The position numbers and the translations under genes are program-made. Of a DNA stretch of 64,000 bases, positions 1 through 64,000 are shown piece by piece. Within the stretch, counting starts at the first letter, position 1. Every line of letters starts with the position of its first letter. This DNA comes from Bacteroidota bacterium. Lineage in GTDB: Bacteria > Bacteroidota > Bacteroidia > Chitinophagales > Chitinophagaceae. The stretch spans positions 1-64,000 of the forward strand of contig JABDDT010000008.1 of NCBI GenBank assembly GCA_013287475.1. Reading direction: 5' to 3'. Under the pieces are notes generated by a model. It was not told the DNA's origin. It did not search any database and saw nothing but the letters and a program-made list of their open reading frames with translations.

Positions 1-28
1 TGCCAAAAAAGTTGAGAGTTGTTGTTTC

Positions 29-48
29 ACTCCCATACTCCCATACTT
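29..48. repeat. Short octamer repeat remnant (ACTCCCAT units)
   Basis: Two tandem copies of ACTCCCAT followed by ACTT lie just upstream of the first gene. The unit differs by one base from the ACTCCTAT unit of the larger arrays at 12669-12747, 20976-21095 and 49130-49299. It is probably one arm of an array that continues to the left of the window; no facing arm is visible here. Confidence 0.55.
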
Positions 49-78
49 TCTTTTATCTTTGACTGATAAAGAAAATGT

Positions 79-1308
79 ATGCCAACTATCTCTCATAGAG
101 GAAAGGAAATGCCCGCTTCACCAATACGGAAACTGGTGCCATTTGCTGAAGCTGCAAAAAAGAGAGGAACAAAAGTCTATCACCTCAATATTGGTCAGCC
201 GGATATCGAAACACCACCTTCCACACTGGATGCAGTCAGGCATTTTCAATTTAAGATTCTGGAATACAGCCATAGTGCAGGCAATGAAAGTTACCGTCGT
301 AAACTGGTGAAATATTATGCCGCTAATGGTATTGATATTAGTTACGATCAAATCATCATTACAACAGGTGGTTCGGAAGCAATCCTGTTTGGCTTACTCG
401 GATGCCTGGATGCGGGTGATGAAGTAATTATTCCTGAACCATTTTATGCTAATTACAATGGTTTTGCTGTAGAAGCAGGGGTTAAAGTTGTTCCGGTTAC
501 ATCTTATATAGAAAGCGGATTCGCCCTGCCTCCGCTGGAAACGTTTGAGAAAGCCATTACAAAAAAAACCAAGGCGATCGTAATATGTAATCCCAATAAT
601 CCGACCGGATACCTGTATAGCCGGGAGGAATGGGATATCCTCAAACAGCTCGCATTAAAATATAATCTTTACCTGTTCAGTGATGAAGCCTACCGTGAAT
701 TTTGTTATGAAGGATCTCATTTCAGCGCCATGAAACTGGAAGGATTGGACAATAATGTTGTTTTGATGGATACCATTTCCAAACGCTACAGTGCCTGCGG
801 AGGCCGGATTGGAGCATTCATTACCAGAAATAAGGAATTGCTCGACACGGCGATGAAATTTGCCCAGGCAAGACTCAGTCCCCCTTCCTTCTCCCAAATC
901 CTTGGAGAAGCTGCGATTGATCTTCCTGAAGATTATTTTGATATTACACGCGAAGAATACCGCAGACGCAGGGATTTACTCGTCAAAAGACTAAATGAAA
1001 TGCCCGGCGTTTATTGTCCCAATCCGGGGGGTGCATTTTATGCTATAGCCAGACTACCAGTCCCTGATGCAGATGTATTCTGCCAATGGCTGCTGGAGTC
1101 ATTTTCATTTAAGGGGGAGACCGTGATGCTTGCACCGGCCTCTGGTTTTTATGGCAGTCCGGGCCTCGGTCTCAATGAAGTGCGTCTTGCCTATGTACTG
1201 AACCAGGAAGCAATCCAGGCAGCTATGGATTGCCTGCAGGCTGCACTATTAGTTTATCCCGATAAAATAGAGGTCAAAAGCAAATCAGAGTTGTTAACAC
1301 ATTACTAA
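79..1308 (+). CDS. Pyridoxal-phosphate aminotransferase, class I/II (aspartate aminotransferase-like)
   Basis: A 409-residue fold-type I PLP enzyme that moves an amino group between an amino acid and a 2-oxo acid in the cytoplasm. The motif HLNIGQPDIETP near residue 36, NPNNPTG near 171, SDEAYREF near 201 (the Asp that holds the PLP ring nitrogen) and DTISKRYS with the Schiff-base Lys at about 235 are all present, followed by GGRIG. The first ATG is preferred because family members in this phylum share the N-terminal pattern 'RGxxMPASPIRKL'. The internal ATG at 109 has a purine-rich upstream stretch and is the alternative. The exact amino-acid substrate cannot be read from sequence. Confidence 0.93.
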   Translation: MPTISHRGKEMPASPIRKLVPFAEAAKKRGTKVYHLNIGQPDIETPPSTLDAVRHFQFKILEYSHSAGNESYRRKLVKYYAANGIDISYDQIIITTGGSEAILFGLLGCLDAGDEVIIPEPFYANYNGFAVEAGVKVVPVTSYIESGFALPPLETFEKAITKKTKAIVICNPNNPTGYLYSREEWDILKQLALKYNLYLFSDEAYREFCYEGSHFSAMKLEGLDNNVVLMDTISKRYSACGGRIGAFITRNKELLDTAMKFAQARLSPPSFSQILGEAAIDLPEDYFDITREEYRRRRDLLVKRLNEMPGVYCPNPGGAFYAIARLPVPDADVFCQWLLESFSFKGETVMLAPASGFYGSPGLGLNEVRLAYVLNQEAIQAAMDCLQAALLVYPDKIEVKSKSELLTHY

Positions 1309-1385
1309 AATAAATATGTAATATTTTCTACAAAAAGTTAATAACATTCTGCGTTTTTTTGTTATTTGTTCTATATTTTCGCCTT

Positions 1386-1470
1386 GAGAAGCTTCAAATA
1401 AAATATATGTAAGTTTTTTATATAGCAAGCAATCGTAAGACACCCCCTGTTTCCACAGGGGGTTTTGTTT
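1386..1470 (+). ncRNA. Candidate small RNA or long 3' UTR ending in a terminator
   Basis: The 406-base gap after the aminotransferase has a promoter-like element TATATTTTCG at 1372-1381, similar to the -7 box used in this phylum. About 80 bases later comes a strong intrinsic terminator. The stretch between them has no ORF and contains the small palindrome GAAGCTTC. It could be an independent small RNA, or simply the trailer of the aminotransferase mRNA. No known RNA family was recognised. Confidence 0.25.
1443..1470 (+). terminator. Rho-independent terminator
   Basis: The perfect 8-bp stem CCCCCTGT / ACAGGGGG (1443-1450 and 1455-1462) has a TTCC loop and is followed by TTTTGTTTT. The T-run is on the + strand, so it ends transcription coming from the aminotransferase side. 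Confidence 0.85.
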
Positions 1471-1640
1471 TAAATAGTAATAAAATTCAATAAATTATTT
1501 ATTTTGAAGATTTACTTTAAAATATGTCAGAATTTAATATATGAAATTCTATTCCCTCTTTAGTACTCCGAAATGGTGTATTCAAATCTTAAAAAACTTT
1601 TATATTAAATGTATCCCTGCAGAATACCACTGCAAATTAT

Positions 1641-1668
1641 AAGGCGAATCTTAGAAAAGATTCGCCTT
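1641..1668 (-). terminator. Perfect hairpin downstream of the SusD-like gene
   Basis: A 12-bp perfect stem AAGGCGAATCTT / AAGATTCGCCTT with an AGAA loop lies about 45 bases past the stop codon of the minus-strand SusD-like gene. There is no clear T-run on either side, so it may be a weak terminator or a 3'-end stabilising hairpin. Confidence 0.55.
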
Positions 1669-1714
1669 TGAAATAACCCAAACTGCTATCAGAAAATTAT
1701 CCTGACGGAAAATA

Positions 1715-3352
1715 TTATTTGAGCAACCACATGACCTGGTTCAGATCATCCTGTGTGAATCCCTGTGCCGTTAAAGCTTTTTTCCAATTGTCTGTATTTT
1801 GTTGCTGTTCAGTGACGGGATAAGCCCATCTGATTGGAACAATTCCATTGTTTCCCACACCACTTCCTCCCTCAAATGCCGGAACACCAGTCCTTCGCCA
1901 GTTGTAATATGATTCATATCCCGAATTTTGAAAACTCGCAATATACTTTTGCAACACGATCTGATTGATTGCTGTAGTTGTAACAGGAGAAAGGGCTACA
2001 GAGGGTTGTGCGTAATAAGTTGTAAAATCGAAATTGTAAGGATATGGTGCGACCTGGGTAACTGAATTGGCGCCCTTCGGAAGAAAATAGGTTGTGAAAC
2101 TGGTTTTAGTGACATCAATGCCATAAAAAGCCATGGATTCCGTGATTCCCAGTTTATACCAGGCTTCGGCATTTCCCGTAGCCCATCCTCTTGTTATGCC
2201 TTCTGCAATGTTGAAGCACATTTCCTTATATCCAACCAAAACATTGGGTTCTCCGGTATAATTCGAATAATATCTTTGCCGGTTGATAAAAGAAAATGAA
2301 TCTACGCCCGCTGCAGCATACATGAGCGCAAGTGGAAGGCCTGTACTAGCCCCTACGAAATAATTATACTTGCAGGGATTTGGATCGGCTGCAACGTAGG
2401 CCCAGGCAGGTTCACAGGTTACAAAAACGCGCGCATCATTTAAAGTGGTCAGGGCTTTTACATAGGTATCAGCCATGTTAAATCGCTGGGCAATGGAACC
2501 GAAATTTGTCGGATTGAAAGGGTAAGTACTATAAGTATTTGCATTACCCGGATTATAAACAAATTTGTAATCATCGGCCTGACCCGAAAAGACCGGGTAA
2601 GTGGATGGACTTCCAAGGATGGCTGCAAATCGCGCAGGGACATTTAATAAGGGATCTGATGCCTTGTTACTTAATGCAACCAGCACCCTCAGCTGAAATG
2701 TATTCACCATTTTTTGCCACAGCACCAAGTTGCCTCCATACATGATATCCTGTGATGGAGACAATGAATTATCGTTACTCGCTATTAGTGATGCGAAATC
2801 TGTATTCGCTGTGTCCAGCTGCGCCAGAACATATTGAAAAACCTGTTCCTGAGGAGTGTAGGCGGGGCTCTGCGTAATTGCAACATCCAGGGCTTCAGTT
2901 TGCGGAATATCCCCGAACATGGAGGTCAGATTATAATAATAGTAAGCTCTTACAAATCTGCCAACTGCTTCATATGGATTGACAGCAGGTGCACCCCTGG
3001 TACTGTTTTCTTTTTCCATTTGAACAGCATTCTTCATGACCAGGTATGGATCAAATGAACCGTTGGTCCATGCATAAATATTATTATCATAATAATCATA
3101 ATTGCTGCAATGGTATTGATTCCAGCGGTGTGCGCCATCCCAGGAATTTACTCCCTCACTGGAATTTGTTCCACTTAATCTACCGGCAGTTCCAGTACCG
3201 GAAATATCGGTCAGAAGAGTCCCCAAAACTAAAGCGGGTGGTACTGTGGTAGGATTATTTGGATCTGCTTGTTTTTCCTGAATTTGCTTATTACAGGAGA
3301 CCATCAATAAGCCACCCATAAAAACTAAAATGATATTCTTTACTTGTTTCAT
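1715..3352 (-). CDS. SusD/RagB-family outer-membrane lipoprotein (SusD-like_2 type)
   Basis: A 545-residue surface lipoprotein that would bind nutrient ligands and cap the SusC-type transporter encoded just upstream. The N-terminus carries a signal peptide ending in LLMVSC, a lipobox with Cys20 as the lipidated residue. The mature part has the tetratricopeptide-like helical core typical of SusD proteins ('GRFVRAYYYYNLTSMFGDIPQTEA' region) and the usual C-terminal 'YYNWRRTGVP' stretch. It starts 18 bases after the SusC-like stop codon, so the two form one operon. No glycosidase or protease is adjacent, so the ligand is unknown and could be peptide or another non-glycan. Confidence 0.92.
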   Translation of the reverse strand: MKQVKNIILVFMGGLLMVSCNKQIQEKQADPNNPTTVPPALVLGTLLTDISGTGTAGRLSGTNSSEGVNSWDGAHRWNQYHCSNYDYYDNNIYAWTNGSFDPYLVMKNAVQMEKENSTRGAPAVNPYEAVGRFVRAYYYYNLTSMFGDIPQTEALDVAITQSPAYTPQEQVFQYVLAQLDTANTDFASLIASNDNSLSPSQDIMYGGNLVLWQKMVNTFQLRVLVALSNKASDPLLNVPARFAAILGSPSTYPVFSGQADDYKFVYNPGNANTYSTYPFNPTNFGSIAQRFNMADTYVKALTTLNDARVFVTCEPAWAYVAADPNPCKYNYFVGASTGLPLALMYAAAGVDSFSFINRQRYYSNYTGEPNVLVGYKEMCFNIAEGITRGWATGNAEAWYKLGITESMAFYGIDVTKTSFTTYFLPKGANSVTQVAPYPYNFDFTTYYAQPSVALSPVTTTAINQIVLQKYIASFQNSGYESYYNWRRTGVPAFEGGSGVGNNGIVPIRWAYPVTEQQQNTDNWKKALTAQGFTQDDLNQVMWLLK

Positions 3353-3370
3353 ATACTTATTTTATGGGTT

Positions 3371-6300
3371 TTAAAAGGTTAGATTAAAATTAAAACCATA
3401 ACTGCGTGTAGTGGGAGTTTGTAACCCTGATTGATAAGTTGAACCACCATATGCTCCGTTACTGCCGACATTATATGAGCCCTGAGAATATTGATCAATA
3501 TCGATGTCCTTATATTTGTTTGGAAAGAAGTACAAAAGATTCCTTCCTACCAGAGAAATACTGGCTGCAGTAAAGAAACTCTGCTTGCCAATAATATTTG
3601 CAGGAAGGTTATATGAAATCGTTACTTCCCTCAATTTGGCGTATGTCTTTGAAATAACATCCAGATCAGGAATGGAAGCTTCACGTGTTACAAAAGCCTG
3701 TACCTGACTTTTGGTGGTATTTGGACTTTCGGTTAGCTCTTTACTATTTGTAATTACTCCGGTAATGGGATCCAACTGGATTCCATTGGGACCGGTTAAT
3801 ACCACACCAGGTGCAGTATATGCTGCAATATTATCTGCATCCATAGGCCTTGCGACACCCAATGCACCGGTGGCACTTTCTATATGGCGACCTCCCTGGA
3901 GTGTCTTCTTTCTAACATAATCTTCTATCACACCTCCTACCATCCCATCAAACTGGAATCGCATGGACCAGCTTTTATAGCTGACAGTATTAACTATGCC
4001 CCATTGCCAGTTGGGATCTGAATGGCCGAATATTTTCTGCGCTGAAGATCCAAGGTCAGAAAACCTCAGGTAATCTCCGGAGGCCGGGTCAATGACAATT
4101 TTTCCATCAGCAGTTCTTACAAAAGCATTTCCATAAACTAAATCAGTACGCTGACCACTTTTTGTTTCGTAGTTATCAGGGTTTGAATTATTCACCCATT
4201 TTTTGATATAACTACCAATATTGACTGCGACAGTCCAGCTGAATCCATTTGGATTTACGAAAGGACGACCCGTTACTACAAATTCCCATCCGTCGTTCGT
4301 ATAGATATTACCGTTAGTCAGATAAGTAGAGTATCCGGAAGAAGCAGAAGTTCCAAGACCAACAATACCTGTATTCTTATAGTGATATCGGGTTGCGTCG
4401 ATTCCCAACCTGTTGTTGAAAAACCGGATATCGGCTCCAAATTCAGTTGCCTGCCTGCTTTCCGTGATGATGTTCGGATTAACTGTCTGATCCGTAAATC
4501 TTGCACTGCTCTGATTGGAGTAAGTAGGCGCTAATGTATATGGCTGCGAAAATTGATATGAAGGTGCTGTCGGTCCCCCATAAGGAGAAGACCAATAATA
4601 TCCATAACCAGCAGCAGGGGTAGAGCTCACATTGGCAGAGAACTCAGGACTTGTTCCACCGCTTTTGCTTTCTGCATAAGATGCACGCAGTTTAAGAAAT
4701 GAAATCACTTTCGGCAGATTAGTATAATCCGATACAACAGTAGCCAGGTTATAAGAAGGATAAAAATAACTTCCTGCATTGCTGGGCAGTGAAGATGACT
4801 TATCTACGCGACCCGTAATATTTGCGGTTATAAAAGATTTATATCCCAGATCAACAGAATAATATGCACTCAATACCAGCATACTTGAATTAAAACTACT
4901 GCCCGTAATAGGCCCTTGCGAATTGGCAAAAGAATAAGTGCCTGGCGTATTCAGGTAGTTCGTCGATTCGAATGCAGAATTAAAATTCAAACTTCTCGCA
5001 CTTGCACCACCAAGTACTGATAAGTCTAAAAATCCGGCAATTTCATTTTTATGATACCTGGCCTGAAAATCTGTATTGGATTCAAATAAATTTCTTGAAT
5101 CAGTTCTGTAATCTCCCTGTCTTAATTCCCTTCCATAAACGTCAGCAGAATAAGGAAGTTTTTCCGAATTAAACATATCATAAGTCGTGAGACTGGGCCT
5201 GAATTGCAAATCAAAATTCTCATTCACTTTATAATTCAGGGAAACATATCCATAAACATTATTCTGATCATGACCCCTCAGCCATTCGTAAGACATAAAG
5301 TAGGGATTGTTATACCTGTAATATTCTTCATATTTCTGCTGTACACCTGTATGACCCGTCTGCCAGTAATTCTTCATATCACTCATGGCCCAGTCTGCAC
5401 CGCCCCAGATAATGATATTGTATATCATACTGTTCGGACCATAGGTAACATCCGGAACATTGGGTGATGACTGCCTGCTATAATTCATATAAGCAGTCAT
5501 TGAAAAATTGGGTGTGAATCTCTGAACAACGCTTGCAGTAAAATTTGCATTGTTCAATTGCGTATTGGGAACAATTCCCTGCTGATAAGTATTTCCAATA
5601 GAAAAACGTACGTCTGTTTTTTCTGTAGATGAACTGACTGCAATACTATTGGATTGCAATAAACCTGTTTGTATAAATTTTTTCAAATTATCCTTCCCTC
5701 TTGCTACCCAGGGAGTCGGGGCCACATGCCCTGAATAAGTTGTTCCATCGCCGAATGTTGTAACATAAGTTTGCGTTGGATCATAAGCACCATCATACTG
5801 TGGTAATAACTGACCGTTGAACTGCGGTCCCCATACATCATAATCATAATCATTTACCCCGACTCCTACTGCTCCGTTACCGAAGTATGATGCAGGACTT
5901 GAACCACCGCCACCATAAGCATATTTGCCATTATCTCCGGGACCATATGTGTCCTGGTATTTGGGCAATGCAATAAAACCATTATTGAATTGTGTAGTAT
6001 TATTAAAAGTTACCACCAATCCTTTTGGTCCTTTTTTCCCTTTTTTGGTTGTTATGATAATGGCTCCGTTTTTTCCCTGAAAACCATACAATGCAGCAGC
6101 ATTTGGCCCCTTTAAAATGGTATAGGTTTCTATGTCATCTGAATTAAGGTTGTACGTATCGGAAGTAATGGGAACTCCATCCACAACAAACATTGGCCTG
6201 TCTGTCGGATTGTTCTCTCCGCGAATGATTACATCAGAAGGATGACCGATTTCCTGATTGATATTTATTTCCAGACCCGCTGCATTTCCCTTTAAAGAAC

Positions 6301-6733
6301 TAATCGGATCCGCTTCTCTCGCCTGGGTAAGTTTTGAAGCATCAATTGTTTGAAGAGAATATCCTATTCGTTTGGAATCTTTTTTGATACCCGTTGCAGT
6401 AACTACCACTTCATTCAGATTCTTACTGTTAGTTGTCACTTTGATTGTAAAATCATCATCCGCACCCACAACTATTTCCTGTCTGGTAATGCCTACTCCG
6501 GTTATTACAAGCACATCTCCCTGATTTGCACGGATCGTAAATTTTCCATCCAGGCCGGTTGAAGTTCCAACCTTTGATCCTTTAATAATTACTGTAGCAC
6601 CAGCCACCGGAGTTTGATCGGATGATGAAAGCACCTGTCCTGTAATTGGCTTTTCCGCCAGAGCAAATACCGGCAAAAGCAATAAGATCAAGAATGCTCT
6701 TAAATAAATGGGCAGAGTAATTCTTTTGCTCAT
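3371..6733 (-). CDS. SusC/RagA-family TonB-linked outer-membrane transporter
   Basis: A 1120-residue outer-membrane beta-barrel that imports a ligand with energy from TonB. Order of parts: signal peptide (cleavage after about residue 26, FALA-EKP), carboxypeptidase-regulatory-like domain (about 29-105), the SusC signature LNEVVVTATG near 105-114, plug domain (VVDGVPITSD, LKGPNAAALYG, KNGAIIITTKKG up to about residue 232), then a long barrel ending in Phe (FNFNLTF), as outer-membrane barrels do. It is the first gene of a two-gene operon with the SusD-like lipoprotein. No regulator or hydrolase is attached, so it is a minimal SusCD locus with unassigned substrate. Confidence 0.94.
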   Translation of the reverse strand: MSKRITLPIYLRAFLILLLLPVFALAEKPITGQVLSSSDQTPVAGATVIIKGSKVGTSTGLDGKFTIRANQGDVLVITGVGITRQEIVVGADDDFTIKVTTNSKNLNEVVVTATGIKKDSKRIGYSLQTIDASKLTQAREADPISSLKGNAAGLEININQEIGHPSDVIIRGENNPTDRPMFVVDGVPITSDTYNLNSDDIETYTILKGPNAAALYGFQGKNGAIIITTKKGKKGPKGLVVTFNNTTQFNNGFIALPKYQDTYGPGDNGKYAYGGGGSSPASYFGNGAVGVGVNDYDYDVWGPQFNGQLLPQYDGAYDPTQTYVTTFGDGTTYSGHVAPTPWVARGKDNLKKFIQTGLLQSNSIAVSSSTEKTDVRFSIGNTYQQGIVPNTQLNNANFTASVVQRFTPNFSMTAYMNYSRQSSPNVPDVTYGPNSMIYNIIIWGGADWAMSDMKNYWQTGHTGVQQKYEEYYRYNNPYFMSYEWLRGHDQNNVYGYVSLNYKVNENFDLQFRPSLTTYDMFNSEKLPYSADVYGRELRQGDYRTDSRNLFESNTDFQARYHKNEIAGFLDLSVLGGASARSLNFNSAFESTNYLNTPGTYSFANSQGPITGSSFNSSMLVLSAYYSVDLGYKSFITANITGRVDKSSSLPSNAGSYFYPSYNLATVVSDYTNLPKVISFLKLRASYAESKSGGTSPEFSANVSSTPAAGYGYYWSSPYGGPTAPSYQFSQPYTLAPTYSNQSSARFTDQTVNPNIITESRQATEFGADIRFFNNRLGIDATRYHYKNTGIVGLGTSASSGYSTYLTNGNIYTNDGWEFVVTGRPFVNPNGFSWTVAVNIGSYIKKWVNNSNPDNYETKSGQRTDLVYGNAFVRTADGKIVIDPASGDYLRFSDLGSSAQKIFGHSDPNWQWGIVNTVSYKSWSMRFQFDGMVGGVIEDYVRKKTLQGGRHIESATGALGVARPMDADNIAAYTAPGVVLTGPNGIQLDPITGVITNSKELTESPNTTKSQVQAFVTREASIPDLDVISKTYAKLREVTISYNLPANIIGKQSFFTAASISLVGRNLLYFFPNKYKDIDIDQYSQGSYNVGSNGAYGGSTYQSGLQTPTTRSYGFNFNLTF

Positions 6734-7074
6734 AATGAATTAGTTTTTAATTTGATTTTATCTTCGCAGGCGAATGTAGAAGCGTGGTATGTCGGCAGGA
6801 TTAAGCGAAAAAAAAGGAATTGTTAAGATTTGTCAAAGCTTCATTAAGGAGAAATGGAGACATGTAGAAGAAATAAACAGAAGTATATATGCGTATTTAT
6901 TAGAATGAGAAAAAATTTTGCATTCCGGTTTCATAATTTATTAATGCAAAATTTACATCCGCATAATATGGAGTTTAAACAGGTAAAAAATTTAAAGGAA
7001 CCGGGATAAAAATTCAGGAGAACAAAAAAAAGACAGATTTTAATGTGGATGTCTGATAAAAAATTGGATATGAT
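6734..7074. other. Intergenic region upstream of SusC-like gene; nothing firm
   Basis: This 341-base AT-rich stretch separates the divergently ordered minus-strand genes. It should hold the promoter of the SusC/SusD operon, but no convincing TTTG/TAnnTTTG pair was found. There is no ORF of note, no repeat and no strong hairpin. Confidence 0.4.
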
Positions 7075-7710
7075 TTACAATTTTATCAATCCTGTATATA
7101 AACTATCCGTTACATCTTTTCCATTTTCGGCAATAAATCCGATATAAGAATGGACTTCATTATTTGCGAGTTCTTTAATATCGATTGAACATGTGCCATC
7201 ACTTCTGCTTGCCAGATTAAGATCAAATTCCCATTCCCCGTTTTTTTCACAATAAACAGCAACGAAAGCTTTGTCAAAAGCTTTCGCCTTTCCTTTTCTA
7301 CTATTATCTGTCCAGTTAAAAACAAGTTTCCCTTCTTTTGAATAAACCGACACAGGCATCATTACATTGGGAAGGTCACCGCGGCCGATGAGTACCATCG
7401 CATAGTCAATCTTCAAATCGGGATATTCACCCGTGATGGCATTTTTCACATTATAAGAAAAAGCCTTATTAAAACCCGTCATCTGAAACGCCAGGTTGTT
7501 GTAAGTCACATTGAGCAGGGGTAGCAACGGTTTTAAAAACTTATGCATTAATACAAACTTCGCCTGTTGTTGTTTTTGCAAGGGTGAGGAACCGGATCTT
7601 TTTCTCGGTGGCCTGGAGCGTATCACCGCCTTGCCCTTCCACATGTACCCTACTCCGGTTCCAAGCAAACCGGAAAAAGGCCCGTTGGGACCATTTAAAA
7701 GTATTGCCAT
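7075..7710 (-). CDS. DUF6266-family protein
   Basis: A 211-residue protein resembling the DUF6266 family, found mainly in Bacteroidota and of unknown function. The N-terminus 'MAILLNGPNGPFSGLLGTGV' followed by 'YMWKGKAVIRSRPPRKRSG' is the family's characteristic start: a Gly-rich opening, then a basic 'R.rP' stretch. The C-terminal half looks like a beta-rich domain (FNWTDNS..., VAVYCEKNGEWEF). There is no signal peptide or membrane segment. It is flanked by the SusC-like gene and by a 124-bp inverted-repeat element, with no operon partner. The function is not known. Confidence 0.8.
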   Translation of the reverse strand: MAILLNGPNGPFSGLLGTGVGYMWKGKAVIRSRPPRKRSGSSPLQKQQQAKFVLMHKFLKPLLPLLNVTYNNLAFQMTGFNKAFSYNVKNAITGEYPDLKIDYAMVLIGRGDLPNVMMPVSVYSKEGKLVFNWTDNSRKGKAKAFDKAFVAVYCEKNGEWEFDLNLASRSDGTCSIDIKELANNEVHSYIGFIAENGKDVTDSLYTGLIKL

Positions 7711-7780
7711 AGTTCAAGTGTATTAAGCCCGGATGACGGCATGTTAAAACGAATATTAAACTAAGTTACCTGAAATATAT

Positions 7781-7904
7781 TACTAAAGTGATATTATTGC
7801 CTATTTATTGGAAAATACTTCCTAATTAGTCCTTGTTTAATGGACTTGGTCCCTATAATATCTTAATAACATTCCAATAAATAAGCAATAATATCACTTT
7901 AGTG
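7781..7904. repeat. 124-bp element with 33-bp near-perfect terminal inverted repeats
   Basis: The left arm 7781-7813 and right arm 7872-7904 are reverse complements at 31 of 33 positions (cores ACTAAAGTGATATTATTG and CAATAATATCACTTTAGT). They are separated by 58 bases containing a small inner hairpin AGTCC/GGACT (7828-7846). The 10-mer AATACTTCCT occurs just inside the left arm (7814-7823) and again just outside the right arm (7906-7915). There is no coding capacity. It could be a miniature inverted-repeat element or a large cruciform; no clear target-site duplication is seen. Confidence 0.75.
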
Positions 7905-8023
7905 GAATACTTCCTTGTCCTCCCATTAGCCTTCCAAGAGACCAGCGGAATCAGGTTTTGAAAAGTTTTATTGAATAAAAAATTAATTGATTCTATTATT
8001 TCGGGTAGATGGGTTAAAACGGC

Positions 8024-8047
8024 AAAAGGTTCCGGGAGGAACCTTTT
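8024..8047 (-). terminator. Rho-independent terminator of tRNA-Met
   Basis: The 10-bp perfect stem AAAAGGTTCC / GGAACCTTTT (8024-8033 and 8038-8047) begins three bases beyond the tRNA 3' end on the minus strand. It is followed there by TTTTGCCGTTTT. Confidence 0.8.
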
Positions 8048-8049
8048 TG

Positions 8050-8123
8050 TATCGAGGAGCAGACTTGAACTGCCGACCTTCGGGTTATGAATCCGATGCT
8101 CTAACCAGCTGAGCTACCTCGAC
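8050..8123 (-). tRNA. tRNA-Met (anticodon CAT)
   Basis: Read on the minus strand, the 74 bases fold as a full cloverleaf. The acceptor stem is GTCGAGG/CCTCGAT, the D-arm GCTC...GAGC, the anticodon loop TTCATAA, the variable loop AGGTC and the T-arm GGCAG-TTCAAGT-CTGCT, with discriminator base A. The CAT anticodon fits elongator Met; a lysidine-modified Ile tRNA cannot be strictly excluded. CCA is not encoded. There is a promoter-like box just upstream and a terminator just downstream, so it appears to be a single-gene transcript. Confidence 0.93.
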
Positions 8124-8131
8124 GGGGGCTG

Positions 8132-8139
8132 CAAAAGTA
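8132..8139 (-). promoter_or_regulatory. Bacteroidota-type -7 box of the tRNA promoter
   Basis: On the minus strand the sequence TACTTTTG matches the TAnnTTTG -7 consensus exactly. It ends 8 bases before the tRNA 5' end, the right place for transcription to start at or just before the tRNA. A -33 TTTG is not clear (TTCGG lies at about the right distance). Confidence 0.5.
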
Positions 8140-8172
8140 ATTACTTTTTGTTTTGAATCCGAATAAAGCGCA

Positions 8173-8210
8173 AAGCTTAAGGCTTAAGGCTTAAAGCCGA
8201 AAGCCTAAAA
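8173..8210. repeat. Short AAGGCTTA/AAAGCC repeat array
   Basis: Repeats of the heptamer AAGGCTT (AAGCTTAAGGCTTAAGGCTT) are followed by AAAGCCGAAAGCCTAAA, so part of the array folds back on itself. The units are close to those of the arrays at 26082-26281 and 28035-28209. Confidence 0.6.
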
Positions 8211-8250
8211 CTAAATACAATGCTAATTTGCAATTCCCAAATTAATTACT

Positions 8251-8306
8251 CAACCGTCAACCGTCAACCGTCAACCGTCAACCGTCAACCGTCAACCATC
8301 AACCGT
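8251..8306. repeat. Tandem array of eight CAACCGT heptamers at a gene end
   Basis: Eight head-to-tail copies of CAACCGT (the seventh is CAACCAT) run up to the 3' end of the threonine dehydrogenase gene. Read on the minus strand the unit is ACGGTTG. The stop codon TGA of that gene uses the last base of the array. Unlike the other arrays, no facing inverted arm is present. Confidence 0.85.
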
Positions 8307-9268
8307 CATCTCTTCGTGGAAACCGCCAGTCCCGGACTAATATGATGAATCATTTCTTCTGTCATTTTTTTCAGGTTGAAAGAAGGTTTCCATCCCCAGT
8401 CCCTGGCGGCAATGTGATCATCTATGGATTCCGGCCATGAATCTGCAATGGCCTGGCGGAAATCAGGCTGGTATTCGATGGTAAATTCCGGAATCAGGCG
8501 TTTTATTTCCCGGGCGATTTCCTCCGGAGTAAAACTGATGCCAGCCAGGTTATATGCCGTGCGTACAGATATTTTTGCCGCAGGGGCTTCCATCAATTCA
8601 ATGGTCGCTCGAACTGCATCATCCATATACATCATGGGTAACCGCTGATCAGCACGTAAAAAGCATGTATAATTTTCTCCGCGGATGGCTGAATGAAATA
8701 TTTCTATCGCATAATCTGTCGTTCCTCCGCCAGGCAGCGTTTTATAGCTGATAAGTCCGGGATAACGGATACTCCTTACATCTATTCCATAGCGGTAATA
8801 ATAATAATGACACCATTGTTCACCGGTTAATTTACTTATACCGTAAACAGTAGAAGGCGCTGAATAGGCATCCTGGGGACAGTTTTGTTTTGGAGCATCC
8901 TTACCAAAAACAGCAATACTGCTGGGCCAAAAAACTTTCGTTACAGATTCTTCCCGGGCTACTTCCAACGTATTGATCAGGCTTTGCATATTGAGCTGCC
9001 AGGCAAGGAGTGGATTCTTTTCTCCTGCTGCCGACAACATTGCTACCAGTAAGTAAATGGTTTTAATTTCATGGCGGCGTACCTGCACGCGAAGAATTTC
9101 CTTATCCATGATATCTAAAGGGAGAAAGGGGCCCGTGCCTTTCAATAAATCGGCTTCCCTTTTGAGATCTGCAGCAATAACCATTTCACCACTGAAATGC
9201 TGTCTGAGTGCTAATGTTAATTCAGTTCCGATCTGACCAGATGCACCGATTACGAGTATTTTATTCAA
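8306..9268 (-). CDS. tdh: L-threonine 3-dehydrogenase, short-chain dehydrogenase (SDR) type
   Basis: A 320-residue NAD-dependent enzyme of the extended SDR/UDP-galactose-epimerase-like family that oxidises L-threonine to 2-amino-3-oxobutyrate in the cytoplasm. Visible parts are the nucleotide-binding motif GASGQIG (residues 8-14), Ser near 116-117 (WPSSIAVFG), the catalytic pair Tyr142-xxx-Lys146 (YGISK), and PGLISYKTLPGGGTTDYA, a stretch typical of SDR threonine dehydrogenases. It reads from a TTG codon; no ATG is available before the Rossmann motif. The last codon is followed by TGA formed at the edge of the CAACCGT repeat array. A generic NAD-epimerase annotation is the less specific alternative. 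Confidence 0.85.
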   Translation of the reverse strand: MNKILVIGASGQIGTELTLALRQHFSGEMVIAADLKREADLLKGTGPFLPLDIMDKEILRVQVRRHEIKTIYLLVAMLSAAGEKNPLLAWQLNMQSLINTLEVAREESVTKVFWPSSIAVFGKDAPKQNCPQDAYSAPSTVYGISKLTGEQWCHYYYYRYGIDVRSIRYPGLISYKTLPGGGTTDYAIEIFHSAIRGENYTCFLRADQRLPMMYMDDAVRATIELMEAPAAKISVRTAYNLAGISFTPEEIAREIKRLIPEFTIEYQPDFRQAIADSWPESIDDHIAARDWGWKPSFNLKKMTEEMIHHISPGLAVSTKR

Positions 9269-9323
9269 AACAAGATATTTTTTGAGATCGTTTCCCGGTC
9301 ATAAAATGTTTCTCCGATTCAAA

Positions 9324-9773
9324 TCAGTTCAATGCAATCGAAAATTTCTGGGTTGCCGGCGGGAGGCACTGCTGGTCATTGCAAACCATAAATTCAACAG
9401 TTCCGGAAAAGTTAGTCTTTGCCTGAGTTTTTAATTTTACCAGCTGCACAAAATCGACTTTCCCATTAAAATATTTTACATCCACTCCAAACACTGCCTC
9501 GTGCTTTTGAATCAGGTTCCCGTTTTCTTTCACCTTTCCATCCAGCGTATAAAGCGGGTTTTTTGCAAAAGTGAATTTAGTCGGAACCGGGCCACCATCA
9601 GGAGTGAATTGAGAATAAGTATGCCATGGACTATTCAGGTCTACATGAAAATGGAGTTCATATACATTCTCGGATATTTTGTTTGCTGAGTAAGTCCAGG
9701 TATACGGTGTACCTTGAGCTTGTGAAGCGTAAGTAAATAATACAATTACCGCAAGTATGAGATATCGTTTCAT
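9324..9773 (-). CDS. Periplasmic DsbD-alpha-like thiol:disulfide domain protein
   Basis: A 149-residue secreted protein resembling the N-terminal alpha domain of DsbD, which passes reducing equivalents to periplasmic partners. The signal peptide ends at ASQAQ. The immunoglobulin-like body has 'SPWHTYSQ' and the motif MVCNDQQCLPP near its C-terminus, whose two Cys (about 131 and 136) correspond to the redox pair of this domain. The membrane and thioredoxin-like parts of full DsbD are absent, so this is a stand-alone domain. The ATG at 9773 is preferred over the TTG two codons upstream. It lies 55 bases upstream of the threonine dehydrogenase, which looks unrelated. Confidence 0.75.
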   Translation of the reverse strand: MKRYLILAVIVLFTYASQAQGTPYTWTYSANKISENVYELHFHVDLNSPWHTYSQFTPDGGPVPTKFTFAKNPLYTLDGKVKENGNLIQKHEAVFGVDVKYFNGKVDFVQLVKLKTQAKTNFSGTVEFMVCNDQQCLPPATQKFSIALN

Positions 9774-9996
9774 ATTCAAATGTACAGTTTAGGTTTCTGG
9801 ATGTTCAAAACCTTGTTAAAATAAATTCCTAAATGTTTTAAACGGGAAGGTGTAAAATGCTGGTTGGGAAATGAAGAATTCAATTCCGTTTGATGGACTT
9901 ATTGTGATATGGACGCAAGCATTTCCAGAAGGAAAACAAAATGTTCGCGCTCATCCCTGAAAAGTTTTTTTGGATAGTCGGGCTGCATATCGGATC

Positions 9997-10401
9997 TCAG
10001 TCTGTTTTTTTGTGAAGGTAAAAACAAATTGCGATTGCAGCCATAAATACGATGGTAATCAGAATATGTACAATCCGGTTTTTTTTGCGGGCGCGTAATG
10101 CATCATCATGACTAACCATTTCTTCCCTGATGGCCCGTGAATATCCTCCTTTGGCCATAAAGCCAATTCCTTTGTGGGTAATTTCCAGCTGAAGACCTTC
10201 GGGACCAACAAAACATTTTACCAGTCCGTCTTCAAACAGAATCTCCTGCAGATTATACAATTCTTCTCCAAAGAATTCACCATAACGATCATGAAAATCA
10301 GTGAGCGGAATCGCCGGTACATCTTCAAAATCATGCATTAATAATGAAAGTAATCCGTCTAATTTTTCATCCAGGCCAGAGGTCTTGCTTGTTAACTCCA
10401 T
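9997..10401 (-). CDS. Small protein with C-terminal membrane anchor, unknown function
   Basis: I do not recognise this 134-residue protein. The first 90 residues look like a compact helix/strand domain, possibly winged-helix-like ('LYNLQEILFEDGLVKCF...LQLEITHKGIGFMA'). A basic stretch (RARKKNR) and one hydrophobic segment near residues 108-127 (IVHILITIVFMAAIAICFYL) follow. This gives a tail-anchored topology with the soluble part in the cytoplasm. It stands alone with more than 200 bases on either side. The start is an ATG with no better candidate. Confidence 0.6.
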   Translation of the reverse strand: MELTSKTSGLDEKLDGLLSLLMHDFEDVPAIPLTDFHDRYGEFFGEELYNLQEILFEDGLVKCFVGPEGLQLEITHKGIGFMAKGGYSRAIREEMVSHDDALRARKKNRIVHILITIVFMAAIAICFYLHKKTD

Positions 10402-10667
10402 CGGTTGATCTGTTTAATACTTAAGTATATAGATTCACAGGGATGGATCACAGATCGCAGGACCGTAAAACATTAGCCGAATAATGCTCGTAAGGAAACG
10501 CGGGGAATATCAGCTTGTCGCTGCGCGTAAAAATAAAAATAATTTCATGAAATCAAAACATTTTTAACCGATTTCAATAATAAAATCCAAAGTGAGACCA
10601 ATATGATCTTTAGGGACCCTTCCACCCAATGAAACATTAGATTAATACAGGTTTTCTTGTGAAGAAA

Positions 10668-11969
10668 TCAGGTGTTTTCATCAGGATCGGGACCTGGCCT
10701 GACAATAAACCGGAGCGACTGGTCCTTATAGAGATAGGCTATGGTCCAGTTAAATAATGTTTTAAGACGGTTGCGGTAATTGATCAATGAAACCAAATGA
10801 ATGAATAACCATAGGAACCAGGCAATAAAACCTTTAAAATGTACATTATGCGGAAGGTCAGCTACGGCTTTATTTCTTCCTATAATAGCCATTGTGCCAA
10901 GATCTTTATAATGAAATGGTTTAAGTGGCTTGCCAATAACCATCGACTTAAAATTGGCAGCTAAAAGTTTCGCCTGTTGTATGGAAGGCTGTGCCAGTTG
11001 CGGATGTCCATTCGGGTATTCCGGTTCATGTGTCTGCAAACAGGTATCACCGATTGCATATATATCGTCCACTCCGATAACTTTATTATAAGGATCTGCA
11101 ATCAGTCGCTTTCCTCTGCCGTAACAGTTTGCCGGTATACCCGGAATGATCATGGCGGATACTCCGGCAGTCCAGATCAGGTTCTTCGTTTCGATGATCT
11201 CACCACTCGATAAAACAACTTTATCATTCACAAAATCTTTTACCTGCGTTTGTAATTTAATAATCACACCCATTTTAAGGAGATCATCAAATGTGTCGTT
11301 CTGCGATGCTGTGCTCATGGGCCCGAGCAGGTGGGAACCTCCGTCTACTAAAAAAATCTGTGCGCCACTTCCTAATAAACCAGGATAATCCTTAGAAAAA
11401 CTATGCACCCGCAGATCCGCCAGCATTCCGGAGACTTCAACTCCGGTGGGCCCTCCGCCTGCCACAACAACAGTAAGTAATTTTTTTCTTTCCGCAGGAT
11501 CATTAGTAATCGTTGCCATCTCAAAATGCTTCAGCAGGGTATTGCGCATTTCCAGTGCATCGTTTACATTTTTCATCGGAATGGCATACTTGCGGATATT
11601 TTCCATGCCGAAATAATTTGATTCGGCTCCGATGGACAATACGAGGTAGTTGTAAGAAAGTTCGCCATTATTTAATTGTATGGTATGTGCTGCGGGATCC
11701 ACTTTAAGAAGTTCACCCATACGGAATTGAATATTGGAATATTTCCTGAACAATTTCCTGAAGGGATAACTGATGTTGGAGTTTTCTAAAAATCCTGTGG
11801 CAACCTGGTAAATCAGTGGTGGAAAGAAATTGTAATTGTTTTTATCAACCAGTGTAATATTATAATGAGGATTATTTTTTAATTCAAGTGCCAGATTAAT
11901 ACCACCAAAGCCACCTCCTACTATAATAATATTTTTTGATGGTGTATGCTGATCCTCCAAATTGCCCAT
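10668..11969 (-). CDS. ndh: Type II NADH dehydrogenase (NDH-2)
   Basis: A 433-residue single-subunit flavoenzyme that oxidises NADH and reduces the quinone pool at the inner face of the membrane without pumping protons. It shows the FAD-binding motif IIIVGGGFGGINLALEL near residues 14-30, the second dinucleotide motif VVAGGGPTGVEVSG near 168-181, AIGDTCLQT near 305 and the 'QPSIQQAKLLAANF' stretch. A hydrophobic amphipathic region near residues 375-400 (FIAWFLWLFIHLVSLINYR) is where this family attaches to the membrane. It is 71 bases downstream of the acetate transporter gene on the same strand. Confidence 0.92.
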   Translation of the reverse strand: MGNLEDQHTPSKNIIIVGGGFGGINLALELKNNPHYNITLVDKNNYNFFPPLIYQVATGFLENSNISYPFRKLFRKYSNIQFRMGELLKVDPAAHTIQLNNGELSYNYLVLSIGAESNYFGMENIRKYAIPMKNVNDALEMRNTLLKHFEMATITNDPAERKKLLTVVVAGGGPTGVEVSGMLADLRVHSFSKDYPGLLGSGAQIFLVDGGSHLLGPMSTASQNDTFDDLLKMGVIIKLQTQVKDFVNDKVVLSSGEIIETKNLIWTAGVSAMIIPGIPANCYGRGKRLIADPYNKVIGVDDIYAIGDTCLQTHEPEYPNGHPQLAQPSIQQAKLLAANFKSMVIGKPLKPFHYKDLGTMAIIGRNKAVADLPHNVHFKGFIAWFLWLFIHLVSLINYRNRLKTLFNWTIAYLYKDQSLRFIVRPGPDPDENT

Positions 11970-12040
11970 AAGGCAAATTTAACTCATATCATTCATCTCC
12001 GGAATAAGCTAATGGAAAATCAGATTTAATTGAATCAGGT

Positions 12041-12634
12041 TTATTTACGAACAGGACCCAGCGGTAATACGATATATCCGTAAACCTCATTCAGCAGATT
12101 TGCAATACCGGTATATATAGCCGATCCGCCACATATAATGCCTTCATATCCGGCAAGCTTTGAAATGGATTCATTTTTAGTTGCATCACCCATTGCCAAT
12201 AGAAAAAATAAAATGGTCAGGGAGCCGAATACGAACTGAAGTGCTTTATTTATTCTAAGTGTTCCAAAAAATAATAACAATGTAAAAATGCCCCATAGGA
12301 TAAGATAGGATACCAGTGCAGGGCCGGGTGTTGGGGATATCCATCCCCATTTGCCCATGAAAATGAGGCCCACCAGTGAAATCCAGAAAAACCCATAGGA
12401 AATAAATGCTGTCATCCCGAATGTATTATTCTTTTTAAATTCAAGAATTCCGGCAATGACCTGGGCCAATCCTCCATAAAAGAGTCCCATAGCAAGTATC
12501 ATAGAATTCATTTCATAAAATCCTGCGTTGTGCAGATTCAATAAAACGGTTGTCATTCCAAATCCAAATAATCCAAGTGGTGCGGGGTTGGCAAGGCTAT
12601 CTTTAAGAATAACCGGGGTGAGTTCGGCAGGCAT
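12041..12634 (-). CDS. satP: Acetate/succinate transporter, GPR1/FUN34/YaaH family
   Basis: A 197-residue inner-membrane protein with six predicted membrane segments. The family signature NPAPLGLFGFG is at residues 16-26, and 'GLFYGGLAQVIAGILEFKKNNTFG' follows, both typical of SatP. Such proteins move acetate and succinate as oligomeric channels. The length is normal for the family. It sits between the ABC-F gene and NDH-2 on the same strand. Its upstream gap holds the large AGTATAAG inverted array. Confidence 0.92.
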   Translation of the reverse strand: MPAELTPVILKDSLANPAPLGLFGFGMTTVLLNLHNAGFYEMNSMILAMGLFYGGLAQVIAGILEFKKNNTFGMTAFISYGFFWISLVGLIFMGKWGWISPTPGPALVSYLILWGIFTLLLFFGTLRINKALQFVFGSLTILFFLLAMGDATKNESISKLAGYEGIICGGSAIYTGIANLLNEVYGYIVLPLGPVRK

Positions 12635-12668
12635 ATCGTCGTTTTAAGGATACTAATATAGGACAAAA

Positions 12669-12747
12669 ACAAGTATAGGAGTATAAGAGTATAAGAGTAT
12701 AGGTCCGGCACTCTTATACTCTTATACTCTTATACTCCTATACTTGT
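12669..12747. repeat. Facing inverted arrays of TATAAGAG octamers at the ABC-F stop codon
   Basis: Two perfect 33-base inverted arms (12669-12701 and 12715-12747) are built from the octamers TATAAGAG and TATAGGAG and separated by 13 bases. They can fold into one long hairpin. The right arm overlaps the last codons (..TSIGV) and the TAA stop of the minus-strand ABC-F gene. Similar arms occur at 20976-21095 and 49130-49299. Confidence 0.9.
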
Positions 12748-14628
12748 ATTCTTCTCGCTCAATTCAAGCCACCGGAGTTCTTTCGACTCAATTGATTCGG
12801 ATATAATTGTAAATCTCCGGGACAGTTGCTGAATCGTATCAAAGTTAATGGAAGCGTCATGCAGTTTTTCTGTGATCTGGTCTTTTTCCTTATTGAGTTC
12901 ACTGATTTCTTTTTCAAGTAAATCGAGTTCCTGTTTTTCTTTGTAGGAAAGTTTTGCCTTTGCAGGTTTTGCAGCTACCGAATCTTTTTCTATAGATTGC
13001 TGTACAGATTTTATTTCTGCGCCTTCTACTTCATCCCGCGTTTTCAGCCATTGCTGATATAAGCCGTAATTGCCTGGAAAGTCCCTTATAACACCATTGC
13101 CTTCAAATACAAAAAGATGTTCGACCATCCTGTCCATAAAATAACGATCGTGCGACACCATGACTAAACAACCCTGGAAATCCAATAAAAAATTTTCGAG
13201 TACGCCAAGTGTTGGAAGATCCAGATCGTTTGTAGGTTCATCCAGGATCAGGAAATTGGGATTACGGAATAGAATTGACAAAAGGAACAATCTTCTTTTT
13301 TCTCCACCACTTAAAGAAGATATATATGTATATTGTTTATCCGGAGGAAATAAAAACAGGTTCAGAAATTGGGCGGCACTTAAAGAACTTCCATCCGCAA
13401 GCGGAAAATGTTCGGCAATATTTTTTACAAATTCAATTACCCGCATATCTTCTTTTATAACAAGACCCGTTTGCGAATAATTACCAAATACAACTGTTTC
13501 TCCAATATTAACCTTCCCGCTATCGGGCGGTTCCAATCCCTGCAGCATATTCAGGAAGGTAGTTTTACCTGCTCCGTTTTTCCCTACTACACCGATACGG
13601 TCTCCGCGTTTAAAAGTATAATCAAATCCCTTCAGGATAATTTTGTCTCCAAAACTTTTATTTACTTTCTTTAATTCAGCGACCTTACCTCCCAGCCGGC
13701 TCATCTTCATTTCAAGTGTAAGCCGCTGCTCGTCGAGGTTTTGCTTTGCCTTGGATTCAACCACATAAAAAGCATCCTGCCTGCTCTTTGATTTAGTAGT
13801 CCTCGCCTTTGGCTGTTTACGCATCCATTCGAGTTCCTTGCGGTAAAGGTTTTTCGCTTTATCAATACTTGCCAGATCAGATTCAATACGGGCAGACTTT
13901 TTTTCCAGGTAGTTTTCATAATCTCCCTTATATGTAAATAACTCGCTCCGATCCATCTCCCAGATTTCATTACATACATTATCCAGGAAATAACGGTCAT
14001 GTGAAACAACAAGAAGGGTTATGTTCTGCTGGTTCAGATAATTTTCCAGCCATTCCACCATCTCAATATCGAGGTGATTGGTGGGTTCATCCATAATAAG
14101 AAGTGCTTCACGGCTTCCGAATGTGATATCGACCAACGTTCGTGCAAGGGCTACCCTTTTTCTTTGTCCGCCACTAAGAGACTTTACCGGCTGAATCAGA
14201 TGATCGATATTGAGGCGGCTGAAAATCTGTTTTACTTTAACATCAAAATCCCAGGCGCCCAGATGGTCCATCTGTTCAATACTTTCCATCAGGGCATCTG
14301 TATCTTCGGTTTCACTGGCGGCTTCAAATAATTTTATTGCCGTTGTTACCGGATTGGGATGATGGAAAATATTATCAAGTATTGAAAGTTCCTCCTGGAA
14401 CTGAGGGTCCTGCTCGAAAAAAACGACATTAATATCTTTTGAAATCCATAGTTTACCCGCTTCAGCTTTTTCTTTTCCTGCAAGGATCTTAAGTAAGGTG
14501 GTCTTTCCGGTACCATTTTTGGCTATCAGGGCTATTTTATCACCGGACTCAATATTAAAACTGATATTATCGAAAAGTGGTTTGATTCCATAAGACTTCC
14601 CAAGACCTTCGGCAGATACATAATGCAT
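12730..14628 (-). CDS. ABC-F ATPase (Uup-like)
   Basis: A 632-residue soluble protein with two ABC ATPase domains and no membrane segments. ABC-F proteins act on the ribosome or on nucleic acid, not in transport. Domain 1 has Walker A AKNGTGKTT (37-45), LSGGQRKR and LLIMDEPTNHLD. The linker rich in Lys/Glu follows. Domain 2 has GKNGAGKTT, LSGGEKRR and LILDEPTNDLD. A C-terminal coiled coil (about 550-625, KLSYKEKQELDLLEKEISELN) matches the Uup-type extension. The last five residues and the stop codon are encoded by the TATAGGAG repeat array, so the tail has been rewritten by the repeat. Confidence 0.9.
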   Translation of the reverse strand: MHYVSAEGLGKSYGIKPLFDNISFNIESGDKIALIAKNGTGKTTLLKILAGKEKAEAGKLWISKDINVVFFEQDPQFQEELSILDNIFHHPNPVTTAIKLFEAASETEDTDALMESIEQMDHLGAWDFDVKVKQIFSRLNIDHLIQPVKSLSGGQRKRVALARTLVDITFGSREALLIMDEPTNHLDIEMVEWLENYLNQQNITLLVVSHDRYFLDNVCNEIWEMDRSELFTYKGDYENYLEKKSARIESDLASIDKAKNLYRKELEWMRKQPKARTTKSKSRQDAFYVVESKAKQNLDEQRLTLEMKMSRLGGKVAELKKVNKSFGDKIILKGFDYTFKRGDRIGVVGKNGAGKTTFLNMLQGLEPPDSGKVNIGETVVFGNYSQTGLVIKEDMRVIEFVKNIAEHFPLADGSSLSAAQFLNLFLFPPDKQYTYISSLSGGEKRRLFLLSILFRNPNFLILDEPTNDLDLPTLGVLENFLLDFQGCLVMVSHDRYFMDRMVEHLFVFEGNGVIRDFPGNYGLYQQWLKTRDEVEGAEIKSVQQSIEKDSVAAKPAKAKLSYKEKQELDLLEKEISELNKEKDQITEKLHDASINFDTIQQLSRRFTIISESIESKELRWLELSEKNTSIGV

Positions 14629-14685
14629 GCTGCAAAGATAATTGAAATGACGGCAACAGTCCGCGCGGGAAAACGTTATACAGAT

Positions 14686-15909
14686 ATGAGCAGAAATATA
14701 TTTGCAATATTCATCCTTACCTTTCTGTTAAATAAATGTTACCCTCAGATGATCCGGTATCCCTTCCCCCAACACAATGCCTATCATAAAGGAACCATCA
14801 AACCAAATCATCTCAGCCAGGAAAAATTGGACAATCAGGTTCTGGATTTTTATATAAAATGGAAAAAGCAATATATCCATCAGATTTCAGAAGCCAACCA
14901 GGCATATGTATTTTTTGAAGAAGAGGGATCCATACTGCAAAGCGTATCCGAAGGTCAGGGATATGGAATGATTATCGTTACACTGATGGCAGGCGCTGAT
15001 CCGGATGCTCAGAAAATATTCAATCAACTCTTCAATTATGTAATTGCCCATCCAAGTAATCCTGCATCAACACTCATGGCCTGGTCCCAACTGGCTGATA
15101 ACAAAAATAAGGATACAACATCAGCAACAGATGGAGATATGGATATTGCATTTGCCCTGCTGCTCGCTGATAAACAGTGGGGATCCCAAGGCGAATTCAA
15201 CTATTCTGATTCGGCCAGAAAAATGATACGGGACATTATGAAAAAGGAGATCAATCAGGACACCTATAGTATACTGCTTAGTGATGCAGTCGAATCAGAT
15301 AGTAAGGATTATTTTGATATGCGTTCTTCAGATTTTATGCCTCTGCATTGTAAGTCATTTGAGTATGCAACAGGCGACCAAAAATGGAAAAAAGTGATTG
15401 ATAAGAATTATGCATTATTTTCCCATTTACAAAATACTTTCAGCCAGGATGCAGGACTCGTACCTGACTTTATAATTGGAATTAACAGCAATGCAAAACC
15501 GGCAAATCCCCGGTATCTGGAGTCGAAGTATGATGGATGTTATAATTATAATGCCTGTCGCGTTCCTTTGAGGATTGCGACGGATTATCTTCTCACGGGC
15601 GACAATCGTTCTTACGAAATGATCCGCAGAATTAACCAGTGGATCAGGGAAACAAGTACAGGAAACCCGGATAATATTTCTGCCGGATATACACTCGCCG
15701 GGAATGATATAAAATCAAGAAATTTTGAAGCCCCGAGTTTTATCGGTCCTTTTGCCGTTGCTGCCATGATAGATTCATCAAACCAGCAATGGTTAAACAA
15801 TATTTGGGATTATATGACAGGGTTTAAATTTGAAGATTTTGATTACTATGATAACAGCATTAAAATGCTTTCCATGCTTATAATAACGGGAAACTACTGG
15901 ACTCCCTGA
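14686..15909 (+). CDS. Secreted glycoside hydrolase family 8 enzyme
   Basis: A 407-residue inverting glycanase of family GH8, whose members cut beta-1,4-glucan, xylan or chitosan. The ATG at 14686 is chosen because it opens a signal peptide (MSRNIFAIFILTFLLNKCYP); an in-frame ATG at 14623 would run into the start of the divergent ABC-F gene. SVSEGQGYGM contains the general acid Glu (about 89). SATDGDMDIAFALL (about 147-160) contains the conserved Asp residues of the family. 'YNACRVPLRIATDY' and a six-over-six barrel-like helix pattern follow. The 3' end overlaps the convergent SGNH hydrolase by 16 bases. Xylan versus glucan specificity cannot be told apart here. Confidence 0.88.
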   Translation: MSRNIFAIFILTFLLNKCYPQMIRYPFPQHNAYHKGTIKPNHLSQEKLDNQVLDFYIKWKKQYIHQISEANQAYVFFEEEGSILQSVSEGQGYGMIIVTLMAGADPDAQKIFNQLFNYVIAHPSNPASTLMAWSQLADNKNKDTTSATDGDMDIAFALLLADKQWGSQGEFNYSDSARKMIRDIMKKEINQDTYSILLSDAVESDSKDYFDMRSSDFMPLHCKSFEYATGDQKWKKVIDKNYALFSHLQNTFSQDAGLVPDFIIGINSNAKPANPRYLESKYDGCYNYNACRVPLRIATDYLLTGDNRSYEMIRRINQWIRETSTGNPDNISAGYTLAGNDIKSRNFEAPSFIGPFAVAAMIDSSNQQWLNNIWDYMTGFKFEDFDYYDNSIKMLSMLIITGNYWTP

Positions 15910-16586
15910 GTCATTTTTCTTATTCCTTCGGCCATGAGTTTTGCCACGAATAAATTCCCCGCATCATTCAGGTGAACACCATCAACTGTTAATATGCCCT
16001 TATCCAGGTTATTCGGGTTGTTATTTTTTTCGTAGGATTCATATTCTGATCGCAGGTCCACAAGTGTCAGTTGCTGATCTGTTGCTATTTTCCTGATTAT
16101 GTTTGAGTACTTATTTAAATCACCATCCTGTTCATTCGAATTATCATATTTTTCACCGATAGCCGCAGGTGTACAAACGATCAATTTAATATTGGCGGCT
16201 TTAAACTTTTTGACCATGGCCAGATAAAAACTTTCAAACTTATCAGCATCGGTTCCTGTTCCCATTTTTTTATGCCAGACATCATTCACTCCTACCCAGA
16301 TGACCACGATATCCGGAGATTTACTCATAACGTCTTCATCCATTCTGAAGTAAAGATCATATACTTTATTACCGCTGATACCGGCTCCTATCAAATCGTA
16401 ATTTGAAGAACCTTTGGGATTGAGCAGGCTATCGTCGATCGTAATGAATCCGTGGGGATTCACTGCAGCCTCCGTGATTGAATCTCCGAAAAAGACAACT
16501 TTTGTTTTTTTAGCCGGCATACATGAGAAACTGATGAATATTGAAATTATAGAAATAGAACGGAGATGTTTTTTCAAATGTTTCAT
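15894..16586 (-). CDS. SGNH/GDSL-family hydrolase, probable lipoprotein
   Basis: A 230-residue secreted esterase or lipase-like enzyme. The N-terminal hydrophobic segment ends at SFSC (Cys22), a loose lipobox. The four SGNH blocks are visible: FFGDSITEA with the nucleophile Ser36, a Gly in block II near 67-72 (GAGISGN), GVND with Asn101, and VDGVHLND with Asp202 and His205. It is convergent with, and overlaps, the GH8 gene. That fits, but does not prove, a role in removing acyl groups from the same polysaccharide. Confidence 0.85.
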   Translation of the reverse strand: MKHLKKHLRSISIISIFISFSCMPAKKTKVVFFGDSITEAAVNPHGFITIDDSLLNPKGSSNYDLIGAGISGNKVYDLYFRMDEDVMSKSPDIVVIWVGVNDVWHKKMGTGTDADKFESFYLAMVKKFKAANIKLIVCTPAAIGEKYDNSNEQDGDLNKYSNIIRKIATDQQLTLVDLRSEYESYEKNNNPNNLDKGILTVDGVHLNDAGNLFVAKLMAEGIRKMTQGVQ

Positions 16587-16717
16587 ATAAATGCTTGGTT
16601 AGTTTCTAAGAAATAATCGGACTTATTTTTATATAGCATTCATTTCAGGTTTAAAGATAAAACATGCAAGGATAAGTGGGTTCAAATGATTAATTTCAGC
16701 CATAAATCAGAAAATAA

Positions 16718-16945
16718 ATGGCAGCCACAATCATTACGGTAAAAGACAACGGTTCATTGAAAATTGAAGGGGATTTTGAAATAGTAGATAAAACCGGCGC
16801 CCGGTATGATTTGGGAGGAAGGGATGTAATTTCCGTTTGCCGCTGTGGGCTTTCCCAAAATAAACCATTCTGCGACGGATCCCATAAAAATCATTTCGAA
16901 CACAATGCTGTGGCATTCGCTCTTCCGCCGAAGAATGTGGTATAA
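16718..16945 (+). CDS. CDGSH iron-sulfur domain protein
   Basis: A 75-residue cytoplasmic protein with one CDGSH motif. CRCGLSQNKPFCDGSH gives the three Cys (41, 43, 52) and one His (56) that hold a redox-active 2Fe-2S cluster in this family. The N-terminal half is a short beta-rich stretch. It is monocistronic between minus-strand genes. The partner and role are unknown in bacteria of this kind. Confidence 0.92.
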   Translation: MAATIITVKDNGSLKIEGDFEIVDKTGARYDLGGRDVISVCRCGLSQNKPFCDGSHKNHFEHNAVAFALPPKNVV

Positions 16946-16976
16946 TATAAACAGAAAATAACTAAGCAATCTATTT

Positions 16977-17831
16977 TTACTCAGTCAATGCACTCAACTT
17001 GCCGATAAGGAAAGGCGATAATGCCCTGCTGTAAATCCTGATTTCATCGATTGACCCTGTAAAGTTATATGGGTAAGTAGTATTCTCCGTTTTACCAATA
17101 TATAAATCATTTAAGTTTACATTAAATCCAAATGGAGATGTTCTTGTTGATCTCAATGTCCCATTGATATATAATTTACTCACAAAACCATCGTAGGTAT
17201 AAATTACCGTATTCCAATCACCACTGCGTATAGATGTAAAAGATGAGTCTAAAATGCCCGCATTTGCTCCATCACCATAAAACCCTCCAAATATTTCTTT
17301 TGATGTGTCCAATTGTGTTGTATAATCGTACGAAATCGGGTGCACTCTAAGGCCATATACACCTGAAGCCTGATCAGCAGGGCCTTTCATCAAAATCTCA
17401 TTTCCCCACGCATAGCCAGTATAAAACCCATTGAACTTGACTATTGCCATCAAAGTAATTTGGGAAGGGCTCAGTGACACACTATTGGGTATCCGCATAT
17501 ATGCCCCACCAGAAAATTGATACGCATTGCCGGCCCGACCAAAACGATCGCTTGTTACGACTGCGTTATTGAATATAATATTATTGCCTTTCCCGCTGCT
17601 ATCATTCAAATTACCGCCGTTAAAATTATAATATGCGACCAGACCATAATTAAGATTAAAAAGCGTGTCGACCGTTGTGTCATTTACTATTTTTACAGTA
17701 GTGTCGTGAATGGTTTTAATAGTGGTATCATGTTCGGTGACTGTCTTACTGCAAGATGCTTGGGAAATGCTTATTGAAATAAGAATAAACAGAGCGAGAA
17801 ATGAACTTAGTAAAGCACTAATGATTCGCAT
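16977..17831 (-). CDS. LamG/concanavalin-like domain lipoprotein
   Basis: A 284-residue exported protein. The signal peptide ends in SQASC (Cys27), suggesting lipidation. A linker of repeated 'HDTTIK/HDTTVK/NDTTVD' units (about 33-57) separates the anchor from a laminin-G-like jelly roll (about 62-275). That domain shows 'GLVAYYNFNGGNLNDSSGKGNN', 'YTYDGFVSKLYINGTL' and the terminal 'GSIDEIRIYSRALSPFLIGKL', all typical of LamG_3 domains. It probably binds carbohydrate or another surface ligand. No catalytic residues are evident. A palindrome about 95 bases upstream is also found before the gene at 27441. Confidence 0.8.
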   Translation of the reverse strand: MRIISALLSSFLALFILISISISQASCSKTVTEHDTTIKTIHDTTVKIVNDTTVDTLFNLNYGLVAYYNFNGGNLNDSSGKGNNIIFNNAVVTSDRFGRAGNAYQFSGGAYMRIPNSVSLSPSQITLMAIVKFNGFYTGYAWGNEILMKGPADQASGVYGLRVHPISYDYTTQLDTSKEIFGGFYGDGANAGILDSSFTSIRSGDWNTVIYTYDGFVSKLYINGTLRSTRTSPFGFNVNLNDLYIGKTENTTYPYNFTGSIDEIRIYSRALSPFLIGKLSALTE

Positions 17832-17924
17832 TTTGGAATTTTTTAAGGGTCTAAGAAAGTTTTAGATTCGTTATAGCTTAAATATAAAGAAATAAAATAT
17901 CAAACCTAATGAAATTGAGTAGTA

Positions 17925-17942
17925 CTAAGGGTTTACCCTTAG
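17925..17942. promoter_or_regulatory. Palindrome CTAAGGG-TTTA-CCCTTAG
   Basis: This perfect 7-bp inverted repeat with a TTTA spacer lies about 95 bases upstream of the LamG lipoprotein start. Seventeen bases are identical to the palindrome at 27386-27402. It is a candidate operator for a dimeric regulator. Confidence 0.5.
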
Positions 17943-18056
17943 GGATTTCTTATAATAATTGTGTTAATACTGAAAAATTGATTTTAATCAAATTCATCTG
18001 ATGAATGCCTGCAAAAAATCTCTGGAAAAATTAAACTATTTTAAATGGAAAACCTA

Positions 18057-18725
18057 CTATTTACGAACATACATAAATTCTGCAAAACCTAATAGATCCC
18101 AAAAAATGTTGCCTATTAATTTTTTACCCCGAATCCAATGGCCAAGTATTCTTAAAGGAGAAATTAAAATAAAATACACATTTCTTCTTATACCGCCTGC
18201 TATTACTTTACAACTATTTCTTTCAAAAAGTTCAGTTAATTCCTTTACAGAATAGATCCTTACGTGCGAATGATCGTCATAAAAATTTAATGTGCCATAC
18301 ATGGATGGCAATTTTGTACTTTTTATTCCGGGATATTCAATGTACATATAACCGCCTGTCTTCAGTTTTCCTATAAGATTTTCAATTACTTTATCTCCAT
18401 TATGCAGATGTTCTATTACATGTGCAATCCAAATACCATCAAAATAATCATCAGGAATCAGGTGGAAATCTAATTTTGTAAGATCCATTTCATAAAAACA
18501 TTTCATTACCTTAAAATCCTCATCATTATTATTATATTCTTTATTTAAATCAACACCATAATATTCACACGCAGGAAACAAAGAAACCGTCTTGGATGCA
18601 GAATGGTTACCCACACCCACATCCAGCAATTTAAAGGCCTTATTTCCAAAAGATTTTTTCAGGTAAATGAATTTTGAATTTCGTCCCTTTAAAAATCTCA
18701 TTATTGCAAATTGAGTATTTCCCAT
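18057..18725 (-). CDS. Class I SAM-dependent methyltransferase
   Basis: A 222-residue cytoplasmic enzyme with the seven-strand methyltransferase fold. Motif I is FKLLDVGVGNHSASK (about residues 30-45), the acidic loop YYGVDLNKEY follows, and DDYFDGIWIAHVIEHLHN is the motif IV/post-I stretch seen in Methyltransf_11/23 proteins. The ATG at 18725 is chosen; a TTG 30 bases upstream would add ten residues. The C-terminus has a hydrophobic stretch (NVYFILISPLRILGHWI). The substrate is unknown. It lies 48 bases downstream of the CWC/DUF5522 gene on the same strand. Confidence 0.82.
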   Translation of the reverse strand: MGNTQFAIMRFLKGRNSKFIYLKKSFGNKAFKLLDVGVGNHSASKTVSLFPACEYYGVDLNKEYNNNDEDFKVMKCFYEMDLTKLDFHLIPDDYFDGIWIAHVIEHLHNGDKVIENLIGKLKTGGYMYIEYPGIKSTKLPSMYGTLNFYDDHSHVRIYSVKELTELFERNSCKVIAGGIRRNVYFILISPLRILGHWIRGKKLIGNIFWDLLGFAEFMYVRK

Positions 18726-18772
18726 TTCGATACAGTAATTAATGAAAGTAGCCAAAGCTGCTCATAGTTGAT

Positions 18773-19132
18773 TTATTCTGCCCATCTCTTTTTAAATCCA
18801 TAAGGACAGTGCCGGCATCCGCTTCTGCAACAAAATCCGCGTGACAAAAGATACAGTTCCGTAAATACGCGGTATTCTTCTTCCTTATAATAATGAATGC
18901 CTTCAATTAAATCGCCTCCCGGACCAGGAAAAGGATAATCCTTTTCTTTGGCAATGAGCTGATTCATTTCCAAAAGACAGTTATTACAAAGGCAATTATA
19001 AAATGTTTTTGTCAGATAAGATTTCGTTTCATTGCTCAGAGTCACCTGCGAGCAATCACAGGCTGAAACATTTTCTGCGTTGCAGCTGAATTCCTTTTTA
19101 CACCGCGGACATATTTTATATTTTACTCCCAT
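18773..19132 (-). CDS. Cysteine-rich CWC domain plus DUF5522 protein
   Basis: A 119-residue protein with 12 or more Cys in two parts. The N-terminal 'YKICPRCKKEFSCNAENVSACDC' fits the cysteine-rich CWC family. The C-terminal 'HYYKEEEYRVFTELYLLSRGFCC' and 'SGCRHCPYG' fits DUF5522. Both would bind metal, probably zinc. The ATG at 19132 lies one base after the stop of the ABC transporter gene (TAA-T-ATG), which implies translational coupling; an earlier in-frame codon would sit inside that gene. The function is unknown. Confidence 0.78.
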   Translation of the reverse strand: MGVKYKICPRCKKEFSCNAENVSACDCSQVTLSNETKSYLTKTFYNCLCNNCLLEMNQLIAKEKDYPFPGPGGDLIEGIHYYKEEEYRVFTELYLLSRGFCCRSGCRHCPYGFKKRWAE

Positions 19133-19133
19133 A

Positions 19134-20951
19134 TTATTGATATCCCTTTGCCTGCAATGCAAATAATTCTGCATATTTTCCTTTCATATCAATTAATTCC
19201 TGGTGTGACCCGCTTTCAATCAATTCGCCCTGTTGCAGTACCAGGATCCGGTCAGCCATCCTCACTGTTGAAAACCTGTGAGAAATCAACACTGCTGTTT
19301 TTCCCTGGGTGAGCGCGGCAAAGCGCTGGAATACTTCATATTCAGCACGGGCATCGAGTGCAGAAGTCGGTTCATCCAAAATCAATACCTGCGCCTGCCT
19401 CATATAGGCTCTTGCCAGGGCCACTTTCTGCCATTCTCCGCCTGATAATTCAACACCTTCTTCAAACCTCTTTCCAAGCATCTGATCATATCCTGCCGGT
19501 AAACGGTTGACCAGTCCTGCTGCCAGGCTTTGTTCTGCTGCAGAAATGATCAAAGGTGTATTTTCCTTTTGAATAATATTACCGACGGCTATATTATCCG
19601 AAACACGCATCTGGTAACGCAGATAGTCCTGGAATATGATCCCGATGTTTTGTCTCAGGCTAACGATATCGTATAACCGCAAATCGTGACCATCCAATAA
19701 AATTCTGCCTTCGGCTGGGTCATAGAGTCGAGCCAGTAATTTGACGAGTGTGGTTTTCCCCGCGCCGTTTTCACCCACGAGTGCAATTTTTTCTCCTGCC
19801 TTTAATGTAAAATTTAAATGTCTCGATGCCCAGTTCTCAGCATGCTGGTAGCGAAATCCCACATCCTGGAATTCGAATCCTGAGCGGATGGGATTTGGAA
19901 AAGGAAGCGGATTTGAATTTGTGGTAATCCCCGGCTGAATCTCAAAGAATTCAAAAAAATCACTGAGATAAATAGCTCCCTGTGAAACAGCTGTAAATCT
20001 TGTCAGGATCGATTCCATCAGGGTCTTGAGCTGTCGGAAAGTACCTGCCAGAAAAGTAAGCTGGCCGATACTGATCTTCCCGGAAATGGTTTCCAGAATT
20101 ATATAAATGTAAGCACCGTAATATCCCAGGCTACCTAATAATGTAAAACCGGATCCCCACAAAGATCTGTTAATCGAAATCCTGCGGTTACTGAGATAAA
20201 ATTTATTTGCCAGTGCTTCAAACTTTCCAATGATGAATCCTGAAAGATCAAAGATTTTTACTTCTTTAGCTGTTTCATCACTAGCTCCAAGATATCGGAG
20301 ATAATCCAGTTCTCTCCTCTCCGGTGTTTGCCTCCGATTCAATGCGTAAGTCTGATCATTGAAATATGATTCACCAATAAAAGATGGAATGATCGTTATA
20401 AATAATAATGCAATCAGCCAGGGATTGAACAGGATGAGGCCCGCAGCCAGGAAACCCATGGTAATCAGATCCTGTACCTGGCTAAGCACCTGTGATAATA
20501 AAATGGTCCTGCCCGTTGTTTGTTGTCTCGCCCTTTCCAGTTTATCATAAAATACGGGATCCTCAAACTGTTCCAGATCCAGTATGGCCGCATGTTTCAT
20601 AATGCGAACTGAACTTAGTTTCCCAAAAAGATCGCCAAGTAAAGTATCCAGTAATGAAATACTGCGGCCCAAACCGTCGTTGACAAGCGCCAGTAAAAAT
20701 TCAAAGCCAATCAACGTCCATAAGTGATGGGTAGAAGCGTGGCCTGGGTGACGATTCAGAAATATCACTTCATCGATGATCAGTTTCCCGATATACAGAA
20801 AGGAAACCGGAATAGCGGAGCGTAACAACCGGAGACCGGCATTCAGCCCGGTCATCCAGGGACTTGAAGCCCAGACGAGTTTGAAAAATGCAGGAAGGTT
20901 CCGAAGGGCGCTGAGCCGTTCTTTCCAGCCTGGCTTTTGAATTACGGCCAT
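19134..20951 (-). CDS. ABC transporter, fused permease and ATPase (MsbA-like half-transporter)
   Basis: A 605-residue inner-membrane exporter half that would act as a homodimer. The N-terminal 330 residues contain about six membrane segments. The ATPase domain (about 360-600) has Walker A GENGAGKTTLVKLLA, signature LSGGEWQKVALARA, Walker B VLILDEPTSALDA and the switch His (LISHRFSTV). The cargo cannot be inferred; lipid or peptide are common for this type. It is the first gene of a set with the coupled CWC/DUF5522 gene. Confidence 0.88.
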   Translation of the reverse strand: MAVIQKPGWKERLSALRNLPAFFKLVWASSPWMTGLNAGLRLLRSAIPVSFLYIGKLIIDEVIFLNRHPGHASTHHLWTLIGFEFLLALVNDGLGRSISLLDTLLGDLFGKLSSVRIMKHAAILDLEQFEDPVFYDKLERARQQTTGRTILLSQVLSQVQDLITMGFLAAGLILFNPWLIALLFITIIPSFIGESYFNDQTYALNRRQTPERRELDYLRYLGASDETAKEVKIFDLSGFIIGKFEALANKFYLSNRRISINRSLWGSGFTLLGSLGYYGAYIYIILETISGKISIGQLTFLAGTFRQLKTLMESILTRFTAVSQGAIYLSDFFEFFEIQPGITTNSNPLPFPNPIRSGFEFQDVGFRYQHAENWASRHLNFTLKAGEKIALVGENGAGKTTLVKLLARLYDPAEGRILLDGHDLRLYDIVSLRQNIGIIFQDYLRYQMRVSDNIAVGNIIQKENTPLIISAAEQSLAAGLVNRLPAGYDQMLGKRFEEGVELSGGEWQKVALARAYMRQAQVLILDEPTSALDARAEYEVFQRFAALTQGKTAVLISHRFSTVRMADRILVLQQGELIESGSHQELIDMKGKYAELFALQAKGYQ

Positions 20952-20975
20952 TATTGAATGGCAAATTTACAATAA

Positions 20976-21095
20976 AGTATAAGAGTATAAGAGTATAGGA
21001 GTATAAGAGTAAAGGAGAGAAATATATTTAGAAAGTAAATTAAAATTTATAGAATATTCAAAACACTCTTATACTCCTATACTCTTATACTCCTA
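20976..21095. repeat. Facing inverted arrays of TATAAGAG octamers
   Basis: The left array 20976-21010 and right array 21065-21095 carry the same 8-bp units as 12669-12747. The innermost 28 bases of each arm (20983-21010 and 21065-21092) are exact reverse complements around a 54-base AT-rich loop. The array lies downstream of the RRM gene and upstream of the ABC exporter start, so it may separate the two transcription units. Confidence 0.88.
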
Positions 21096-21242
21096 CAGTT
21101 TCAGTTGGGGTTGTTCGGGCAAAAAAAGGTGGATGATTTACAGCAATAGAATAAAGTTAAAAGATATTAACCATCTTCCTATACTATATATCATCCACCA
21201 AAAGGCGTTGAACGTTATGCCTAAACCGGACTAAGTATTTGC

Positions 21243-21566
21243 TTAGTAACGATTACGGTCACGGTTATATCCTCCACCACCGCCACGGCTTGATCCACCA
21301 CCACGGGATCCACCGCCGCCGGGATTTTTATCTTCAGCAACTTTTACAGTAAGCGTTCTTCCTTCCAGGCTTGTGCCGTCGAGGGCCTTAATGGCTTTCT
21401 CCGCTTCTTCATTACTTGAAAATTCAACAAACCCGAACCCACGACTCTTATGGGTTTCTCTGTCTAAAATAACTTTTGCTGAACCAACGGAACCGTATGG
21501 TTCAAACAATTCTTGCAATTCTTGATCACTAACGGCGAAAGGCAGACCGGCTACAAAGATTTTCAT
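21243..21566 (-). CDS. Glycine-rich RRM RNA-binding protein
   Basis: A 107-residue cytoplasmic RNA-binding protein. One RNA-recognition motif (about 1-80) shows RNP2 IFVAGL at residues 3-8 and RNP1 RGFGFVEF at about 41-48 with its aromatic residues. A Gly/Arg/Ser-rich tail (GGGGSRGGGSSRGGGGGYNR) completes it. The ATG at 21566 is chosen because MKIFVAGLPF is the normal family start. Such proteins often respond to cold or growth state in Bacteroidota and cyanobacteria. It is followed by the inverted octamer array. Confidence 0.92.
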   Translation of the reverse strand: MKIFVAGLPFAVSDQELQELFEPYGSVGSAKVILDRETHKSRGFGFVEFSSNEEAEKAIKALDGTSLEGRTLTVKVAEDKNPGGGGSRGGGSSRGGGGGYNRDRNRY

Positions 21567-21724
21567 TCCAATACAATTTAATAGGCGACAAGATACCACA
21601 ATAGTTTAGTTCGGTGGTTTATTGGTACATTTTTTTTGGAATAAAGGCATGATTTCTTCAAAATTAGCCTTTTATACAGGTTTTGAATAGCAGAATCAGG
21701 TGAAAACGCCAATTAAATCATATA

Positions 21725-24694
21725 TCAAACAGGAGAAATAGGAATTCTCAGGTCATATCGGGCACCTTCACCAGGCTTACTGTTGATGGTAAAAATCGCC
21801 TTTATGCGTTTTGCTCTTTTGAGCATGTTTTGAAATCCATGTCCTTTTTTTATGAACAGGTGATTAAATCCCAAGCCATCATCGACCAGTTCAATCTGAA
21901 TTTCATGAAGACCGGATTTTTTAATAACTAATTTTACATGATGGGCCTGTGCATGTTTCAGGGAATTACTCATGGCTTCTTTAAAAATCATCATGATATT
22001 CCTGTTATAATTTCCGGGAAGTTTTAGTTCATCGGATGCTCCTAGTAAATTTTCATACGTAAAACAAATTCCCGTGTCCTGGAACAGGTCGATGCCAGAA
22101 CTTTCAAGCCTGTGGCCTATCTCTTTTATTATATCACTTTCGGGATTCAAAGCCCAGAGAATATCCCGTGTGCCCTGGTATAAACCACTCACATTGTCTT
22201 TTATCTGACCAATGATTCTTTTCTCCTCTTCATGCCCGCTTCCCAGTTTAGTATGCAGCACATCTGTCAAAACCTGAATTCTCGTAAGGCTATTCCCCAC
22301 TTCATCGTGAAAATCTTCGGAAGCGGTTTGTCTGACTTTAATATTTTCTTCCCGCTTAATTTCTTCGATATGATTCATCTGTTTTACACGCATCCTCATT
22401 CGGAACCATTGTATCCATAAAATAATACCCATTACCAGGATGATCAGCAAAATTTTAAAATAAATGGTCTGGTAAAAAGCGGCTTTAATATCAAAATTAA
22501 ATTCAACATTGTTCTTCGAAAATCCGACACCTTCTAAAAATGCCCTGGCCCTGAAAGTATAATGGCCCGGAGGCAAGGCTGGATAAACTACAAAATGATT
22601 TGGCGAAAGCGCCGAATAAATTTTTTCCATCCCTTCCAACTGATATTGATACAGTATGGATTCGCCATGCAGATAACTCGGACACCTGAATGAAAAAGTC
22701 AGATGATTTTCATTATGTTCAAGAGTAAGGTTTTTTGGTATGGCATACCAGTTATTTACCAGGCCACTATATCTGTCCGATGGAATATCTTTTGAAAATA
22801 CCTGCACCTGCTGAAGAACCAGGGGCGGTAAATAATTTTGTTTTCTTCCTGAATCAGGAAGAAATTTTAACACCCCGGAAACAGTACCGAACCATAAATT
22901 ATTTTTACTGTCATAAACAGCGGCTCCATGGTTACATTCTGCTGAGGAGATATCACCCTGAATGGAAAGACTTGAGATCTGCAAGGCCTCGGTGGTTGTA
23001 TCGAAAACTATTTTGTTTACTCCTCTTCCCGTTCCCAGCCATATCTGATTTTTATGATCGGTAACTTCACTATATATAAAATCGGAATTCAATCCGTCTT
23101 TTGTTGTGATCTGCCTGAATTTTCCCGTAAGACTATTGTAAAGAATGAATCCTTTATTAGAAGTGGCCAGCAGATAATATTTCCCCAGCGTTGCGAGCGC
23201 CATATAATTCGCCCTGTTCAGAAGGGAATCATTCAACTTCCTGTATTTAAAATCATTTCCAATCAGGTAAAGACCTTTGTCGGTCGTAACCAGTAAAGTG
23301 TCTCTTGAAACCAGTAAGCTTCTGACTGAATATGATTCAAGTACCTGAGTTGTTATTCCGAGAGATGAAACATTAAAAAAGCCCCAGCAGGAATTAACCC
23401 AGAATCCTCCTCTGCCATCCGGTACCACGGCATAAATACATCCTTTAATAGCACCTAAATTTATTTTAGTCGACTTGCCGTTATAATATTTTACAAATAA
23501 ACCGCTGCTGGCAAGAACATAGATTCCTTTGTCGTCTGCTTTATACAATCCTATAATATTCTTGTCGCCCGGTTCATCAGAGAGGCCTTTTACAGGATTA
23601 ATATTTTTTCCATCATATTCAAATAATCCCGCTCCTTCCGTTCCAATAAAAATCTTGTTATCATTTTCGAGCATTGGCATTACATTCAGGTTACGTTCAG
23701 CAGTAAATTGATCGAATATCAGAAACTGCTGGTATGAATATCTGAAAACACCGGTACCGTTTGTTCCAAACCATAGATTGTCCTCCCGATCCTGAAATAT
23801 GACCATAGTATTACTTCCTGCATAACCGTTAGCGTTATTAAACGGCACCAGTCCTGAATCAGAATATTGAAACAGACCCTGTGTTGACGTTATCCAAAGA
23901 TTGTCTGATTTATCCTGGTATAAATTAGTGAACTTCTCCTGTTTATCTGCTTTTATCAACGAGCTGATTACACCCTGATCCACAGAAAATATCTCTTTAT
24001 ATGACAATAGGAAAAGCCTGCCTGAATCATTTGCAGCAAAAACAATTTTTAGAAAAACTCCGTTATCATCGAATTCGGTCAGGGGGACAATCAATTTCCA
24101 GCCTTCGCTTTCCAATCTGAAAATCCCTTTATTTAAAACGATGGCCCATAACAATCCCTGCTTATCCACCTGGATCGTTGTAAGTCTTTCATTCAAACCT
24201 GTAACAGGAACCCGGGTTGGCTTTTCACCCTGTTCCATTTGATATAATTTTCCACCCGCAAGCACCCAGATTCTTTGCAATGCATCTTCCTGAATGGAAC
24301 GGACTGCATTACCTTCCATCGAATCAGTAAACTGAAAATTTTTGAATGCCGCTCCGTTAAACTTCGAAATACCGTACCCCGTTCCTATCCAGATATTCGA
24401 ATCATGATCTGCCATGATCGTATTTGCGTAATTACTTATCAGGCCTTCCGTCTCACTGTAATTTGTAAAGACTTTCCCATCAAACCTGGATATTCCGCCG
24501 AGCGTGCAGAACCAAAGATTATCATAATGATCCTGTGTTATAGCGCTTACCTGGGATTGGATCAGACCCTGTTGCACATTATAATTCTGAAAATGGAATT
24601 TTTGTGCCTGTAATAATGAAGGGAAAAACAAGGAGGCAATAAATACCCGCTTAAAGAATTGGATAAATTTATGTCCGGATATAGAATCAGTCAT
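21725..24694 (-). CDS. Reg_prop/Y_Y_Y sensor histidine kinase (HisKA_3 type)
   Basis: A 989-residue transmembrane sensor kinase. The order is signal peptide (to about residue 31), two periplasmic beta-propellers made of Reg_prop repeats ('DHYDNLWFCTLGGISRFDG', 'NIWIGTGYGISKFNG', 'QIWLGTGRGVNKI'), a Y_Y_Y domain (about 655-720), one membrane segment (IYFKILLIILVMGIILWIQW), and the phosphoacceptor region DFHDEVGNSLTRIQ. A HATPase domain follows with FKEAMSNSLKHA, VDDGLGF and GHGFQNM. It is divergent from the NarL-type response regulator, 141 bases away, which is almost certainly its partner. The ligand is unknown. Confidence 0.92.
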   Translation of the reverse strand: MTDSISGHKFIQFFKRVFIASLFFPSLLQAQKFHFQNYNVQQGLIQSQVSAITQDHYDNLWFCTLGGISRFDGKVFTNYSETEGLISNYANTIMADHDSNIWIGTGYGISKFNGAAFKNFQFTDSMEGNAVRSIQEDALQRIWVLAGGKLYQMEQGEKPTRVPVTGLNERLTTIQVDKQGLLWAIVLNKGIFRLESEGWKLIVPLTEFDDNGVFLKIVFAANDSGRLFLLSYKEIFSVDQGVISSLIKADKQEKFTNLYQDKSDNLWITSTQGLFQYSDSGLVPFNNANGYAGSNTMVIFQDREDNLWFGTNGTGVFRYSYQQFLIFDQFTAERNLNVMPMLENDNKIFIGTEGAGLFEYDGKNINPVKGLSDEPGDKNIIGLYKADDKGIYVLASSGLFVKYYNGKSTKINLGAIKGCIYAVVPDGRGGFWVNSCWGFFNVSSLGITTQVLESYSVRSLLVSRDTLLVTTDKGLYLIGNDFKYRKLNDSLLNRANYMALATLGKYYLLATSNKGFILYNSLTGKFRQITTKDGLNSDFIYSEVTDHKNQIWLGTGRGVNKIVFDTTTEALQISSLSIQGDISSAECNHGAAVYDSKNNLWFGTVSGVLKFLPDSGRKQNYLPPLVLQQVQVFSKDIPSDRYSGLVNNWYAIPKNLTLEHNENHLTFSFRCPSYLHGESILYQYQLEGMEKIYSALSPNHFVVYPALPPGHYTFRARAFLEGVGFSKNNVEFNFDIKAAFYQTIYFKILLIILVMGIILWIQWFRMRMRVKQMNHIEEIKREENIKVRQTASEDFHDEVGNSLTRIQVLTDVLHTKLGSGHEEEKRIIGQIKDNVSGLYQGTRDILWALNPESDIIKEIGHRLESSGIDLFQDTGICFTYENLLGASDELKLPGNYNRNIMMIFKEAMSNSLKHAQAHHVKLVIKKSGLHEIQIELVDDGLGFNHLFIKKGHGFQNMLKRAKRIKAIFTINSKPGEGARYDLRIPISPV

Positions 24695-24772
24695 TATTTT
24701 ATTCTATTGTGGTGCAAGCTCCATAATCTTAAAGATAAAGTAACTTTATAACCTTATTTGTTCAGTATAAAT

Positions 24773-24787
24773 CCCCCATAATGGGGG
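24773..24787. promoter_or_regulatory. Palindrome CCCCCAT-A-ATGGGGG between kinase and regulator genes
   Basis: Perfect 7-bp inverted arms around one base lie between the divergent kinase and response-regulator genes, 48 bases before the regulator start. The G/C-rich half-sites stand out in AT-rich sequence. It is a candidate autoregulatory site; it lacks a following T-run and so is not a terminator. Confidence 0.5.
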
Positions 24788-24835
24788 AGGTTCTTCTGCC
24801 GAAAATCATAGAAATTTATAAAATATTAAAATATC

Positions 24836-25465
24836 ATGGATGAACAAAGCGTCAGAATAGTTATTGTTGAAGATGATAAAGTCATCCGTGAAGGCTACCG
24901 TTTTTTAATTGGTGAAAAACAGGGATATCAGGTTATTAATACCTATTCAACGGCGGAACAGGCAATTAAAAAACTCCATGAAGATAATCCCGACCTGGTT
25001 ATGCTGGATGTGGGTTTACCCGGAATATCAGGTATAGAAGCCATACCTAAAATAAAATCCATATTACCCCAGGTACTCATATTAATATGTACTGTTCATG
25101 ATACGGAAGAGATCATATTCCGGGCTTTGGCCAACGGTGCTTCCGGGTATCTGACCAAAAATAGTTCTGCTGTAAAAATCATGGAATCTATCAGGGAAAT
25201 AATGCAGGGAGGCGCTTCCATGAGTGCTAATGTGGCACAGCTGGTAATTCGTTCCTTTCAAAGAAACTCTCATTCACCGCTTTCAAGAAGGGAAACACAG
25301 ATCCTGGAAGAAATTGCAAAAGGGAAAAACCGGCGGGTCATTGCTGACGAGTTATTTATAGATAATGAAACAGTTAAAAGTCACATTAAAAACATCTATG
25401 CGAAATTAAATGTTCATTCCAAAGCGGATGCTATCCGTACTGCCAAAGAAAATAAACTTATTTAA
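24836..25465 (+). CDS. NarL/FixJ-family response regulator
   Basis: A 209-residue cytoplasmic transcription factor. The receiver domain (about 5-122) has the acidic pocket VEDD, phosphoacceptor Asp58 in VMLDVGLPG, and Lys in GYLTKNS. The LuxR-type HTH (about 145-205) shows LSRRETQILEEIAKGKNRRVIADEL and ETVKSHIKNIYAKLNVHSK. It is divergent from the Reg_prop histidine kinase, its likely cognate sensor. Confidence 0.94.
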   Translation: MDEQSVRIVIVEDDKVIREGYRFLIGEKQGYQVINTYSTAEQAIKKLHEDNPDLVMLDVGLPGISGIEAIPKIKSILPQVLILICTVHDTEEIIFRALANGASGYLTKNSSAVKIMESIREIMQGGASMSANVAQLVIRSFQRNSHSPLSRRETQILEEIAKGKNRRVIADELFIDNETVKSHIKNIYAKLNVHSKADAIRTAKENKLI

Positions 25466-25489
25466 AAAAAGCAGGTGGTGGAAACCACC
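25464..25489 (-). terminator. Rho-independent terminator of the LytTR gene
   Basis: On the minus strand the stem GGTGGT/ACCACC (25474-25489, GGAA on the plus strand as loop) is followed by TGC and a run of seven T. It lies just beyond the LytTR stop codon and abuts the response-regulator stop codon, so the two convergent genes share this spacer. Confidence 0.7.
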
Positions 25490-25512
25490 CGCGGTCACAT
25501 GAGAAAATAAAA

Positions 25513-25947
25513 CTAGTAGTCAGAGTACCCGGACTGGGACTCCAAGATATCTTCGAATAAAGGTGTTTCCTGTTCATTACTGCCCCTCGTAACCCATTTT
25601 TTAAAATCCTGCATTCTAACCTGATTGATAAAAACCTTCTCTTTTGGTGCAGGATAAAGTTCTACTTCAATTCTGCCTGCAACACATAATTTAAATTTTC
25701 GAAGGGATTCAATATGGACCAGATATTTTTTATTAATCCTGTAAAAATCTGCCGGATCGAGAGAAATCGAAAGCTCCCTCAAAGTTTTTGGGATTAAATA
25801 CTTAATTCCCTGAATACGGTCAACCATAAAGCAGGTTTTATTCTCCAGGAAAAAATACGCTATATCATCTGTTTTGAATAATACATATTCATTGGCGCGA
25901 CGGATGATAATTCTCCGATACTGGCTATTGTTAGGATTAGTACTCAT
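25513..25947 (-). CDS. Stand-alone LytTR DNA-binding domain protein
   Basis: A 144-residue protein made almost entirely of one LytTR domain. 'IIIRRANEYVLFKTDDIAYFFLENKTCFMVD' and 'LDPADFYRINKKYLVHIESLRKF' (about 70-95) are typical of the fold that contacts DNA through beta strands. There is no receiver domain, so phosphorylation control would have to come from elsewhere. The ATG at 25947 is chosen; the in-frame codon 22 residues earlier adds a non-conserved stretch. It is convergent with the NarL-type regulator. Confidence 0.82.
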   Translation of the reverse strand: MSTNPNNSQYRRIIIRRANEYVLFKTDDIAYFFLENKTCFMVDRIQGIKYLIPKTLRELSISLDPADFYRINKKYLVHIESLRKFKLCVAGRIEVELYPAPKEKVFINQVRMQDFKKWVTRGSNEQETPLFEDILESQSGYSDY

Positions 25948-26081
25948 CAAACATCGAATTGAACGTTTATTAAAATTAGAAACTAACCGTAATGAAAAAA
26001 GGAATTGGCTCAAAATGCCGTCGGGAGGGGGATAGAATTTAAAAAATAGTCTATTTATCTGGTAGAAAATTAAAAATGGGG
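25948..26081. other. Non-coding leader of the LytTR gene
   Basis: This AT-rich sequence between the LytTR start and the repeat array should contain the LytTR promoter. No clear -7/-33 pair was identified. Confidence 0.3.
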
Positions 26082-26281
26082 GAGCCTTTTTAAGCTTAAA
26101 GCCTTTTTAAGCTTAAAGCTTAAAGCCTTTTTAAGCCAAAAGCTTAAAGCCTTTTTAAGCTTAAAGCTTAAAGCCTAAAGCTTAAAGCTTAAAACCTATT
26201 AGGATTAGCAAATAATTTTTTATTCAGAGTTCTAAAAAGAAGTTTTAGGCTTTAGGCCTTAAGCTTTCAGCTTTAAAAGGC
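26082..26281. repeat. Facing arrays of AAGCTTAA/AAAGCC heptamers at the dps stop codon
   Basis: The left array (26082-26193) holds many copies of TTTTTAAGC, TTAAAGC and TTAAAGCC. A 50-base gap precedes a shorter opposed array (26240-26281: TTTTAGGCTTTAGGCC, TTAAGC, TTTCAGC). The opposed arm ends exactly at the TAA of dps. Units contain the self-complementary AAGCTT, so hairpins can form in many registers. Confidence 0.85.
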
Positions 26282-26755
26282 TTATTTAAGATGTGCCCGT
26301 AGCATCCAGGCGGTTTTTTCGTGTTTTTCCATGAGGCCTGTAATAAAATCAGCGGTGCCTGCATCTTTATGTGCTTCGTCAAATTCTTTGATATTTCCAC
26401 GAATAAATTCAATGATCGTTTCATGATCAGCCAGAAGATTCTTAATCAGATTCTGACTACCGGTGCCTCCGGTTAATTCTTCTGTGAGGTGAGTGAGAGC
26501 GAGAAAATTTTTTAATGAAGCAGGAGCATAATGACCCAACTGGCGGATACGCTCAGCTACAGAATCTGAGAATTCTTCAGATTGTTCATACAATTCTTCA
26601 AAATACAAATGGACAGAATGAAAATCCGGTCCTTCCAGGTTCCAGTGTGCATTCAATGTTTTTGCATACAGAACAAATTCATCCGCCAGAATCTTACTCA
26701 ATTGTTCTGCAACCGTTTTTCTGTTTGCGTCTGATATACCGATGCTTGTTTTCAT
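26282..26755 (-). CDS. dps: Dps-family DNA-protecting ferritin-like protein
   Basis: A 157-residue protein that would assemble into a 12-mer shell, oxidise and store iron and shield DNA during stress. The inter-subunit ferroxidase site is visible: LNAHWNLEG with His37, His49, then Asp64 and Glu68 in FSDSVAERIRQLG. The length is standard. A promoter-like sequence lies 30 bases upstream and a pair of 33-bp direct repeats about 95-165 bases upstream. The TAA stop sits at the edge of the AAGCTTAA array. Confidence 0.95.
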   Translation of the reverse strand: MKTSIGISDANRKTVAEQLSKILADEFVLYAKTLNAHWNLEGPDFHSVHLYFEELYEQSEEFSDSVAERIRQLGHYAPASLKNFLALTHLTEELTGGTGSQNLIKNLLADHETIIEFIRGNIKEFDEAHKDAGTADFITGLMEKHEKTAWMLRAHLK

Positions 26756-26784
26756 TTTTTATATTGTTTGATGGAGTAATCATT

Positions 26785-26813
26785 CAAAACGTATAATCCA
26801 ATATAAAGTTCAA
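26785..26813 (-). promoter_or_regulatory. Probable dps promoter
   Basis: On the minus strand a TTG (26813-26811) is followed 17 bases later by TACGTTTTG (26793-26785), close to the TTTG/TAnnTTTG pattern of the main Bacteroidota sigma factor. Transcription would begin roughly 25 bases before the dps start codon. Confidence 0.4.
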
Positions 26814-26850
26814 CTTATATTGAAATATACACAAATCCTCTTCCGTCTTT

Positions 26851-26918
26851 GAAATTCGTATATACGCCTGAAAAAACCGGGCGAAGAAATTCGTATATAC
26901 GCCTGAGAAAACCGGGCG
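26851..26918. repeat. Two direct 33-bp repeats carrying CGTATATACG
   Basis: Copies at 26851-26883 and 26886-26918 differ at one position and are separated by two bases. Each starts GAAATTCGTATATACGCC and ends AACCGGGCG, and contains the 10-bp palindrome CGTATATACG. They lie between the dps promoter and the stop codon of the DUF805 gene. Confidence 0.8.
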
Positions 26919-26929
26919 GACGTCCGACC

Positions 26930-27277
26930 TTAACTGTTTAGAAACTCCTCAAATTCCGGTCTTTTAGGATCGGAGCCATACTGATTCGGACCTTCGGTAC
27001 CTGGCGTACAATAAAGAATCAGGTTATAAATTGGAATTAGAATATACCAGCCACTTTTGTTTACGTCATGCATTCTGCGAACGCCAACGGAAATACTTGG
27101 AATAATAATAGAGAGAACATAAATATAATAAAGACTTAAATTATTAAAGTAAGCGCTTATAAATGCAAAAAGGAATGTTAAAAGGGATGAGAATAAAACA
27201 AAATACCAATATTCTTTTCTTCTGGCACGCCCTTCGAAAATTGCATATTTTTTTAATACGGCTAGGAACCAAATCAT
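26930..27277 (-). CDS. DUF805 small membrane protein
   Basis: A 115-residue inner-membrane protein of the DUF805 (YhaH-like) family. 'FEGRARRKEYWYFVLFSSLL' at residues 14-33 and 'SVGVRRMHDVNKSGWYIL' at about 63-80 are the family's hallmarks, and the end 'GTEGPNQYGSDPKRP' is also typical. Three to four membrane segments are predicted. The function of the family is unknown. It is upstream of dps on the same strand but separated by 174 bases including the direct repeats. Confidence 0.9.
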   Translation of the reverse strand: MIWFLAVLKKYAIFEGRARRKEYWYFVLFSSLLTFLFAFISAYFNNLSLYYIYVLSIIIPSISVGVRRMHDVNKSGWYILIPIYNLILYCTPGTEGPNQYGSDPKRPEFEEFLNS

Positions 27278-27385
27278 ACGAAAGTGTTTTAAGGTTAAAA
27301 AAAATCAGATATCTCAGGTTAAAAAATATTGTTCAATATTAAATATAATAAAATAAAATTCATAATTCATTGTTATCAATATAAT

Positions 27386-27402
27386 TAAGGGTTTACCCTT
27401 AG
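27386..27402. promoter_or_regulatory. Palindrome TAAGGG-TTTA-CCCTTA(G) upstream of a small gene
   Basis: Identical over 17 bases to the site at 17926-17942. Its centre is about 47 bases before the start codon of the gene at 27441, where an activator would bind if transcription begins near that codon. Confidence 0.5.
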
Positions 27403-27428
27403 TGCCTCCCGGCAGTAATTCAAATGAT

Positions 27429-27436
27429 TAACTTTG
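27429..27436 (+). promoter_or_regulatory. -7 box TAACTTTG almost at the start codon
   Basis: An exact match to TAnnTTTG ends four bases before the ATG at 27441, so the transcript could begin at or next to the start codon. No good -33 element is seen; the palindrome at 27386-27402 lies upstream instead. Confidence 0.4.
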
Positions 27437-27440
27437 TGTG

Positions 27441-27692
27441 ATGTCTGAAAGTTTTACCTTAAGTTTTTTATATAAGGGCGTTCTGCAGCAGGTTGACTGT
27501 ACGCTTCGGATAAGCAGATTCAAATACCAGTTTCTTTGTACAATTGATAATACTGAAATGATCCTGGAAAAAGATGATGAGGGAAATTTCAGGGCCATGG
27601 AGTCAGATCCGTTTTCAAATAATAATCAAAAACCTGAGCCGTCTCTTGTGAAAGCAGTGATAGATGAATTGGAAAGAATTTTGAGTGAATAA
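27441..27692 (+). CDS. Small protein of unknown function
   Basis: I do not recognise this 83-residue protein. It has no signal peptide or membrane segment. The sequence looks like a small beta-sheet domain (LSFLYKGVLQQVDCTLRISRFKYQFLCTIDNTEMILEKDDEG) followed by a short helix (VKAVIDELERILSE). The ATG at 27441 is preferred to the GTG one codon earlier. It has its own palindrome and -7 box upstream and is followed on the same strand by another small gene. Confidence 0.6.
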   Translation: MSESFTLSFLYKGVLQQVDCTLRISRFKYQFLCTIDNTEMILEKDDEGNFRAMESDPFSNNNQKPEPSLVKAVIDELERILSE

Positions 27693-27800
27693 ATTTAGGA
27701 GCAAAGCATAAAGCGTGGGCGTAATCCTGAAGGATGAGAATTTTAGTTTATTTAAGAAGATAAATAATAGTGCAATTTTGAAATGAGCTAAACCGATAAA

Positions 27801-28040
27801 ATGGAAGAAAATCCCGACATACCCGTTTATACTGACGTAGAAGCAGTATTTAAACAACGCAAAACAACGGAAGACAAAGTTCAGATGATTGCGACCTGCA
27901 CATTAAATGGTAAAACAAACCGTAGTGTATGGATAGAAGTGCCTACCGTTTTATATAACGGGTACAAAGGCAAAGTTCGCATTATTGAATTCAATATTAA
28001 AAACGGATTGCTTGAAGTGCTGAAAGTTCAGAAAGCGTAA
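27801..28040 (+). CDS. Small protein of unknown function
   Basis: A 79-residue protein without recognised domains, signal peptide or membrane segment. Beta strands are likely (VQMIATCTLNGKTNRSVWIEVPTVLYNGYKGKVRIIEFN). It lies 108 bases after another small unknown gene. Its TAA stop is the first stop in the GCGTAACGCTTAAAGC repeat array, and the final residues (QKA) touch that array. Confidence 0.6.
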   Translation: MEENPDIPVYTDVEAVFKQRKTTEDKVQMIATCTLNGKTNRSVWIEVPTVLYNGYKGKVRIIEFNIKNGLLEVLKVQKA

Positions 28041-28209
28041 CGCTTAAAGCTTAACGCTTAAAGCTTAACGCAAAAAATTAAAATGTATTTAATCTACATA
28101 AAACTAGGTATTAGTCCTGTAGCACTGTGCTTGGCGTTAAGCGTTACGCGTTAAGCGTTAAGCGTTAAGCGTTTTGCTTTAGGCTTTAAGCTTTAAGCTT
28201 TAAGCTTTA
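28035..28209. repeat. Facing arrays of GCGTTAA/AAGCTTAA heptamers holding the stop codons of both convergent genes
   Basis: The left array (28035-28071) alternates CTTAACG and CTTAAAG units. The opposed array (28133-28209) contains GCGTTAA units followed by GCTTTAA units. About 60 bases separate them. The TAA of the plus-strand gene (28038-28040) and the TAA of the minus-strand dehydratase (28202-28200) both lie inside the arrays. Confidence 0.9.
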
Positions 28210-28433
28210 ATAGCGTCTATCTTTTTCGCCAGTTTCCGGTCTTTCTCCGTTACAATATCGCCGGCATCATGGGTGTTTAACCAGACCTCCACTTCATTAT
28301 AAACATTGGTCCATTTCGGATGATGATCCATTTTTTCTGCTTCCAATGCAATTCGGGTCATGAACGCAAAAGCTTCGGAGAAGTTTTGAAATTTGAACTT
28401 TTTATAAAGAGTATTTTCTTTTTCTTCCCACAT
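28200..28433 (-). CDS. phhB: 4a-hydroxytetrahydrobiopterin dehydratase (pterin carbinolamine dehydratase)
   Basis: A 77-residue enzyme that dehydrates the 4a-hydroxypterin made by aromatic amino acid hydroxylases, recycling the cofactor. The family motif '[20 protein letters not shown]' carries the active-site His pair and Trp, and '[22 protein letters not shown]' is the usual C-terminus. The ATG at 28433 is preferred; it lies 5 bases after the PRC-barrel stop, so the two are co-transcribed. The stop codon comes from the repeat array. No hydroxylase gene is nearby. Confidence 0.9.
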
Positions 28434-28438
28434 ATAAT

Positions 28439-28861
28439 TTATATAAATCTCCAATAACTATGAACATCATCAAAATGCAGATTGGTATCCGGCCAGTGAT
28501 CCATATCGAATCCGGGCGCTTTTTCAAGAATTTCTTTCGCCTGTTCAAAAACAAACCGTTTATTGGGTGCATCCAGTTTTAGCAGCCGAAAAGGAATGGC
28601 GAAATATTTTACTCCCAAACCAAGAAATCCGCCGAATTCGATCACGTAATAATCAATCCTGCCAGATTCCATATCCAGCATGACCTCCTTCATTTCTCCC
28701 AAATGCTCACCTCCGGGATTCACCACTTTGTCACCTTCCAATGATGAAGCGGTAAGATATCTTCCCTTTTGATTAGGAAGAAGAGGACCTTTATTTTCAC
28801 CGGATAAATTATCGTTTTCAAATAGCTGCTCTTTCGCTTTCTCGTCTATTTTTGTATCCAT
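28439..28861 (-). CDS. PRC-barrel domain protein
   Basis: A 140-residue soluble protein. The central part '[60 protein letters not shown]' fits a PRC-barrel (about 35-95), a beta-barrel shared by RimM and the photosynthetic reaction-centre H subunit. The C-terminal '[10 protein letters not shown]' region is common in stress-related bacterial versions. The function is unknown. It is the first gene of a pair with the pterin dehydratase. Confidence 0.82.
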
Positions 28862-28993
28862 TGCTTAAAATTTAAAGTGGATGACCAAGTTAAACCAAAA
28901 AAATCATGCCATATGGATTTTTCGTTATTGGACAGATTGGGATTAAAATTCCCCAAATAAGATGACAAGGGCATATTTTTTGATTTCTTTAGG

Positions 28994-29022
28994 TTTGTGT
29001 TGGAATAAAGTTTTTATTTTTG
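28994..29022 (+). promoter_or_regulatory. Promoter with long leader before the outer-membrane protein gene
   Basis: TTTG at 28994-28997 and TATTTTTG at 29015-29022 with a 17-base spacer match the Bacteroidota promoter pattern. It would give a leader of about 200 bases before the start codon at 29226. Confidence 0.5.
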
Positions 29023-29148
29023 CTAGTATAAGTTGCTGATTCTTACTGTTTAAATGGTTAGTCTTTTTAAAACGTAAAAAAAGAATTGAATTTGGTATAT
29101 GACTTGCAAATATTATTATGGTTTTTCATAGGATATTGGATTTTAAAA

Positions 29149-29185
29149 TGGGCTGGATTTCTATCCTGGCCCTTTTTTATTTTTG
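29149..29185 (+). terminator. Terminator-like hairpin in the leader (possible attenuator)
   Basis: GGGCTGGAT pairs imperfectly with ATCCTGGCCC around a TTCT loop and is followed by TTTTTTATTTTTG. It lies between the promoter at 28994-29022 and the gene at 29226. It could end a short RNA or act as an attenuator. The T-run also contains TATTTTTG (29178-29185), which could instead be the -7 box of a second promoter closer to the gene. Confidence 0.4.
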
Positions 29186-29225
29186 TAAACCACCCTATTT
29201 ATTCAGCCTCGCAAAATTTATCAAA

Positions 29226-29801
29226 ATGAAGAAAGTTATCGTCCCATTTATTTTATTGGTTAGTTCCTTTTTCACACAGAAAAGTTTTTCCCAAACCACC
29301 CATAGTTCAGGAACAAAAGGTGATGTAACGCCTATGCAGGTAGGAAGCATTTTTCTAAACCTGGGCGTCGGAGTCGGCGCGGATTATAAAGGAGAAGGGT
29401 ACGGTACAGGCGTCGGTTTCAAGGCGAGTGCAGAATTCGGCCTCTGGCAGGCCGGGCCAGGCGTTATCACCCTTGGACCCGAATTGGGCGGATCATTTTC
29501 AAACCAGGGCTATGCCGGCACATCTTATTATTCCAACACATTTGTAATTGCCGGCCGGGCTGCTTGGCATTATGGCTGGGATGTTCCTGGCCTGGATACC
29601 TATGGTGGTTTTTCTGCAGGCATCGGTTTTCATCATTATACCAATTATAATAACAACACTTCAAGCAGCGACCAGGTAATTCCGGCTATAGGAGCTTTCG
29701 TAGGAGGTTCTTATTTTATTTCGCCAACATTTGGATTTAACGCAGAAGCAGGATTTGATATCACCAACTTCCAGGTTGGGGTAGTTTTTAAATTGCAATA
29801 A
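29226..29801 (+). CDS. Small outer-membrane beta-barrel protein
   Basis: A 191-residue exported protein. The ATG at 29226 opens a clear signal peptide (MKKVIVPFILLVSSFFTQKSFSQ); the longer reading frame upstream is not coding-like. The rest is Gly- and aromatic-rich with alternating strands (VGSIFLNLGVGVGADYKGEG, FGLWQAGPGVITLGPELGG, FGFNAEAGFDITNFQVGVVFKL) and ends in a barrel-closing strand, suggesting an eight-stranded barrel of OmpW/OmpX size. The role is unknown. It has a long leader and its own terminator. Confidence 0.78.
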   Translation: MKKVIVPFILLVSSFFTQKSFSQTTHSSGTKGDVTPMQVGSIFLNLGVGVGADYKGEGYGTGVGFKASAEFGLWQAGPGVITLGPELGGSFSNQGYAGTSYYSNTFVIAGRAAWHYGWDVPGLDTYGGFSAGIGFHHYTNYNNNTSSSDQVIPAIGAFVGGSYFISPTFGFNAEAGFDITNFQVGVVFKLQ

Positions 29802-29827
29802 TTATATCGTTATTTTATATTATTATT

Positions 29828-29864
29828 AAATCCGGGAGATAATTCTTATCCCGGATTTATTATT
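29828..29864 (+). terminator. Rho-independent terminator
   Basis: The 10-bp perfect stem AAATCCGGGA / TCCCGGATTT (29828-29837 and 29849-29858) is followed by ATTATTT, 27 bases after the outer-membrane protein stop codon. The stem is symmetrical, so it may work in both directions. Confidence 0.75.
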
Positions 29865-29902
29865 TCCCCATAACCTGACACTTATTTAAAGCAGTTTAAA
29901 CA

Positions 29903-30478
29903 TTGTTCTTTTTAAGAAACCAAAAAAATTCAACGGCGACGGATCAGGAGCTGGTTCAACTCTATAAACAGGATGGCGATATCCGGGTACTCGCAGAACT
30001 ATATCAGCGCTATATGGACCTCATATATGCAGTTTGCCTTAAATATCTGAAAGATCAGGAAGCTGCGAAAGATGCCGTAATGGCCGTTTTTGAGGAACTG
30101 GTACCCAAATTATTAAAACACGAAGTCGATCATTTTAAAGGGTGGCTCTATATGGTTGCTAAAAACTTTTGTTTAATGCAATTGCGTTCGCAAAAGCAAA
30201 TGCATATAGTACATGATGAGGATATTATGCAATTGACAGAAACTCTGCATCTTAATGGAGTATTTGAAAAAGAAGAACAATTGAATCAACTGTCAAAATG
30301 TATAGATAACCTTTCTCCCGATCAAAAGCAGACCGTCCAGCTTTTTTATTTACAGGAAAAATGTTATAAGGAAATTGCAGTAATTACTGATTCAGATTGG
30401 AATAAAGTACGCAGTCTGATTCAAAATGCCAGGAGGAATTTAAAAATCTGTATGGAAAAAGATATAATATCCGACTGA
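29903..30478 (+). CDS. ECF-type RNA polymerase sigma factor
   Basis: A 191-residue sigma-70-family factor with region 2 (about 15-85, 'LAELYQRYMDLIYAVCLKYLKDQEAAKDAVMAVFEEL') and region 4 (about 130-185, 'LSPDQKQTVQLFYLQEKCYKEIAVIT'). A stop codon lies two codons before the TTG at 29903, and no ATG precedes the conserved region, so TTG is the start. The next gene begins 7 bases after the stop and encodes a membrane protein with an anti-sigma-like N-terminus, so the pair forms a sigma/anti-sigma module. Confidence 0.88.
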   Translation: MFFLRNQKNSTATDQELVQLYKQDGDIRVLAELYQRYMDLIYAVCLKYLKDQEAAKDAVMAVFEELVPKLLKHEVDHFKGWLYMVAKNFCLMQLRSQKQMHIVHDEDIMQLTETLHLNGVFEKEEQLNQLSKCIDNLSPDQKQTVQLFYLQEKCYKEIAVITDSDWNKVRSLIQNARRNLKICMEKDIISD

Positions 30479-30485
30479 TCAAAGA

Positions 30486-31550
30486 ATGAAAGTGGAAAAA
30501 AACAATATTAAATATTCGGCGGAAGATATCCGTAAATACCTGGACGGGCAACTCACAGAGCAGGAAATGCAGGCATTGGAAAAAGCTGCACTCGAAGATC
30601 CATTCCTGTCGGATGCAATCGAAGGAATCAGAGAAAGCCGGAATCACAAGGTTTCTTTTGAATCCGGTGTCGAAGAGCTTCAAAAAAGACTTACGGAACG
30701 AATCAGGGAGAAGAATCGTACATCGGCCATGGTCCTCTTATTTTCAAAATGGAGAATTGCTGCCTCCATATTATTTATTTTGGGAATAGCAGTACTCACA
30801 CTGACTTATATTAATAGAAAGACCCGCAAAACTGAAATTGCAAAATCTCCCGGGAGCGACAGCGGTATGGTAAAAACGCCTTCAACAACGCCTGCTGTAA
30901 ATTCTGATTCGGATAAATCAGACATGACTTTAAATCAGCAGGTAATTACAGAAAAAAAAATACGAAAGAAAAAATTATTACCCTTTAATTATGATAAAGC
31001 TCCGGATTCTTCGATTGTCAAACCAGTTGAACGTCCGGCAGATTATTCCTCCAAATCATCAGATACAGTTGCTTTATCAATTGCGGCAATTCCTTCAAAT
31101 TCAAAAAATAAAGCTACAGACCCGATCACCACAGAATCTCCGAAGAAGAGGAAAGAATATAAAAGTGAAGGTTTTGCCAGCATGACGCCCGCCTCTACCG
31201 CATTAAATGAAGTTACAATCGTAGGATATGGAACTGCAAAAAAGAAGGATATATCTTCTTCGACTACTAAACCGGATACTCAAAATTTTGCAGATGTATC
31301 AGGATGGGTTGCATTCAGAAATTATATTGATTCCAATAAAAAAATTCTTACGGCTGATTCCATTTTGAGGGGTGATGAAGTCATTTCATTTGTAGTCAAT
31401 AATAAAAGTAAATTGTCATCCTTCAAAATAGAAAAATCCATATCGCTGGCCCATGATGCAGAAATCATTCGTCTGGTAAAAGAAGCACCTCCATTGAAAA
31501 TAACCAGAGGAAAGAAAAAAAGACTGCACATAAGTATATCGTTTAATTGA
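30486..31550 (+). CDS. Membrane anti-sigma-like protein fused to a TonB C-terminal domain
   Basis: A 354-residue inner-membrane protein. Residues 1-80 are cytoplasmic and resemble the anti-sigma N-termini found next to ECF factors in this phylum ('YSAEDIRKYLDGQLTEQEMQALEKAALEDPFLSDAIEGI'). One membrane helix follows (about 90-109). The periplasmic part has a long Ser/Thr/Lys linker with NEVTIVGYG (241-249), the signature normally seen in SusC transporters. Residues about 280-354 fit the TonB C-terminal domain (GDEVISFVVNNKSKLSSFKIEKSI...EIIRLVKEAPP). It could sense TonB-dependent transporters and release the sigma factor. Related proteins carry a carboxypeptidase-like regulatory domain, which is not evident here. 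Confidence 0.78.
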   Translation: MKVEKNNIKYSAEDIRKYLDGQLTEQEMQALEKAALEDPFLSDAIEGIRESRNHKVSFESGVEELQKRLTERIREKNRTSAMVLLFSKWRIAASILFILGIAVLTLTYINRKTRKTEIAKSPGSDSGMVKTPSTTPAVNSDSDKSDMTLNQQVITEKKIRKKKLLPFNYDKAPDSSIVKPVERPADYSSKSSDTVALSIAAIPSNSKNKATDPITTESPKKRKEYKSEGFASMTPASTALNEVTIVGYGTAKKKDISSSTTKPDTQNFADVSGWVAFRNYIDSNKKILTADSILRGDEVISFVVNNKSKLSSFKIEKSISLAHDAEIIRLVKEAPPLKITRGKKKRLHISISFN

Positions 31551-31553
31551 GAA

Positions 31554-31650
31554 AGGCCCGTAAAACGGGCCTGTTCTCATTGTTGAACCATAAACGACTA
31601 CCTACTAAACCGACATTCCGGCCAAAATAAAACGGCCGGTTTATTTTTAT
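31554..31650 (+). terminator. Two consecutive terminator hairpins
   Basis: The first hairpin is AGGCCCGT-AAA-ACGGGCCT (31554-31572), right after the anti-sigma/TonB stop. The second is CCGGCC/GGCCGG (31618-31623 and 31634-31639) followed by TTTATTTTTATT, a good + strand terminator. Its T-run overlaps the end of the convergent SusD-like gene. Confidence 0.8.
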
Positions 31651-33479
31651 TGATATCCCGGATTTTGATGTAAGAATTTCGTTCCTGTTGCATTTTCTGC
31701 ATCTAATTCAACCTGAGGTATCGCAAAATACTCATTGACTCCTTTTGTAAACTGAGCTGTATTATTGATCAGATAAAATCCATGCCTGGTTTTTTCAACT
31801 GCAACATATGCATTAAGTGTTGTGGCCATGGTGCCGGTACCATTATCATATCTTGCGAGGTCAAAAAAACGCTGGCCTTCAATAGCGAGTTCCAATCTTC
31901 TTTCCATATAGATCGCATTTAAAGCATAAGTCTGACCCTTGGTAGTAAATGCGCCCGGAGGATATGGATTTACCAGGTATTTATCACCAGGAGTAGTTTG
32001 CGGAGAATAGGTGCTGCTATTGGCGTCATAAGTGGCGTTCAGATAAACGTACCCAGTTGGATTGGCAGCTCTCTGGCGAACCATATTAACATAGGATTCA
32101 GCCTTGTCAAGGCTTCCGACCTGTGCCTCGCATTCCGCATCCCACAAAAGGACATCTGCGAACCTGCAAAGATTTATATTATTCGCATCTACTTCAGCCG
32201 CTCCCCAGAATACAGTTTCAGTTGAAGAATATTTGCCCTGCTGGCTCATCGCATAACTATTTTTCTTCGGAACAAAAACTCCATCGTTGGTCTGGTCGCG
32301 AATCCATGTAGTATCAATAATTCCCCAATCAAAATAAGGTTCACCGGGTCTGCCTGCGACCCAGTCAAGACGGGGATCCACTGTGCCGGTCCATGGATTG
32401 GTACTACTGCTAACCAAAGGTGCATTGTTGAAACTTCCATCCAAATATGGAAGTCCGTTTGCATCAGTTTTATATGCCTGTACAAGGTTCCATGATGGAT
32501 TATTGAATCCACAGCAACCCGGACCGTGATTATATGGAAAATTAAGTTCATCGCCGGTATCTCCGTTACCTCCGTTTGTCGCAATTGCTGATCCGTCATT
32601 TACGGATGTCTGGCAGGCAAAAACACTTTCGGAACCATTTTTCTGAGCAGGGTTAAAATTACTTTGATAGGTGGGTTCAAGTGAATACGCTGTACCATTT
32701 GATGTTGTACCGCTGGCGATAATCTGATCCAGTAATGTTTTTGCACTTGCATAATTGTGTTCGTACATATAAGTTTTCGCAAGAAAGGCCATGGCAGCCC
32801 ATTTGTTAACCCTGCCGATATTGGGTTGTGTGCCTGGTAAATTATTTACAGCATATGTAAAATCTGCTTCTATCTGAGGCCAGATATTTATATAAGCACC
32901 ATTCGCATAATTTGGAACACTCAGGTTGGCATTTACATAGGAGATATTTTCATCTACATAAGGAAAATTGTTCCACATTTTTTTTCCTTCAAAATGATAA
33001 AACCCTCTTAAGAATCTTGCTTCTGCTACATACTCAACCGTATCTGCCGTTGAAATACTGGGAGACAAACGAAGTGTGCGAATTACATCATTTGCCCTTT
33101 GGATACCAGTATAAAGAACAACCCATTTTTCATCCAGATACATGGAAGTACCGGCCTGAGCCAATGACCAGGTCATGATAGGTATTGCGTCTGGCTGATC
33201 CGAAGGAGTTGAACCTTTATAAGCATCGTCCGCAGCTTCATTGCCATAGACATAATTTGAGGCCCCACTTCCATTTCCAAGATTTTGTCCGGGTACGTTT
33301 TCTCCGGATAAAAGCACGTAGGCTCCGATTAACAATCCCTGGACGCCCGAATTATTATTTACATTAGACGCAATGAGAGATCCCTGCGGTTGCAGATTTA
33401 ATTGTTTACTGCACGCGTAAAATAATAACGCCAGCAGTACCGTAGCAGCAGGCAATATCCAGATAAATAATTTTTTCAT
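31647..33479 (-). CDS. SusD/RagB-family outer-membrane lipoprotein
   Basis: A 610-residue surface lipoprotein that would work as the ligand-binding lid of the adjacent SusC-like transporter. The signal peptide ends LLFYACSKQ with Cys23 as the lipid attachment site. The mature protein shows the classical SusD pattern: 'GIQRANDVIRTL', 'AEARFLRGFYHFEGKKMWNNFPYVDE', 'MAFLAKTYMYEHNY', 'NLCRFADVLLWDAECEAQ' and 'ERRLELAIEGQRFFDLARY'. It is the last gene of a four-gene minus-strand set with two propeller proteins and the SusC-like gene. Confidence 0.94.
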   Translation of the reverse strand: MKKLFIWILPAATVLLALLFYACSKQLNLQPQGSLIASNVNNNSGVQGLLIGAYVLLSGENVPGQNLGNGSGASNYVYGNEAADDAYKGSTPSDQPDAIPIMTWSLAQAGTSMYLDEKWVVLYTGIQRANDVIRTLRLSPSISTADTVEYVAEARFLRGFYHFEGKKMWNNFPYVDENISYVNANLSVPNYANGAYINIWPQIEADFTYAVNNLPGTQPNIGRVNKWAAMAFLAKTYMYEHNYASAKTLLDQIIASGTTSNGTAYSLEPTYQSNFNPAQKNGSESVFACQTSVNDGSAIATNGGNGDTGDELNFPYNHGPGCCGFNNPSWNLVQAYKTDANGLPYLDGSFNNAPLVSSSTNPWTGTVDPRLDWVAGRPGEPYFDWGIIDTTWIRDQTNDGVFVPKKNSYAMSQQGKYSSTETVFWGAAEVDANNINLCRFADVLLWDAECEAQVGSLDKAESYVNMVRQRAANPTGYVYLNATYDANSSTYSPQTTPGDKYLVNPYPPGAFTTKGQTYALNAIYMERRLELAIEGQRFFDLARYDNGTGTMATTLNAYVAVEKTRHGFYLINNTAQFTKGVNEYFAIPQVELDAENATGTKFLHQNPGYQ

Positions 33480-33501
33480 ATAAAAATGATTTTATAAATA
33501 A

Positions 33502-36500
33502 TTAATGTATTGTCATGCTAACACCTACGTTATATGATTTTTGATTATTCGGGTAAACGCCGGAATCTATCCCGAACACGGTATTGGTGCCAGGATTGAC
33601 TTCAGGATCAAGCCCTGTATATTTTGTAATAGTAAAAAGATTTAATGCCTGAACATACACCCTCAGCTTATCAAAATGCAGGCGCTTAAGCGTAGAGGAA
33701 ACAATACTATAACCGATCGTCAGGTTTCTGCACCGGAGGAATGAACCACTTTCCATTGTATAAGAATTAAATACTCCGGAATTACTGAAATTGGCACTCT
33801 GTTCCAGCATGGGAACATTTGTGCCCGGGTTAGCGATATGTGCAGAGGAATCTAAAATGCTTGTTGGCTGACCATTTGAACCTATTAGTCTGGCTGAATT
33901 AAGCGCTACGTTAGTACTTATCTGATTGCCAAATGACTGTGGGAAATCCGTCGATAATTTAACCTGGTTCAGAATTTTGTTTCCAACCGATGCATATAAA
34001 AACATATAAAAATCGAAATTTTTGTACGCCGCCGAAATATTCAGGCCGGCTGTAAAAGTTGGATTTGGATTGCCAAAAAAAGTTCTGTCGTTGTTGTCGA
34101 TAACTTTGTCGTGATTTACATCTTCATATTTAAACCTGCCCGGAGCAGCATCCTGCTGCTTTGGAGAACTATTCACATCGGCATAGCTTTGAAACAAACC
34201 AATCACTTTGTAACCAAAAAATTCTCCAAGTGGTTGACCCGGTTGAATTCTTGAAGTAATTGTCTGCGCACCGGTTGGCTGATCTATATAAAGGGTCCCG
34301 GCAGGAAGACTAACGACTTTATTATCATATGAAGTAAATGTACCGGTTATGTCTATCCGGATATCTCTATGTATATATCCGTGATAGGTGAGCGACATAT
34401 CAATACCGGTATTTTGTACATTTCCGGAATTGAGAAAAGGATCCAGTGTTCCTCCATTCGTTCCGGGAACCTTAGGTACAAATAGTAATCCACTGATCAG
34501 TTTTTTGTACCAGTCAAAACTGAATTCAATTTTATTTTTTATGATGGCTGCGTCGAACCCGATATTGGTCAGAATATCCTGTTCCCATGTCGTGTTCGGA
34601 TTTCCATACTGGCTTACATAAAGTCCGGCTACCGGCGTATTGCTGGTTCCATTGAGGTCGTAGTAAGACTGATTTATCTGCTGACCATATAAAGTATATG
34701 CATTTGTGGGGTTGATATTGCTGATAGATCCCAGCTTGCCCCAGCCGCCTCTGATCTTCAGTTCATTTAACCAGTCAATATTTTGCATAAAGGATTCCTG
34801 TGAAATTCTCCATCCTCCTGTTATGGAAGGGAAATTCCCGTAGCGCTGGGAAGGATCAAACACGGAAGATCCATCTCTGCGGAAGGTAGCGCTCAGAAGA
34901 TATTTCCCGTCATAATTATAATCCACACGGGCAAACAAAGAAAATATCGCGAGCTGATAAGGTGTCACAATGCCATTATCTCCAATAATGCTTGAATTAT
35001 TTGTTTGTGTGGAAGCCTGTCCGAAATTGAGTGTCCAGAGATTGGGTGAGACTGTCAGGTTACTGGAATCTGTAATATAATAATTACCCCTGGTTGCATT
35101 ACTTCCTCTTCCTGTATTGTAGATATATTCTGTACCTCCGAGAATACTAAAATTGTTTTTGCCGAGGGTGTTGTTGTATTTTAATGTATTGGTCCAAACC
35201 AGGCTGGAGTTTGAGCCATAGGTTTCGGTATACAGGTTGGCAGCGTGATTATTTTCTGCATTTTCATAAGGAGTAGTGGCGAATCCATTAAAATAATAAT
35301 TATCTATAGTACCGCCTACACTGGTATGGAAGGTAAAGTGATTCAGAAAATCAACGTCTGCAAAGACATTTCCGAGAACCTGATAGTCCTGATTAATATT
35401 GTTTGCCTGTCGTTGCTGGATGGCCACTGCATTGGAAGCATTTCCCAGTCCCTGTGAAATACCACCGGCATAATTTCCAGCGATATCATATACCGGAATA
35501 ATATTAGGAAGTTGATAAGCAGTATTGATGGAATTCGTACTGTTTACGCCGGGGGCACTCAGATATCCCGGATTCGTTTTATAAAAAATATAAGCATTCT
35601 CCCCAACACGAAGATGGTTATCGATCAGGCTAAAGGTTGTATTGGCTCTAACGGAATAACGTTGTAAACTGGTTTCTATCAAAGTTCCCTGCTGATCCAA
35701 ATAATTAAATGACATGAAATAGGTGGATTTTCCATTCCCACCGGTTAATGATACATTATGATCCATGATCAGGGCCGGCTTGAATATATCGTTAAACCAA
35801 TTATTGCCATTTTGAGCAGCCAGTGTAATGTGGTTATTATAGAGATTATAATCAGCCAGGCTTGTATTTGGGGCTCCCTGAGGTGCACCTGTTGGAGTTA
35901 TATAATATGGAACGACTGGTGTAGGACCACTCCCATATTGAGGATCCGATGGTGTAAGACCATCGTTAAAAGCCTGAGCCCACTTGGCTGTGCCTGTCTG
36001 CGTCGGTGAAGCGAGACTCCAGCTTTTGCTTAAGGGCTGCTGACTGCCAACAAATCCATCATAATTAATTCTGAAGTTACCCCCGCCTCTTCTGGTTGTA
36101 ATAACAATAACACCATTGGATCCACGAACTCCGTAAATAGCGGCACCACCAGCGTCCTTTAATACTTGTATGGATTCAATATCGTAAGAATTCAAATCAT
36201 GCATACTCGAAGGGACGCCGTCTACCAGTACAAGTGGTGCTGAATTACCCGATGAAGTAATACCCCTGACCTGAACTACTGAAGGGCCGCCTGGTGCTCC
36301 TGTTGTAAAAACAGTGACACCCGATGCCTGTCCCTGTAACAAAGCTTCTGTACTCCCCGAAGGTGTTTGTTTCATATCTGCCACATTCACGACGGATACT
36401 GCCGCTGTAATATCTTTTCTTTTCTGGGATGTATATCCGGTTACAACAACCTCGTTTAAAGTACTGGCTGAACTTGCGAGCTGGATTTCGCCAAGACTGT

Positions 36501-36783
36501 TCTTACCGCTAACTGATATAGCGACGCTCTCAAATCCGACAGATGAAATTTCAAGTATGCTGTTATCTTTCGGAACTACAATACTGAAGACTCCGGAGGA
36601 ATCTGTTTGAGAACCTACCAATGCTCCCCTGACAATAACTGTTGCATTGGCGATAGGCTGGTGATCGGATTTATTAATCACTTTCCCTGTGATGGTCTTT
36701 TGGGCAAAAATGGTGCATGATAGAAGAAGTAACACAGCCAGCATGCAACCCATTTTTTTTAGCCCGGTTTTTTTCTTTGGCAT
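33502..36783 (-). CDS. SusC/RagA-family TonB-linked outer-membrane transporter
   Basis: A 1093-residue outer-membrane transporter. The parts in order are signal peptide (cleavage after CTIFAQ near residue 28), carboxypeptidase-regulatory-like domain (about 30-108), the LNEVVVTGYTSQKRKDIT signature, a plug (VQVRGITSSGNSAPLVLVDG, YGVRGSNGVIVITTRRG) and a long barrel. The ATG at 36783 is used; the codon two positions upstream is TTG. It lies 22 bases before the SusD-like gene. Its barrel differs from that of the first SusC-like protein, so another ligand is likely. Confidence 0.94.
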   Translation of the reverse strand: MPKKKTGLKKMGCMLAVLLLLSCTIFAQKTITGKVINKSDHQPIANATVIVRGALVGSQTDSSGVFSIVVPKDNSILEISSVGFESVAISVSGKNSLGEIQLASSASTLNEVVVTGYTSQKRKDITAAVSVVNVADMKQTPSGSTEALLQGQASGVTVFTTGAPGGPSVVQVRGITSSGNSAPLVLVDGVPSSMHDLNSYDIESIQVLKDAGGAAIYGVRGSNGVIVITTRRGGGNFRINYDGFVGSQQPLSKSWSLASPTQTGTAKWAQAFNDGLTPSDPQYGSGPTPVVPYYITPTGAPQGAPNTSLADYNLYNNHITLAAQNGNNWFNDIFKPALIMDHNVSLTGGNGKSTYFMSFNYLDQQGTLIETSLQRYSVRANTTFSLIDNHLRVGENAYIFYKTNPGYLSAPGVNSTNSINTAYQLPNIIPVYDIAGNYAGGISQGLGNASNAVAIQQRQANNINQDYQVLGNVFADVDFLNHFTFHTSVGGTIDNYYFNGFATTPYENAENNHAANLYTETYGSNSSLVWTNTLKYNNTLGKNNFSILGGTEYIYNTGRGSNATRGNYYITDSSNLTVSPNLWTLNFGQASTQTNNSSIIGDNGIVTPYQLAIFSLFARVDYNYDGKYLLSATFRRDGSSVFDPSQRYGNFPSITGGWRISQESFMQNIDWLNELKIRGGWGKLGSISNINPTNAYTLYGQQINQSYYDLNGTSNTPVAGLYVSQYGNPNTTWEQDILTNIGFDAAIIKNKIEFSFDWYKKLISGLLFVPKVPGTNGGTLDPFLNSGNVQNTGIDMSLTYHGYIHRDIRIDITGTFTSYDNKVVSLPAGTLYIDQPTGAQTITSRIQPGQPLGEFFGYKVIGLFQSYADVNSSPKQQDAAPGRFKYEDVNHDKVIDNNDRTFFGNPNPTFTAGLNISAAYKNFDFYMFLYASVGNKILNQVKLSTDFPQSFGNQISTNVALNSARLIGSNGQPTSILDSSAHIANPGTNVPMLEQSANFSNSGVFNSYTMESGSFLRCRNLTIGYSIVSSTLKRLHFDKLRVYVQALNLFTITKYTGLDPEVNPGTNTVFGIDSGVYPNNQKSYNVGVSMTIH

Positions 36784-36903
36784 AAGCAATCTTTATTTTA
36801 GTTATTATCAAAAAGAACTTTTCTCCGACGGCAAAATTTAAATACCCTTTAATCCTTTTTCGCTATATCAACTATTAAAAGTCTAACCATGTACCATGTT
36901 TAA

Positions 36904-38451
36904 TTATTTATCTGAATTACTTACAAATGCAATTCGTTTACTGTCCGGCGACCAGGAAGGTGCGTTTAACGTTCCCTGCCCGCCAAATAAATATGCCAGA
37001 ACCCTTGGAGCTCCACCGGATGAGGGCATCAGGCGCAGCATGACTCTCTGATATGAAGGATGTGAGTTGGGATCTATATCCGGAGGAAAAGAAATAAATA
37101 CGATCCATTTCCCATCCGGAGAAATATGAGGGAACCAGTTATGATACTGATCAAATGTTATTTGCTCCTTGCCTGATCCATCCGGTTTCATTCTCCAGAT
37201 CTGCATGGTACCGGAAGGATTTGCATTGTAATAGATATATTTCCCGTCGGGAGAATATTCAGGACCATCCACATGTCCCTTTGTATTAAACGTGAGTTGA
37301 ATTTCCTTCCCTCCGTTTATATCCTGTTTATAAAGGTTATAAATTTTACTTCCGCGTTGCGCAACGAAACAAACTTCTTTATTATTCGGATTCCAGCCAT
37401 GCCAGTAAGATGGAGTTTGTTCTATAAGCAGGCGGGGTTCACCTCCTGTGAGTGGAAGCACATACACTGATGACCCCCCGCCTGGCATACCTTCTCTCGA
37501 ATTACTGATCGCCAGGGTTTTTCCATCAAATGATATTCCATGATCATTATTTATTTTTGTGGCTGAACCTGTATTTAATTTTTCCGGTGCTCCACCATTT
37601 ATAGGAATAGTATACAGGGACCCGTGATCATTGAATAATAATTTTTTACCGTCCGGCATCCAGTTTGGCGCTTCAAAACGACCCTTTGATTCATATATTA
37701 CTTTACGGTTTCCATCCACAGCATCTACAATTTCGAGTCGGGAGCCCATGATTTCCTGGGGTGCTGGTTTTGCTAATAAGGGATTGGGTATATATGGATT
37801 TTCTACCGGATGGTCGATACGGACATTCCATACACGGGCGGATACAAGGGCATCTGAATCATGGGCGCAGATATACAATCCGGCCAGCACTGTATCTTTC
37901 AGGTCATTCAAATCATGTTTACCTACAACCTGTAAAGGTTCTCCCGGATTTGCCATCCTCATGATCAATGTTTTTCCTCTGCGTTCCAGCTGCATGGTTT
38001 GCAAGCCTCTTTTGGCAGAGAAAATTTCACCCTGTGGATCCTGCATAAATGCACCCTTCATTTCCCTCCACTGCAAGGCGATCAATCCGTCGATATGAAT
38101 ACAGCCGTTCATGCTGACGGCATCAGCGGCCGTTGACTCTCTGACCATCCAGCCAATTTTCCGATGACCAACCGCGCCTGTAGTGTCGCCTGTAAAAGCA
38201 AAATCTGCAGTGAGAATAAAATCTCCTGAGATTTTTTTATACGTGTAGTGGAACTGGTCTTCATTAAACCAGATATTGGCGCCAGAACCTTTAATGGTGT
38301 AACTCTGGGAAACTTCGTCATAAGCAGAGGAACCTGCATGTTTTACATACCCGATGTCCTGTTGATTTTCAAAAATTCCCAGTTTGTTAGTTTGGGAAAA
38401 ACAGGGCAGATAAAAAAATGAAAAGAAAAAGATGAGGAGCTTCAATTTCAT
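36904..38451 (-). CDS. Secreted DUF1349-like plus TolB-type beta-propeller protein (copy 1)
   Basis: A 515-residue exported protein. After the signal peptide (ends PCFSQ) comes a jelly-roll domain resembling DUF1349 (about 22-215; 'DQFHYTYKKISGDFILTADF', 'HRKIGWMVRES'), then a TolB/PD40 propeller (about 240-510) with repeats such as EYSPDGKYIYYNANP, ISPDGKWIVFISFP and WSPDSKRIAFVSN. Such proteins bind or process carbohydrate in the periplasm or on the surface, but no catalytic residues can be assigned. It is paralogous to the next upstream gene and sits 120 bases before the SusC-like gene on the same strand. Confidence 0.82.
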   Translation of the reverse strand: MKLKLLIFFFSFFYLPCFSQTNKLGIFENQQDIGYVKHAGSSAYDEVSQSYTIKGSGANIWFNEDQFHYTYKKISGDFILTADFAFTGDTTGAVGHRKIGWMVRESTAADAVSMNGCIHIDGLIALQWREMKGAFMQDPQGEIFSAKRGLQTMQLERRGKTLIMRMANPGEPLQVVGKHDLNDLKDTVLAGLYICAHDSDALVSARVWNVRIDHPVENPYIPNPLLAKPAPQEIMGSRLEIVDAVDGNRKVIYESKGRFEAPNWMPDGKKLLFNDHGSLYTIPINGGAPEKLNTGSATKINNDHGISFDGKTLAISNSREGMPGGGSSVYVLPLTGGEPRLLIEQTPSYWHGWNPNNKEVCFVAQRGSKIYNLYKQDINGGKEIQLTFNTKGHVDGPEYSPDGKYIYYNANPSGTMQIWRMKPDGSGKEQITFDQYHNWFPHISPDGKWIVFISFPPDIDPNSHPSYQRVMLRLMPSSGGAPRVLAYLFGGQGTLNAPSWSPDSKRIAFVSNSDK

Positions 38452-38608
38452 AAGCAGAATCCTTTCACCAAATCTATCCTGCTATAAGTCTTTTCCAATA
38501 TTTTTTACTACTTCAATACCACATCAGCTTCTCAAAATCAGTGTAATCAGCTTGAAATGATACTTCATTAGTACATCATACTGAAGAAGTCGTCATTCAA
38601 AGATTTAG

Positions 38609-40108
38609 TTACCGTATAACTGAATTGCTGATAAATGCAATCCGTTTACTATCGGGAGACCAGGACGGAGTATTGATGCTACCCTGCCCGCCATAGAAAT
38701 AAGCAATTACTTTTGCCGGACCACCACTAAAAGGCATCAGCCGTATATAAACATTTTTGTAAGGCGGATGAATGCCTGGCTGTACTTCTTCTTTAAGGAA
38801 TGAAATAAAAACGATCCACTTACCATCCGGGGATATATGGGCAAACCAGTTGTTGAATTCATCGTTAGTAACTTGTTCAGGATCTTTTCCATCCGGTTTC
38901 ATCCGCCATATCTGCATTGAACCGGAACGAACTGAATTAAAATAAATATATTTTCCGTCAGGTGTATATTCAGGACCGTCATCCAGACCCTTGGTATCCG
39001 TAAGACGGATTTCATTTCCACCTGCAGCCGGAATTTTATACACGTCAAATTCTCCATTCCTCTCCCCGCAGAATACAAGAGAATTACCGTCAGGTGACCA
39101 TCCATGCAAATAAGAAGGACCACGAGGGGTTATTTGTTTAGGTGTTCCACCGCCAACCGGCACAGTATAAATTATTGAACCACCAAGCGATTGCACATTA
39201 CTGCTAAGCCCCAGCATGGAGCCATCAAAAGAAATTACATGATCATTATTATTTTTGTTTATAGTTCCTGTATTGATGGGACTTACAGTTTTGGAAGCAA
39301 GGTCAAAACGATAAATAAGACCTTTAAAATCATTAAAAATAAGGCTCCCTCCATCTGTCATCCAGTTTGGAGCCTGAATGGAATAGGGAACTGTATAAAT
39401 GATGTCTCTTTTCCCGGAGGCAATTTCCAGTAATTCCAGGTTACTTCCCAATGTCATCTCTGTGTTCTGGTCCGCAATACCTTTAAAAGGAACAGTTAAA
39501 CGAACATTACTGAAAACCCCTGTTTCAAGAATATCCGAATTATGAGATCCCACAAAAAGGCCAACATATACTTCATCCCCCAGGTCAATATTAGAAATGG
39601 TATCTGTAATAAATGGTTCCCCATAAACTGCTGCACGCATAATGTATTGATTTCCCTTACGTTCCAGCTGGATGATATTCGCCTTGGTCAATTTCGATTT
39701 GATCTCTTCTGTCTGTGCCCCGGCTGTTCTGCGGAACTGAAGGGACGTGAGTCCGTCCCCATGCTCCACCGCATTTACGTGTGCAGAATTACCATCCAGC
39801 GATTTACGCACCATAACCCCAACTTTTCTATGGTAATTTACCCAGGTCCCCAGAAACTCAGCCCTTGCAGAAATAATAAAATCCCCCTTCATTTTCTTCC
39901 AGACAAACTGAAATTCATCGTGATCAGCCCATACATTGTAACCGGCACCTGAGATAACATACTGGCCTGTTTCGGGTATAAAGGTTGCAGAACCAGGCTT
40001 AACATGGGACCCAATATCACCATGGCCGTCAAATATTCCAACAGGATTTTGTTGACAATAGGCACTAAAAGAAAACAGTAACAGGAAAATGGCAAGCTGC
40101 TGCTTCAT
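38609..40108 (-). CDS. Secreted DUF1349-like plus TolB-type beta-propeller protein (copy 2)
   Basis: A 499-residue paralogue of the neighbouring protein with the same two-domain order. Shared landmarks include 'GDFIISARAEFLG', 'NYHRKVGVMVRKSLDG', 'SYLHGWSPDG', 'DGPEYTPDGKYIYFNS', 'QIWRMKPDGK' and the terminal 'WSPDSKRIAFISNS'. The signal peptide ends at AYCQQ. It is the first gene of the set and is divergent from the Y_Y_Y/LuxR regulator at 40361, which likely controls it. The two copies have drifted clearly apart, so the duplication is not recent. Confidence 0.82.
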   Translation of the reverse strand: MKQQLAIFLLLFSFSAYCQQNPVGIFDGHGDIGSHVKPGSATFIPETGQYVISGAGYNVWADHDEFQFVWKKMKGDFIISARAEFLGTWVNYHRKVGVMVRKSLDGNSAHVNAVEHGDGLTSLQFRRTAGAQTEEIKSKLTKANIIQLERKGNQYIMRAAVYGEPFITDTISNIDLGDEVYVGLFVGSHNSDILETGVFSNVRLTVPFKGIADQNTEMTLGSNLELLEIASGKRDIIYTVPYSIQAPNWMTDGGSLIFNDFKGLIYRFDLASKTVSPINTGTINKNNNDHVISFDGSMLGLSSNVQSLGGSIIYTVPVGGGTPKQITPRGPSYLHGWSPDGNSLVFCGERNGEFDVYKIPAAGGNEIRLTDTKGLDDGPEYTPDGKYIYFNSVRSGSMQIWRMKPDGKDPEQVTNDEFNNWFAHISPDGKWIVFISFLKEEVQPGIHPPYKNVYIRLMPFSGGPAKVIAYFYGGQGSINTPSWSPDSKRIAFISNSVIR

Positions 40109-40360
40109 GAAATGAAATTGAAAAATTTGAATAATTACTGACGAGGATGAAATTATAATCGAATAGACGGAAGATAAGTTTTCAAGCTACTTCAATACTA
40201 CTTCACATAAAAAATAAACTGATATCTTTTATAAGCACTACATCATCACTACATCAAATAAGAATTTTAAACGGGAAAATGCCCAGGATATACCAGCGGG
40301 TGTTTTCAGCGATATTTTTTATGCCGTTTCCCCTTACATTTGATTCAGATTGATTTGCGT

Positions 40361-43279
40361 ATGAACCGGGTGCTTTATTTTTTACTTTTCTTCTGTACAG
40401 CCATTGTAAAAGGTCAAAATCCCATCGGTATTCCTGACATTATTAACTACTACAAAAGCAGTTACAATGCCGGAACTGAAAATAGAAGCATCGTGCAGGA
40501 TCAGAATGGGATCATGTATTTCGCTAATCTGGACGGATTACTCAGTTTTGACGGTTCTTCCTGGAAATTGTACTCCATCCCAAACAAGACAATCGTCCGC
40601 TCAATTATCATGGGGAAGGACAACAGGATATATGCCGGTGGCCAGGATGATTTCGGCTATTTCAGTCCTGATAAAAATGGAAAATTATTCTTTACTTCTC
40701 TGAAGCCACTATTATCTAAAAGAGACTATTCATTTACGGATATCTGGAATATTGTAACGTTGGGCAACGATGTTTTTTTCCGTTCAAAGGAGAAGATTTT
40801 TCAATATAACGGCTACTCTATTACGGTGTATCCCGCTCCCAGTGAATGGGCTTTTCTCGGAATTGGCAACAACACACTAATTGCCCAGGACCTGAATGCC
40901 GGACTCATGAAATTCAATAACGGCCTTTGGACAAGTTATCTTGACGACCCACCTCTTCCTTCAGGGTTCATTGTTTCATCGATGTTTCCTTTTGGCAATG
41001 ACAGTAGTTTTCTTACTACAATCACGTCGGGATTTTTTATTTTATATAAAAATAAACTGACTCCATTCCGGTTCGCAGGTTTTAATCCCTTACAGAACCA
41101 GCGTATCCTGACTGCGATTCCCGTGACAAATGACTGGATTGGGGTTGGTACAAATATGAATGGCTGTTATGTTGTAAACAAAAAGGGTGAGGTAATTCAG
41201 AATCTTTCCCGTAAGGAGGGGTTGCAAATAAATAATATCCTTTCCATGTTTCTGGACAAGGACAATAATCTGTGGCTGGGTCTTGATGACGGCATTGATT
41301 TTATTGCTTATAACAATGCCATAAAACATATTTATCCGGAAAAACTCAATGAAGGCAAAGGATATACGTCCCTGATTTACGAGGATGCGCTGTATGTCGG
41401 CACTTCCAATGGCTTCTATAAAGTGCCTATGAAAGGGAAAACAGATCTGAGTTTCGTAGACGGCGATTTCATTCCTTTGCCTTACTCAAAAGGTTCTTCC
41501 TGGTGTCTCACTGATATCAATGGAGAACTATTATTTGGATATCATGACGGGTCTTATACTTTGCATTCAGGACAGGAGGCAACTATAAATTCTTCTGTAG
41601 GTTTTCATTGCTTTCTTCCATTATCAAATGTGCTTCCATCCAGACTGGTTTTAGCCGGTAATGAATCCGGACTTGATATTTTGGAATGGGATAACAAACA
41701 ATTTATTTCAAAAGGAAATATTCCGGGTTTCAGCGAATATTCCCAGTTTGTTGCAATAGATAATAATAATACAATCTGGGTCGGTCACCCTTATCGTGGA
41801 ATTTATAAAATAGATCCCCGTCCCGGCATGACAGCAATCGTTCGGTTATACACTGATGAACAGGGTCTTCCTTCTTCTGTAAAAAATCAATTATACAAGG
41901 TTTTAAACAGGATCGTTGTGGCTACGGAGAAAGGTATTTATGAATATGACCCAAAGACTGACAGGTTTGAACAGTCCCCATATTTTACTTCATTTTTCGG
42001 CACGCGGAATATCAGGTATCTCAAAGAAGATGCGTCTGGTAATATCTGGTTCGTGGAAGATAAAAATTTAGGGGTCTTAGACTTTTCCTGGAAAGTTCCT
42101 AAAATAATATACTTCCCGGAACTGAATGGTAAAATGGTCGGAGGTGATGAAAACGTTTATCCCTATAATAATTCTAATATCCTCGTTGGATCTGAAAAGG
42201 GATTTTATCATATTAATTATGATGCATATAAAAAGAACCGTTACAGATTAGACGTTATGATCCGTTCAGTAAAAGCCTTTGGTAATTCGGACAGCCTGCT
42301 GTTTGGAGGATATTTTGATCAGATAAACCATCCGCTGATTCAACCACAAACCGATGTTCCGAGTGTAAGCAACAATATGAATTCCATTCATTTTGAATAT
42401 TCTGCACCTGTATATGCACAGCAATCAAATGTTCAATACAGTTATTTATTGAATGGATTCAATACTTCCTGGTCAGAATGGTCTAAAAAATCGGAAAAAG
42501 AATATACAAACCTTCCTCCCGGACAATATGAATTTCTGGTTAGAGCGAAAAATAACCTGGGCAATGAATCTTCAGTAAAAATCTACAAGTTTATCGTTTT
42601 ACCTCCATGGTATCAGACAACCTTTGCTTATATATCCTATGTGTTACTGATATTAGGAATTATCTACCTGATATTCCGCTGGCAAAAACAAATTTTTCTT
42701 GAACAGCAACAAAAATATGAAGATGAGCAAAAAAAATTAACCTACCTCCATGAGCTGGAACTGGAAAAATCCGAGAAAGAGATAGTAAAACTCCGAAATG
42801 AAAAACTGGAATCAGAAATCGCATTTAAAAATACTGAACTTGCATCCACTGCCATGCATCTGGTACAGAAGGGCGAACTCCTGGGCAACATTAAAGATGA
42901 GATGAGCCGGATTAAGAAAAATGCAAACGGCCATGCTGCACCTGATGAGTTTAAAAAAATCATGCGCATCCTGAGTGAAGAAAATAAAATGGACAAAGAC
43001 TGGGAGCTATTTGCTCAGCACTTTGATCATGTACATAGTGATTTCCTGAGTAATATTAAAACGCAATATCCAACGCTCAGTCCGCATGAATTGAAACTTT
43101 GCGCTTACCTGAGAATGAATCTTTCCAGTAAAGAAATTGCGCAGCTTGAGAGCATATCCGTTCGCGGGGTAGAAATTGGCAGGTACAGGCTGAGGAAAAA
43201 ACTGAAAATTAATACTGAAACTAATCTTTTTGACTTCCTGCTTGAAATTTCCTCACATGATATAAAAACTAAGGTCTAA
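40361..43279 (+). CDS. Membrane-spanning Reg_prop/Y_Y_Y regulator with C-terminal LuxR-type HTH, no kinase
   Basis: A 972-residue one-protein signalling receptor. The ATG at 40361 begins a signal peptide (MNRVLYFLLFFCTAIVKGQ). Periplasmic Reg_prop propeller repeats (NLWLGLDDGIDFIAY, TIWVGHPYRGIYKI, NIWFVEDKNLGVLD) are followed by a Y_Y_Y domain (QYSYLLNGFNTSWSEWS, LPPGQYEFLVRAKN), one membrane helix (TTFAYISYVLLILGIIYLIF), a long coiled coil (about 785-850) and a C-terminal HTH (LSPHELKLCAYLRMNLSSKEIAQL, GVEIGRYRLRKKL). No HisKA, HATPase or receiver domain is present. It is divergent from the propeller/SusCD set. The stop codon abuts a repeat array. Confidence 0.9.
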   Translation: MNRVLYFLLFFCTAIVKGQNPIGIPDIINYYKSSYNAGTENRSIVQDQNGIMYFANLDGLLSFDGSSWKLYSIPNKTIVRSIIMGKDNRIYAGGQDDFGYFSPDKNGKLFFTSLKPLLSKRDYSFTDIWNIVTLGNDVFFRSKEKIFQYNGYSITVYPAPSEWAFLGIGNNTLIAQDLNAGLMKFNNGLWTSYLDDPPLPSGFIVSSMFPFGNDSSFLTTITSGFFILYKNKLTPFRFAGFNPLQNQRILTAIPVTNDWIGVGTNMNGCYVVNKKGEVIQNLSRKEGLQINNILSMFLDKDNNLWLGLDDGIDFIAYNNAIKHIYPEKLNEGKGYTSLIYEDALYVGTSNGFYKVPMKGKTDLSFVDGDFIPLPYSKGSSWCLTDINGELLFGYHDGSYTLHSGQEATINSSVGFHCFLPLSNVLPSRLVLAGNESGLDILEWDNKQFISKGNIPGFSEYSQFVAIDNNNTIWVGHPYRGIYKIDPRPGMTAIVRLYTDEQGLPSSVKNQLYKVLNRIVVATEKGIYEYDPKTDRFEQSPYFTSFFGTRNIRYLKEDASGNIWFVEDKNLGVLDFSWKVPKIIYFPELNGKMVGGDENVYPYNNSNILVGSEKGFYHINYDAYKKNRYRLDVMIRSVKAFGNSDSLLFGGYFDQINHPLIQPQTDVPSVSNNMNSIHFEYSAPVYAQQSNVQYSYLLNGFNTSWSEWSKKSEKEYTNLPPGQYEFLVRAKNNLGNESSVKIYKFIVLPPWYQTTFAYISYVLLILGIIYLIFRWQKQIFLEQQQKYEDEQKKLTYLHELELEKSEKEIVKLRNEKLESEIAFKNTELASTAMHLVQKGELLGNIKDEMSRIKKNANGHAAPDEFKKIMRILSEENKMDKDWELFAQHFDHVHSDFLSNIKTQYPTLSPHELKLCAYLRMNLSSKEIAQLESISVRGVEIGRYRLRKKLKINTETNLFDFLLEISSHDIKTKV

Positions 43280-43374
43280 TTGTTAGTTGTTAATTGTTAG
43301 TTGTTATTATTTATAGTAGTGTATCGTTTAGAACTTATTTGTTAACAATTAACAACTAACAATTAATAATTAAA
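43277..43374. repeat. Facing arrays of TTGTTAG/TTGTTAA heptamers holding the stop codons of both convergent genes
   Basis: The left array (43277-43306) is TAATTGTTAGTTGTTAATTG and on. The right array (43342-43374) is its reverse complement (TTAACAATTAACAACTAACA and on), with at least 21 bases exactly matched and a 35-base gap. The TAA of the plus-strand regulator and the TAA of the minus-strand isomerase-like gene are both part of the arrays. Confidence 0.9.
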
Positions 43375-44257
43375 CCAGGTTTGCCTTAATGAATTTTATG
43401 CTTTGGGAGATACTGTCGAATGGAGAACCGGGACACTTATCCTGTTCAACGAAGAAATACTTCATACCTGCTTCGCCCTTATGCTGAAATATAGTCTTGA
43501 AGTCAATAATACCATTTCCGACTTCTGTAAAAGTCTGACTGGCTTCTTTCGACATATCTTTTATATGCCAGAGAGGAAATCTGCCCGGATTTTTTTGGAA
43601 TAGTGCCAGTGGATCCTGTCCTGCTTTTTTAATCCAATACAAATCTATTTCCATTTTCACAAGATCCTTATCAGTTTTATCCAGCAATATATCATAGGGA
43701 AAAACACCATTCTGTGCTTCAAATTCAAAATTGTGGTTATGGTAACAGAATTGAATGCCCGACTTTTTGCAGGTCTCAGCCGCTTTATTAAATATATCAG
43801 CCAGTTGTTTATAATGATCCAGTGTGCCGCGCTCCTGATCAGATAAATAAGCACATACCATATATTTTAATCCGACTGCTGAAGCATCATCAACAGCTTT
43901 CTGCCAGTCATGCAATATCGTACCATTCTGAGGCGCTCCCTTTACCATTTCTTCACCGACCCTGTAATGTCCGCTAAGAGCAACCAGTCCATTATTCTTT
44001 AAGAGCTTTTTATAGGTATCTGCATCCATCCCGTAGAACTTTTCAGATCCGGTATAAGTTGCATTTTCCACGGAATTAAACCCGATCTGTGCAACTTTTG
44101 CAAGGGTTCCCTCCGGATCTTTTTCCATAGCATCCCTTACCGTATATAATTGCAGGCCTATCAATGGTGCTGCAGCAAAAGTATTCAGGGGACCTTTTAC
44201 AAATATGGCAGCAGATAGAGCGGAGGCAGATTTTATAAAAACCCTTCTGGAAGTCAT
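43370..44257 (-). CDS. Exported sugar phosphate isomerase/epimerase-like TIM-barrel protein
   Basis: A 295-residue xylose-isomerase-like TIM barrel (AP endonuclease 2 fold). The N-terminus SRRVFIKSASALSAAIF resembles a twin-arginine signal, so it may be exported folded with its metal. Metal-site regions typical of the family are visible: 'GHYRVGEE', 'GIQFCYHNHNFEFE', 'KMEIDLYWIKKAG' and 'PLWHIKDMSKE'. Members act on keto-sugars, inosose or related polyols, so it could work with the nearby inositol genes, although the gene is separately transcribed. The stop codon is in the TTGTTAG array. Confidence 0.82.
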   Translation of the reverse strand: MTSRRVFIKSASALSAAIFVKGPLNTFAAAPLIGLQLYTVRDAMEKDPEGTLAKVAQIGFNSVENATYTGSEKFYGMDADTYKKLLKNNGLVALSGHYRVGEEMVKGAPQNGTILHDWQKAVDDASAVGLKYMVCAYLSDQERGTLDHYKQLADIFNKAAETCKKSGIQFCYHNHNFEFEAQNGVFPYDILLDKTDKDLVKMEIDLYWIKKAGQDPLALFQKNPGRFPLWHIKDMSKEASQTFTEVGNGIIDFKTIFQHKGEAGMKYFFVEQDKCPGSPFDSISQSIKFIKANLV

Positions 44258-44493
44258 GGCTTAAATTTTAATTGAGCAATCGTTATTTATTTTATAAATG
44301 TATGTTCTTTAGAACAAATTTCATTTTTTAAGCTACATCCATACTACTTCATATTGAAATTCCGGAGTCTTCTTATGGAATTTACTACGTCAATCCTACT
44401 ACATTTTATTTTTTATTCCCATAAGGCATCAGGGTTTTTCAAAATTTATTACCTTTTACGGGGTATTATATTGAAAAAAGTAAATATTAACGA

Positions 44494-45642
44494 ATGAAAG
44501 CCTGCCTGCTGATAGTCTGTAGCCTGATCCTGTTTTCAGTTATGGGTAAGGATAGTGGAAACGGAGGGTTCCATTCAGGATTTATGAGTGATCACCCCAG
44601 TTTGCCCATCGGGTCGCCTGCACCGCCATTCTCACTACCTGGCACAGATGGGAAAACTTACAGTCTTGCTTCTTTCGAAAAATCAGATATCCTGGTTATT
44701 ATTTTTACATGTAACCATTGTCCGACTGCCCAGGCATATGAAGACCGGATTATTCAACTCACCAATGACTATGCCACAAAAAAAGTTTCGGTAATTGCCA
44801 TAATGCCCAATGATCCCAGTTCCATTAATCTGGATGAGTTAGGGTACACGGATATGGGCGATTCATTTGATGAGATGAAACTGCGGGCCAATGAAAAAAA
44901 ATTCAATTTCCCATATCTCTATGATGGGCAAAATGAAAAGGTGGCGCTTGCATACGGACCCATCGCCACACCACATGTTTTTATTTTCGACAATAAAAGA
45001 ATCCTCCGTTATAGCGGCAGGATTGATAATATTGAAAAACCAACTAAGACGCCTACAGAGAGAGATGCACGAAATGCCATTGATGAGCTTTTAGCCGGCA
45101 AGCCGGTTTCCGTACCCACTACAAAAGTTTTCGGATGTAGTATTAAATGGTCCGAGAAGAGTAGCTGGATTGATAAAGCGAAGGTGGAATGGGCTAAAGA
45201 ACCTGTCAGCCTGGATTCTATCGATGAAAAGGGTATCAGGGAGCTGGTACAAAATCATTCAGACAAATTAAGACTTATCAACGTTTGGGCTACATGGTGC
45301 GGTCCATGTGTTGCAGAATTCCCTGAATTCATTACTATGAACCGGATGTATCGTAAACGTGATTTTGAATTTATTTCTATCAGTGCCGATGGAATTGATA
45401 AAAAGAAAAAGGCGCTTCAATATTTGCAGAAACAGGAAGCCTCAAATAAAAATTATATTTTTTCAGGAGATGATAATTATAAACTTATCGACGCCATTGA
45501 CTCCAAATGGCCCGGCGCCCTGCCTTATACCATCCTGGTTGAACCCGGAGGTAAAATCGTTTATTCAAAAGAAGGCTCCATCGACCCTGCTGAATTAAAA
45601 AAAGCAATAGTTGAGGATCCCACTATAGGGAGATATTACTAA
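44494..45642 (+). CDS. Secreted protein with two thioredoxin-fold domains
   Basis: A 382-residue exported protein. Domain 1 (about 38-200) is a peroxiredoxin-like thioredoxin fold with FTCNHCPTAQ (Cys73, Cys76) and a cis-Pro in IATPHVF. Domain 2 (about 245-378) is TlpA-like with WATWCGPCVAEFP (Cys269, Cys272) and LPYTIL. The signal peptide covers about the first 18 residues. Two redox-active domains in one chain suggest periplasmic disulfide reduction or relay. The stop codon directly touches the stop codon of the convergent symporter gene (TAA-CTA). Confidence 0.85.
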   Translation: MKACLLIVCSLILFSVMGKDSGNGGFHSGFMSDHPSLPIGSPAPPFSLPGTDGKTYSLASFEKSDILVIIFTCNHCPTAQAYEDRIIQLTNDYATKKVSVIAIMPNDPSSINLDELGYTDMGDSFDEMKLRANEKKFNFPYLYDGQNEKVALAYGPIATPHVFIFDNKRILRYSGRIDNIEKPTKTPTERDARNAIDELLAGKPVSVPTTKVFGCSIKWSEKSSWIDKAKVEWAKEPVSLDSIDEKGIRELVQNHSDKLRLINVWATWCGPCVAEFPEFITMNRMYRKRDFEFISISADGIDKKKKALQYLQKQEASNKNYIFSGDDNYKLIDAIDSKWPGALPYTILVEPGGKIVYSKEGSIDPAELKKAIVEDPTIGRYY

Positions 45643-47271
45643 CTACCAGAACACTGTATAAAGTCCTGCCAGTATGCCCATAATAATTACAGAACCCAGA
45701 ATAAATGCATGGGAAACCCTAAAGTCTTTTTTATCAATGATGATGGTATGTGATTTATCCGGAGAAGATGTTCTGAATAAACTGATCCCGATCATTATGA
45801 ATACAATGATTACAAAAGTTATCGTCATTCGATCGAGGAAAGGATAATCCGGAAAAATGCCGTTCGTCCAGACGGGCAGAAATTTTAAAATGGCAGATAC
45901 GGGAATTGTCAGCAGACTCCCGATTAATGCGGCAGCGGCTGTTGTCCGCTTCCAAAAAAAACCCAGTAAGAAAATCGCGAGTACACCAGGTGAAATGAAT
46001 CCGACATATTCCTGAATAAACTGGTAAGCCTGGTCCAGATTTTTTAGTGCTGGCGCAATCAAAGCTGCAATGCCCATCGCAACAATTACGACCCATTTAC
46101 CAATTCCCACCAATTGTTTTTCTGAAGCTTCCTTATTAAAATATTTCTTATAGATGTCGAGTGAAAATATTGTTGATATACTATTTGCCTTACCTGCAAG
46201 AGAAGCAACGACGGCAGCTGTCAGGGCTGCAAATGCAACACCCTTCAAACCCGGTGGTAATAAGTTCATCAGGGTTGGGTATGCATGATCCGGTTTTATA
46301 ACTCCATCGGGCATCATTTCATTTTGAAACATCCCATTCTTATGTAAAACAAACATCGTAATGCCCGGAAGTACAACAATAACGGGTACCAGCAATTTTA
46401 AAAAAGCAGCGAATAGCAGTCCGCTCCTTGCGGTTTTGAGATTGGCACCTAATGCACGCTGGATAATATATTGATTGCATCCCCAATAGGCCAGGTTATT
46501 GATCCACATCCCGCCGATTACAACTGATAAACCGGGAAGATCTTTATAATACGGATTCCCCTTATGAAAGATCATATGAAAATGGTCCGGCGCTTCTTTA
46601 CGGAGGATGGACAATCCCTTCAAAATATTATTTCCATATCCAAAATGTCCTGAAAGAAGAGTGAGAGCCAGATAGGTAGTTACCAATCCACCTACGATCA
46701 GGACCAGCACCTGGATTACATCTGTATATCCAATTACTTTCATTCCCCCGAGTGTAACGATAATTGAAAACAAAGCCAGACAGGCAATACTCCACCCAAA
46801 AGAAATATCTGAAATGGAAGTAATCGCAAGCGCTCCGAGGTATATAATGGAAGTGAGATTAACGAAAACATATACGAGCAACCAGAATACTGCCATCAGG
46901 GTGCTGACCTGCTGATTATACCTTCTCGCCAGGAACTGTGGCATCGTAAAAATTTTATTCCTGAGATAGATCGGAAGAATAAATATTGCCACGATGAGCA
47001 GGGTAGCCGCCGCCATCCATTCATAAGTTGAAATGGCGAGTCCCAGGGCATAACCAGATCCTGACATACCGATAAAATGTTCGGCAGAAATATTAGAAGC
47101 AATTAGGGAAGCTCCAATAGCCCACCAGGTTAGAGATCCTTCCGCAAGAAAAAAATCTTTTGAATCAATAGTAAATGATTTTTTCTTCCTGTATACATAA
47201 TATCCGTAAGCAGAAACGACTATGAAATAGACAAAAAATACAAGGTAGTCCGCTCGCTGTAATTTATGCAC
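45643..47271 (-). CDS. Sodium:solute symporter (SSS family, SglT-like)
   Basis: A 542-residue inner-membrane transporter with 13-14 hydrophobic segments. 'GSLTWWAIGASLIASNISAEHFIGMSGSGYALG' (about 45-78) and 'GGMKVIGYTDVIQVLVLIVGG' are typical of the sodium/glucose and sodium/myo-inositol branch of the family. It starts with GTG and lies 36 bases after the myo-inositol oxygenase gene on the same strand, so the most economical substrate is myo-inositol; glucose or galactose remain possible from sequence alone. Confidence 0.88.
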   Translation of the reverse strand: MHKLQRADYLVFFVYFIVVSAYGYYVYRKKKSFTIDSKDFFLAEGSLTWWAIGASLIASNISAEHFIGMSGSGYALGLAISTYEWMAAATLLIVAIFILPIYLRNKIFTMPQFLARRYNQQVSTLMAVFWLLVYVFVNLTSIIYLGALAITSISDISFGWSIACLALFSIIVTLGGMKVIGYTDVIQVLVLIVGGLVTTYLALTLLSGHFGYGNNILKGLSILRKEAPDHFHMIFHKGNPYYKDLPGLSVVIGGMWINNLAYWGCNQYIIQRALGANLKTARSGLLFAAFLKLLVPVIVVLPGITMFVLHKNGMFQNEMMPDGVIKPDHAYPTLMNLLPPGLKGVAFAALTAAVVASLAGKANSISTIFSLDIYKKYFNKEASEKQLVGIGKWVVIVAMGIAALIAPALKNLDQAYQFIQEYVGFISPGVLAIFLLGFFWKRTTAAAALIGSLLTIPVSAILKFLPVWTNGIFPDYPFLDRMTITFVIIVFIMIGISLFRTSSPDKSHTIIIDKKDFRVSHAFILGSVIIMGILAGLYTVFW

Positions 47272-47307
47272 GGGGGAAGATTCTCCTGTTTCTGTTGGGC
47301 AAGAAGT

Positions 47308-48189
47308 TTAGAATTTAAGCATTGATGGAAGGTATTTACCGACAAGCTCTTCATAGTATGGTTTGAGCTTTGTCCAGTCTGGCGGAACAGGATTTTTTGA
47401 GTAGAGATCGTAAGGATTGAAGAGTTTTACCCATGTAAGCATTTCCCTGTCGTGATCATCCAGTAAATAATCATAAGCTCCTTCACGGTGCCAGGCATAA
47501 AAGGAGTGGTAGCGAAGCATATATAATCCCGGTTCCGGTAATGAATGTTTCAGAATCTGATAAACATATTCATCGTGACCCCAGGACATCGTAACATTTC
47601 TTAATCCGCAATTAGATTTATAAATTCCCAAAGTAGTATTCAGTCCCGGATCATTTGTATCCGGATTGTATGCAAAGAATTCGGGATAAACAATTTTGTC
47701 AGAATGAGCGCACCCCACCGGAAATGTATCACCTACAACTGCCCACTGTGGTTCGCCAAACAAACAAAGTACTTTTCCCATATCATGCACCAGGCCCACT
47801 GCTACCATCCAGTCAGGATGCCCGTCGGCACGGATAGCTTCTGATGTCTGAAGCAGATGTTGGAATTGATCGAGGTCTGTGTCGGGATCAGAATCATCAA
47901 CCAGCTGATTCAAAAATTGAAACGCTTCCCATACGGGCATTTCTTTTTTGCTGAATTGCAGGAATTCATTTCTTTTGGCCTGTACGAAATCGTAAGTCTG
48001 ATACGTATGATTAAGACGGTAAAATTCCTTTACTGTATCACGGGCAGGATCTTCATAATTCCGGAATGCCTCTTTAGCTTTTGCAGGTGTTTCATTTTCA
48101 GGGTATCTTTTTAATACATCTTCTTCCCATTCATCCAAACTGCCCAGTGGTGCAATTTCGGTCTGTGTAAAAGTCTTCTGATTTGACAT
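47308..48189 (-). CDS. MIOX: Myo-inositol oxygenase
   Basis: A 293-residue non-haem di-iron enzyme that opens the ring of myo-inositol with oxygen to make D-glucuronate. All six iron ligands of the animal enzyme have counterparts: His111 (HLLQTSEAIR), His135-Asp136 (GLVHDMGKVL), His205 (SWGHDEY), His228 (YHSFYAWH) and Asp261 (NPYDLYSK). The stretch LFGEPQWAVVGDTFPVGC is nearly invariant in the family. The length is typical. It is the first gene of an apparent operon with the SSS symporter. MIOX is much less common in bacteria than the Iol dehydrogenase route. Confidence 0.95.
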   Translation of the reverse strand: MSNQKTFTQTEIAPLGSLDEWEEDVLKRYPENETPAKAKEAFRNYEDPARDTVKEFYRLNHTYQTYDFVQAKRNEFLQFSKKEMPVWEAFQFLNQLVDDSDPDTDLDQFQHLLQTSEAIRADGHPDWMVAVGLVHDMGKVLCLFGEPQWAVVGDTFPVGCAHSDKIVYPEFFAYNPDTNDPGLNTTLGIYKSNCGLRNVTMSWGHDEYVYQILKHSLPEPGLYMLRYHSFYAWHREGAYDYLLDDHDREMLTWVKLFNPYDLYSKNPVPPDWTKLKPYYEELVGKYLPSMLKF

Positions 48190-48292
48190 GGCAGGCGTTT
48201 ATTGAATTTACGAAATCTTCCTTTTGAAACAAATAAAATTTCCTGAATTGTCAAAGTATAATAATTTTATTCATCCATTCAAAATCATTCAT

Positions 48293-49120
48293 ATGAAAAA
48301 GTTTCTTACCTGCCTGTTGTTTTTAATTCCTGCATTCCTCGTTAGCCGCGCACAAAAACATTCACTAACTCAAATATGGTCAACAGATCAGATTGTAAAT
48401 ACCCCTGAATCCGTGCTTCCTGATCTTAAAAACAACCTTTTATATGTATCTCTTATTGAAGGAGGGCCATGGGATGTGGATGGAAAAGGTGGTATTGGTC
48501 ATTTGACAACTGCGGGAACAAACTATGATTCATTATGGATTAGTGGTTTAAATGCCCCGAAAGGCCTTGGTATGTATAAGGATAAAATGTATGCTGCAGA
48601 TATTTCTGAAGTTGTAGTCGTTGATATTCCCAAGGGCAGAATAATAAAGAAAATTCCGATTGAAGGCGCCAGTGGCCTGAATGATATTACAGTTACTGAT
48701 AAAGGAGTCGTATTTGTTTCTGATTCAAAAACCGGCAGGATCTGGAAACTGGAAGATGAAAAACCAACTTTATATCTTGACAATGTTACCGGCGCGAACG
48801 GACTAAAAGCCGTGAAAGAAGGATTGGTGTATGCAAAAGGGCCGGCCCTGATGATCGCAGACAACAAGAAACAGATTAAGCAGATAGCGGATATAGGTCA
48901 TGATATCGATGGGATCGAACCTATTGGCAATGGAGACTATCTCGCAACATCATGGGTAGGTTATATTTATTATGTTTACGCAAACGGGCAAACAGAACTC
49001 CTGCTGGACACTCATAATGAAAAAAAGAATACGGCAGATATAGGGTATGATCCGGTTAAAAAGATCGTATACGTTCCTACTTTTTTTGACAAGAGGGTTG
49101 TCGCTTATCAACTAAAGTAA
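48293..49120 (+). CDS. Secreted SMP-30/gluconolactonase-like beta-propeller protein
   Basis: A 275-residue exported six-bladed propeller. The ATG at 48293 opens a signal peptide (MKKFLTCLLFLIPAFLVSRA). Repeats such as 'NLLYVSLIEGG', 'VVFVSDSKTGRIWKL', 'GLVYAKGPALMI' and 'NTADIGYDPVKKIVYVPTFFDKRV' fit the SMP-30/LRE-like family, and Glu in TPESVLPD matches the position of the metal-binding Glu. Lactone hydrolysis is possible but unproven. It is divergent from MIOX by about 100 bases, so a shared control region is conceivable. The TAA is followed by the octamer array. Confidence 0.78.
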   Translation: MKKFLTCLLFLIPAFLVSRAQKHSLTQIWSTDQIVNTPESVLPDLKNNLLYVSLIEGGPWDVDGKGGIGHLTTAGTNYDSLWISGLNAPKGLGMYKDKMYAADISEVVVVDIPKGRIIKKIPIEGASGLNDITVTDKGVVFVSDSKTGRIWKLEDEKPTLYLDNVTGANGLKAVKEGLVYAKGPALMIADNKKQIKQIADIGHDIDGIEPIGNGDYLATSWVGYIYYVYANGQTELLLDTHNEKKNTADIGYDPVKKIVYVPTFFDKRVVAYQLK

Positions 49121-49129
49121 ACTCTAGGA

Positions 49130-49299
49130 AGTATAAGAGTATAAGAGTATAAGAGTATAGGAGTTTAAGAGTGGAGGATCGTTAATCGTTGTTTTTGCCC
49201 TTAAATAAATTCACTGAATATTATTCTCTCTAATACTCCTATACTCTTATACTCTTATATTCTTATACTAATACTCTTATACTCCTATACTCTTATACT
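49130..49299. repeat. Facing inverted arrays of TATAAGAG octamers between convergent genes
   Basis: The left array 49130-49174 (AGTATAAG and AGTATAGG units) and opposed right array 49231-49299 (ACTCTTAT and ACTCCTAT units) are separated by about 55 bases. The array fills the whole gap between the SMP-30-like gene and the LytM-like gene. The TAG stop of the latter (49300-49298) is made at the array's edge. Confidence 0.9.
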
Positions 49300-50275
49300 A
49301 AGAATTCTTCTTTGTCTTTTTTTTCGGTGCAACAACTGGTGTTTCCTGGTTCAATACTGCAGCTGGAAATTCACTGATATATAACGCTCCGTGTCTGAGT
49401 CTTCCTTTACCATTATTTTTCGTCCAGATCTGTGGTATAATATAATGCGGAACATTTGCCTGATTTAAAGTTCCATTTTCTTCCTGATAATAATAAACAC
49501 TAAACTTAAGATCAGAACCGCGGCCATACATATCACCACCCACGAGGCCGATGGGTTGACCTGCTTTCACTGCCTGACCCGGTTTTACCAGCGCAGCACT
49601 TTTCTTCAAAATCCCATAGCGGGCAAATGAACAATCGGGTTGTGTGATTTCAATATAATTTTCGGCTCCGATGCTCGACTGACCGGCATCATTAGCTCCG
49701 CTCTGATCCTTTATTTCATTTACAATTCCTTTCCGGGCTGCATAAATAGTATCTCCCGCTTTCATTCTTAATCTCAAAACATACCATGATGCAGAATCAG
49801 AAGGTTTATCCACGGATTTATTTACAGATGCTTTTGCATATGCTGCAGAATCAATTAATTTATCCGGCGACATTTCATACACCTGTGCCTCTTTACCGGG
49901 AGAAATAGGGAAGAGATAAGTAAAGTTCCTGTTCACAGCCGGATGCATGCAACCTTTCTGGTTAGTACTGCCATATTTAAAAAGCAGGGGAGCCTGGGGA
50001 TCAATGGCAGAAATAGTAAAAAGTTTATTATACCCGGGCTTTACTTCAGCATGATACGGAAGGGGCTGATCGCATTTTACATTATTAAAAGTAGTAAACC
50101 CGAGTTCGAGAATATAATTGCAATAGGCATAATTGATACAGGAAAATACGTATGCGCCTTTTTCATCCTGCTCATATTTCACATCAATTATTCTCTGTGC
50201 AAATAAAATATGACTGAAAAGAATCAGGATTGTCAAAATCAGGAATGACCTGATTTTCCGGAAATCAGAAAGCAT
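49298..50275 (-). CDS. Secreted LytM/M23-like protein lacking catalytic histidines
   Basis: A 325-residue exported protein. The ATG at 50275 opens the signal peptide (ends HILFAQ). The N-terminal domain (about 30-120) is unrecognised. The C-terminal part matches the M23 fold ('AGDTIYAARKGIVNEI', 'ENYIEITQPDCSFARYGIL', 'VKPGQAVKAGQPIGLVGG', 'SDLKFSVYY'). The positions where active enzymes have YxHL and HLHF read YGIL and DLKF, so the zinc site is missing. It is probably a non-catalytic regulator or scaffold in cell-wall metabolism. The C-terminus is a Lys-rich tail (KKKTKKNS) ended by the repeat array. Confidence 0.8.
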   Translation of the reverse strand: MLSDFRKIRSFLILTILILFSHILFAQRIIDVKYEQDEKGAYVFSCINYAYCNYILELGFTTFNNVKCDQPLPYHAEVKPGYNKLFTISAIDPQAPLLFKYGSTNQKGCMHPAVNRNFTYLFPISPGKEAQVYEMSPDKLIDSAAYAKASVNKSVDKPSDSASWYVLRLRMKAGDTIYAARKGIVNEIKDQSGANDAGQSSIGAENYIEITQPDCSFARYGILKKSAALVKPGQAVKAGQPIGLVGGDMYGRGSDLKFSVYYYQEENGTLNQANVPHYIIPQIWTKNNGKGRLRHGALYISEFPAAVLNQETPVVAPKKKTKKNS

Positions 50276-50545
50276 GGTGGGCTTATTTCCTTTTAAATTA
50301 ATGAAATAATTCCGAAGAAGGGAGCAACATGGCTGACCAGTTGTAAAATGGGGGCTGATTCCTTTTCCGGATTCCATTTTCTGGATATGAGCACTGGCTG
50401 GGCATGCACTTTTGGTGGTAAAGTTTTAATTCTAAAGCTTTAATACATCAGTAATTCATAATTCCCTAACATTGTCTTCATGTTCGCATCACATTGGTTT
50501 TGTTACTTTACTATGCGAGAATCTATCTGTTAATAATCAATCCGT

Positions 50546-50647
50546 ATGAAGAAGCTAAGTTATTTTTTTACACGTGTCGGCATCCGGCTTTTTTTAACCA
50601 GGCTATCAGCCTTTTATCCGGCGTTTAAATATTATAAAATCCATTGA
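50546..50647 (+). CDS. Possible 33-residue basic peptide
   Basis: This short reading frame starts with ATG and encodes a basic, aromatic-rich peptide (MKKLSYFFTRVGIRLFLTRL and on). It lies 25 bases before the glycosyltransferase gene in the same direction. It could be a leader or small membrane-active peptide, or chance. There is no homology to lean on. Confidence 0.2.
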   Translation: MKKLSYFFTRVGIRLFLTRLSAFYPAFKYYKIH

Positions 50648-50672
50648 TGGATTTTATTAACCATTTTACCGG

Positions 50673-51761
50673 ATGAAAATATTGTATGCCATACAAGGCA
50701 CCGGCAACGGCCATCTCAGCAGGGCCAGGGAAATTATCCCCATACTTCAGAAAAAAGGAGAACTTGACCTTCTCATCAGTGGAACCCAGGCTGATGTTGT
50801 TCTTCCTTATCCGGTAAAATACCGTTTCAAAGGGCTATGTTTTATCTTCGGAAAAAAAGGTGGTATCGATGTTATGGCCACTTATAAAAAAAGTAATCTT
50901 AAAAGATTGTTTAAAGAAATCCAAAGCCTGCCGGTAGAAAACTATGATCTTGTCATCAGCGATTTTGAACCCGTTAGCGCCTGGGCCTGCCGGAGAAAAC
51001 ATAAACATTGTGTTGGACTCAGCCACCAGGCTGCTGTCATTAATAAAAATGCGCCAAGGCCCGATAAGAAAGACATGATTGGAAAATCCATTTTACTCAA
51101 TTATGCACCCGTTTCAAAAGCTTACGGGTTTCATTTCGCAAAATATAGTGAAGAAATTTTTACACCGGTCATCCGGAGTGAAATCAGAAATCCTTCGGTC
51201 GAAATAAAGACCCATTATGCAGTTTATCTTCCGGCTTATTCCGACAAGAGAATTATCCGTGTATTATCAGAAATAAAAAATATCGAATGGCAGGTTTTCA
51301 GCAAGCACAGTAAAGAAACATACAGGGATGGAAATATTTTCATTCGGCCAATAGAAAATGATGCATTTATTAATAGCCTGATCAGCTGTACGGGTATCCT
51401 TTGCGGTGCCGGATTTGAAACACCAGCTGAAGCATTATACCTGAAAAAAAAGTTGCTTGTAATACCTATGAAGGGCCAGTATGAACAGCAGTGTAATGCT
51501 GCTGCACTCTCCACCATGGGCGTTCCTGTTTTAAAATCACTGAAAGATAAACATATTGATAAAATAAAATCCTGGACAAGGAATCCGCAATCTATTCCTG
51601 TATTGTATCCTGATATAACGGAAAAAATTATTGATATGGTTATCCGTGAAAATATATTCGAAGAAGACAGGCTGAGTATTTCACTTGGCAATGGAATTCA
51701 TTCTGTAAAAAAACTCAGAGAGAAAAGTCTGAAACATATCTTAAATCAATCGCCCGAATAA
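50673..51761 (+). CDS. Glycosyltransferase-like protein (GT-B fold)
   Basis: A 362-residue cytoplasmic protein of the GT-B type common in Bacteroidota. The N-terminal 'KILYAIQGTGNGHLSRAREIIPIL' has the Gly-His loop of nucleotide-sugar glycosyltransferases related to MurG/GT28. 'VISDFEPVSAWACR' and, in the C-terminal half, 'GILCGAGFETPAEALYLKKKLLVIPMKGQYEQQCNA' fit the donor-binding region. Acceptor and donor are unknown. It is coupled to the GH1 gene by TAA-T-ATG. Confidence 0.82.
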   Translation: MKILYAIQGTGNGHLSRAREIIPILQKKGELDLLISGTQADVVLPYPVKYRFKGLCFIFGKKGGIDVMATYKKSNLKRLFKEIQSLPVENYDLVISDFEPVSAWACRRKHKHCVGLSHQAAVINKNAPRPDKKDMIGKSILLNYAPVSKAYGFHFAKYSEEIFTPVIRSEIRNPSVEIKTHYAVYLPAYSDKRIIRVLSEIKNIEWQVFSKHSKETYRDGNIFIRPIENDAFINSLISCTGILCGAGFETPAEALYLKKKLLVIPMKGQYEQQCNAAALSTMGVPVLKSLKDKHIDKIKSWTRNPQSIPVLYPDITEKIIDMVIRENIFEEDRLSISLGNGIHSVKKLREKSLKHILNQSPE

Positions 51762-51762
51762 T

Positions 51763-53121
51763 ATGCAATTGAAGCGGGCGGCGTTTGGACATGATTTCCA
51801 CTGGGGTGTTTCCACAGCTGCTTACCAGATCGAAGGCGCTCATGATGCTGATGGGAAGGGCTCTTCCATTTGGGATGAGTTCACCCAAAAAAAGAAAAAA
51901 ATCCTAAATGGCCATCATGGGGAAACGGCCTGTGATTTTTATTACCGGTATCCGCAGGATATACGCCTGATGAATCAACTGAACATTCCCAATTATCGGT
52001 TTTCCATTGCCTGGAGCAGAATCTTTCCGGATGGAACGGGTACTGTTAATCAACCCGGCGTGGATTTTTATAACCGCCTGATCGATGAATGCATGGCCAA
52101 TAAAATTCAGCCATGGGTAACATTGTATCACTGGGATCTGCCGGCTGCCCTGGAGCGGAAAGGTGGCTGGACGAACCGCGAAATAATCAACTGGTTTAGT
52201 TCGTATGTGGAATACTGTGTAAAACAATTTGGCGATCGGGTACAACGCTGGATGATATTGAATGAACCCATCGTGTTTACGGGAGCAGGTTATTTTTTAG
52301 GAGTACATGCACCAGGAAAAAAGGGATTGACTAATTTCCTTTCATCTGCACATCATGCGGCCCTTTGCCAGGCAGAAGGTGGAAGAATTGTGAAAAGTCT
52401 TTCTCCCGAATCAAAAGTTGGAACCACCTTTTCATATTCACATATTGAACCTTTAAGGGAAATTGAAAAAGACAGAGCCGCCGTAAAAAAAACAGATGCC
52501 TTGTTAAACCGGTTATTTATTGAACCATTGCTGGGAATGGGTTATCCGCTGAAGGACCTGAAAATATTACAGGGACTTGAAAGATTTTATAAAGATGGTG
52601 ATACAGCAAAACTTGCTTTCGATATGGATTTTATAGGTCTTCAGAATTATACCCGTGAACTCGTGCGGCATGCCCCTTTTATGCCCTTTATAAAGGCAAA
52701 AATCATCAAAGCAGGCAAAAGGAATGTTGAAAGAACCCAGATGGACTGGGAAGTGCATCCACCCGCGATCTATCATGCGCTTATGCGCTGGAGCCAATAT
52801 AAAAACCTGAAGGAAATTATTATTACTGAAAATGGAGCTGCATTTGAAGATCGTTATGAAGAAGGTGAAGTAAATGATCAGAAAAGAATGATTTATATAA
52901 AAGATCATATTGCACAGGTGCTGCTAGCAAAGCAGGATGGGGCTCCGGTAAATGGATATTTTGTCTGGACCCTCATGGATAATTTTGAATGGGCGGAAGG
53001 ATATTATCCGAAATTCGGACTGGTGCATGTAAATTTTAAAACGCAGGAAAGAATTGTGAAAGCTTCGGGCAAGTGGTATGCGGCTTTCCTGGAGAAGAAA
53101 GCTTTAACGGATATCCCTTAA
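51763..53121 (+). CDS. Beta-glucosidase, glycoside hydrolase family 1
   Basis: A 452-residue cytoplasmic retaining glycosidase with a TIM barrel. The family start 'FHWGVSTAAYQIEGA' is at residues 12-26. The acid/base Glu168 lies in MILNEPIVF and the nucleophile Glu356 in IIITENGAAF. 'TLYHWDLP' and the C-terminal 'YFVWTLMDNFEWAEGY' are also conserved. There is no signal peptide. It lies one base after the glycosyltransferase stop codon, so a sugar conjugate made by one may be trimmed by the other. The 3' end overlaps the convergent desaturase by 18 bases. Confidence 0.95.
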   Translation: MQLKRAAFGHDFHWGVSTAAYQIEGAHDADGKGSSIWDEFTQKKKKILNGHHGETACDFYYRYPQDIRLMNQLNIPNYRFSIAWSRIFPDGTGTVNQPGVDFYNRLIDECMANKIQPWVTLYHWDLPAALERKGGWTNREIINWFSSYVEYCVKQFGDRVQRWMILNEPIVFTGAGYFLGVHAPGKKGLTNFLSSAHHAALCQAEGGRIVKSLSPESKVGTTFSYSHIEPLREIEKDRAAVKKTDALLNRLFIEPLLGMGYPLKDLKILQGLERFYKDGDTAKLAFDMDFIGLQNYTRELVRHAPFMPFIKAKIIKAGKRNVERTQMDWEVHPPAIYHALMRWSQYKNLKEIIITENGAAFEDRYEEGEVNDQKRMIYIKDHIAQVLLAKQDGAPVNGYFVWTLMDNFEWAEGYYPKFGLVHVNFKTQERIVKASGKWYAAFLEKKALTDIP

Positions 53122-54081
53122 TCCCACCATTTTCTTTTTTTCCTGATCCCAGATTTTCAAACGGAGACAGGCGACAATTTCTTTGATACGCAATGAAGTG
53201 CGTTTGCAATTTTGAAGTTCTTTAAATTTATCCATCACCTCAGGAAGACGGTAAAAGGGTATTTTGGAATTCAGGTGATGTATATGATGGTATCCAATAT
53301 TTCCCGTGAGCCATGCCATAACAGGATTCATCACCATATAGCTGGAGGATTCCATTGCCGCCTTTTCGTAAGCCCATTCGTTATTGTCTGAAAACGTAAC
53401 CCCCGGGAAATTATGCTGGGCATAAAAAAGATAAGCTCCCATGGCAAAGGCAATGATAAAGGGCAGAAAAAATAAAAAGAACCAGATCTGCCATCCAAGT
53501 AAAATAAATAACAATACAGATACTGATACATGTATAATCAGGGCAATCAGTGAATCATAATGCTTGCGTGGGTTACTTACAAAAGAAGCAATACACATTC
53601 CGAATATAAACATCGAAAAATAGCCAAGAGCTATCGTTAACGGATGCCTGATAGCCAGGTATTCAAATTTCTGGCGATTGCTCATCTCCTCGAATTTCTT
53701 CTTAGTTGCTATCGGATAAGAGCCAATGCTGGCGCTGAATAATTTAGAATTATTATTGTGGTGATGATCATGGGATCTTTTCCAGATACTGGTTGGGGAA
53801 AGTATAAATACCCCAAAAGCAGTCATAATAAAATCTGCCAGTTTTGAATGTGTGAGTATAGAATGGTGCTGATGATCATGATATATGATAAACATTCGAA
53901 CCAACAGTAGCCCTGTTAGAACGCTGAAGAATAACCTTACTGGAAGAAATGGTATCATAATTGTTGCCGTAAGAGACAACGCAAGGAAAAGAATAGTAGT
54001 AATCACATGCATCCAGCTTTTACTTCTTATCTCCTTTGCAAAGGGTTTAGTCGCCAGTATAAGTTCTTTTCCACAGAGCAT
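53104..54081 (-). CDS. Membrane fatty acid desaturase
   Basis: A 325-residue integral membrane di-iron enzyme that introduces a double bond into acyl chains. The three His boxes are HDHQHH (about 68-73), HDHHH (about 104-108) and HHIHH (about 265-269), and four or more hydrophobic segments lie between them. The ATG at 54081 is used, 10 bases after the acyltransferase stop; longer frames upstream would overlap that gene. It forms an operon with the acyltransferase. The regioselectivity is unknown. Confidence 0.9.
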   Translation of the reverse strand: MLCGKELILATKPFAKEIRSKSWMHVITTILFLALSLTATIMIPFLPVRLFFSVLTGLLLVRMFIIYHDHQHHSILTHSKLADFIMTAFGVFILSPTSIWKRSHDHHHNNNSKLFSASIGSYPIATKKKFEEMSNRQKFEYLAIRHPLTIALGYFSMFIFGMCIASFVSNPRKHYDSLIALIIHVSVSVLLFILLGWQIWFFLFFLPFIIAFAMGAYLFYAQHNFPGVTFSDNNEWAYEKAAMESSSYMVMNPVMAWLTGNIGYHHIHHLNSKIPFYRLPEVMDKFKELQNCKRTSLRIKEIVACLRLKIWDQEKKKMVGLRDIR

Positions 54082-54091
54082 TGATGCTACT

Positions 54092-54982
54092 TTAATTTTG
54101 AGGTCGAATGTGTTTCCATCTCCGGTGGGTCCATAACCAATTCTCAGGCTGGCTCCGGATATCATTTTCCAGTTTCCTGGTATGAATTTCAGTGATCGCT
54201 CCTGTCTCTTCCCGCCGCAAAGGTAGTTCAATTCTGTCGGCAAATACCTTGTAATAGCCCCTTTTAACTCTTCTTATGGTGATATAGACAATGGGATAAC
54301 GAATCTTTAACGCAATTTTTTCAATACCAAGAAAAACGGGTGTATCCTGATTCAGGAAACTCATCCAGTATGCCCTGTCGGGAAGCGGAGACTGGTCTGC
54401 GATAAATGCAGTTGCATTCAATTCATTCCTGTTCTTAAGCATGTCCCGCAAGGTATCTTTCATTGGAATCAGTCGGGTACCAAAACGCGTGCGCATTCTA
54501 TACACGAGTCCATTAAAATATTTGTTGGCTAAAGGATGATAGATCACATAAAGCTGATGCCTGCAACAAATACTAAATGTATTACCACCCCATTCCCAGT
54601 TTCCAAAATGACCCATAACAACCATAAAACTTTGGTTCTCTTCTGCAAGACGATTGAAGATGGATAAGGTTTCGGGGGCGAATTCACAATGCTTAACCAT
54701 ACTTTCTTTGGAAATAGTAAGGGTTTTGAAAGTCTCCAGAAAAAGATCACAGAAATAACGGTAAAACCTTAGTTCTATTTCCTGGATTTCTTTCAGTTGT
54801 TTTTCAGGAAATGATTTTACAAGATTCTCCCGAACTATTTTCCTGCGATAATGTAAAACGTGATAAATTAAAAAGAAGACTCCGGTAGAGAAGAAATACA
54901 GCAATGGAAAGGGCAAGATAGCAATCAGATAAATAAAGGGAAGGCAGACGTAATAAAAAAGCGCGTGTAAGAGATTTTTCAC
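54092..54982 (-). CDS. LpxL/HtrB-type lysophospholipid or lipid A acyltransferase
   Basis: A 296-residue inner-membrane acyltransferase with one N-terminal membrane segment. The catalytic HxxxxE motif is visible as GHFGNWE (His125, Glu130), and 'FIADQSP' and 'FLNQDTPVFLG' match the family. It starts with GTG. Such enzymes add secondary acyl chains to lipid A or acylate other lipids such as ornithine lipids. The desaturase gene follows immediately, so the pair probably tunes acyl composition of membrane lipids. Confidence 0.88.
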   Translation of the reverse strand: MKNLLHALFYYVCLPFIYLIAILPFPLLYFFSTGVFFLIYHVLHYRRKIVRENLVKSFPEKQLKEIQEIELRFYRYFCDLFLETFKTLTISKESMVKHCEFAPETLSIFNRLAEENQSFMVVMGHFGNWEWGGNTFSICCRHQLYVIYHPLANKYFNGLVYRMRTRFGTRLIPMKDTLRDMLKNRNELNATAFIADQSPLPDRAYWMSFLNQDTPVFLGIEKIALKIRYPIVYITIRRVKRGYYKVFADRIELPLRREETGAITEIHTRKLENDIRSQPENWLWTHRRWKHIRPQN

Positions 54983-55050
54983 CTGGAAAAAGCCAAAGAT
55001 ATAGCAATAATTCTAAGTAGATTGCGTTATAATTAGTTATTAATTGCCCA

Positions 55051-55791
55051 ATGAGAAGCAGATTCTGTAGTTATTTTATTCTTTGTTCTCTGATTATCAT
55101 CGTTTGCAGTTGCAATAAAAATAATCCACTCATTACCGATACTCCGGCAAATTATTATCCGATGGTCGTGGGTAATTACATTATTTACCGGATGGATTCC
55201 CTCAAATTTTACAATGTCGGATCGCAGGATTCGATTATAAGCTATCATGCAAAAGAAGTGGTTGATGATACGATAACTGATAATCTGGGAAGGCTTAGTT
55301 ACCGTATTATCCGTTACCTGAGTGATACAAACGAAATTGCGCCATGGACTCCTTCCATTGCATATATGGTAACACCGCTGCCCGGTTCGGTTGAAGTAGT
55401 AGAGAACAATCTCCGTTTTATCAAAATGGTAACACCGGTTCAGAATGGAGTAAACTGGATGGGTAATTCATATATAGACACGAAATCTGCTGATTCTCCT
55501 GTTCCCTATATGGATGGATGGGACTACACTTACTCAAATACAGGACAGCCCTTCAACGTATTGATGGGAACAGTTCCCGTTTCAGTTATTATAAATGAAG
55601 CGAACAGTGTTACGGGTCTTGGTGATGGTTCGTATACTCAGACGGTTTTCAGTGAAGAAGTTTATGGTAAAAATATCGGGCTCATTTATAAACAGTTCCT
55701 GTATTCAGTATATCAGTCACCCAATGTGGAGTACCCTTCAGGAGCAACCATCGGATATGGATTGACTTTCAACATGGTTTCCCATAATTAA
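55051..55791 (+). CDS. Lipoprotein of unknown function
   Basis: A 246-residue exported protein. The signal peptide ends IIVCSC with Cys21 as the probable lipid site, followed by NKNNP. The mature part looks beta-rich (NYIIYRMDSLKFYNVGSQDS, 'VYGKNIGLIYKQFLYSVY') and resembles lipoproteins often found in Chitinophagaceae, but no named domain was recognised. It is 5 bases before the subtilase gene, so the two are probably made together. Confidence 0.68.
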   Translation: MRSRFCSYFILCSLIIIVCSCNKNNPLITDTPANYYPMVVGNYIIYRMDSLKFYNVGSQDSIISYHAKEVVDDTITDNLGRLSYRIIRYLSDTNEIAPWTPSIAYMVTPLPGSVEVVENNLRFIKMVTPVQNGVNWMGNSYIDTKSADSPVPYMDGWDYTYSNTGQPFNVLMGTVPVSVIINEANSVTGLGDGSYTQTVFSEEVYGKNIGLIYKQFLYSVYQSPNVEYPSGATIGYGLTFNMVSHN

Positions 55792-55796
55792 TCCCC

Positions 55797-57488
55797 TTGC
55801 GACCTTTTTTATTTATTTCCCTCTTTTTGTTTCAGCGCGTTTTCGCGCAGGAGTATAAATACCTGGTTCATTTAAAGGATAAAAATAATAACGGATTCAG
55901 TATTGCAAATCCTGCTTCCTTTCTTTCCGACAAATCAATTCAACGGCGGACAAAACAGAATATAAGTATAGACTCAACTGATCTGCCTGTTACAGCGGCT
56001 TATATTGACAGTATTTCTTCTCTGCATGCCCTTCGGATCCTGAACAAATCCAGGTGGTTTAATCAGGTGCTTATTGGTTTATCTGATACGAGTGTACTGC
56101 AACAGGTGATGCAGTTTTCATTTGTAATATCTTCCGAGCCGGTAAACAACAAACAGATAAAAAAAATTCCAGGGAGGATATCCGTTAATCAGCACCCCGC
56201 CATTTTGGGAATTTCAGCCGTTACGGCGAATCCAAACTGTCTCATAGTAACTGATTCTATCAATTATGGCGAATCACAAAGTCAGGTTTATATTCATAAT
56301 GGTGAATATCTTCACGATCTCGGATTTCGTGGAGAAGGTATGACGGTTGCCATTTTGGACGATGGCTTCAACAGTTATCTCAGTAATCCGGCATTCGACA
56401 GTTTAAGAAATTATAACAGGATACTTGGGACTTATGATTTTGTAAATCAGAAAGTCAGCGTAAATGAAGAAGACCAGCATGGCGCAAATTGTTTTTCCAT
56501 TATTGCTGCCAATATTCCCGGGACAATGGTCGGCACAGCGCCGGATGCCAGTTACTGGCTTTTTAAAACAGAAGATATTACATCAGAAACACCGGTTGAA
56601 GAACAAAACTGGGTTGCCGCTGCCGAATTTGCAGACAGTGCCGGTGCCGATCTGATCACAACTTCACTTGGTTATAGCTATTTTGATGATTCGATTTATA
56701 ATTTGAATTATGCACAAAGAAACGGACATACTGCGCTGATTAGCCGGGCAGCCAACCTGGCTGTAAGCAAAGGAATGATTGTAACGGCCAGCGCAGGAAA
56801 TTCAGGAGGAATGACGAATGAGGAAAAATATGTTCTTTGTCCTGCGGACGGAGACAGTGTATACACGGTCGGTTCAGTAGATTTCAGTGGAGTGATTGCA
56901 TACTCGTCCAGTTGGGGGCCTAATTCTTCCGGACAGATAAAACCCGATGGAGTTTCAGTTGGTGCCGGGGCCTATTATGTGGCACCTGACGGAATCGTAC
57001 ATTCAGGTTCGGGAACTTCCTATTCAAATCCGAATCTGGCAGGGTTGATTATATGTCTCTGGCAGGCTTTTCCGGAATTTGGTCCGCATGATATACTCGC
57101 TGCAGTCCGTCAGTCAAGTAATAAATACAACAGTCCTGATAACCGGTACGGATATGGATTACCTGATTTCGAAAAAGCATATTCTATTCTCCTGAATAAA
57201 AGACTGGCTGCTTATAATCAATTACTGGGTAATGATTGGATCCGAGTTTACCCTGTTCCTTTTTTGCAATCATTCAACCTTATATTCAAACCTTCCATAA
57301 CCGGAAACGCAAATTTACTGTTGCTGGATGTTTCAGGTAAAATTATAATGAAGAAAACTGTTCCGACTACTGCCGGTCTGTTGCAATGGTTAGAATTTAA
57401 TATCAGTCAGCCTCTTTCAAGCGGTGTATATTTTCTGAGATATTTTGATCAGAATGAATCCAAAACTTTAAAGCTTCTTAAATATTAA
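55797..57488 (+). CDS. Secreted subtilisin-family (S8) serine protease with T9SS-type tail
   Basis: A 563-residue protease. The catalytic triad is visible as Asp188 (VAILDDGF), His228 (DQHGANC) and Ser408 (GSGTSYSNP), with the oxyanion Asn335 (SAGNSGG). An inhibitor-like propeptide spans about 20-130. The C-terminal 75 residues ('IRVYPVPFLQSFNLIF', 'LLDVSGKIIMKK', 'SSGVYFLRYFDQNESKTLKLLKY') match the type A sorting domain of the type IX secretion system. An in-frame stop lies just upstream and no ATG is available, so the start is the TTG at 55797, 5 bases after the lipoprotein stop. The signal peptide ends RVFAQ. Confidence 0.9.
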   Translation: MRPFLFISLFLFQRVFAQEYKYLVHLKDKNNNGFSIANPASFLSDKSIQRRTKQNISIDSTDLPVTAAYIDSISSLHALRILNKSRWFNQVLIGLSDTSVLQQVMQFSFVISSEPVNNKQIKKIPGRISVNQHPAILGISAVTANPNCLIVTDSINYGESQSQVYIHNGEYLHDLGFRGEGMTVAILDDGFNSYLSNPAFDSLRNYNRILGTYDFVNQKVSVNEEDQHGANCFSIIAANIPGTMVGTAPDASYWLFKTEDITSETPVEEQNWVAAAEFADSAGADLITTSLGYSYFDDSIYNLNYAQRNGHTALISRAANLAVSKGMIVTASAGNSGGMTNEEKYVLCPADGDSVYTVGSVDFSGVIAYSSSWGPNSSGQIKPDGVSVGAGAYYVAPDGIVHSGSGTSYSNPNLAGLIICLWQAFPEFGPHDILAAVRQSSNKYNSPDNRYGYGLPDFEKAYSILLNKRLAAYNQLLGNDWIRVYPVPFLQSFNLIFKPSITGNANLLLLDVSGKIIMKKTVPTTAGLLQWLEFNISQPLSSGVYFLRYFDQNESKTLKLLKY

Positions 57489-57562
57489 TTTCCGGGTTTA
57501 GATTTGCATTACCGGATTTTTGAAAGATTTTACTATCTTAAAGCAGCTAAGTCATATAATAT

Positions 57563-58228
57563 ATGGAAGAAAAAGAGTCTGAAAATATACCGGCCCCATC
57601 CAATAATAAAAAAGATGAGCGTCCTGAAGTAATTATTATAAGAAACTGGAAAGAATACCTGGGCGAATCTTTGCTGATAGTATTCAGTGTTGCCCTGGCC
57701 ATCATCTTAACGGAAGTTTTTACAAAAATTCACGAAAACCAGCAAACGCGTGAAGTTCTACATCAGTTGAAGCTGGAGATTATAAATAATAATGAATCTG
57801 AAGAAATTCAATATAGATATCATCTCAAGGTATTGCAGAATATAGACTCTGCTTTGCACCATGAAAAATTCCGGAAAACATTTTTAGACAGCGGCCAGGT
57901 ACATTTGCAAGCCATTGCACCGGATGGAGTATTAAGAGTAGATTTGAATGACATTGCCTGGCAGGTAGCAAAACAAAATAATATTTTTTCTAAACTTAGC
58001 CTGGAAACATACAGATTACTTACTGATATTTACGATAACCAGGCCAGGATTATAAAATCAGAAGATGAAATTGGCAAATTGCTGCTTTCATTTGAATCTC
58101 GTGAATCAGGAAATGCAAATGCTACCCTTATCTTAATGCGAGACATTTATAGAGCATGGGCTGTTGATAGAGCACCACGATTATTGAAAAATTATAAGAA
58201 AGCAATTAATGCATTGAGTGATTACTAG
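57563..58228 (+). CDS. Single-pass membrane protein of unknown function
   Basis: A 221-residue protein with a charged cytoplasmic N-terminus, one membrane segment (about 32-52, YLGESLLIVFSVALAIILTEVF) and a helical periplasmic domain. The arrangement recalls DUF6090-type proteins of Bacteroidota, but I cannot confirm the family. Its TAG stop overlaps the TAG of the convergent gene in a CTAG palindrome. Confidence 0.6.
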   Translation: MEEKESENIPAPSNNKKDERPEVIIIRNWKEYLGESLLIVFSVALAIILTEVFTKIHENQQTREVLHQLKLEIINNNESEEIQYRYHLKVLQNIDSALHHEKFRKTFLDSGQVHLQAIAPDGVLRVDLNDIAWQVAKQNNIFSKLSLETYRLLTDIYDNQARIIKSEDEIGKLLLSFESRESGNANATLILMRDIYRAWAVDRAPRLLKNYKKAINALSDY

Positions 58229-58671
58229 CTTCTCAATGATCTGTATAAATGCCATGTTTTACCGTTATCGCTCTTGAGCATTATTTTCTGATCAGCATTT
58301 TCAAGCGTAACAACATAACCAGGTTTATCATTTATAGAATAAGTGAACAAGTCGGAAATCCAATAATTAGTATACTTAGTCTTTAAATCAGATTTCAGCG
58401 TTTCAGGTAATCTGTCGGATAGAATGTAATTTGCGATTCCCATAAAGTCAGCATCTTCAGAATAAAATGCGAATAAAGTTCTTCCATGCTGATTAAAAAT
58501 CACTTCATAATAATTATCCATTTTTTGCCACTGCACATTCTTTGCAAAATTAAAATTGCTGTTGAACGCTGATTCTACGTATTGAGGAACATTACCATCT
58601 TTATTAGCGGCATAACCCACTGTGATGGTTAAAACGAAGGCAGAGATTAATGTCAGAATTATCTTTTTCAT
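58225..58671 (-). CDS. Exported PepSY-like small protein
   Basis: A 148-residue secreted protein. The signal peptide ends VGYAAN. The mature domain has repeated beta-alpha motifs ('VPQYVESAFNSNFNFAKNVQWQKMDNYYEVIFNQHGRTLFAFYSED') like PepSY-like/BLIP-like proteins common in Bacteroidota, which are thought to inhibit or bind other proteins. It has an exact -7 box about 47 bases upstream. It is convergent with the membrane protein gene; the stop codons overlap. Confidence 0.72.
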   Translation of the reverse strand: MKKIILTLISAFVLTITVGYAANKDGNVPQYVESAFNSNFNFAKNVQWQKMDNYYEVIFNQHGRTLFAFYSEDADFMGIANYILSDRLPETLKSDLKTKYTNYWISDLFTYSINDKPGYVVTLENADQKIMLKSDNGKTWHLYRSLRS

Positions 58672-58717
58672 AGCTGTATATTTTATATTGTTTTGAATCT
58701 TTTTAAAATATTCATCA

Positions 58718-58725
58718 CAAAAGTA
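58718..58725 (-). promoter_or_regulatory. -7 box of the PepSY-like gene
   Basis: On the minus strand TACTTTTG matches TAnnTTTG exactly and is identical to the tRNA-Met -7 box at 8132-8139. Transcription would start about 40 bases before the start codon. The -33 element is not clear. Confidence 0.4.
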
Positions 58726-58915
58726 TACCGGGTTTTCAAAGATTTTCGTGCAATGAGACGTAACTGTAATAATCTGCGACTAACGGCAGAAATCCGGAGT
58801 TTAGGCTATAATTTCAATAGAGAAAAGACTTCTACCGGCTGCCCAACATTTTTTCTAATGATTTATCCAATATTGTTATCTTAATGCGGGCCTTTCCCAA
58901 AAATATATGTTCATC

Positions 58916-60802
58916 ATGAAACAAATTACACTCCTTTTCGCCTGCTTATTACAATTGCTCACCTGTTTCGCCCAGGAAAATATTTCCATCATACCACTGC
59001 CGGTTAAACTGACCCAAAACGAAGGGCATTTTATATTGCCTGCCAATATCAGTATAAGCGCCAATGATAATCCCGAGTTAAAGACCGCGCTGGCTGTTTT
59101 ATCTGACAGGTTAACAATACCGACCGGATTTCATGTAATCCTGAATAATTCCGGTTCGTCAGTTATCAGAATAATCCTGAATAAAACCGCAGATCCTGAG
59201 CTGGGAAATGAAGGATACCAATTATCCGTAACGCCTAAGAAAGTTATTATCACAGCGAACCAGCCTGCCGGAGTATTCTATGGAGTGCAAAGTTTTTTAC
59301 AATTACTTCCTCCGGAAATTGAAAGTAATTCATTAGTTAACTCCAAAACCTGGAGTGCACCCTGCGTATCAATTACAGACTATCCTCGTTTTGGATGGCG
59401 TGGATTGATGCTGGATGTGAGCCGCCATTTTTTTACCAAAGAAGAAGTGAAGAAATATATGGATCAGATGGTGATGTATAAATATAATGTACTGCACCTG
59501 CATTTGAGTGATGATCAGGGCTGGCGCATTGAAATTAAATCATTGCCGCAACTCACCGGCGTTGGAGCATGGCGTGTTAACCGAACCGGATTATGGGGTG
59601 AATTCTTACCTGCGCTTGCCAACGAGAAATCTTCCGACGGTGGATTTTATACTCAGGATGACATGCGCGAAATGATCAGATATGCGAAGGACAGGAATAT
59701 CACCATTCTTCCCGAAATTGATGTACCCGCTCACAGCCTTGCACTCATTGCTTCCTTTCCCAATCTCTCCTGCACGCAATTGCCCTATAGTGTAAATGCC
59801 GGATTCCGCAGTCCGGTAAGGGATGATAATGCATTGTGCATTGGAAACGATTCCGTTTTTATGATGCTCGATAAAATATTTACTGAGCTGGCGGCGCTTT
59901 TTCCTTGTGAATACATACACGTTGGCGGCGACGAAGCATATAAGGGTTTTTGGTCTGACTGTCCGAAATGCCAGAAACGCATGAAAGATGAAAACCTCAA
60001 AAACGTAGATGAACTGCAAAGTTATTTTGTGAAGAGAATTGAAGTCATCTTAAAAAGTAAAGGAAAAAAACTGATAGGATGGGATGAAATTCTGGAAGGA
60101 GGACTGGCTCCTGAAGCAACTGTAATGAGCTGGAGAGGAATGAAGGGAGGTATCGATGCTGCTAAAATGAATCATCATGTGGTCATGACGCCCTGGGATT
60201 ATTGTTATCTGGATCTCTACCAGGGTGAATCCAGTGTGGAACCGCTTACTTACGGCATGTGCAGGCTCACCGATTCTTATAATTATGATCCTGTGCCGGA
60301 TAGCGTGGACGAAAAATATATTCTGGGCGGACAAGGAAATTTATGGACAGAAAGAGTATATAATATCCGCCAGATGGAATATATGACATGGCCGCGTGCA
60401 CTGGCATTGGCCGAAGTGTATTGGAGTCCGAAAGCCAGCCGTAATTGGGATAATTTTATAGCAAGAATGGAAATGCAATTTCCAAGACTTGATGCCGGAG
60501 GAATAAAATATGCCTTGAGCGCATATAACGTGATATATACACCGGTCAGAGCAAAAGACAACAGGGGATTATCCGTAAAAATTTCTACAGAAATTAAAGG
60601 ACTGGATATTTATTATACGTTCGATGGCACCAATCCTGATCCTTATTATCCAAAATACAACGGCGAGCCAATTTATTTTCCGCTCGGCGCAACACAAATC
60701 ACAGCCAACACTTTCAGAAATGGGAAGCAGGTTGGGAAACAGGTAACGATCAAGAAAGATGAATTGAACACAAGATTAAATCAGGGCAGGCATCAATATT
60801 AA
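58916..60802 (+). CDS. Beta-N-acetylhexosaminidase, glycoside hydrolase family 20
   Basis: A 628-residue secreted exo-enzyme that removes terminal N-acetylglucosamine or N-acetylgalactosamine. The ATG at 58916 opens the signal peptide (MKQITLLFACLLQLLTCFAQ). A GH20b-like domain (about 25-145) precedes the TIM barrel. The catalytic Asp-Glu pair is in YIHVGGDEAYKG (about 339-340). 'GWRGLMLDVSRHFF', 'HLHLSDDQGWRIEI' and 'LPEIDVPAH' are family motifs. A C-terminal domain with 'DIYYTFDGTNPDPYYPKYNG' resembles a chitobiase C-terminal (CHB_HEX_C-like) module. It may act on chitin fragments or host glycans. Confidence 0.95.
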   Translation: MKQITLLFACLLQLLTCFAQENISIIPLPVKLTQNEGHFILPANISISANDNPELKTALAVLSDRLTIPTGFHVILNNSGSSVIRIILNKTADPELGNEGYQLSVTPKKVIITANQPAGVFYGVQSFLQLLPPEIESNSLVNSKTWSAPCVSITDYPRFGWRGLMLDVSRHFFTKEEVKKYMDQMVMYKYNVLHLHLSDDQGWRIEIKSLPQLTGVGAWRVNRTGLWGEFLPALANEKSSDGGFYTQDDMREMIRYAKDRNITILPEIDVPAHSLALIASFPNLSCTQLPYSVNAGFRSPVRDDNALCIGNDSVFMMLDKIFTELAALFPCEYIHVGGDEAYKGFWSDCPKCQKRMKDENLKNVDELQSYFVKRIEVILKSKGKKLIGWDEILEGGLAPEATVMSWRGMKGGIDAAKMNHHVVMTPWDYCYLDLYQGESSVEPLTYGMCRLTDSYNYDPVPDSVDEKYILGGQGNLWTERVYNIRQMEYMTWPRALALAEVYWSPKASRNWDNFIARMEMQFPRLDAGGIKYALSAYNVIYTPVRAKDNRGLSVKISTEIKGLDIYYTFDGTNPDPYYPKYNGEPIYFPLGATQITANTFRNGKQVGKQVTIKKDELNTRLNQGRHQY

Positions 60803-60825
60803 TGGTACTGAAATAAATGATTGGT

Positions 60826-61854
60826 TTATTGGTAAACACGCACGTAATCGACTTCCATCTGATCTGTGGTAAATGCAGGATCGACGGCTCCTCCAAAATT
60901 TCCGCCCATTACTACATTCAGTATGATAAAAAATTGCTGGTTAAAAGGTATTCCAAGATTGTTCAATAAAGTATAATACACCACACCATCCACAGAAAGC
61001 TGAATGGATAAGGGAGTCCACATGGTTGAATAAACATGAAATGCCGTACTCGCATCAGAAATTGTTGTCGTGCTTCCATCGCCATACTGCCCGGCTTCGG
61101 TAGGATAATGCAGGGTTCCATAGATAGTGGATTTCTGATTGCCGTTTTGTTCCATGATATCAATTTCACCACAGGCCGGCCAGCCAACAGTAGCGATGTT
61201 ATTTCCCAACATCCATATAGCAGGCCAGGTACCTGTACTGGCAGGTAATTTAGCCCGCACATCAATTCTGCCATACTGAAAGGAATATAAATTATTTGTT
61301 AGCATTCTTGCAGAAGTATAAGCACTCCCATTATATGATTCTTTCAGTGCAATGATCTTCAAAGTTCCGTTAGATATAATGGCGTTTGTCTGCCTGTTCG
61401 TGTAGTATTCCAATTCATTATTACCCCATCCCCCGCTCCCTGTTCCGATATCATATCCCCATTTGCTGGGATCTGGAGATCCCGGAGTATCAAACTCATC
61501 CGACCATACCAAGGCAAGTGCAACGGCAACAGTCACGGAAGTGGATTTTGAAATCGTTTGACCCCCTGAACTTATGGCGGTAACTGTTACGTTATACGTA
61601 CCAGAATAGGAATATTTGTATGTTGTATTTCCTGCGACACCATTTAACGAATTGTAGTTTCCAAAATTAAAATCGTACTTAACCGCGTTGGTTGCGGAAG
61701 CAGTAAAAGTTACATTTCCGCTGCTGTCATTGCTTACAACTGCATTGATGGTTAAATTGGATGGTGCAGTGTCTGTTGTGCCTGAAGAACTATTTTTACT
61801 GCAGGATGCCGAAAACATCGAAAAGATCAGAATAATGATTGCCAAAGATTTCAT
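60826..61854 (-). CDS. GH16 beta-glucanase lipoprotein with PKD-like domain
   Basis: A 342-residue surface or periplasmic endo-glucanase. The signal peptide ends MFSASC (Cys18), a lipobox. A PKD-like domain (about 30-112; 'YKYSYSGTYNVTVTAISSGG') precedes the GH16 jelly roll (about 115-342). The catalytic ExDxxE motif is in GEIDIMEQNG (Glu230, Asp232, Glu235), which points to laminarinase-type beta-1,3-glucanase. It is convergent with the GH20 gene, with only 23 bases between them. Confidence 0.94.
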   Translation of the reverse strand: MKSLAIIILIFSMFSASCSKNSSSGTTDTAPSNLTINAVVSNDSSGNVTFTASATNAVKYDFNFGNYNSLNGVAGNTTYKYSYSGTYNVTVTAISSGGQTISKSTSVTVAVALALVWSDEFDTPGSPDPSKWGYDIGTGSGGWGNNELEYYTNRQTNAIISNGTLKIIALKESYNGSAYTSARMLTNNLYSFQYGRIDVRAKLPASTGTWPAIWMLGNNIATVGWPACGEIDIMEQNGNQKSTIYGTLHYPTEAGQYGDGSTTTISDASTAFHVYSTMWTPLSIQLSVDGVVYYTLLNNLGIPFNQQFFIILNVVMGGNFGGAVDPAFTTDQMEVDYVRVYQ

Positions 61855-61912
61855 AATGAGCTACTAAAGTAATAAATCCAGGCTATTTCTTTCCTACTTT
61901 CGCAAAAAAAAT

Positions 61913-62347
61913 ATGGGCATCACAGACAGACTATTCAATATGAAAAACGAAAAATCCTCAGCGAATTTAAAAGCAGGTAAAGATTTCATGGAAGCCAATA
62001 AACAAAAACCAGGTGTTACAAGTCTGCCCAGTGGTTTGCAATACGAGGTCATAGTTGAAGGCGAAGGAATCAAACCTCTTGCAAAAAATAAAGTTACCTG
62101 CCATTATCACGGAACGTTAATAGATGGAACTGTATTCGACAGTTCAGTAAAACGCGGTCAGCCAGCCACCTTTCCCTTGAATATGGTCATTAAGGGTTGG
62201 ACAGAAGGGTTGCAACTGATGTCAGTCGGCAGCAAATGGCGTTTTTTTATCCCTCCGCATCTTGCTTATGGCGACAGGCAAACCGGCGCTCAGATTGGTC
62301 CAAACAGTACATTAATATTTGAAGTTGAATTACTGGGAGTGAGTTGA
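61913..62347 (+). CDS. FKBP-type peptidyl-prolyl cis-trans isomerase
   Basis: A 144-residue cytoplasmic isomerase and folding helper. The N-terminal helix 'NLKAGKDFMEANKQKPGVTSLPSGLQYEVI' is that of FkpA/Mip-type proteins. The FKBP domain (about 50-143) has 'VTCHYHGTLIDGTVFDSS', 'VIKGWTEGLQLMSVGSKWRFFIPPHLAYG' and the terminal 'LIFEVELLGV'. There is no signal peptide or extended dimerisation region, so it is a short form. Confidence 0.93.
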   Translation: MGITDRLFNMKNEKSSANLKAGKDFMEANKQKPGVTSLPSGLQYEVIVEGEGIKPLAKNKVTCHYHGTLIDGTVFDSSVKRGQPATFPLNMVIKGWTEGLQLMSVGSKWRFFIPPHLAYGDRQTGAQIGPNSTLIFEVELLGVS

Positions 62348-62369
62348 GAGGCAGATTTAATTATTATTT

Positions 62370-63635
62370 CTAAACATGAATCGTTGTACCGGCGGGTTGT
62401 TTTCTGAGCACAGGAACAGGATTTCTTTTTGAACCCCATTTTTGGAGGAAACGTATATGTAATCCCCCAATAATTAATGCAATAATCCCTTCTGACAATA
62501 AAGTATTTTCAACTCCGATATATTGAGAAATAAATCCAACGATCAAACCGCCTAAAGGCTGCATTCCAAAAAAAGCCATTGCATAAATGCTGATCACCCG
62601 GCCCCGCATTGCCGGATCAACAGAAGTCTGGATTAATGTGTTGGTAATGGTAATCTGAGACATCATCCCGAATGCAGATATCATGGCAAACAGCAATGCC
62701 AGGGGATAAATTGTCGTATGTGAAAATAAAATCAATCCGGATCCAAAAACCAATGTATTTATCGCGAGTATTTTCCGGAGGTTGGTCCCTGATTTTAATG
62801 AAGCCAGGAATATAGCTCCTGTAAATGCTCCCAGCCCGATCACACTGTCAATAACGCCAAAAGTTGAAGCCGTTCCATGAAAAATATCTTTGGCATATAC
62901 AGGTAACAGGGTGCTGAATGGGAGAACCAGCAGACTGATGAGTGCCAGCATGCCTATGACAAAAGAGATTTCGGGTGTCCTGCGTACATAAACCAATCCC
63001 TCGCGCAGTTCTCCCAATACATTTTTAGTATGTTTCTTAACAACATAATCCGGGAGTCTCATCATTAAAAGGGAGATAATGACAGCAACGAAACTCAATG
63101 CATTTAATCCGAAACAGACTCCATCACCAAATTTTTCTATCACAAGACCTGCAATGCCGGGACCGATCAACCTGGAAAGATTAACCATGGATGAATTCAG
63201 TGCAAGTGCGTTGGGCAGATCTTTTTTATCATCCACCATATCATACACCAGTGATTGACGCGCAGGAACATCAAAAGCATTCACGATACCAAGCAACACA
63301 CTGAGTGCAATTATTTCCCAAACATTATAATGTTTGAATAATATCAGGATAGCCAGCATGATCGCCTGTATCATCGAAATGAACTGGGTCAGCAACAGCA
63401 CCTTAAAACGGTTATACCGGTCAGATACAACACCACCCAGAAATGAAAACAGGAATGAGGGGAACATAGTAGAAAATAATGTTACCCCGAGCATTAACTT
63501 TGAATGTGTAAGCGAATAAACCACCCAGCTTACTGCAGTTTTTTGCATCCAGGTTCCAATGAGGGAAACTGACTGTCCAGTAAAATATAACCTGTAATTA
63601 CGACTCTTAAAAGCCCTGAATGTACTAATTGCCAT
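62370..63635 (-). CDS. Major facilitator superfamily exporter (MFS_3/EntS-like)
   Basis: A 421-residue inner-membrane transporter with 12 predicted segments. 'FRAFKSRNYRLYFTGQSVSLIGTWMQKTAVSW' and 'GGVVSDRYNRFKVLLLTQ' (the loop 2-3 motif) are typical of the branch that includes EntS-like exporters, as is 'ALNSSMVNLSRLIGPGIAGLVIEKFG'. The ATG at 63635 is chosen as the family start (MAISTFRAFKSRNYR); an in-frame start 17 codons upstream adds no recognised sequence. The substrate is unknown. It is divergent from the pirin gene. Confidence 0.88.
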   Translation of the reverse strand: MAISTFRAFKSRNYRLYFTGQSVSLIGTWMQKTAVSWVVYSLTHSKLMLGVTLFSTMFPSFLFSFLGGVVSDRYNRFKVLLLTQFISMIQAIMLAILILFKHYNVWEIIALSVLLGIVNAFDVPARQSLVYDMVDDKKDLPNALALNSSMVNLSRLIGPGIAGLVIEKFGDGVCFGLNALSFVAVIISLLMMRLPDYVVKKHTKNVLGELREGLVYVRRTPEISFVIGMLALISLLVLPFSTLLPVYAKDIFHGTASTFGVIDSVIGLGAFTGAIFLASLKSGTNLRKILAINTLVFGSGLILFSHTTIYPLALLFAMISAFGMMSQITITNTLIQTSVDPAMRGRVISIYAMAFFGMQPLGGLIVGFISQYIGVENTLLSEGIIALIIGGLHIRFLQKWGSKRNPVPVLRKQPAGTTIHV

Positions 63636-63732
63636 AATGAAAACACCCTTCAGCTGCCAACTAAACTCTCGTACCTTGTTATACAAATTTACGAAACCAG
63701 GATGACGGGAAGATTCCCTAGTTCATATCAAT

Positions 63733-64000
63733 ATGATCGATATAGTTATTGAAGCCAGAAATGCGGCGATCAGTGGATCCATGAAAGTGAAACGCATTCT
63801 TCCCTTCAGATTGCGAAGAATGGTGGGTCCTTTTATTTTTATGGATCATGCGGGACCTATAAAGGATTTTCCCTCGAATCCTTCCTCCCTTGATGTATTA
63901 CCACACCCGCATATTGGTCTTTCAACTGTCAGTTATCTTTTCGGAGGTCAGGTAACGCATCGTGACAGCCTGGGTGTCGAGCAGATCATTCGTCCTGGTG
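63733..64000 (+). CDS. Pirin-family protein, 5' part only
   Basis: The reading frame starts at ATG 63733 and runs off the right edge after 89 codons. It encodes '[15 protein letters not shown]', '[14 protein letters not shown]' and '[15 protein letters not shown]', the N-terminal cupin half of pirin. Two metal-binding His are in PHPHIG and another in THRDSLG. Pirins are iron-binding cupins with reported quercetinase or redox-sensing roles. The rest of the gene lies outside the window. Confidence 0.9.

Follow-up and report, generated by a model that had tools for sequence, protein, structure and literature searches.

Two convergent genes on this contig of a Bacteroidota bacterium both end inside tandem 7-bp repeats that face each other, raising the question of what kind of element occupies the ends of two genes at once. 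A first-pass annotation had read the repeats as a dual device terminating both the translation and the transcription of the two genes. We analyzed the locus within the window, i.e. the whole stretch of 64,000 nucleotides at positions 1 to 64,000 of contig JABDDT010000008.1, and delineated the following features:

27801–28040, plus strand: small conserved gene of 79 amino acids, no Pfam match at E 0.001; its TAA (28038–28040) lies inside a repeat unit
28032–28071, plus strand: left arm, 7-mer array with units xTAA[A/C]GC (AACGCTT/AAAGCTT), from Tandem Repeats Finder and units marked on the sequence
28072–28133, no strand: core between the arms, 62 bp, searched for gene remnants at E 0.01 and compared with 24 other cores
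28134–28210, minus strand: right arm, 7-mer array in inverted orientation relative to the left arm, with units GC[G/T]TTAx (Tandem Repeats Finder)
28200–28433, minus strand: pterin-4a-carbinolamine dehydratase, PF01329 (Pterin_4a, E 1.7e-27); its stop lies inside a repeat unit

Tandem Repeats Finder called the left arm as the 14-mer AAAGCTTAACGCTT, equal to two 7-mers, and the right arm as the 7-mer GCGTTAA in 11 copies. In line with the annotation, the arms are inverted relative to each other (inverted score 25 vs direct score 13), and RNA folding bore out a strong hairpin in either transcript, with −66 kcal/mol for the plus and −62 kcal/mol for the minus strand (z −4.7 and −5.5, respectively); for each strand, 0 of 200 shuffles were as stable as the region. 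Arrays arising by chance were rejected based on the inverted order, the shuffled folds and the control windows given below. Likewise, a known RNA family was rejected, as all 17 Rfam matches obtained for 25–31 kb up to E 0.5 stayed under their gathering scores, the microRNA-like ones being sub-threshold matches to the long hairpin. A search for intrinsic terminators, consisting of a short GC-rich stem followed by a T run, gave 0 sites in 27700–28600.

The annotation had further proposed that the repeat units supply both stop codons. Both indeed lie inside units, but the stop of the plus-strand gene is also present in species devoid of the array. The product of this gene ends in ...KVQKA* in four species, with TAA as the stop codon in the array-less G016 and G003 and TGA in G005, and in this comparison the stop looks to predate the array. 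The carboxy-terminus of the pterin dehydratase reads IDAIKA* here, IDSIKI* in G016, IDSLAG* in G003 and IDSLSLKPKP* in G005, and its stop codon together with the last residues looks array-derived in our genome. At the same position G016 has no array, the stop codons of both genes overlapping at TTAA, G003 has a short spacer without array, and G005 has other sequence with an inverted TAGTGTGG-like repeat recognized by eye and no array called by Tandem Repeats Finder. If convergent genes with TTAA-overlapping stops as in G016 were the starting state, the growing right arm would have overwritten the final codons of the pterin dehydratase, stop included; this is the direction of change that we infer. 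At each of the four window sites compared, sister species differ from our genome. Among relatives this distant (aligned stretches mostly 66–80% nucleotide identity), no target-site duplication was apparent at the locus.

IVP genes between inverted tandem arrays

The repeat unit of the locus belongs to the gene family of the 23S rRNA intervening sequence protein (IVP; PF05635/TIGR02436, S23p), a four-helix-bundle protein. In the genome that holds the window (G000; 3.16 Mb, 74% complete), we found seven PF05635 genes, all with tandem arrays of 7-mers, 8-mers or a 13-mer on both sides; six of these seven loci exceed the threshold for inverted arms (score of at least 15), and the gene on contig C24 contains an internal stop. 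An element on contig C22, built from the unit family of our locus, carries an open reading frame of this kind in its core. The IVP family is present in 18 of 29 genomes of relatives and in 116 of 148 genomes of a Bacteroidota sample.

Among the best-scoring loci, to which the following counts are confined, this architecture recurs across phyla. The first set of such loci (65 in hand, 64 used, one being dropped for a short flank) showed arrays on at least one side in 56, on both sides in 31 and in inverted orientation in 30 of 64, whereas 123 control windows taken from these loci gave 20, 0 and 0. A named-genome set, comprising the best 80 of 582 loci of which 74 had enough flank, yielded inverted arms for 32 of 74 loci vs 2 of 264 controls, both within the Bacteroidota (20/52; controls 1/193) and in other groups (12/22; controls 1/71), the latter including Chloroflexota, Clostridia, Acidobacteria, Omnitrophica, Ignavibacteria and Planctomycetes. 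Together the two sets, which may share genomes, amount to inverted arms at 62 of 138 IVP loci vs 2 of 387 control windows. The remaining 76 of 138 loci have no inverted pair at the threshold, and some carry direct arrays (L234, L090, L203); both observations count against the reading favored below. The autocorrelation of the IVP flanks has maxima at lags 7, 14 and 21 and a weaker one at lag 8, with an excess at lag 7 of z 8.8, 8.2 and 7.7.

IVP matches were also obtained for 25 plasmid records, most of them cyanobacterial. Among ten cyanobacterial plasmid IVP genes, inverted arms were clear for four, weaker for two and marginal for two, one having direct arrays and one none. One query against phages at E 1e-5 gave no match. 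All IVP loci for which neighbors were checked lie between protein genes. On such plasmids, one IVP gene with direct arrays lies inside a CRISPR-cas operon between cas6 and cas4 (L234, 2285–2966), another inside a CRISPR-cas operon between cas10 and a Cmr3-type gene (L241, 2456–2885), and a third, on a Nostoc plasmid, between annotated ribonucleotide reductase subunits with near-perfect inverted AGTAGGG arms (L236, 2395–2893). IVP genes in cas loci are noted in a passage of PMC3936711. Across unrelated units, the 5′ arms of IVP genes are G-rich (G>C in 85/111, G<C in 22/111) and the 3′ arms C-rich (G<C in 99/123, G>C in 20/123), the unit family of our locus being the exception to this strand bias. 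Sequence relatives of IVP with solved structures are 2gsc and 2rld, and the Xanthomonas relative is described as a pentamer in a passage of PMC4990558. Passages of PMC11270868 and PMC4990558 call the IVP/S23p family functionally uncharacterised.

In the window, six array pairs are inverted, and their units fall into three families. Besides the locus under study, the following elements were delineated:

8175–8308, no strand: two arrays with different units (GCTTAAG, TCAACCG) flanking a single spacer, without a call as inverted pair (Tandem Repeats Finder)
12672–12744, no strand: second-family element with inverted 8-mer arms AGTATAAG / ACTCTTAT, sharing its unit with the contig C27 IVP gene (Tandem Repeats Finder, inversion score)
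20972–21095, no strand: second-family element with inverted 8-mer arms; by eye, this array is missing from G016 and G003, and G005 has a different sequence
26083–26276, no strand: element of the same family as our locus, inverted 7-mer arms AAGCTTA / AAGCTTT; by eye, G005 and G016 have a different sequence here
43277–43373, no strand: third-family element with inverted 7-mer arms TTGTTAG / TTAACAA (Tandem Repeats Finder, inversion score)
49125–49299, no strand: second-family element with inverted 8-mer arms AGTATAAG / CTCTTATA (Tandem Repeats Finder, inversion score)

A near-perfect tandem duplication of a 35-bp stretch lies at 26851–26918 of the window.

Matching of arrays and IVP genes

At E 0.01, the 62-bp core of our locus contains no trace of an IVP gene, nor does it match any of the 24 other cores of its genome, and the locus is very probably a gene-less member of the IVP-linked array family. 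The plan of such an element comprises an arm of tandem 7- or 8-mers, a core and an inverted second arm, with the IVP gene carried in the core of the full form. We favor, with moderate confidence, the reading that the locus is a gene-less IVP hairpin element and that IVP lets arrays of its own unit spread as selfish repeats; for the selfish spread taken by itself we see an even chance. An IVP oligomer may recognize its own unit in folded nucleic acid, and this binding would allow arrays of the unit to be copied or maintained, both where they already exist and at new sites. The arrays would thus form a population of selfish repeats that depends on a single gene.

Both arms share the same period class at all 79 callable loci (168 examined), 63 having period 7 and 16 period 8. 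On an IVP tree with few columns and many weak forks, the period changes 15 times vs a shuffled mean of 25.4, with 0 of 500 shuffles as low. Against the favored reading, the clustering of period with protein neighbors below 60% identity was not significant (136 of 2000 permutations). The similarity of units correlates with IVP protein identity (Mantel r 0.175, or 0.103 without pairs at 60% identity or more; permutation standard deviation 0.017), a correlation that must in part be plain descent of whole elements. At one IVP locus common to three species the unit has drifted (GTTGACG/GTTGGCG/GTTGATG), both arms together, as seen by eye.

Likewise, the units recur away from the genes. The 175-bp stretch of our locus gave 126 matches in its own genome, often as close minus/plus pairs, and we composed a 390-kb sample from the window, 34 stretches picked at such matches and six contig starts, a choice that favors the unit of our locus. 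In this sample, six of the seven IVP units, including that of our locus, recur outside their own locus (at 28, 13, 9, 2, 2 and 2 places), as compared to a mean of 0–0.1 places for permuted units. The two-place recurrence of three of these units and the 0 copies found for the C2 unit, a 13-mer tested by its 8-mer part, weaken the case. The double 8-mer AGTATAAG has 70 matches in our genome, 20 in G005 and 0 in 17 other genomes, and the IVP unit of G008 has 39 matches on 14 G008 contigs (five at the IVP gene itself) vs 0–2 in each of 13 other genomes. The match is incomplete in three relatives, again to the disadvantage of the favored reading: G005 (58% complete) holds its 20 AGTATAAG matches with this unit in none of the six IVPs found, G016 (77% complete) has 39 matches to the 7-mer element and one IVP found, with another unit, and of the 12 inverted pairs found in 100 kb of G015, about half could not be assigned by eye, from their units, to any of its six IVPs. 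G015 holds 42 arrays per 100 kb (L309–L313), with CTTTGCGT-like units in three inverted pairs, unmatched by eye to the six IVPs. In L059, a 20-kb stretch of our genome, the 12-mer tandem AGTAAATGAATA or a near variant occurs at 2985, 8682, 9867 and 10815.

Among the stretches sampled from same-genus genomes, array pairs are confined to genomes that bear IVP. Five of these contain 25 inverted pairs in 552 kb (19 in 488 kb without the window) and 0 direct pairs, whereas four near-complete genomes without detected IVP (G007, G009, G011, G014) contain 0 inverted and 0 direct pairs in 306 kb, to which G007 contributes only 24 kb. Arrays of period 7 or 8 number 0 to 2.5 per 100 kb without IVP vs 5 to 42 with IVP. 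G010 has IVP genes and 0 array pairs in its 98 kb sampled, which speaks against the favored reading.

For the unit family of our locus, 71 arms of at least three units were counted in the 390-kb sample, of which 3 belong to IVP-bearing elements (L039, L053). Within 400 bp, a forward arm is followed by a reverse arm in 19 cases and a reverse arm by a forward arm in none, with two forward–forward and one reverse–reverse combinations. The 19 forward–reverse pairs account for 38 of the 71 arms; that 33 have no partner within 400 bp, and that six contig starts of the same genome (120 kb) hold 0 inverted pairs as compared to all six within the window, counts against the favored reading. The cores of the gene-less copies are not homologous, one partial 27-bp match being found among 25 cores, and homology throughout the element, core included, as for MITE/IS-type elements was absent from these 25. 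That the gene-less cores are decayed IVP genes was rejected, as only the known IVP core L039 matched and the best of the other 24 reached E 0.021. Unrelated cores without IVP remnant at E 0.01 argue against copying of whole elements and for a spread of the arms themselves.

An alternative account takes the repeats as independent, born by slippage or of other origin, and IVP as a passenger that tolerates arrays or lands preferentially in them. Slippage can lengthen tandem arrays, and the unrelated cores, the absence of a recognizable catalytic motif in 13 IVPs aligned and inspected by eye, and the 33 of 71 arms unpaired at the threshold all weigh against the favored reading and fit this account. 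It is nevertheless unlikely in view of the strictly one-sided order of the paired arms and the joint drift of both arms at the locus common to three species; moreover, it leaves aside the match of unit and period between IVP gene and arms and with the gene-less copies, as well as the lack of array pairs in sampled genomes without IVP.

Gene ends, transcripts and remaining explanations

The arms of the 390-kb sample are placed at gene ends. Among 70 arms with a callable neighbor, 48 face a gene 3′ end, 29 overlapping it, 14 lying within 25 bp and 5 further off, so that 43 of 70 abut or overlap a 3′ end; the gene calls underlying these counts are mechanical, taking the longest open frames. The control of 128 of 1159 random intergenic points within 25 bp of a gene 3′ end cannot overlap genes, and the like-for-like comparison is thus 14/70 vs 128/1159, with the 29 overlaps on top. 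This comparison covers part of the genome-wide test for enrichment at gene ends that the first-pass annotation had proposed, for one unit family in a genome sample. The stop codon coincides with the TAA of a unit in 27 of the 29 overlapping arms (offsets −3, −10, −17). Since any frame entering such an array must soon stop, these counts establish that arms abut gene ends and do not imply a design for stopping translation.

IVP-bearing elements also occur inside co-directional gene pairs, e.g. between a MoxR-type ATPase and DUF58 or between the large and small subunits of acetolactate synthase. The IVP gene lies on the strand of its upstream neighbor at 138 of 155 loci, as compared to about 55% expected from the neighboring gene pairs of our genome (72 codirectional, 31 convergent, 29 divergent), and between two genes of its own strand at 108 of 139 loci with both neighbors within 400 bp. 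This same-strand bias suggests that the elements tend to lie within transcripts and fits a tolerance of the hairpin at the RNA level, as in rRNA intervening sequences. Under the favored reading, most insertions that survive would be those immediately behind a stop codon or in the spacer of a transcribed gene pair, where the element could loop out of the transcript as a hairpin in the manner of the 23S rRNA intervening sequences.

The MoxR/DUF58 site, with genes named by Pfam, shows gain or loss of the element between species. Its spacer measures 530 bp in G008 and 598 bp in G005, both with IVP, vs 6–50 bp in nine relatives; G015 has 243 bp with an IVP-like remnant recognized by eye and G010 149 bp. 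In G006 an IVP gene precedes DUF58 where the contig ends, our genome's contig starts inside DUF58, and the search at this site gave no match for G003, G004 and G016. Upstream of the DUF58 gene of G015 (L257), a seemingly decayed IVP element was noted by eye, with an array-like CACATAGAAACATAG and the carboxy-terminal IVP-like remnant.

A further account is an RNA system serving the host, in which IVP would bind arms at mRNA ends to protect or process transcripts and selection would keep the arrays. The placement at 3′ ends and in co-directional spacers and the joint drift of arms are in its favor, as is the presence of IVP at the same locus in several species (MoxR/DUF58; the acetolactate synthase subunits in G010 and G006; an aminotransferase gene in G015 and G010). 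Given that sister species differ at each of the four window sites, that a genome holds several unit families and that the sampled relatives without IVP also lack array pairs, we give this explanation only a small probability.

The dual device of the first-pass annotation, ending translation and transcription of both convergent genes, is improbable. Its premises hold in that the units contain the stops, both transcripts form strong hairpins and arms are enriched at gene 3′ ends. On both strands, stop triplets reach a higher density in arms (0.083 and 0.057) than in shuffles (0.063 and 0.039, respectively). The notion that such units stop every frame applies to part of the arrays, stops in all three frames within 28 nt being present in 0.33 of 111 IVP 5′ arms (letter-shuffled 0.07); with about a third of arms doing so, all-frame stopping is no general rule. 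The device itself found no support: the locus has no terminator-like site, and the same architecture occurs inside co-directional pairs, where a terminator would prevent transcription of the second gene. In addition, the left stop exists in species without the array, sister species differ in arrays at this very site, and the link to IVP is left unexplained.

We consider it highly improbable that the arrays are a REP/REPIN- or MITE-like population mobilized by a transposase, be it a RAYT (Y1) or another one, or a retroelement with reverse transcriptase: despite the REPIN/RAYT-like combination of a gene with gene-less copies, inverted pairs and extragenic placement, the distant relation of IVP to Avd of diversity-generating retroelements (passages of PMC10053308; below cut-off here) and the co-occurrence of IVP with Y1_Tnp (G010, G015, G025, G002) and RVT_1 (G002, G019), such an engine is unsupported, as G008 (99% complete) bears IVP and arrays with no match to RVT_1 (PF00078) or Y1_Tnp (PF01797), the IVP-bearing G010 and G015 (99% complete) have no PF00078 match, the IVP-lacking G007, G009, G011 and G014 have Y1_Tnp matches yet 0 array pairs in the sample, the cores are non-homologous and the units form 7–8 bp tandem arrays.

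Returning to the gene-less IVP hairpin element, we tentatively propose, at somewhat less than even chances, that IVP genes and inverted tandem arrays form an unrecognized element class in which a small four-helix protein with no known catalytic motif specifies unit and period and which spreads without dedicated transposase or reverse transcriptase. Tying IVP to the dispersed heptamer arrays of bacteria gives both one testable function, the recognition of unit and period by a small protein. If IVP drives the spread, repeats would be moved or templated without any known enzyme; if it serves mRNA ends instead, a new protein–RNA system at gene ends would emerge. Either way, the role of intervening sequence proteins becomes directly testable.

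Relation to known systems

REPIN/RAYT units are single short palindromes, whereas the units here are tandem 7- and 8-mers. The two systems share the combination of one gene with many gene-less inverted copies in extragenic space (for REPIN/RAYT, cf. PMC3116915 and PMC8266576). They differ in that no Y1 transposase match was found in the array-bearing G008 (99% complete) or in our own genome (74% complete; PF01797), and no Y1 family was among the NCBIfam matches of the IVPs tested. The NCBIfam model DivGenRetAVD matched three of five IVPs tested, weakly and in all cases below the cut-off (20.1–28.5 bits vs 80). As for diversity-generating retroelements as such, the IVP-bearing G008, G010 and G015 have no RVT_1 match.

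A further comparison is with the heptamer repeats of Xanthomonas and Nostoc and with cyanobacterial STRRs; the clear inverted arms of four of the ten plasmid IVP genes consist of G-rich short repeats. The heptamers GGGAATC (Xanthomonas) and GGGGA[C/T]T (Nostoc) are described as G-quadruplex repeats in passages of PMC4692102, which count 70 cases of inverted convergent pairs for GGGAATC and few inverted pairs for Nostoc. Like our arrays, these are 7-mers near stop codons and between aligned genes; the passages make no link to an IVP gene, the Xanthomonas IVP being Xcc0516. The TAACTGA repeats of Beggiatoaceae, cyanobacteria and some Bacteroidetes resemble our arrays as dispersed tandem heptamers, some overlapping gene stops, but in the main genome studied they lie mostly just before start codons, in direct orientation with one inverted case, and are read as translational regulators (passages of PMC4679880). 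Within the portions of the literature searched (including PMC3936711, PMC4990558, PMC4679880, PMC10910872, PMC11270868, PMC8700078, PMC5524665, PMC10053308 and PMC4692102; most subscription papers and all preprints lay outside the scope), no link between IVP genes and inverted tandem arrays appeared.

The 23S rRNA intervening sequences differ in their location, our locus lying between two protein genes instead of in an rRNA gene, and in their arms, which here are tandem arrays with a gene-specific unit and with gene-less copies genome-wide; moreover, our locus has no IVP open reading frame in its 62-bp core. In common, they are hairpin elements with inverted ends around a gene of the IVP/S23p family. 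In the rRNA case, RNase III excises the intervening sequence from the transcript. The inverted ends of our locus form a stem, based on folding and inversion score, and the gene-bearing form holds the IVP open reading frame inside, with seven PF05635 genes between arrays, a reading frame that is absent also from some intervening sequences. For the Coxiella intervening sequence, heptamer repeats before the S23p open reading frame are described in a passage of PMC4990558, where the old idea of mobile intervening sequences is also quoted. If true, the proposed class would give one account for the Bacteroidota heptamer arrays, the cyanobacterial STRRs, the Xanthomonas GGGAATC arrays and the IVP-bearing 23S rRNA intervening sequences.
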